A stretch of DNA of 20,418 bases from a virus: IMG/VR virus record IMGVR_UViG_3300046012_000106, positions 1 to 20,418 of that record, one strand, 5' to 3'. Positions within the stretch are counted from its first letter, which is position 1, and each line of letters starts with the position of its first letter. Positions 1 through 20,418 of this stretch are shown here, in pieces. The notes under the pieces were generated by a model, which was given only the letters and a program-made list of their open reading frames with translations, did not search any database and was not told the origin of the DNA. Made by a program: the position numbers and the translations under genes.

Positions 1-2
1 GA

Positions 3-269
3 GACCCCGGCACAAGCCCATGGTGGAACCTCCCTGGATGGCAACGCGATCAGCTTTGCGAATGGCTCGAGGGCTACGGCTACAACACGAAAAGGACCAC
101 TCGGGTCGAGATCGAAATCATCGACTGCCCCGTCGTCCGCATCACTCAAACAGTCCGGCCGCTCACCACGAACGGACGCGGCGACATCGAGGAGACCGTC
201 ACCGAGGTCGCGATGCGTGACTCGCCGCCCGTGTGGTGGCTCTGGAACCACCCGGCGGCCACGCCATGA
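3..269 (+). CDS. 3' end of an unknown phage protein (5' truncated)
   Basis: This frame is open from the first bases of the window to a TGA at 267-269 and encodes about 88 residues without a start, so the gene begins upstream. The fragment is Trp rich at its beginning (SPWWNLPGW) and near its end (PPVWWLWNH), with a charged, beta-like middle. I recognise no domain. Its stop overlaps the ATG of the RusA-like gene in an ATGA junction. That is the usual gene junction in this window and the main reason to believe this frame rather than the two other open frames here. Its position suggests a role in phage DNA metabolism, but only by neighbourhood. Confidence 0.6.
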   Translation, partial: DPGTSPWWNLPGWQRDQLCEWLEGYGYNTKRTTRVEIEIIDCPVVRITQTVRPLTTNGRGDIEETVTEVAMRDSPPVWWLWNHPAATP

Positions 270-754
270 CCGAGCTCAAGTTCTTCGTCGCCGGCCAACC
301 AGTCAGCCAAGGCAGCATGAAATGCGTCGGCGCCCGCGGCGGATTCCACCAACTCATCGCATCCAACAAAGACACCCTCAACCCCTGGCGGGAACTCGTC
401 CAAGCCCGCGCCGAACACGCCGCCGCCTACCGCCAATGGGTGCCCCTCGACTGCGCCGAAGCCCGCCTCGTGTTCCGATTCGACCGCCCGCAGTCGCACT
501 ACCGCACCGGCCGGTTCGCTGACCTCCTACGCGACGACGCACCCCTGTACCCGGCCACCGCGATCGACGTCGACAAAGCTATCCGCGCGATCTTCGACGC
601 CCTGACCAACGCCCGCGTGGTCACCGACGACGCCGTGATCGTGACCGTGACCGCCGCGAAACGCTACGCCACCCCAGAACACCCCGCCGGCGTCAACGTC
701 GTCCTCTCAGCCCCCGCACCAACCCAACCGCCCCTACTCGAGGTGACCCCATGA
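266..754 (+). CDS. rusA: RusA-like Holliday junction resolvase
   Basis: The predicted 162-residue protein fits the RusA family of small phage-type endonucleases, which act as dimers and resolve four-way DNA junctions during recombination and before packaging. The diagnostic stretch lies at residues 100-123: IDVDKAIRAIFDAL followed by VVTDDAV. It supplies the clustered acidic metal ligands (D101, D103, D111, D121/D122) and a basic residue close by, as the family requires. The N-terminus (KFFVAGQPVSQGSMK) also matches the usual beta-strand opening. I chose the ATG at 266 over an upstream in-frame GTG at 233. It gives the ATGA overlap with the previous gene, and the domain begins immediately after it. 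The gene is cotranscribed with the next one, again through ATGA. Confidence 0.85.
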   Translation: MTELKFFVAGQPVSQGSMKCVGARGGFHQLIASNKDTLNPWRELVQARAEHAAAYRQWVPLDCAEARLVFRFDRPQSHYRTGRFADLLRDDAPLYPATAIDVDKAIRAIFDALTNARVVTDDAVIVTVTAAKRYATPEHPAGVNVVLSAPAPTQPPLLEVTP

Positions 755-1185
755 CCCTGCCCGAAAGCCACCTCGACCTCATCATCCTCGCCGCCCACGA
801 AGCCGCGATCACCATCCGCGACGAAGGCGTCGACGCGACCCGCGAAGCCGCGCAACGCGTCCTCCAAGCCGCCCACGGCGACGCCATAGCCGCGATCAGC
901 GTCCTCGCCGCACTCATACCAGTCGACCGGCCACTCGACCCGTGGTGGCAATCCTGGCCCCACGCCAAACCCATTCCCGCCCCACCCGAAGACACCACCG
1001 TCGACCCCGTCGTCGTCGAACGACTCATCGGCGGCGACCGATCAGTGAAGGCCCGCCCGGTCGAACGACGCGCGGCCGTCGCCGCCCTCGACCGTCTCCC
1101 CGTATCACTCATCTCCGCGCGGATCGGTGTCACCACCCGCTCCGTAGCCCGACACCGATCCGTCGTCCGAGCCGGTCCACGATGA
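751..1185 (+). CDS. hypothetical protein with C-terminal helix-turn-helix-like segment
   Basis: This encodes a 144-residue protein of unknown family. The first 60 residues are strongly helical and Ala rich. A Trp/Pro-containing linker follows (DPWWQSW, then PIPAPP). The last 45 residues (about 100-140) look like a helix-turn-helix: VERRAAVAALDRL, then SLISARIGVTTRSVARHR. This spacing is typical of sigma-4/MerR-like recognition helices seen in small actinophage DNA-binding proteins. It starts in an ATGA overlap with the resolvase gene. A role in transcription control or replication is plausible, but it rests on the HTH-like pattern alone. Confidence 0.7.
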   Translation: MTLPESHLDLIILAAHEAAITIRDEGVDATREAAQRVLQAAHGDAIAAISVLAALIPVDRPLDPWWQSWPHAKPIPAPPEDTTVDPVVVERLIGGDRSVKARPVERRAAVAALDRLPVSLISARIGVTTRSVARHRSVVRAGPR

Positions 1186-1288
1186 CCGCGCCGACGCCAA
1201 CCCCCGATCTCTTAACAGCAGAGAGGCCGACCAGGAGTGACACTGCACCACCGGACCCCGATCGAGACGGACGACTTCGAGGTCGTCC
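1186..1288 (+). promoter_or_regulatory. leader of the replication-type gene with hairpin over its ribosome-binding site
   Basis: This 103-base leader contains no convincing long gene. A perfect 7-bp stem, GGACGAC at 1269-1275 and GTCGTCC at 1282-1288, encloses the 6-base loop TTCGAG. Its right arm abuts the ATG at 1289. The only Shine-Dalgarno-like word, GAGG at 1279-1282, lies in the loop and the first stem base. The hairpin could therefore limit initiation, with translating ribosomes from upstream opening it. In G+C-rich sequence a stem this short can arise by chance. Confidence 0.3.
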
Positions 1289-1299
1289 ATGCCTCGTGA
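1237..1299 (+). CDS. possible 20-residue peptide bridging to the replication gene
   Basis: A GTG at 1237 opens a 20-codon frame with a normal-looking acidic peptide (IETDDFEVVHAS at the C-terminus). It ends in TGA at 1297-1299, 11 bases into the next gene. Short bridging frames occur at other junctions here, at 7085 and 10186, so this could be a coupling peptide. There is no strong ribosome-binding site. The call is weak and the frame could be chance. Confidence 0.25.
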   Translation: MTLHHRTPIETDDFEVVHAS

Positions 1300-1708
1300 C
1301 AAACGCCCCTACATCACCGTCCACGACGGCATGCCATGGCACCCGAAAGTTGAAGGGCTATCCGACAAAGCATTCCGCCTCCTCGTCGAATCCTGGTGCT
1401 GGTGCTCACTCCAAAAAACAGACGGCCGAATCAAGGCCACGTCGTGGGCTAAGCGCGGGTCGGCGGCCGCGCGCCGTGAGCTCATCGCTGCCGGTCTTGC
1501 CGTGGACGACGGGGAGGGCGGCGTAATCATGCACGACTACGACCAACACCAAAAGACCAGCGAGGAGATCGCCGAGTACCAGGAGCAACGCGCCGAGGAA
1601 GGCGCTTTCGGTGGTCACCAGCGATGGCACGTCAACCGAGGGAAGCGCGACTCGGACTGCAAATTCTGCATAGCCAGCCCCATGGGTCACCCCATGGCAT
1701 CGCGATAG
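1289..1708 (+). CDS. winged-helix replication-type protein
   Basis: The 139-residue product resembles the short phage replication-initiation/DnaD-like winged-helix proteins common in actinophages and their prophages. Residues 1-90 hold the characteristic opening (RPYITVHDGMPWHPKVEGLSDKAFRLL), a Trp/Cys-rich helix (WCWCSLQKTDG) and a wing that ends MHDYDQHQ. A charged helix follows. Near the end, an H-x3-R spacing with CKFC (residues 112-130) resembles the zinc-knuckle tail often found in this group. The protein stops rather abruptly. A +1 shift near base 1704 would extend it through a frame reading NY repeats to a stop at 1791-1793, so the true C-terminus is uncertain. It sits directly before the A/T-richer repeat region, as expected for an initiator near an origin. 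Confidence 0.7.
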   Translation: MPRDKRPYITVHDGMPWHPKVEGLSDKAFRLLVESWCWCSLQKTDGRIKATSWAKRGSAAARRELIAAGLAVDDGEGGVIMHDYDQHQKTSEEIAEYQEQRAEEGAFGGHQRWHVNRGKRDSDCKFCIASPMGHPMASR

Positions 1709-1934
1709 GCCCCCCTATGAAAATCGGATGGGGTTCGATAGCAACTACAGAAGCAACTACAACTACACCAACTACGGAAGTCATAAACGCTAGGCTGAAC
1801 TACGCCGAGCATGACTTCCTAACTACCGAAAACTTGGCTTACTAACCATAAACAACAGTTTGCAACTTAAGTCCGATTAGTAGCTCGCCACGCGCGCGCG
1901 GCTTGGCGGCTCTACTGCCGGGAGGCGAACAAAC
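1709..1934. other. 226-base gene-free, A/T-richer stretch; possible origin or regulatory region
   Basis: This is the longest gene-free stretch in the window and is clearly richer in A and T than both flanks. It carries a cluster of six AACTAC words at 1743-1826 and a run of six C at 1710-1715. Near its right end is a hairpin-prone segment with stem CGCCA at 1886-1890 and TGGCG at 1904-1908, enclosing CG repeats. A good ribosome-binding site (GGGAGG, about 1920-1925) for the methylase closes it. I could not identify a convincing -35/-10 pair. Origin function is inferred from composition, direct repeats and the adjacent replication-type gene. Confidence 0.35.
1743..1826 (+). repeat. cluster of six AACTAC direct repeats
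   Basis: AACTAC occurs at 1743-1748, 1755-1760, 1761-1766, 1770-1775, 1798-1803 and 1821-1826. Three copies are preceded by C, giving CAACTAC. The first four are spaced by 12, 6 and 9 bases, all multiples of three. They could therefore be iteron-like binding sites or a codon-level repeat from a lost coding tail: one frame reads NY repeats, another reads Thr-rich. Confidence 0.6.
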
Positions 1935-2762
1935 ATGACTGGCGCAATCAAGCCGCCGATGCCGTACTTCGGAGGGAAGATCACGCTTGGCCCGGTGATC
2001 GCGGATCTGCTGCCCGTCCACGAGCATTACGTTGAGCCGTTCTGCGGTTCGCTCGCCGTTCTGATGGCGAAGTCGGCATCGAGGTACGAGACGGTCAACG
2101 ACTTGGACGGCCAGCTGATGACATTCTGGCGCATTCTGAGGGACGACACCGAGGCGCTCGCCAGAGTATGCGCGTTGACGCCTCATAGCCGCGCTGAGCA
2201 CCGCCAGAGCTACGAACCAGCCGCCAGTGACCTCGAGGTAGCTCGCCGGGTGTGGGTAGGGCTGACGCAAGGCCGTGCCGGGATACGTCGATCAACCGGG
2301 TGGCGGCACTATGTGAAGCCAGTCGGGACTGCCCCGATGCCGGATTATCTCGACGGCTACGTGGACCGGATGGCGGCCGCGGCCGAACGCCTCCATAATG
2401 TCAGCCTGGAATCGAAGCCAGCCCTCGACATCATCGAACGGTACGGACGCGAAGACGGCGTCCTGCTCTACGTTGACCCGCCGTACCTGGGATCTACTCG
2501 CTCGTCGGGTTCGTATCTGCACGAGATGGGCGACGAAGCCGAACACATCGCCCTAGCCGATGCCCTGACCGGTGTGAGCGCCGCCGTTGTGCTGTCTGGC
2601 TACTCCTCGCCGCTCTACGACCGGCTTTACGGGCAGTGGGACCGCCGCGAATTCTCGGCTGGGACAGGGCAGGGCGGTGTCGTGTTCGCAAATCGCACTG
2701 AGGTGCTGTGGTCTAACAGACCGATCGGCGCTGAACATCTCTTCTCCGGTGCCTCGTTGTGA
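1935..2762 (+). CDS. dam: DNA N6-adenine methyltransferase, D12 (Dam) class
   Basis: This 275-residue enzyme should transfer a methyl group from S-adenosylmethionine to adenine in DNA. The class signatures are in the usual order: PMPYFGGK at residues 9-15, the AdoMet loop VEPFCGS at 33-39, the acidic VNDLD at 54-58 and the catalytic DPPY at 181-184. Length is normal for the family and nothing is broken. The start is fixed by GGGAGG 8-10 bases upstream of ATG 1935, the strongest ribosome-binding site in this half of the window. No partner restriction enzyme is visible, so it is probably an orphan phage methylase that protects phage DNA or sets a mark for packaging or regulation. Its stop is coupled to a small GTG-started gene. 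Confidence 0.9.
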   Translation: MTGAIKPPMPYFGGKITLGPVIADLLPVHEHYVEPFCGSLAVLMAKSASRYETVNDLDGQLMTFWRILRDDTEALARVCALTPHSRAEHRQSYEPAASDLEVARRVWVGLTQGRAGIRRSTGWRHYVKPVGTAPMPDYLDGYVDRMAAAAERLHNVSLESKPALDIIERYGREDGVLLYVDPPYLGSTRSSGSYLHEMGDEAEHIALADALTGVSAAVVLSGYSSPLYDRLYGQWDRREFSAGTGQGGVVFANRTEVLWSNRPIGAEHLFSGASL

Positions 2763-2890
2763 CCGGGGGTACCGAACACCCAACAGACCGCGCGGTGCGG
2801 GATGGCCGCTGCCGATGGTGCAAGGGCTCGGCTGAAGGTGACGACTCGACCCTCGTATTCACGGCGCGCGGCTACTGGTGGCATCGGTGA
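2759..2890 (+). CDS. small Cys-pair protein (43 residues)
   Basis: A GTG at 2759 overlaps the methylase stop (GTGA) and opens 43 codons to TGA at 2888-2890. That stop again overlaps the next gene's GTG. The peptide has one CxxC pair (CRWCKG, near residue 18) and an aromatic C-terminus (ARGYWWHR). The double GTGA coupling, exact tiling between two genes and protein-like composition argue for a real small gene. No function can be assigned. A single Cys pair could bind zinc only with the C-terminal His or as a dimer. Confidence 0.5.
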   Translation: MTGGTEHPTDRAVRDGRCRWCKGSAEGDDSTLVFTARGYWWHR

Positions 2891-3144
2891 GCACTGACCC
2901 GAACGTCATGTTCTACGACGGTGCAGCAAACAACTACGACCTGACCCTCGACCCGAGATGCCTATGGGGCTGGGGGCCACCCTCGTGCAACTGCCCGTTC
3001 GGGCACGGCTGCTTCCGGGAGTTCGGCCACGCGGGTCGCTGCTGGGACGGCGGCGATAAGCCCACGAAGGACGACCCTAAATGCTGGTCAGCGCAGCGCC
3101 CGAAGGACTGGGACGCGACCGGCCGAGCGGAGGCCAATCGATGA
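2887..3144 (+). CDS. small Cys-rich hypothetical protein
   Basis: From the GTG at 2887 the protein is 85 residues long. It is dense in Cys, His, Trp and Gly between residues 24 and 68 (RCLWGWG, SCNCPFGHGC, FGHAGRC, PKCWS), which suggests one or two bound zinc ions. I do not recognise the family. The first residues, STDP, are shared with the next protein. The 5' ends of the two genes are nearly identical over about 17 bases (TCGRTGAGCACTGACCC), which points to a duplicated initiation segment. Both junctions are 4-base overlaps. A longer in-frame start at 2878 exists but would break the coupling pattern. Confidence 0.65.
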   Translation: MSTDPNVMFYDGAANNYDLTLDPRCLWGWGPPSCNCPFGHGCFREFGHAGRCWDGGDKPTKDDPKCWSAQRPKDWDATGRAEANR

Positions 3145-3569
3145 GCACTGACCCAACCGACCCGCGCACCGACGAGCAGACCGCACGCGAGGACGCGGCA
3201 TACAACGCCGGGTACGCCTCAATGCGCTACGACTCTCGCGTCTGGCACCAGGCACTACTCGGGGCCATCCCGGCGATTCTCGCTGCTGCTGACGCGGTTG
3301 GGGCGGTCCCCGAACCCACCCCGCCGACGCACTGCACTTGCGCGGATCTACTGCCAGAGGGCGGGACGGTCCAGCCGTGCCCGCTGCATGGCCTGTTCGG
3401 TGAGGAAGTTTGCGCTCCCGGCTATCACCGCTGGGTCTGCAACCGATGCCATGTTGGCGGCCCTGATGAGCGGGGCGAGGCAGAAGAGCGGGCAGCTAAG
3501 GCTGCTCTGCGGGCGGCTGTGCCCACCGACGAACCGACACCAACACAAGCCGAGGAAGGCACCGCATGA
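3141..3569 (+). CDS. hypothetical protein with Cys/His clusters
   Basis: This 142-residue protein begins MSTDP like its neighbour and has GGAGG at 3129-3133, a good ribosome-binding site for ATG 3141. The N-terminal half is helical (an Ala-rich segment around residues 35-55). The centre has Cys/His clusters: HCTCADL, QPCPLHG, EEVCAPGYH and CNRC, at roughly residues 71-114. Such clusters are compatible with a zinc ribbon, and the CNRC-x-VGG end is ribbon-like. The tail is Glu/Ala/Pro rich and probably disordered. I cannot name a function. It is coupled by ATGA to the deoxyribosyltransferase-like gene. Confidence 0.65.
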   Translation: MSTDPTDPRTDEQTAREDAAYNAGYASMRYDSRVWHQALLGAIPAILAAADAVGAVPEPTPPTHCTCADLLPEGGTVQPCPLHGLFGEEVCAPGYHRWVCNRCHVGGPDERGEAEERAAKAALRAAVPTDEPTPTQAEEGTA

Positions 3570-4030
3570 AGATTTACCTTGCATCTCGCTACAGCCGACA
3601 CGACGAAATGCAGGGCGTCCGCGACGTCCTCGAAGCGACCGGGCACCAGGTCACGTCCCGCTGGATCGACTGCCACACCGATGTGGTCGGCGACTTCACC
3701 AGCTCGTTCACGCCGGAGTTCCTGAACGAGAACCCCGAGCAGTGCGCGCCGCTCGGCCAACACGACATAGACGATCTCGCTGCTGCCGATGCGGTGATCT
3801 CATTCACTGGGGGCGGCGGCAAGGGCGGCCGACACGTCGAATTCGGGTACGGGCTAGCGCTCGGCAAACGAATGATCGTCGTCGGCCCGCGAGAGAACAT
3901 CTTCCACACGCTCGCTGAGGTCGAGCACTACGAGACCTGGCCGCGCTTGGTCATGGCTCTATCTCGTGCTGCTGCGTTGGCGGGGCCGGGCGTTGACGGG
4001 GCTCGCGCTGATCGGCTGGCAACCGAATGA
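3566..4030 (+). CDS. nucleoside 2-deoxyribosyltransferase-like protein
   Basis: The 154-residue product has the Rossmann-like layout of the nucleoside 2-deoxyribosyltransferase/TIR-SARF superfamily. The N-terminal strand KIYLASRYS (2-10) resembles the family's IYLA opening. A middle DIDDLAAADAVISF (67-80) and then GGRHVEFGYGLALGK (87-101) follow; E92 is the likely nucleophilic glutamate. Known family members exchange or remove bases on deoxynucleosides. Phage versions are thought to act in nucleotide salvage or in supplying modified nucleotides, while other superfamily members cleave related N-glycosidic bonds. Its place between two DNA methyltransferase genes makes a nucleotide or DNA modification role reasonable, but the substrate cannot be read from sequence. 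The C-terminal 25 residues look non-conserved. Confidence 0.75.
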   Translation: MKIYLASRYSRHDEMQGVRDVLEATGHQVTSRWIDCHTDVVGDFTSSFTPEFLNENPEQCAPLGQHDIDDLAAADAVISFTGGGGKGGRHVEFGYGLALGKRMIVVGPRENIFHTLAEVEHYETWPRLVMALSRAAALAGPGVDGARADRLATE

Positions 4031-4323
4031 GCGCCCCGACTTTCGATTCGTCGCCTGGCTGGTGCACGGTTGCGTCTTACATGGGCCGACCCGTGATCGT
4101 CCAAGCCGACGAGTTCATCCTGATCAGCGACGAGTTCCTAGAGAGGGCCGACGATCGATTCGTCGAGGTCGCTGAGGGGTTCGTACGGATCACCGTCCCG
4201 CCGCCGCACTACAGCACCGACACCGGCCAGATCAGCGACACGCCCCACAGCGTCACCTACAGGCTGACAGGTGACCGCGACCGTGATGGCAACTGGTACG
4301 CGGCCCTACAGGCGTCTCGGTGA
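4027..4323 (+). CDS. hypothetical protein
   Basis: This encodes a 98-residue acidic protein without a domain I recognise. It has a regular beta-like pattern (RPVIVQADEFILISDEFLER and then FVEVAEGFVRITV), and residues 60-98 are polar and may form a second small sheet. Both junctions are 4-base overlaps (ATGA in, GTGA out), so it is almost certainly translated with its neighbours. It lies between the deoxyribosyltransferase-like enzyme and the ParB/methyltransferase. That could hint at an accessory role in modification, but this is context only. Confidence 0.6.
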   Translation: MSAPTFDSSPGWCTVASYMGRPVIVQADEFILISDEFLERADDRFVEVAEGFVRITVPPPHYSTDTGQISDTPHSVTYRLTGDRDRDGNWYAALQASR

Positions 4324-5675
4324 CCACCAACCCCGCAGACCCAGCCGACACGGCGGCTACCAGCCTGCCGGCCCACCAACGATCTACCATCCACACCATG
4401 ACCAGCCGCAACACTCAGGGCAGCAACATCGCCCACGACCTCACCCCGCTACTGGTCGATACCGACACGCTCGTCACAATGCCCGACAATCCCCGCATCG
4501 GTGACGTAGAAGCCGTCGCCCGCTCCTACCAACAATTCGGGCAACGGAAGCCGATCGTCGCCCGCCGCCACGACCGGGTCGTCATCGCCGGCAACCACCA
4601 ACTCGCCGCCGCCCGCCAACTCGGCTGGGAGCAGATCGCGGTCGTCTGGACCGACGACGACGACGCCACCGCGAAGGCGTACGCGCTCGCCGACAACCGC
4701 ACCGCCGACCTCGGGTCGTATGACGATGACCTGTTGGCGGCGCTGCTGGCCGACGTCCAAGCGACCGGCGACGATGCGCTCCTCGCCGCGACCGGATACG
4801 CCGGCGACGACCTCGAGAAGCTGCTACGCCGGGTCGAGTTCATGGCCGGCCAGGGTGACCCCGACGACTTCGACCCCGAACCGCCAGCGGTACCTGTCTC
4901 GCGGCCAGGCGACGTGTGGCTACTAGGCCCCCACCGGCTCGTCTGTGGTGATGCTCTAGACCCCGCCGTGATCGACCTCGCGCTCGGCGGACAGCAGCCG
5001 GGCATCATCTACACCGACCCGCCATACGGCATCTCCATCGTGAGCGACGCAGGCAAGGTCGGACACCACACTGGCATGCCGTTCGGTGGGTTGAAAGGCA
5101 GAGGCAAGGTCGTGCCGACCACCAAGTACCGCCCCGTCGCTGGCGATGAGAACGCCGACGCAGCGGTCGCAGCCTTCACGTACCTGATCGCCACTTACCC
5201 GGCCGCTGCCCAGGTCTGGTGGGGAGGCAACCACTATTCTGCGAGCGCTGGCCTGCCAGACGCCACCTGTTGGCTTGTCTGGGACAAGGACACCAACGGG
5301 AACTTCGCCGACGCTGAGCTCGCTTGGACCAACCATCCCGGCGCGGTCAGGTTGCTTCGGCACATGTGGAACGGGATGCTCCGTGCGACCGAGCACGGTA
5401 AGCGTGTCCACCCGACACAGAAGCCCGTCGCGCTCGCCGAATGGGCATTCACCATCATTGACCCAGGCAACGAACGACGAGTCGTAGTGGATGTGTTCGG
5501 CGGGTCAGGCAGCACGCTGATCGCCGCGCATCAAACTCAGCGCATCGCCGCCGAAGTCGAGATGGAGCCGGCGTACGTCGACGTGATCTGCCGCCGCTAC
5601 CAGCAACACACCGGCCAAACCCCGATCCTCGAGGCGACCGCCCAACCCCACGACTTCACCCAGGACAGTGCCTAA
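4320..5675 (+). CDS. ParB-like nuclease domain fused to DNA methyltransferase
   Basis: This is a two-domain 451-residue protein. Residues 40-130 form a ParB/Srx-type domain: PDNPRIGD, VIAGNHQLAAARQLGW (88-103) and ALADNRTADLGSYD. Residues 195-430 form a beta-class amino-methyltransferase with the catalytic motif DPPYGIS (233-239) before the AdoMet motif FGGSGST (393-399), plus HPTQKPV (364-370). A target-recognition region lies between them. DPPY is compatible with N6-adenine or N4-cytosine methylation. This fusion is widespread in phages and integrated elements, usually near terminase genes, as here. The GTG at 4320 gives a GTGA overlap; an internal ATG at 4398 is an alternative that keeps both domains. 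No restriction partner is seen. Confidence 0.88.
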   Translation: MTTNPADPADTAATSLPAHQRSTIHTMTSRNTQGSNIAHDLTPLLVDTDTLVTMPDNPRIGDVEAVARSYQQFGQRKPIVARRHDRVVIAGNHQLAAARQLGWEQIAVVWTDDDDATAKAYALADNRTADLGSYDDDLLAALLADVQATGDDALLAATGYAGDDLEKLLRRVEFMAGQGDPDDFDPEPPAVPVSRPGDVWLLGPHRLVCGDALDPAVIDLALGGQQPGIIYTDPPYGISIVSDAGKVGHHTGMPFGGLKGRGKVVPTTKYRPVAGDENADAAVAAFTYLIATYPAAAQVWWGGNHYSASAGLPDATCWLVWDKDTNGNFADAELAWTNHPGAVRLLRHMWNGMLRATEHGKRVHPTQKPVALAEWAFTIIDPGNERRVVVDVFGGSGSTLIAAHQTQRIAAEVEMEPAYVDVICRRYQQHTGQTPILEATAQPHDFTQDSA

Positions 5676-6091
5676 TGGGCCGCAGGAACCCCGCAACCGA
5701 AGTCACCCCCGACACGATCGCGCAAGCCGAGAAACAACGCGACGCCCTCGAACTCCGCAAAGCCGGCGCGACCTACGACCAGATCGCGAAAACCCTCGGC
5801 TACGCCGACCGGTCCGGCGCGCAACGCCTCGTCCGCGACGCGTTCGCCCGGATCACCCGCGAAACCAGCGAAGAAGTGTTGACGCTCGAGTTGGAACGGC
5901 TCGATGCGATGCTGCTCGCGCTCTGGCCGAAAGCGAAGAAAGGGGAGGCGCATTCGGTGGATCGGGTGTTGCGGATCATGGAGCGGCGGTCGCGGTATCA
6001 GGGGTTGGACGCGCCGGCGCCGGTGCAGGTTACGGGTGACATGACGGTCCGGTACGAAGTCGTCGGCCTCACACCCGAGGTACTGACATGA
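5675..6091 (+). CDS. terS: terminase small subunit-like HTH protein
   Basis: This 138-residue protein is most likely the small terminase subunit, which recognises the packaging site and recruits the large subunit. Residues 12-60 carry a helix-turn-helix (ELRKAGATYDQIAKTLGY, then a second helix with RLVRDAF). A long oligomerisation-type helix follows (residues 66-108, with LELERLDAMLLALWPKA and DRVLRIMERR), then a short C-terminal beta segment VRYEVVG that is probably the TerL contact. This arrangement matches small terminases of actinophages. It begins in a TAATG junction with the methyltransferase gene. Unusually, five small genes separate it from the large subunit. Confidence 0.7.
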   Translation: MGRRNPATEVTPDTIAQAEKQRDALELRKAGATYDQIAKTLGYADRSGAQRLVRDAFARITRETSEEVLTLELERLDAMLLALWPKAKKGEAHSVDRVLRIMERRSRYQGLDAPAPVQVTGDMTVRYEVVGLTPEVLT

Positions 6092-6375
6092 GCGACAGCA
6101 GCGAGCCCGTGCTAGAGACCACAGACAAAGCCATATTCAGTCGCATTCTCGATTCCGTTCAACGGGGCGACTGGGCTGACATCGACGACCTGTTGCACGA
6201 GATCCGGGATCAAGCCAAGGCTGACGCGGTAGCAGACGACGACTCCGACGCGCTGGTCTACCGCGCGCACCTCGGCGAACTCATCCACGCAATCGGCAAC
6301 TTATGCAACCGCTTTGACAACGCGGCTAGCGAACACAGCGTCCCTGTCGATGAACTGAGAGTCTTACTGTCATGA
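6088..6375 (+). CDS. hypothetical protein, first of the terS-terL island
   Basis: This 95-residue, strongly acidic and helical protein has Asp-rich segments (GDWADIDDLLHEI and VADDDSD) and no recognisable domain. The ATGA overlap with the TerS-like gene and a four-base overlap with the next gene support its reality. Its codons use more A/T than the flanking packaging genes, for instance CATATTCAGT near its start. That could mean a later acquisition of this small-gene island. Confidence 0.6.
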   Translation: MSDSSEPVLETTDKAIFSRILDSVQRGDWADIDDLLHEIRDQAKADAVADDDSDALVYRAHLGELIHAIGNLCNRFDNAASEHSVPVDELRVLLS

Positions 6376-6722
6376 CTGATCTTGAAACTCGGAACGCGCT
6401 CGCTCGCGAGATCCGAGAGATCATCGAGGGTAAGAAACTAGGTGCGCAGATCGCCGACCTTGTTGACTGGCTACTTCTGCACGATGGCTTCGCCTCCAGT
6501 CGCCAGACCGTCGCGGATGAGAGCGTCGACGCGTGGCGCAAACTCATTCACGGCGAGGACCACGAAGCGCTACTGCGCGTGCGTGCTGAGATCGACGATA
6601 TGTACTCGACCAGCGACATCAGTCAAGGCGTTCGCGACGCGCTAATCGCGAGAATCGATGGGCGGCCAACTGAGAGCGATCTCACCGAGGAGTTCTTTGC
6701 GGAGCAGGACCGCGATGTGTGA
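6372..6722 (+). CDS. hypothetical acidic helical protein
   Basis: This encodes a 116-residue protein of unknown family, mostly helical by composition: REIREIIEGKK near the N-terminus, a central LVDWLLLHDGF and an acidic tail (TEEFFAEQDRD). It has no Cys cluster or membrane segment. It overlaps its upstream neighbour by four bases and the following zinc-ribbon gene by eight (ATGTGTGA). Like that upstream gene it has somewhat more A/T at third positions than the head genes. Size and charge would fit a small inhibitor or host-interacting protein, but nothing in the sequence proves that. Confidence 0.6.
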   Translation: MTDLETRNALAREIREIIEGKKLGAQIADLVDWLLLHDGFASSRQTVADESVDAWRKLIHGEDHEALLRVRAEIDDMYSTSDISQGVRDALIARIDGRPTESDLTEEFFAEQDRDV

Positions 6723-6900
6723 CGTTGGTGCGCGCTGCCCAGCCTGCCAAACCGACCTCGACCAATACGAAGTGTTCTGCGGATCGATCAACGGCGTCCA
6801 CACGAGACGCTACGAATGCGCATGCGGCGCGAAGACAACCGTCACAATCCCCGCGCCGGGTCTGACCGTGACCAGGCAAGACGCCGAGTACAAACCATGA
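6715..6900 (+). CDS. small zinc-ribbon protein
   Basis: This 61-residue protein has two Cys pairs arranged as a zinc ribbon: CPAC at about residues 8-11, and a second set in FCG and CACGAKT around 23-41. A beta-strand tail follows (TTVTIPAPGLTV). I prefer ATG 6715 to an in-frame ATG at 6658. The shorter form begins just before the ribbon and overlaps the previous gene by only eight bases. It ends in an ATGA junction. A nucleic-acid or protein-binding role is likely from the fold; the partner is unknown. Confidence 0.65.
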   Translation: MCDVGARCPACQTDLDQYEVFCGSINGVHTRRYECACGAKTTVTIPAPGLTVTRQDAEYKP

Positions 6901-7085
6901 GCGAGCCCTGGCAGATGCACCTACAAGGCGGTCCGCACGACGGCCGGATCGTCGAGTCGACGAACAACGACCCGGTCTACATCCACCGCATCCGAATGGG
7001 CGACGACGACTACCGCCGCGACGACACCGACCCGTCCGCCAACTACGTTTACAACTGGGCCGGGCCCTGGCTGGAAGGCGACTAA
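6897..7085 (+). CDS. small hypothetical protein
   Basis: This is a 62-residue acidic protein starting at the ATGA junction at 6897. The N-terminal MHLQGGPHDGRIVE and the later YIHRIRM resemble small phage proteins that begin with a beta hairpin around a GGPxDG turn. The C-terminus is aromatic (YVYNWAGPWLEGD). No enzymatic motif is visible. It ends in TAATG, handing over to the 18-residue reading frame in front of terL. Confidence 0.55.
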   Translation: MSEPWQMHLQGGPHDGRIVESTNNDPVYIHRIRMGDDDYRRDDTDPSANYVYNWAGPWLEGD

Positions 7086-7141
7086 TGGCCTACGCCGAGA
7101 TCCGCAAGATCGTGCAGGCCCACGCCGGCCAGCAGCCATGA
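7085..7141 (+). CDS. 18-residue leader peptide in front of terL
   Basis: An ATG at 7085, joined to the previous stop as TAATG, opens an 18-codon frame (MAYAEIRKIVQAHAGQQP). Its TGA at 7139-7141 overlaps the terL ATG in an ATGA. The fit at both ends suggests it keeps ribosomes moving from the small-gene island into terL. The helical, basic peptide could also have its own function. It is too short for any homology argument. Confidence 0.45.
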   Translation: MAYAEIRKIVQAHAGQQP

Positions 7142-8475
7142 CCGTCCTCGAGCACACCTACCGGCCCCGCGGCGCCTGCGTCGACCTGTTCAACTACCGC
7201 GGCCCCGAAGTCCTCCTCAGCGGACCTGGCGGCACAGGCAAATCGAAAGCCTGCCTCGAATACCTGCTGTTCATGGCACTCAACTACCCCGGCATGAAAG
7301 CCCTCATGGTCCGGAAAACCCAGAAGTCGATGGGCTCGACGATCCTCGCAGAGATGGACCTCGTCCTCGCCGAATCGCTCCAAGCCGGCCAAGTCAAATG
7401 GTTTGGCGGCTCGACCCGCGAGCCGGCCGCGTACCGATTCACGAACGGAAGCCTGATCCTGACCGGCGGGATGGACACCCCCGCGAAAATCATGTCCAGC
7501 CAGTACGACTTGATCTACGTCAACGAAGCGTTCGAGCTCGTCGAGAACGACTGGGAGATGTGCACGACCCGGCTCCGTAACGGCAAGATGCCGTTTCAGC
7601 AGATCCTCGCCGACACCAACCCGCAGCAGCCGACGCACTGGCTCAAGCAGCGCTGCGACCGCGGGCAAACGAAACTGATGCTCGCCCGCCACACCGACAA
7701 CCCGGCCTACGTCAACGACGACGGCACGTTCACGAACCTCGGCGACTTCTACATCAACGGCGTCCTCGAGAAGCTGACCGGGGTGCGCCGCGACCGCATG
7801 TACCTCGGGAAGTGGGTCGCCGCGGAGGGCATGATCTGGGAGGGCTGGGACGAAACGATCCACCTCATCGACCGCAAAGACCTACCGAACGGCCGTATCC
7901 CATGGGACTGGCAGCGGGTCTGGTCGATCGACTTCGGTCACACCGTCCCCATGGTCGTCCAACGGTGGGCGATCGACGGTGACGGGCGGATGTACCTGTA
8001 CGGCGAGCACTACGCCACGAAGCAGCTCGTCGAGGACGTCGCCGCCGAACACAAGAAGCTCGTCACCCCCGACGCGAACGGGAAGGCGCGGGAGCCGCGG
8101 CCGGCGTGGATCGTCGCCGACCATGATGCGGGTGAGCGCGCGTCCTGGGAACGCCACTTCGGGCAGTCGACGATGCCGGCGAAGAAGAACGTTACCGAAG
8201 GCATCCAGGCTGTCGCGTCGAGGCTCAAGGTCGCCGACGACGACCGGCCCAGGCTGATGATCGTCCGCGACGCGCGAGCGATCCGCGACCAGGCCCTCGC
8301 TGATGCGAAGAAGCCGACGTGCACCGCTGACGAGATCGCGGGCTACGTGTGGGCTGATAATGCGACGAAGGAGCAGCCGAAGAAGGAAGACGACCACGGC
8401 TGCGACGCTCTGCGGTACGCGGTCGCTGAGCTCGATGTTGGTGGCCGGCCGGGGATGCGGTTCCTGACCTACTGA
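7138..8475 (+). CDS. terL: terminase large subunit (packaging ATPase-nuclease)
   Basis: This 445-residue protein drives DNA into the procapsid and cuts it. The ATPase half has Walker A SGPGGTGKS at 28-36, Walker B YDLIYVNEA at 123-131 with the catalytic Glu at 130, and a coupling motif ADTNP at 158-162. The RNase H-like nuclease half shows the expected acidic residues: D265 in WSIDFGH, D328/D330 in VADHD, and D419/D423 in DDHGCDALRY. Length and order match the Terminase_3/PBSX-like group. No intein or frameshift is apparent. The start is fixed by the ATGA overlap with the leader peptide. The gene ends just before an intergenic hairpin. Confidence 0.93.
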   Translation: MTVLEHTYRPRGACVDLFNYRGPEVLLSGPGGTGKSKACLEYLLFMALNYPGMKALMVRKTQKSMGSTILAEMDLVLAESLQAGQVKWFGGSTREPAAYRFTNGSLILTGGMDTPAKIMSSQYDLIYVNEAFELVENDWEMCTTRLRNGKMPFQQILADTNPQQPTHWLKQRCDRGQTKLMLARHTDNPAYVNDDGTFTNLGDFYINGVLEKLTGVRRDRMYLGKWVAAEGMIWEGWDETIHLIDRKDLPNGRIPWDWQRVWSIDFGHTVPMVVQRWAIDGDGRMYLYGEHYATKQLVEDVAAEHKKLVTPDANGKAREPRPAWIVADHDAGERASWERHFGQSTMPAKKNVTEGIQAVASRLKVADDDRPRLMIVRDARAIRDQALADAKKPTCTADEIAGYVWADNATKEQPKKEDDHGCDALRYAVAELDVGGRPGMRFLTY

Positions 8476-8477
8476 CG

Positions 8478-8536
8478 TTGTAGGTTTCCGACAGTTCCGG
8501 CGCCGACACGCCCTGCTATTTGTCGGATTCCTACAA
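8478..8536 (+). terminator. long hairpin after terL; terminator or RNA processing element
   Basis: TTGTAGGTTTCCGACA at 8478-8493 pairs with TGTCGGATTCCTACAA at 8521-8536. This gives two 7-bp helices separated by a symmetrical UU/UU internal loop, with a 27-base terminal loop. It starts two bases after the terL stop and ends 12 bases before the next ATG. No U-tract follows, so it is not a classical terminator. It could slow transcription, protect mRNA ends or be a protein-binding dyad. Confidence 0.55.
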
Positions 8537-8548
8537 GTAGCGGCTACG

Positions 8549-8815
8549 ATGCGGCACGTGACGACCTTCGAGGCAGCCGCGGTGTCGCTGCTCCGCTCAT
8601 CGTCCGCGCGCCTCGAAGCCCGCGCCCAACGCAAAGCGCAACGCCGCGCGAACCGCGCCCCCGCCCTAGCCGTGGCGACCGTCCGCCGCGTCACGCTCAT
8701 GGTCGGCGCGCTCGCCTCATTCACCTACGCCGCCGCGTCCTGGCACATGTGGGCCGGCCTCGTCGTCGGCGGATTATGCGCCCTGTACCTCGAGCAGTCG
8801 TTCAGCGATGACTAG
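8549..8815 (+). CDS. small two-span membrane protein between terL and portal
   Basis: The 88-residue product has a strongly basic amphipathic N-terminal helix (RLEARAQRKAQRRANR, residues 21-36). Two hydrophobic segments follow, at about 48-65 and 68-81, and then an acidic tail (FSDD). That pattern suggests an inner-membrane protein with a cytoplasmic N-terminus. There is no clear ribosome-binding site, and either ATG 8549 or GTG 8558 could be the start. Its position, in a block of head genes and behind a hairpin, is unusual for a membrane protein. A holin-like or superinfection-related role is possible but unproven. Confidence 0.6.
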   Translation: MRHVTTFEAAAVSLLRSSSARLEARAQRKAQRRANRAPALAVATVRRVTLMVGALASFTYAAASWHMWAGLVVGGLCALYLEQSFSDD

Positions 8816-8827
8816 GCACTGGGACCG

Positions 8828-10189
8828 ATGAGGTCACCGGTCGGGACCCTCACCCGGTCCATCCGCAACAGCAGCAGCGACACCCCCGTCGAGTACGTCG
8901 GTAGCCGGTCGAGCGGCATCCTCGGCGGCATAGGCGGCGCGCCAACGTCGAACGTCGCGGGCCTCCTCGGGGCGACGAAACTGTCGGGCACCTGCTACAG
9001 CGCCGTCCGAGTCATCAGCAACGGCGTCGCGCAAGTCGAATGGAAGCTGTACCGGAAAGCGGCCACCGGACGAACCAGCTACGGCGACGACTCGAACCGT
9101 GAGGAAGTCCCGTCCCACCTCGCGCTCGACGTCCTCAACCACCCGAACCCGTTCATGACCCGGCAGGAGCTATTCGAGGCGGGCGGCCAGCACGGCGAGA
9201 TCATCGGCGAGACATGGTGCGTGTTCGGCAACAACGGTCAGCCGAACGGCATGGGCGGCTACGTCCCCTCGTCGATCTGGCTGGTATCGCCGGACAAGAT
9301 GGCGCCCAACCCGTCACCGAAGAAGTTCATCGACGGGTACACCTACTCGGGCCCTGACGGCGACAAGATCACGCTCAGCAACGACGAAGTGATGATGCTG
9401 CGTGTCCCTGACCCGCAGAACCCATTCCGCGGCCTCGGCTGGGTCCGAGCGATCCTCACGATGCTCGACAGTGAGAAGTACTCAGCGGAGTGGAACCGGA
9501 ACTTTTTCATCAATTCGGCTGAGCCCGGCGGTGTCGTCCAGGTCGGCGACTCGACGAACCGGATCCGGCTGACAGACCCTGAGTGGGACGAGTTCCAGAA
9601 GCGGTGGCGTGAGACGCACCGCGGCGTGTCGAACGCGCATCGGATCGCGATGCTCGAGAACGGCATGCAGTGGGTCGCGAACGCCAACAGTCACCGCGAG
9701 ATGCAGTTCGTCGAGCTCCGGACCGCGAGCCGCGATGCTGTCCTCGAAGCGTCCGGTCTGCCGGGGTCGATGATCGGTATCTCTGAGCACGTCAACAAGG
9801 CCAACGCGCAGACAGGTGAAGTGACGTTCGCCCGGTGGATCGCCCGCGACCGGCTCGTTCGATGGCGCGACGCACTAAACAACGACTTCCTACCCTTGTT
9901 CGGGCGGACCGCCGCGGGCCTCGAGTTCGACTACATCGACCCCACCCCAACCGATGATGCGGCCGAGGTAGCGGCGATGTATAGCCGGGTCCAATCGTGG
10001 GCGCTCGGGGTTGGGGGTGGCCTGGACTCTGACCAGATGTTGGAGACAGTTGGTCTACCGCCGATGGCGTGGACGAAACCAGCAACGCCAGCGCCGTCGT
10101 TCCACTTCGGGACGCCGCCTGGTAGCGACCCGGCGAAGCCCGAAGGGCAGCCGAACGAAGCCGACTCCGAGGAGATGGCCAACGCATGA
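8828..10189 (+). CDS. portal protein (HK97 type)
   Basis: This is a 453-residue portal, the dodecameric ring at the packaging vertex through which TerL pumps DNA. The usual landmarks are present: SGTCYSAVRVISNGVAQVEWKLY (53-75), HPNPFMTRQELFE (105-117), the MLRVPDP...RGLGWVRA segment (190-208) and the conserved EASGLPGSMIGISE (307-320), followed by helical clip/stem residues. The C-terminus is Pro/Glu rich and probably disordered. Length is typical of the HK97 family. It starts 12 bases after the membrane protein, with only a weak GGGA signal. Its stop joins a four-codon frame that hands over to the next gene. Confidence 0.92.
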   Translation: MRSPVGTLTRSIRNSSSDTPVEYVGSRSSGILGGIGGAPTSNVAGLLGATKLSGTCYSAVRVISNGVAQVEWKLYRKAATGRTSYGDDSNREEVPSHLALDVLNHPNPFMTRQELFEAGGQHGEIIGETWCVFGNNGQPNGMGGYVPSSIWLVSPDKMAPNPSPKKFIDGYTYSGPDGDKITLSNDEVMMLRVPDPQNPFRGLGWVRAILTMLDSEKYSAEWNRNFFINSAEPGGVVQVGDSTNRIRLTDPEWDEFQKRWRETHRGVSNAHRIAMLENGMQWVANANSHREMQFVELRTASRDAVLEASGLPGSMIGISEHVNKANAQTGEVTFARWIARDRLVRWRDALNNDFLPLFGRTAAGLEFDYIDPTPTDDAAEVAAMYSRVQSWALGVGGGLDSDQMLETVGLPPMAWTKPATPAPSFHFGTPPGSDPAKPEGQPNEADSEEMANA

Positions 10190-10196
10190 CCATTGA

Positions 10197-10406
10197 GTGA
10201 CGTCCCGCCGCCAGCAACGCGACCAGCGCCCCGAACCGTTAGACGTTGCCGCGCTTGAGCATGAGCTCCGCGCGCAGCAGACCAAACCGAATCGGCACGA
10301 CCGACGAGCCGCTGAACGCACCGCGCAGGCGGCCGAGGCTTCTGGTTTCGCCCGTGTCACTGGGCGCCGGTTCCGGTCCCGCCCGATCAACGGCGGCGGA
10401 GCATGA
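10197..10406 (+). CDS. small basic protein between portal and protease
   Basis: This encodes a 69-residue, highly basic protein rich in Arg, Gln and Ala, for example SRRQQRDQRP at the start and HDRRAAERTAQAAEASG in the middle. It has no Cys pair and no known domain. It is probably helical and nucleic-acid binding, or an internal head component. The GTG start overlaps the stop of a four-codon frame after portal, and its own stop overlaps the protease ATG. This double coupling is the chief support for it. Confidence 0.6.
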   Translation: MTSRRQQRDQRPEPLDVAALEHELRAQQTKPNRHDRRAAERTAQAAEASGFARVTGRRFRSRPINGGGA

Positions 10407-11512
10407 GACGCACACTGCCCGATCTCCGTAACGCCCGCGCCGGGATCGAACCGCATCGCATCGCCCGCGCCGAAGGCGCCACACCCGTAGGTCTGCGGAT
10501 CACGAACGACGCCAACGACGCATCGATCACCGAGCTCTGGATCTACGAAGAGATCGGCATGTGGGGCATCGGCGCCCAAGACGTCATCGACGCTCTCGCC
10601 GAGGTCACGACCCCGAACCTGCGTGTGCGCCTCAACTCGCCGGGCGGGGATGTGTTCGACGGGATCGCGATCATGAACGCCCTCGCGTCGTTCCCCGGCG
10701 AAGTGACCGGCGTGGTCGATTCGTTGTGTGCGTCGATCGCGACTGCTATCGCGATGGCTTGCGAGACGCTGACGATGTCGCCCGGTTCGCAGATGATGAT
10801 CCACCCGGCGTCGGGGATCTGTTTCGGCGACGAAGCCGCGATGACGAAGATGGCGGCGCTCCTCAGTTTCCAGACCCGCAACATCGCGTCGCTGTATGCG
10901 GGCAAGGCTGGCGGCACCGAGGCTGAGTGGCTCGGGCTGATGCAGGCCGAGACGTGGATGACCGCCGACGAAGCCGTCACCGCTGGCCTCGCGGACGACA
11001 CGGGCGTCGTGAAGCAGTCGGGGCAGTCGGTCGTGCCGGCTGGGTTGCCGTCGTGGGATGACCTGTGGGACTTGAGCGTGTTCCGGTTCGCCGGCCGCGC
11101 GCACGCGCCAGCTCCGGGTGACAAAGCCAGTGGAAATTCCACAGCGAATGTCGCATGCGCGTGCGGGCCGAAGGGTTGGCCGCTCGTCGCCACCAGCACC
11201 AACCACTACGAAGGCTGCCCGCGACTACTCGACGGCTGCGTCCCGCGCCTGGCCAACCTGCCCCAACCCGCCGGCGTGCAGTGGGAAGTCGTCCCGTTCG
11301 ACGGCTGCTGCGACATCTGCCAAGACGTCATCGACTCCGGCCCCTACGCGGAGGACGACCTACCCGACGTGCCCGTCCACCCGAACTGCGACTGCGAACT
11401 GCAAGTCGCATACGGCGTCGACAACCACGCTTCCTCAGCCATCGAGGCAGAGGCCAGGACGGACATCAACGCGATCGTCCGCGAATCGATTAGAAGGGTT
11501 ACAGCAGCATGA
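10403..11512 (+). CDS. ClpP-like prohead maturation protease with Cys/His-rich C-terminal extension
   Basis: Residues 25-205 form a ClpP/S14-type protease that would process capsid and scaffold during head maturation. They include LNSPGGDVFDGIAI (78-91), the likely nucleophile S111 in VDSLCASIATAIAMA, H134 in MMIHPAS and the AETWMTADEAVTAGLAD segment (182-198), where the third catalytic residue would lie. A second region (250-335) has nine Cys: CAC at 252-254, C272, C279, CCDIC at 302-306 and HPNCDC at 326-331. The CDICQD...HPNCDC pattern resembles the C-terminus of MuF/SPP1 gp7-type minor head proteins. The fusion makes the protein, at 369 residues, far longer than a bare ClpP-like domain. 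ATGA junctions flank it. Confidence 0.85.
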   Translation: MRRTLPDLRNARAGIEPHRIARAEGATPVGLRITNDANDASITELWIYEEIGMWGIGAQDVIDALAEVTTPNLRVRLNSPGGDVFDGIAIMNALASFPGEVTGVVDSLCASIATAIAMACETLTMSPGSQMMIHPASGICFGDEAAMTKMAALLSFQTRNIASLYAGKAGGTEAEWLGLMQAETWMTADEAVTAGLADDTGVVKQSGQSVVPAGLPSWDDLWDLSVFRFAGRAHAPAPGDKASGNSTANVACACGPKGWPLVATSTNHYEGCPRLLDGCVPRLANLPQPAGVQWEVVPFDGCCDICQDVIDSGPYAEDDLPDVPVHPNCDCELQVAYGVDNHASSAIEAEARTDINAIVRESIRRVTAA

Positions 11513-12915
11513 CAGCGGTCCTGTCCACGATGGCCGAGCTTGAGGAATTCCTCAACGACGACGCCAAGCTCAACGAAGCAGCGACGAACGACACCCTGAT
11601 CAGCACGCTCAAGAACTCGGCGGCCCTGATCGAAGCGAAAGACACCGTCAAGAACGGTGACGGGTCGATCTCCGCGCAGGTCGCGATCGAGGTCCAGCGC
11701 GGAATCGCGCAGTACCTCGCCGACAACAACATCGACCCGGCCCATCCGGCCGCGCCGCTCGATCTACGTCCCGGTGGCAGCACCCACACCCGCGCGACCG
11801 ACCGCATCAAGATCAGCAACCACGGCATGGAGATGATGGTCTACCGCCCCGGCACCGGCGACGGCCCCGGCGTCAAAGCGGACGGCATCTTCAAGAACGT
11901 CGCGGAGTACTTCCAGGCGGTCGGCAAGAGCTACGACAAGTTCGGTCTGACCGCGAAGCGTGAACAGCTCCGCGAGATCACGAACTCGGCCGGCACCCAG
12001 ATCCCCGGCGACGGCGGGTTCCTCGTACCGGACGGCTTCCGCGACGAGCTGCTGTCCGTGGCGCTCGAGTCCGCTGTCGTGCGGCCCCGCGCGACCGTGA
12101 TCCCGATGTCGACGCTGCGTCTCGCGATGCCCGCGATCGACGAGACGACTCACTCCGGGTCGATCCGCGGCGGTATCCAGTTCTTCTGGGGCGAGGAAGG
12201 CGCAGCGTTCACCGAGACGCAGGCGTCGTTCGGTCGCGTGCAGCTCGAAGCGAAGAAGCTGTACGGCTACATGGCCCCGCCGAACGAGCTGATCGCGGAG
12301 GCACCGGCCTGGTCCCGGTTCGTCGACCAGACGTTGCCCGAGGGCATCACCTGGTTCGAGGACATCGGCTTCACCAATGGGTCCGGCGTTGGTGAGCCGT
12401 TCGGGTGGAACAACGCCCAGAACGGGGCCCGGATCGTGTACGACGTCGCGACGTCGTCGCAGATCGCATGGGCCGACGTCGTCGGAATGTACGCCCGGAT
12501 GCTTCCGTCGTCTCTCAGCCGCGCAGTGTGGTTGGTCTCGCCCGACGCGTTCCCGCAGCTCGCGCAGATGACATTCGGCACCGGATCGTTCCCGGCGCTG
12601 TTCACGGTCGGAGGCGGCACCGGAACCCCGTTCATGTCGCTGCTAGGCCGGCCAGTGATCGTGACCGAGAAGGTCTCAGCGCTCGGCACCGATGGTGCGC
12701 TCGCGTTCGTCGACCTCTCGTACTACCTGATCGGCGACCGACAGATCATGCAGGCCGAGCAGTCCGAGCACTACCTCTTCGGATCCGACAAGACCGCGAT
12801 CCGGATCACCGAGCGCGTCGATGGCCGCCCGTGGATCCAGTCGGCGATCACCCCGCAGAACGGGTCAACGAACACTCTCAGCCCGTTCGTCGTCGCCTCC
12901 GGCTCGCACACCTGA
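11509..12915 (+). CDS. major capsid protein (HK97 fold)
   Basis: This 468-residue protein follows the protease and has the HK97-type capsid pattern. Residues 1-150 are helical and charged, and look like the delta/scaffold domain removed by the protease. The capsid fold begins around REITNSAGTQIPGDGGFLVP (151-173), as in the phage_capsid family. The later WLVSPDAFPQLAQ, GRPVIVTEKVSALGT and YYLIGDRQ segments match the A- and P-domain strands of that family. It starts in an ATGA overlap, at a junction where very high expression is needed. A separate promoter cannot be seen. A strong hairpin follows the stop. Confidence 0.92.
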   Translation: MTAVLSTMAELEEFLNDDAKLNEAATNDTLISTLKNSAALIEAKDTVKNGDGSISAQVAIEVQRGIAQYLADNNIDPAHPAAPLDLRPGGSTHTRATDRIKISNHGMEMMVYRPGTGDGPGVKADGIFKNVAEYFQAVGKSYDKFGLTAKREQLREITNSAGTQIPGDGGFLVPDGFRDELLSVALESAVVRPRATVIPMSTLRLAMPAIDETTHSGSIRGGIQFFWGEEGAAFTETQASFGRVQLEAKKLYGYMAPPNELIAEAPAWSRFVDQTLPEGITWFEDIGFTNGSGVGEPFGWNNAQNGARIVYDVATSSQIAWADVVGMYARMLPSSLSRAVWLVSPDAFPQLAQMTFGTGSFPALFTVGGGTGTPFMSLLGRPVIVTEKVSALGTDGALAFVDLSYYLIGDRQIMQAEQSEHYLFGSDKTAIRITERVDGRPWIQSAITPQNGSTNTLSPFVVASGSHT

Positions 12916-12933
12916 GTCCTGCTCTGGGCCGCA

Positions 12934-12957
12934 CCCCGGCGCAATTCCGCGCCGGGG
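12934..12957 (+). terminator. perfect GC hairpin after the capsid gene
   Basis: CCCCGGCGC at 12934-12942 pairs without mismatch with GCGCCGGGG at 12949-12957, leaving the loop AATTCC. It lies 18 bases after the capsid stop. There is no following T-run, so it may attenuate transcription or stabilise the upstream mRNA rather than terminate fully. The next gene has its own strong ribosome-binding site. Confidence 0.6.
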
Positions 12958-13006
12958 AGTAGGCCACAACCGCCGGCAGTGAAACCCCGGCAAGAAAGGA
13001 ACCACC

Positions 13007-13504
13007 ATGGAGGGCTTAGGCCGTCTGTACGACATCGCGCCGGCGTTCAACCCGGTCGACATCAGCGGTGGCGCCGTCACCGGTAAGCGCGTCTACGTCG
13101 GCGACTGCACCGGCGCCGCGCTCGTAATCGTGAAGTCGGTCGAGGCCGGCACCGATGACCCGGTGATCACGTTCCAAGAACACAAGGTGTCATCGTCGGG
13201 TACGCCGATCACGCACAACATCGATCACTACTACTACAAGGCGCACGCGACCGCCCCTGAGACGACGGCGTGGGTCAAGGTCAGCGGTGTCGCTACCGGC
13301 GCGGTGACATTCACGGGCCTGGCCGCGTTGGCCGGGATCATCGTCGTCCCGATCAACATGACGTCGCTGTCCGACACGTACAAGTACCTCTCGGCCAACG
13401 TCGCGGACGCGGGTTCCACCGCTCAGCTCGCGACGGCGATCTGGGAGCTGAACGACCTGAACGTGCAGCGCGCCCCCGCGAACCTCGCGAAGACGCTCCG
13501 CTAG
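13007..13504 (+). CDS. probable capsid-associated (decoration-like) protein
   Basis: This 165-residue protein directly follows the capsid gene and has AAGAAAGGA 8 bases before ATG 13007, a strong site that implies high expression. The opening EGLGRLYDIAPAFNPVDIS and the ending DLNVQRAPANLAKTL have the look of a conserved small structural protein. The core is beta rich with many Gly, Thr and Val residues (KRVYVGDCTGAALVIVKSV), and residues 115-130 form a short hydrophobic strand (LAGIIVVPINM). A capsid decoration or head-completion role is inferred from position, expression signal and composition. A tail-tube role cannot be excluded. No catalytic motif is present. Confidence 0.65.
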   Translation: MEGLGRLYDIAPAFNPVDISGGAVTGKRVYVGDCTGAALVIVKSVEAGTDDPVITFQEHKVSSSGTPITHNIDHYYYKAHATAPETTAWVKVSGVATGAVTFTGLAALAGIIVVPINMTSLSDTYKYLSANVADAGSTAQLATAIWELNDLNVQRAPANLAKTLR

Positions 13505-13520
13505 TCGGAAAGGACATCGG

Positions 13521-13829
13521 ATGGCACTGATGGTGTGTCGACGCTGCACCACGAAGTTCGCTGTCGGGCTGCGCTCATGCCCTCAGTGCACATCCGAGTC
13601 AGCTTACGAAGAAGGGACCGAAGACGACATGGGCAAGACCACAGTTCAAACCGGGTCGACCGTCACCGATGTCGATGGTGTGACCCGCGCGGTCGCGCAG
13701 GACGGCACGGTCGGCGACCCGATCCACGAGGTTGACGCGGGCGGCGAGCACGGCCCTGAGCTGAAGCGCAAGGAAGGCACGACCGTCGCGCCGGCTAAGG
13801 CCACGCCGAAGAAGCAGGCCCGCGACTAG
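13521..13829 (+). CDS. zinc-ribbon protein with charged tail
   Basis: Residues 1-25 form a compact zinc ribbon with two Cys pairs, CRRC (6-9) and CPQC (20-23). The remaining 77 residues are acidic and Gly/Thr rich, then Lys rich at the end (KATPKKQARD), and look disordered. GGAAAGGA just upstream gives a good ribosome-binding site for ATG 13521. The same kind of short ribbon protein follows capsid genes in several actinophages, but its function is not established. It could be a minor head component or an assembly adaptor. Confidence 0.65.
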   Translation: MALMVCRRCTTKFAVGLRSCPQCTSESAYEEGTEDDMGKTTVQTGSTVTDVDGVTRAVAQDGTVGDPIHEVDAGGEHGPELKRKEGTTVAPAKATPKKQARD

Positions 13830-13885
13830 CTAGCCGGATCGGAGATGAGGGCGTGCGCCCAAGCCAGTGAGGAGGGAGCTAGTGC
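13830..13885 (+). other. short leader of the lysis-side operon
   Basis: The 56 bases hold a small GGGC-GTGC-GCCC stem at 13849-13860 and the strong ribosome-binding site GGAGGGAG at 13871-13878 in front of GTG 13886. No convincing promoter is visible. It separates the head genes from the lysis-related genes and is one of the few junctions without overlap. Confidence 0.35.
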
Positions 13886-14170
13886 GTGACGCTGACCGAC
13901 CCCTGGGCCGTCGTCATAGCCGCGATCATCGCGGGAGCGGTAAGCGTCCTCCTCGCTCGGCGCACCAGCCACGCGAAACGGGACGCGCTCGAGAAGCTCG
14001 TCGCCGCCGCAGTGGAGACATCTGACCAGAACCACAGAGACGAAATCGCTCGTATCGGCAAGCAACATAGGCAGGAGGTCGAATGGTTACAGAGCCAGAT
14101 CCTCTATTACCAGCAGATGTCGGCGCCCCGCCAGTCTCAGCGGCCGAATCGACCACCGGCGGCCCTGTGA
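13886..14170 (+). CDS. membrane-anchored coiled-coil protein (possible holin or spanin-like)
   Basis: The 94-residue protein has one hydrophobic segment at about 7-24 (WAVVIAAIIAGAVSVLLA). A charged, heptad-like helix runs from 28 to 78 (KRDALEKLVAAAVET, then HRQEVEWLQSQ), followed by a basic Pro-rich tail. This resembles the single-span, coiled-coil membrane proteins found in phage lysis regions. The GTG start is set by GGAGGGAG seven bases upstream. The 3' end overlaps the following gene by up to 88 bases if that gene starts at ATG 14083, a nested arrangement reminiscent of spanin pairs. However, no lipobox is seen in the partner. Confidence 0.6.
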   Translation: MTLTDPWAVVIAAIIAGAVSVLLARRTSHAKRDALEKLVAAAVETSDQNHRDEIARIGKQHRQEVEWLQSQILYYQQMSAPRQSQRPNRPPAAL

Positions 14171-14541
14171 TTAAAGACCCAGCGATTCAGGCGATCGTGG
14201 ACGGCGGCACCGCGCCCTTCCTGTCTCGTAGCCAGAAGTTCGAGCGGGTTCTGCTGTGGGTGCTCGTCGTCGCCGTGGCTGGGCTCGGTTTCGGGTACCT
14301 GCTCGTGAACGGGATCGCGCACCAGGCCCGCGACGCGTCGAACAAGGCGGGCGCGTCGGTGCAGGCGTCGTGCCAGTTCTGGCATGACCTCTCACAAGTC
14401 CCGCTGTCGGACACGTCCACGCGGGTGGTGTTCACGATCATCGCGGACGCGCGGATCGCTTACGCCGGCCTGGGTTGCTCGCCCGCGTTGCCGCCGGCTG
14501 ACCCGCGCGTCGCTGCGTTGCTGCCCCACGGCGTGCACTGA
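14083..14541 (+). CDS. single-span membrane protein of the lysis region
   Basis: From ATG 14083 the protein is 152 residues long: a Pro-rich N-terminus, KDPAIQAIVDGGTAPFLSRSQKFER, one hydrophobic span at about 56-75 (VLLWVLVVAVAGLGFGYLLV) and an external domain with two Cys (SCQFW at 97, LGCSP at 132) that could form a disulfide. Two starts are credible. ATG 14083 has AGGAGG at 14073-14078. GTG 14167 has no good ribosome-binding site but gives the GTGA overlap typical of this genome. Both keep the span and external domain. It sits directly before the endolysin (TGATG). A role in the holin/lysis complex or in envelope interaction is inferred from position only. Confidence 0.65.
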   Translation: MVTEPDPLLPADVGAPPVSAAESTTGGPVIKDPAIQAIVDGGTAPFLSRSQKFERVLLWVLVVAVAGLGFGYLLVNGIAHQARDASNKAGASVQASCQFWHDLSQVPLSDTSTRVVFTIIADARIAYAGLGCSPALPPADPRVAALLPHGVH

Positions 14542-15398
14542 TGATCATCGCCGCCGATGTTTCCTACTTCCAGCGGAAGGTCGATTCGTCGTACCCGCGT
14601 GAGTGGCTGATCATCCGTGGCTGCGACGGCGACTTCCTCGACCCGAACGCGTCGTTTAACGCTGATTGGTGCCGGGGCGCGGTCGCTCAGGGCCGCATGG
14701 TCGGCTGGTCGATGTACGTGGTGTACCGGCCCGGCGCGAACGGCGCGATCCTCGATAACCTCCAGGCGCTCGGCGGCCCGTTCGACCGGCTCGAGATCGA
14801 CATCGAATCCTGGCAAGGCGCGATCCGTGGGGATCGTTCCGATGAGATCAACAGCCTCGCACTGGACCTGGCTGCGCTTGTCGGGGCGGGCAACGTGTGG
14901 CGGTACGGGAACCGCGGCGATCTCGCGAGCATTCACCCTCGGCCGCTGCCTGGTCAGTTGACGAGGGTCGCGAGTTACACGTCTGGCCGGCCCACGGATG
15001 TCCCGAACTTGATCGGTTGGCAGTACACGAACGGCGTCGAGAACCACACCGGTAACCCGGCCACGTCGGCGCCGTTCGGTGCTTGCGACCACAACGAACT
15101 TTACGTCGACCAGCCCGCACCCTCGGGCGGCGGCGGCCAGATAGGAGACGACCTAGACATGGGCGACTACACCCAGGACTTCGCCAGCATCAATGCGTAC
15201 CTCGAGGAGATCAAGGACAAGGACGCGTCGATCGACGCGACCCTCGCGGCGATGCTGACCGTGCAGCAGCAGCAGGCAACGCTCCTACAGAAGATCATCG
15301 ACGCCGAGAACACCCCGGCCGCACCATCCGCGCCCGGCGGCCCCGCCGCGCCCTCGTACACCGGCACCATCACCCTCACCCCGGAGGCAACCGCATGA
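14541..15398 (+). CDS. GH25-type endolysin with coiled-coil C-terminus
   Basis: This 285-residue protein is a likely muramidase that degrades peptidoglycan at the end of infection. Its N-terminal domain follows the GH25 barrel: D6 in AADVSYFQ on strand 1, the catalytic pair D87/E89 in LEIDIESWQG, then IGWQYTNG (158-165) and the late acidic CDHNEL (182-187). No signal peptide is seen, so it needs the neighbouring holin. After a Gly-rich linker (195-200), residues 207-256 form a predicted coiled coil (INAYLEEIKDKDASIDATL, then VQQQQATLLQKII). The Pro/Ala tail that follows is not a known wall-binding repeat. TGATG and ATGA junctions join it to its neighbours. Confidence 0.85.
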   Translation: MIIAADVSYFQRKVDSSYPREWLIIRGCDGDFLDPNASFNADWCRGAVAQGRMVGWSMYVVYRPGANGAILDNLQALGGPFDRLEIDIESWQGAIRGDRSDEINSLALDLAALVGAGNVWRYGNRGDLASIHPRPLPGQLTRVASYTSGRPTDVPNLIGWQYTNGVENHTGNPATSAPFGACDHNELYVDQPAPSGGGGQIGDDLDMGDYTQDFASINAYLEEIKDKDASIDATLAAMLTVQQQQATLLQKIIDAENTPAAPSAPGGPAAPSYTGTITLTPEATA

Positions 15399-15742
15399 CC
15401 GCGCTCGGCATCCACAACTTGACCGCCGTCGTCCTCACCCTGATCGTCGGGTACCTGATCCCGTTTCTGACGTCGCTGATCGCGAAGCAGCACTGGTCTG
15501 GGGCGACGATGGGCCTCGTCACGACGGTCCTGGCCGCGGTCGCTGGGTTCTTCGGTGAGTGGGCCAGCAGCCCTGATCTGAGCCATTACGACTGGCGCTC
15601 GAACGCGCTCCTCGCAGTCGCCGCGCTTGCTGTCGCCCTCGCGAGCCGCGCGCTGGTCCTGCGTGGGACTCCGTTGGACGCGAAGCTCCTCGCGATCGGT
15701 TCACGCGCGCCCGCGCCGGCGCCTGAGCATGAGGCCGCCTGA
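15395..15742 (+). CDS. holin candidate with three membrane spans
   Basis: The 115-residue product has three hydrophobic segments at about 9-29, 36-55 and 68-88, short polar loops and a tail rich in Ala and Pro (APAPAPEHEAA). This is the class I holin layout. It lies between the endolysin and the peptidase, coupled by ATGA and TGATG. A holin would open the cytoplasmic membrane at a set time so the signal-less endolysin reaches the wall. The assignment rests on topology and context. The second small membrane gene cluster upstream may supply a partner or an antiholin. Confidence 0.75.
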   Translation: MTALGIHNLTAVVLTLIVGYLIPFLTSLIAKQHWSGATMGLVTTVLAAVAGFFGEWASSPDLSHYDWRSNALLAVAALAVALASRALVLRGTPLDAKLLAIGSRAPAPAPEHEAA

Positions 15743-16659
15743 TGGTCGAGCTCGCCCCGTACACCGTTCACCGGCGCCATATCCCTGAGGCTGTCGTCTC
15801 GGGTAAGCCCCTCGGTCGCCACGTCCACCATGACTCGCGGTCTCTGGGCTATCAGGTCGTGCCCGATGGGACGGTCAAGACGGTCCGTTGGAATCGGACC
15901 ATTCCCGTGCTCGATCAGGGCGACGTCGGGTCGTGCACCGGCAATGCCGCCGTGGGCCACCTCGGGACCAGCCCGGACGAGGACGCCTTGGCGAGCCTGG
16001 TCGCGACGGGTGCGCTGAAGCTCGACGAACCCGAGGCGCTCAAGCTGTATTCGGCGGCTGAGACGATCGACGGCGACGGCCCGTACCCGCCGAACGACAA
16101 CGGCTCGAGCGGGTTGTCGGTGGCGAAGGCTGCGAAGACCGCGGGCCTGATCAGCGGCTACACCCACGCCACGTCGCTGGCCGCGGCGCAGACCGCGATC
16201 CAGCTCGGCCCGTTCATCGTGGGCTCCGACTGGCACACGTCGATGGACTCACCCGACGCGGCCGGTGTCGTGACCGTGTCCGGGTCTGTGCGTGGCGGGC
16301 ATGAGTACGAGTGCATCGGCTACGACGCCCAAACGGACCTCTGGGAGTTCGTGAACTCATGGGGCACCGGGTTCGGCAAGGCTGGTCACTTCTTCTACTC
16401 GTCGGCGTCGTTCACGAAGCTTCTCGCCGCTGATGGTGACGTGACGCAGTTCGTGCCCTTGTCGCAGCCCGCACCAACCCCGACACCGGCCCCGGTACCC
16501 AACCCCCCAACACCGCCGGGGCCGGCCATACCTGTAGCTGTGCAGACGTTCCTCAGTAGCGTCCCGGCCGGGTGGGAGAACGAGGCGCACACCCTCGGCA
16601 ACAAGACCGTCGCCCACGCCGTCCAGGCGTTGCGGACCACCTACGGCCTACAAAAATAA
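15742..16659 (+). CDS. papain-like (C1-type) cysteine peptidase with Pro-rich linker
   Basis: Residues 50-240 hold the papain signature in order: Q59 and C65 in PVLDQGDVGSCTGNAA, H187 in GGHEYECIGYD and N205 in FVNSWGTGFGKAGHFF. All four catalytic residues are present, so the enzyme is probably active. It lacks a long propeptide and a recognisable signal peptide. A Pro-rich linker (PAPTPTPAPVPNPPTPPGP, 243-261) leads to a 44-residue C-terminal module of unknown type. It follows the holin in a TGATG junction. Possible roles are cutting host surface proteins or cross-bridges during lysis or entry, or processing virion proteins. The sequence alone does not choose among these. Confidence 0.85.
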   Translation: MVELAPYTVHRRHIPEAVVSGKPLGRHVHHDSRSLGYQVVPDGTVKTVRWNRTIPVLDQGDVGSCTGNAAVGHLGTSPDEDALASLVATGALKLDEPEALKLYSAAETIDGDGPYPPNDNGSSGLSVAKAAKTAGLISGYTHATSLAAAQTAIQLGPFIVGSDWHTSMDSPDAAGVVTVSGSVRGGHEYECIGYDAQTDLWEFVNSWGTGFGKAGHFFYSSASFTKLLAADGDVTQFVPLSQPAPTPTPAPVPNPPTPPGPAIPVAVQTFLSSVPAGWENEAHTLGNKTVAHAVQALRTTYGLQK

Positions 16660-16673
16660 GAAATGAGGACCGA

Positions 16674-17042
16674 ATGACGCAGCCCGATCCGCGGCTGGCG
16701 GCGAACGTGTGCCGGCAGTGCGGCCAGTCACAGATCAACGGCGGTGTGCAGGCGCCGATGGTGCATTACGGCGCCGACACTTATCACCTCGACTGCCTGC
16801 CCTACGACCTCGAGGCGTTGCACCGCGACCGTCATAGTGCGGCGATCGACGCGGCGAAGTCCGGGGTTCGGGGCGACGAGCTCCGCGCGGTCGTCCACAG
16901 CGAAGCAGCCGCGACGCTGGCCGCGGAGGCGACGCGTCTGACATCGAGTGATGAGTCGGCACCCGACCATGTCGTCTCGGCTGTCCATGCCGACGCAGAC
17001 ACGCACACCGCGCTCGCCGCGAGCCTGGGTGGTGCCGAATGA
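16674..17042 (+). CDS. zinc-finger-like protein with helical tail
   Basis: This 122-residue protein carries CRQCGQS at 13-19 and, about 20 residues later, YHLDCLP with H38 and C41. That is a treble-clef/LIM-like CxxC...HxxC arrangement likely to bind one zinc ion. The rest is Ala-rich helix with several His residues (RAVVHSEAAATLAAEATRL). ATGAGGA lies about six bases before ATG 16674. An earlier in-frame ATG at 16572 would overlap the peptidase and is unlikely. It is coupled by ATGA to the next gene. Function is unknown; the position suggests a virion or appendage-related part. Confidence 0.65.
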   Translation: MTQPDPRLAANVCRQCGQSQINGGVQAPMVHYGADTYHLDCLPYDLEALHRDRHSAAIDAAKSGVRGDELRAVVHSEAAATLAAEATRLTSSDESAPDHVVSAVHADADTHTALAASLGGAE

Positions 17043-17467
17043 CCGCCCTCGATGAGGTCATCGGTAACGCCCTCAATGACGCGATTCTCGCGAACGCGGC
17101 GTCGGGCACGTCGAACCTGAAGATCGGGTCCGTCCAACTGACGGCGCCGTATACCGTGTTGTTCGACGCGACCCGCGGCACCGCGTCGGTGACGGGCACG
17201 GCGATCACGGGGACCAGCTCCACGACGCTCGCCGGGAAGGTCGCGACCGCGTCGGCGTCGGTGTCGCATGTGCCCACGAAAGCCAACGACGCGATCATCT
17301 CGATCACGACATCGGCGTCGGGCACGTGGAACGGGATCCGAGTCCAAGACTCGACCGGCACGCCACAGCGTGTGCTGTACGGGCCCACGTCGGACCTGTC
17401 GAAGGCGTTCGGCTCCGGTGACATTCTGTCGCTCCCCATCGGTAACCTCACGCTCACGACCGGCTGA
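17039..17467 (+). CDS. hypothetical tail/appendage-type structural protein
   Basis: This 142-residue protein is rich in Thr, Ser, Ala and Gly, with regular beta-strand patterns: LKIGSVQLTAPYTVLFDATRG at 26-46, then IISITTSASGTWNGIRV. Such composition is common in small proteins of phage tail tips and fibres. The N-terminus (MTALDEVIGNALNDAILANA) is helical. I see no catalytic motif. It starts in ATGA overlap with the zinc-finger-like gene and lies immediately before the large fibre gene, which supports a structural role. Confidence 0.6.
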   Translation: MTALDEVIGNALNDAILANAASGTSNLKIGSVQLTAPYTVLFDATRGTASVTGTAITGTSSTTLAGKVATASASVSHVPTKANDAIISITTSASGTWNGIRVQDSTGTPQRVLYGPTSDLSKAFGSGDILSLPIGNLTLTTG

Positions 17468-17480
17468 GCAGAGACCGTCG

Positions 17481-19898
17481 ATGGCGTACGAGCTCCTAGC
17501 GAACCTCGTCTCGACGACGCTGAGCGCTTCGATCTCCTCGACGTCGGCGACGTCGTGCACGGTTGCGTCCGCAACCGGGTTCCCGGTGGCGACGCTCGGC
17601 GTGACCCAGTTCCGAGTCAACATCGACAACGAGCTCATCATCGTAACGAACACCGAGGGCACGAAGTGGACGATCAGCCGCGGCGCTGAGGGGACGACAG
17701 CGGCGACGCATTCCAGCGGCGCCACTGTCACTCAGGTGTGGACGGTTGCGTCGGTGACGACGCCGGCAGCGGCCCGCGACGAGGCGCGGATGGCGACGCT
17801 GGCCGCGTCGGATGGGCGCCGGTCGAGCGGGCTCGCGTTGGCCGCCTACCAGGATGCTCAACCCAACTTTGTCGAGTTGTGGCCGAATCTGAATAACTGG
17901 TCGGTCGGCGGCGCGAACGGCTCTCAAGTCTCGGCTGGCCGCGTCTACGGCGGCAGCGCGCCGGGTGGCTCCACGTCGGGGATGAACTACTCGTTTCCGG
18001 TGCCTACTGGTGGCGTGTTCCGGGCGGTCACCACCGTCGACTTAGGCCCCGCAAACGCCTCCGACTACATGATCTTCGGGGTCTCAACCGACGCGGCTGG
18101 GGCTACTCCCACGTCTGCGGCTGGCGCCGCAACAGGGATCGCGTTCTTGGACGCGGATATCCACTCGTGGGTGGCTGGCACTGACACCGACCTCGGGGCG
18201 ATGCCGGCTGCGTCGCAGACGTGGGGCATCACCATGATCGCGGACGGCACCAACTTGACGTTCACGGTCAGCCGGCAGAGCGGCGTGCAGGGCGAGTTCC
18301 GGTACAAGATCGCGCAGCCGACCGGCATCAACAACATTTACCTATTCGTGTCGGACGCTAATGCGTTGTCGGGTCGCAGTTTCGGCCCGGTCGGGGTGTC
18401 CCGTAACTTGTCGACGATCACCCCACGGGCGGGCATCGAGGGTGTCACTCGCACGGTCCATTGGACGACCGACGCCGTGCCGAACAACTTCAAGATCACC
18501 CTGCCCGCGAATTACGACTCGCGGATCCCGTCGCCGCTCGCGATCTGCTTTCACGGCAACGGCGCCGACGAGAACCTGTACTCGGACAACGGCGACACCA
18601 ACGCGACGGCGATCGGGCTGGGGCTACTCGCGGCCGGCTACATCGTTCTGACGGCGACGCAGAACTCCAACGGGTCCAGCTGGGGCGCGCAGGGCTCCCT
18701 GGACGCCTACTACAACGCCTACATCTACGCCCGCGACCATTACAACATCGGCCCGGTGGTGTTGCACGGGGATTCGATGGGCAACCTCGAAGCAGCCCTC
18801 ACTATCGCGGGCCAACGCATCCCCGGCATCGTCGCCTACATGGGCGGCTCACCCGCGCTGAGCCTGCTCGCCTGCGCTATCACCGGCAGCGCGTTCCTGA
18901 CCACGATCAACACCGCTTACGGCATCACCCAGGGCACCCTGTCCGGTGCGATGGCCTCGACGGGGCTCACGTCGGTTCCGACGACGGCGAGCTTCCCCAC
19001 GATCGGCACGAAGCTGTACCTCGGCATTGATACCGCGAACGCGGAGATCGTGACCACGACCGGCGCATCAACCGGCACGGCGGTCGCGGTCACCGCTACG
19101 GCGTTCACTCATCTGAGCGGCGCGAAAGTCAGCGACTATCCGACGAAGACCGCCGGCCACGACCCGATGCTGCTCTCGGGTGATGCGTTCCTCGGTGTGC
19201 CTATCAAGCTGTACGCCTCGGCCAGCGACACCACCGTCATCAAGGCGAGCAACGCCGACGTATTCGGTGCCCTGCTCGCGCCGTACGCGAAAGAAGCAAC
19301 CGTAGTCGCGGCCTCGGGGACGCACACCGACGCGTCGAACTACCCGGTTTCGACGACCGTCGCGTTCTTCAACAGCTACACGGGCGGCGCGCCGCTCGTC
19401 ACCTTGCCGCCAGTCAACCCCGTGCGCCCCGAGCAGCGGCTCTACCTGCCCGCCGCGTACACCCTCACCTCGAGCACGTCGGCGCAGAAGCTATTCAACG
19501 TGCCGAGCACCGGGGCGTTCAATGTCGACGCCGAGGTCTACGAGTTCGAGTGCGAGTTCGACCTGACCGGCATGTCAGCGACGAGCGGAACCTTCTCGTT
19601 CCTGTTCGGCGGGACCGCGACGATCGGGTCCATCAAGTATTGGGCGTCGGCGCAGAAGTCGGCGGCGGTCGGGACTCTCGCGACATGGCCATCGAAGGTC
19701 GTCACAGTAGGGACCGCGTCCGCGTTGGTCGCCGCGACGACGACGACCACTGGCGCGGCCGTCATCCGGGGCGTCGTCGAGGTAACGGCTCCCGGCACCC
19801 TGATCCCCGAGGTTAAGCTCAGCGTCGCCTCCGCGGCTGTGGTCGGCGCGGGTTCCTGGTTCCGGCTCACTCCCGGCGCTGACCTGATCGCGGCGTGA
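17481..19898 (+). CDS. tail-fibre-type protein with embedded alpha/beta-hydrolase
   Basis: This modular 805-residue protein starts at ATG 17481; a longer in-frame start at 17268 lies inside the previous gene. Residues 33-91 form a small fibre module (FRVNIDNELIIVTNTEG, TISRGAEGTTAATHSSGA). Residues 130-310 are beta rich. Residues 322-632 are an alpha/beta-hydrolase with oxyanion HGNG (358-361), nucleophile S432 in HGDSMGN, D583 in SASDTTV and H615 in SGTHTD. Between the Ser and Asp, residues about 485-550 repeat the N-terminal module pattern, an apparent insertion. Residues 655-800 form a C-terminal beta domain (YEFECEFDLTGMSATSGTF, GTLIPEVKLS, GSWFRLTPG). Host-surface binding and ester cleavage are likely; the substrate is unknown. 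Confidence 0.85.
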   Translation: MAYELLANLVSTTLSASISSTSATSCTVASATGFPVATLGVTQFRVNIDNELIIVTNTEGTKWTISRGAEGTTAATHSSGATVTQVWTVASVTTPAAARDEARMATLAASDGRRSSGLALAAYQDAQPNFVELWPNLNNWSVGGANGSQVSAGRVYGGSAPGGSTSGMNYSFPVPTGGVFRAVTTVDLGPANASDYMIFGVSTDAAGATPTSAAGAATGIAFLDADIHSWVAGTDTDLGAMPAASQTWGITMIADGTNLTFTVSRQSGVQGEFRYKIAQPTGINNIYLFVSDANALSGRSFGPVGVSRNLSTITPRAGIEGVTRTVHWTTDAVPNNFKITLPANYDSRIPSPLAICFHGNGADENLYSDNGDTNATAIGLGLLAAGYIVLTATQNSNGSSWGAQGSLDAYYNAYIYARDHYNIGPVVLHGDSMGNLEAALTIAGQRIPGIVAYMGGSPALSLLACAITGSAFLTTINTAYGITQGTLSGAMASTGLTSVPTTASFPTIGTKLYLGIDTANAEIVTTTGASTGTAVAVTATAFTHLSGAKVSDYPTKTAGHDPMLLSGDAFLGVPIKLYASASDTTVIKASNADVFGALLAPYAKEATVVAASGTHTDASNYPVSTTVAFFNSYTGGAPLVTLPPVNPVRPEQRLYLPAAYTLTSSTSAQKLFNVPSTGAFNVDAEVYEFECEFDLTGMSATSGTFSFLFGGTATIGSIKYWASAQKSAAVGTLATWPSKVVTVGTASALVAATTTTTGAAVIRGVVEVTAPGTLIPEVKLSVASAAVVGAGSWFRLTPGADLIAA
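18933..19130 (+). repeat. second copy of the fibre module inside the hydrolase domain
   Basis: Residues about 485-550 of the fibre protein (FPTIGTKLYLGIDTANAEIV, then HLSGAKV) follow the same pattern as residues 33-91 (FPVATLG, FRVNIDNELIIV, THSSGATV). Removing them joins AYGITQ to SDYPTKTAGHDPML, a natural continuation of a hydrolase chain. The two copies are diverged at the DNA level. Confidence 0.6.
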
Positions 19899-19902
19899 CC
19901 TG

Positions 19903-20418
19903 ATGGCTTTCACCGGCCAACTCGGCGCGGCGCAACCAGGTGCGCTCGAGCTCGGCGCGGTGCCCAGCGGAGGCACCCAAACCGCGACCGTCGCCTTAGC
20001 GGTCGGCGTCAGTCTCGGCGTCGCCGCGCTGCGTGAAGCTGACGCCACCGTCGCGCTGAATGTCGGGGTGGCGCTCGGAGTGACGCCGCTCCGCGAGGCC
20101 GACACCGCTGTGTCTCTGGCCATAGGCGTCGCGATCGGAGTGACTAGCCAGAGGGAAACCGACGCGACGATCGCGCTCAGCGTGGGTGTGGCGCTGGCCG
20201 TGGCCGCCGTCCGCGAAACAGACACTACCGTCGCGCTCAACGTCGGCGCCGCGTTGGGTGTCACGGCACTGAGGGAAGCAGACGCGGCCGTTACCCTCGC
20301 CGTCCTCGTCACCCTGGGCGTGGTCGGCCAGGCCACATATCAGCCGACCGCGCCGCTCATCGTGACCCTTACGCTGGCCATCGCCCCGCAAGCCACCTAC
20401 CAGCCAGCGGTCACACTG
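19903..20418 (+). CDS. repeat protein of 20-residue units (3' end beyond window)
   Basis: An ATG at 19903, five bases after the fibre gene stop, opens a frame that stays open to the window end. After a 23-residue Gly/Ala-rich start, the chain is built from 20-residue units of the form READxTVALxVGxALGVT. Alternating small and hydrophobic residues point to beta strands, perhaps a fibrous or solenoid shaft. From about 20332 the unit changes to ATYQPTAPL, so a second repeat type begins. No close ribosome-binding site is visible; reinitiation after the fibre gene is likely. The domain and function of the missing C-terminus are unknown. A fibre or surface-attachment role is inferred from neighbours. 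Confidence 0.75.
   Translation, partial: MAFTGQLGAAQPGALELGAVPSGGTQTATVALAVGVSLGVAALREADATVALNVGVALGVTPLREADTAVSLAIGVAIGVTSQRETDATIALSVGVALAVAAVRETDTTVALNVGAALGVTALREADAAVTLAVLVTLGVVGQATYQPTAPLIVTLTLAIAPQATYQPAVTL
19972..20418 (+). repeat. tandem 60-bp coding repeats
   Basis: Units begin at 19972, 20032, 20092, 20152, 20212, 20272, 20332 and 20392 with no length variation. The first is degenerate, five are close (RE-A/T-D start), and the last two switch to ATYQP. Synonymous differences between units are plentiful, so the protein pattern is better kept than the DNA, which suggests selection and age rather than a recent expansion or assembly fault. Confidence 0.85.

Follow-up and report, generated by a model that had tools for sequence, protein, structure and literature searches.

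The window analysed here is a stretch of 20,418 nucleotides (a 20.4-kb virus record, 66% GC) and it encodes a tail-fibre protein in which an esterase-type alpha/beta-hydrolase domain is interrupted by about 65 additional residues. Our results strongly support the interpretation that this segment is a genuine in-frame domain insertion in the hydrolase. The anatomy that we favour, an inserted relative of a phage structural module located at the lid of the enzyme, is probable. The fibre ORF (17481-19898, + strand, 805 aa) has its start codon at position 17481 and is organised as follows:

17481..19898, + strand: tail-fibre protein of 805 aa, with N-terminal module, middle domain, alpha/beta-hydrolase carrying the insert, and C-terminal domain
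17511..17750, + strand: N-terminal module, residues 11-90 (TTLSASISS...GFP...NIDNELIIV...SRGAEGTTAATHSSGATV), from profile matches and PHROG tail-fibre families
17838..18425, + strand: middle domain, residues ~120-315, common to L012, L020, L014 and Seahorse gp33
18426..18932, + strand: hydrolase core part one, residues 316-484, with the nucleophile elbow GDSMG, from alignment A11 and the AlphaFold2 model
18774..18776, + strand: catalytic Ser432 (GDSMG = 430-434), invariant in relatives and directly after predicted strand 423-431
18933..19130, + strand: probable inserted module, residues 485-550, from the relatives without the segment, pLDDT below 50 and likeness to the N-terminal module
19131..19400, + strand: hydrolase core part two, residues 551-640, beginning with the conserved SDYxxKTAGHDP, from the alignment and AlphaFold2
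19227..19229, + strand: catalytic Asp583, invariant in relatives and just after predicted strand 575-580
19323..19325, + strand: catalytic His615, invariant in relatives and just after predicted strand 606-611
19401..19895, + strand: C-terminal domain, residues 641-805

The numbering of Ser432, Asp583 and His615 in an earlier note on this DNA is correct for the ORF starting at 17481. The borders of the segment are set by AYGITQ (residues 479-484) and by SDYPTK (from residue 551), giving an insert of approximately 483/485-550; T483-Q484 may be a remnant or a linker, in which case the segment would start at 18927. A tblastn search of the phage collection returned nothing for the C-terminal domain. 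Pfam matches of the fibre to HCV NS4a, Gp23 and ActD were below the cut-off and were dismissed as chance.

The insertion is visible by comparison with related tail esterases. The hydrolase domain is akin to those of Seahorse gp33 (31% identity over the matched parts, E 3e-18) and ArV2 gp24. These and Faja gp32, all actinophage tail esterases, have the same hydrolase domain and catalytic residues as the window fibre, and Seahorse gp33 also shares its middle domain but, unlike the window protein, all three have a lid loop without the module. (Seahorse itself has two adjoining annotated esterase genes, gp33 and gp34, on opposite strands; L001:3269-6177.) PHROG 10356 matches the part of the window fibre from the insert to the catalytic His. 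Among Arthrobacter, Gordonia, Microbacterium and Xanthomonas phage records and IMG/VR viral contigs, the segment is absent from all of the approximately 13 relative lineages inspected and the sequence is continuous across the site. As the predicted core fold is also complete without it, the proposal of a true domain insertion in the earlier note is upheld.

In the closest relatives, four residues (ASDG) stand where the window protein has 68. Seahorse gp33, ArV2 gp24, L012, L014 (on the same contig as L004), L013/L020/L019, L015, L016 and L017/L018 all read TA[YFH]G[IV]-xxDG-SDYAxKTAGxDP with no gap, and Faja, Barco, CheeseTouch, Mendel, Fizzles and LucasX carry other short connectors at the insertion site. 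The insert splits the most conserved motif of the family, a stretch of about 25 residues that holds 15 of the 27 columns invariant among the A11 relatives. Seahorse gp33 and ArV2 gp24 have the signature of this motif, TAxGIxxDGSDYxxKTAGxDP, uninterrupted. In the window protein both halves are present (TAYGI before the insert and SDYxxKTAGHDP after it) but separated by the insert, the xxDG element is altered with loss of its Asp, and Pro replaces the invariant Ala that follows SDY; the invariant His358 is kept. Inserts at this site were not found in any other protein. The reading frame of the segment is open and in frame with the hydrolase, and its GC content resembles that of the surroundings (GC3 0.85 compared with 0.91 and 0.87 in the flanks). 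A recent DNA duplication was rejected because the nucleotide similarity between the insert and the N-terminal module is at chance level, and flanking direct repeats were also rejected, the edges of the insert sharing no repeat of 7 bases or more.

The fold of the hydrolase was predicted with AlphaFold2. Alignments mixing N-terminal modules and the insert were misaligned and only the hydrolase alignment of ten sequences (the window and nine relatives) was therefore folded; a single-sequence prediction gave pLDDT 34. The MAFFT alignment has one flaw, in that the ASDG of the relatives is set on ASTG within the insert. The model has a mean pLDDT of 71 and a pTM of 0.75, with values around 90 over most of residues 414-464. 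The structure prediction suggested in the earlier note thus yielded a confident alpha/beta-hydrolase core but left the insert at low confidence: pLDDT falls below 50 only at model positions 172-236 (protein 485-549, exactly the insert, with block means of 32-46) and in the last five residues. Ser, Asp and His occur in the expected order, with GDSMG following strand 423-431 and both D583 and H615 following strands. The insert lies between helix 470-480 and helix 553-557, flanked by strands 450-456 and 575-580. Numbering the strands by their order, we would assign the site to the beta6-beta7 excursion, which is the usual lid position in alpha/beta hydrolases. The location near the active-site cap envisaged in the earlier note is therefore borne out by topology, the beta6-beta7 site being also the most conserved loop of the family.

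Foldseek matched the model to many solved alpha/beta-hydrolases of the esterase and lipase kinds (lowest E 2.5e-9; 994 PDB matches with E<=0.001), including the Tth MAG lipase (7q4j), Est1E (2wtm) and LJ0536 (3pf8), which have the same fold as the window hydrolase. The best viral match is a Seahorse esterase (TM 0.71, 2.1 A), and Seahorse esterases are also numbers 1 and 4 among the BFVD matches of the model. In the Tth MAG lipase, the lid sits atop the active site as an insertion that separates strand beta6 from the following helix, alphaE (PMC10682391); judging from the matching description, 7q4j appears to be this lipase. It has a compact lid of its own, while most other lids are helical bundles (PMC10682391). 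The window insert differs from the Tth lid in being related to a phage structural module.

The earlier note had also observed that the segment mirrors the module at the N-terminus of the same protein. The insert retains the TLS start, FP, the ID..E core and the H-x-SGA-x-V end, all common to the RGxxGTTAxxH phage module, but RGxxGTTA itself, the hallmark of the N-terminal module and the motif used to collect most modules, is missing and VTATAFTH occupies its place. BLASTP aligns the insert with the N-terminal module at 37% identity over 78 columns (E=0.002 for the single comparison). Two of 20,000 shuffled inserts reached the BLOSUM62 local score of 71, whereas among 9,487 real 71-aa windows cut from phage proteins the highest score was 55; the 510 windows that were comparably rich in S/T/A/G did not reach it either. 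Profile-profile comparison with hhalign, insert against modules, gave P=2.9e-4, improving to P=7.8e-5 over 69 columns with the module sub-type that has an extra EE in its core. When the comparison was moved along the protein (71-aa window, steps of 12), the insert was the sole peak and windows clear of it gave P of 0.07 or worse. Against a profile of 68 other modules the insert outranks 2,000 shuffles, at a marginal 10.2 bits, compared with 71 bits for the N-terminal module. The latter, which is also matched by PHROG tail-fibre families, obtains 83 bits against a profile of 15 phage modules that includes it. Pairwise z-scores alone were rejected as proof, since a control window of the same protein (residues 297-367) reached 5.7, probably due to one local motif.

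A common origin of the segment and the N-terminal module is thus borne out at the sequence level, and the similarity exceeds chance, although the mirroring does not extend to the hallmark. Because RGxxGTTA is missing, we class the insert as a divergent member or relative of the module family (module-like) and not as a standard copy. In contrast to the known modules, it is located inside an enzyme domain. Close relatives of the insert were not found in viral contigs. With the modules of the window or the L017 module alone as query tblastn gave no match, probably due to low-complexity masking, and two scans of genome collections also gave none.

The module family is widespread and insertion-prone among phage structural proteins, with examples in fibres, sheaths, hubs and putative connectors. 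Searching viral contigs with a DNA motif that encodes TV-x-RG-xx-GTTA-xx-H gave at least 120 stretches, of which 80 loci were listed (L025-L104). In 22 of these 80, by regex count, one module is nested within another in proteins which we take to be head-tail connectors; a further nested example occurs in a putative connector at L022:4494-5600. At L021:3074-5234, three closely spaced reading frames each have a module near the N-terminus. The module is also found in cyanophage tail sheath and fibre proteins and in PHROG tail-fibre families; in Synechococcus phage S-SZBM1 it lies within an annotated tail sheath protein (L159:1501-1668). Scans of Pfam and NCBIfam gave no name for it. Among solved structures, its profile matches residues 496-553 of 8rk3 (E=0.002), apparently domain VI of the JBD30 baseplate hub protein gp53, and the minor tail protein 8vjh, with E=2e-7 for the sequence as a whole and weak scores for individual stretches. 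ArV2 relatives L017 and L018 (2528-4255 in each) carry a segment of about 75 residues that begins and ends much like the module (SGTLSAAS...AHASGVQM) within an N-terminal domain that we read as LamG-like. It is absent from ArV2 and L016, making it a clear insertion; that it is a module is weakly suggested by its sequence, with 10.5 bits and a score above all 2,000 shuffles with one profile but not with the other.

An esterase-type alpha/beta-hydrolase domain has gained the module relative in frame, in the loop that joins two short helices within the beta6-beta7 excursion, and has retained its catalytic Ser, Asp and His as well as its predicted core. We suggest that the module would fold as a small beta domain with its ends close together, so that the hydrolase could accommodate it as a loop and keep its own fold. 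Placed at the lid, it would add a contact surface beside the mouth of the active site, most likely steadying the esterase by contact with its cell-surface polymer or with adjacent parts of the tail, or else modulating access to the active site. Contact-making is likelier than catalysis because the module serves in structural proteins elsewhere. Nevertheless, we advance this contact or gating role tentatively, at slightly less than an even chance, and the effect on enzyme positioning or specificity put forward in the earlier note is likewise hypothetical. A wider view would treat the module as a mobile unit of phages at the protein level, landing repeatedly in loops of unrelated globular domains (the hydrolase lid, the LamG-like domain, its own copies in connectors) and serving in enzymes as an exchangeable lid that re-aims specificity; this view is speculative and distinctly unlikely.

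Several other explanations must be weighed. The segment could be an unrelated low-complexity Ser/Thr/Ala linker that resembles the module by chance. Its composition (61% S/T/A/G), the missing hallmark, the marginal profile score, the low pLDDT and the high z-score of the control window would all fit, but none of the 510 real windows similarly rich in these residues scores as high, the match is collinear over the full length, and the profile-profile scan peaks nowhere else. We therefore regard a linker as highly improbable. The insert might have arisen when the N-terminal module of this protein was duplicated, instead of being acquired from elsewhere. Such an origin is compatible with the favoured anatomy and is suggested by the pairwise scores, in which that module ranks best of 82 (z 6.4), although a relative from L021 is close behind (z 6.2). 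The chance-level nucleotide similarity and the loss of the hallmark mean that any such duplication must be old, and we think this origin unlikely.

The insert could also be a passenger, a mobile module accommodated in a tolerant surface loop with no specific catalytic or binding role. This is somewhat unlikely. It would agree with the presence of the family in many unrelated phage structural proteins and with the failure to find a second example at this site, and the catalytic residues would be intact either way; however, the site is a lid position within the family's best-conserved stretch, the last place in which a neutral insertion would be expected. Conversely, since a conserved motif is split and its invariant Asp (of ASDG) lost, the insertion might alter or abolish activity. 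In the extreme case, the split ASDGSDY motif would disable or lock the enzyme and leave a binding-only fibre, and the exchange of Ala for Pro after SDY points the same way. Retention of Ser432, Asp583, His615, His358 and SDYxxKTAGHDP, with no frameshift or other sign of decay, makes this very unlikely.

Phage tail proteins are usually viewed as being reshuffled end to end. In the window fibre, a relative of a structural module instead lies inside an enzyme domain, at its lid. Insertions in loops of tail-tip domains are known from lambda gpJ, where they are Ig-like/FNIII and beta-sandwich domains (PMC10721106). Both cases concern small domains inserted in loops, the beta fold being a presumed one for the window insert; the gpJ inserts belong to the FNIII family or are beta-sandwiches in a non-enzyme host domain, whereas the host here is a predicted hydrolase. 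Within the part of the literature covered, no precedent was found for a fibre hydrolase with a phage structural module at its lid. The insertion is a fresh variant of the already known domain mosaicism of phages. One phage family may in this way supply natural enzymes with and without the module for testing such inserts. The module itself, very common in phages, unnamed and tolerant of nesting, merits naming, a profile of its own and a survey guided by structure.

Two neighbouring genes can also be mentioned. The gene 3' of the fibre (19903-20418), which exits the contig, encodes repeats of about 20 residues with alternating hydrophobic residues (LREADATVALNVGVALGVT...); TRF detected no DNA array in this region. 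In the tail/lysis region, 15742-16659 encodes a papain-family protein (Peptidase_C1, E=1.5e-6, above the Pfam cut-off), which seems unusual in a phage.
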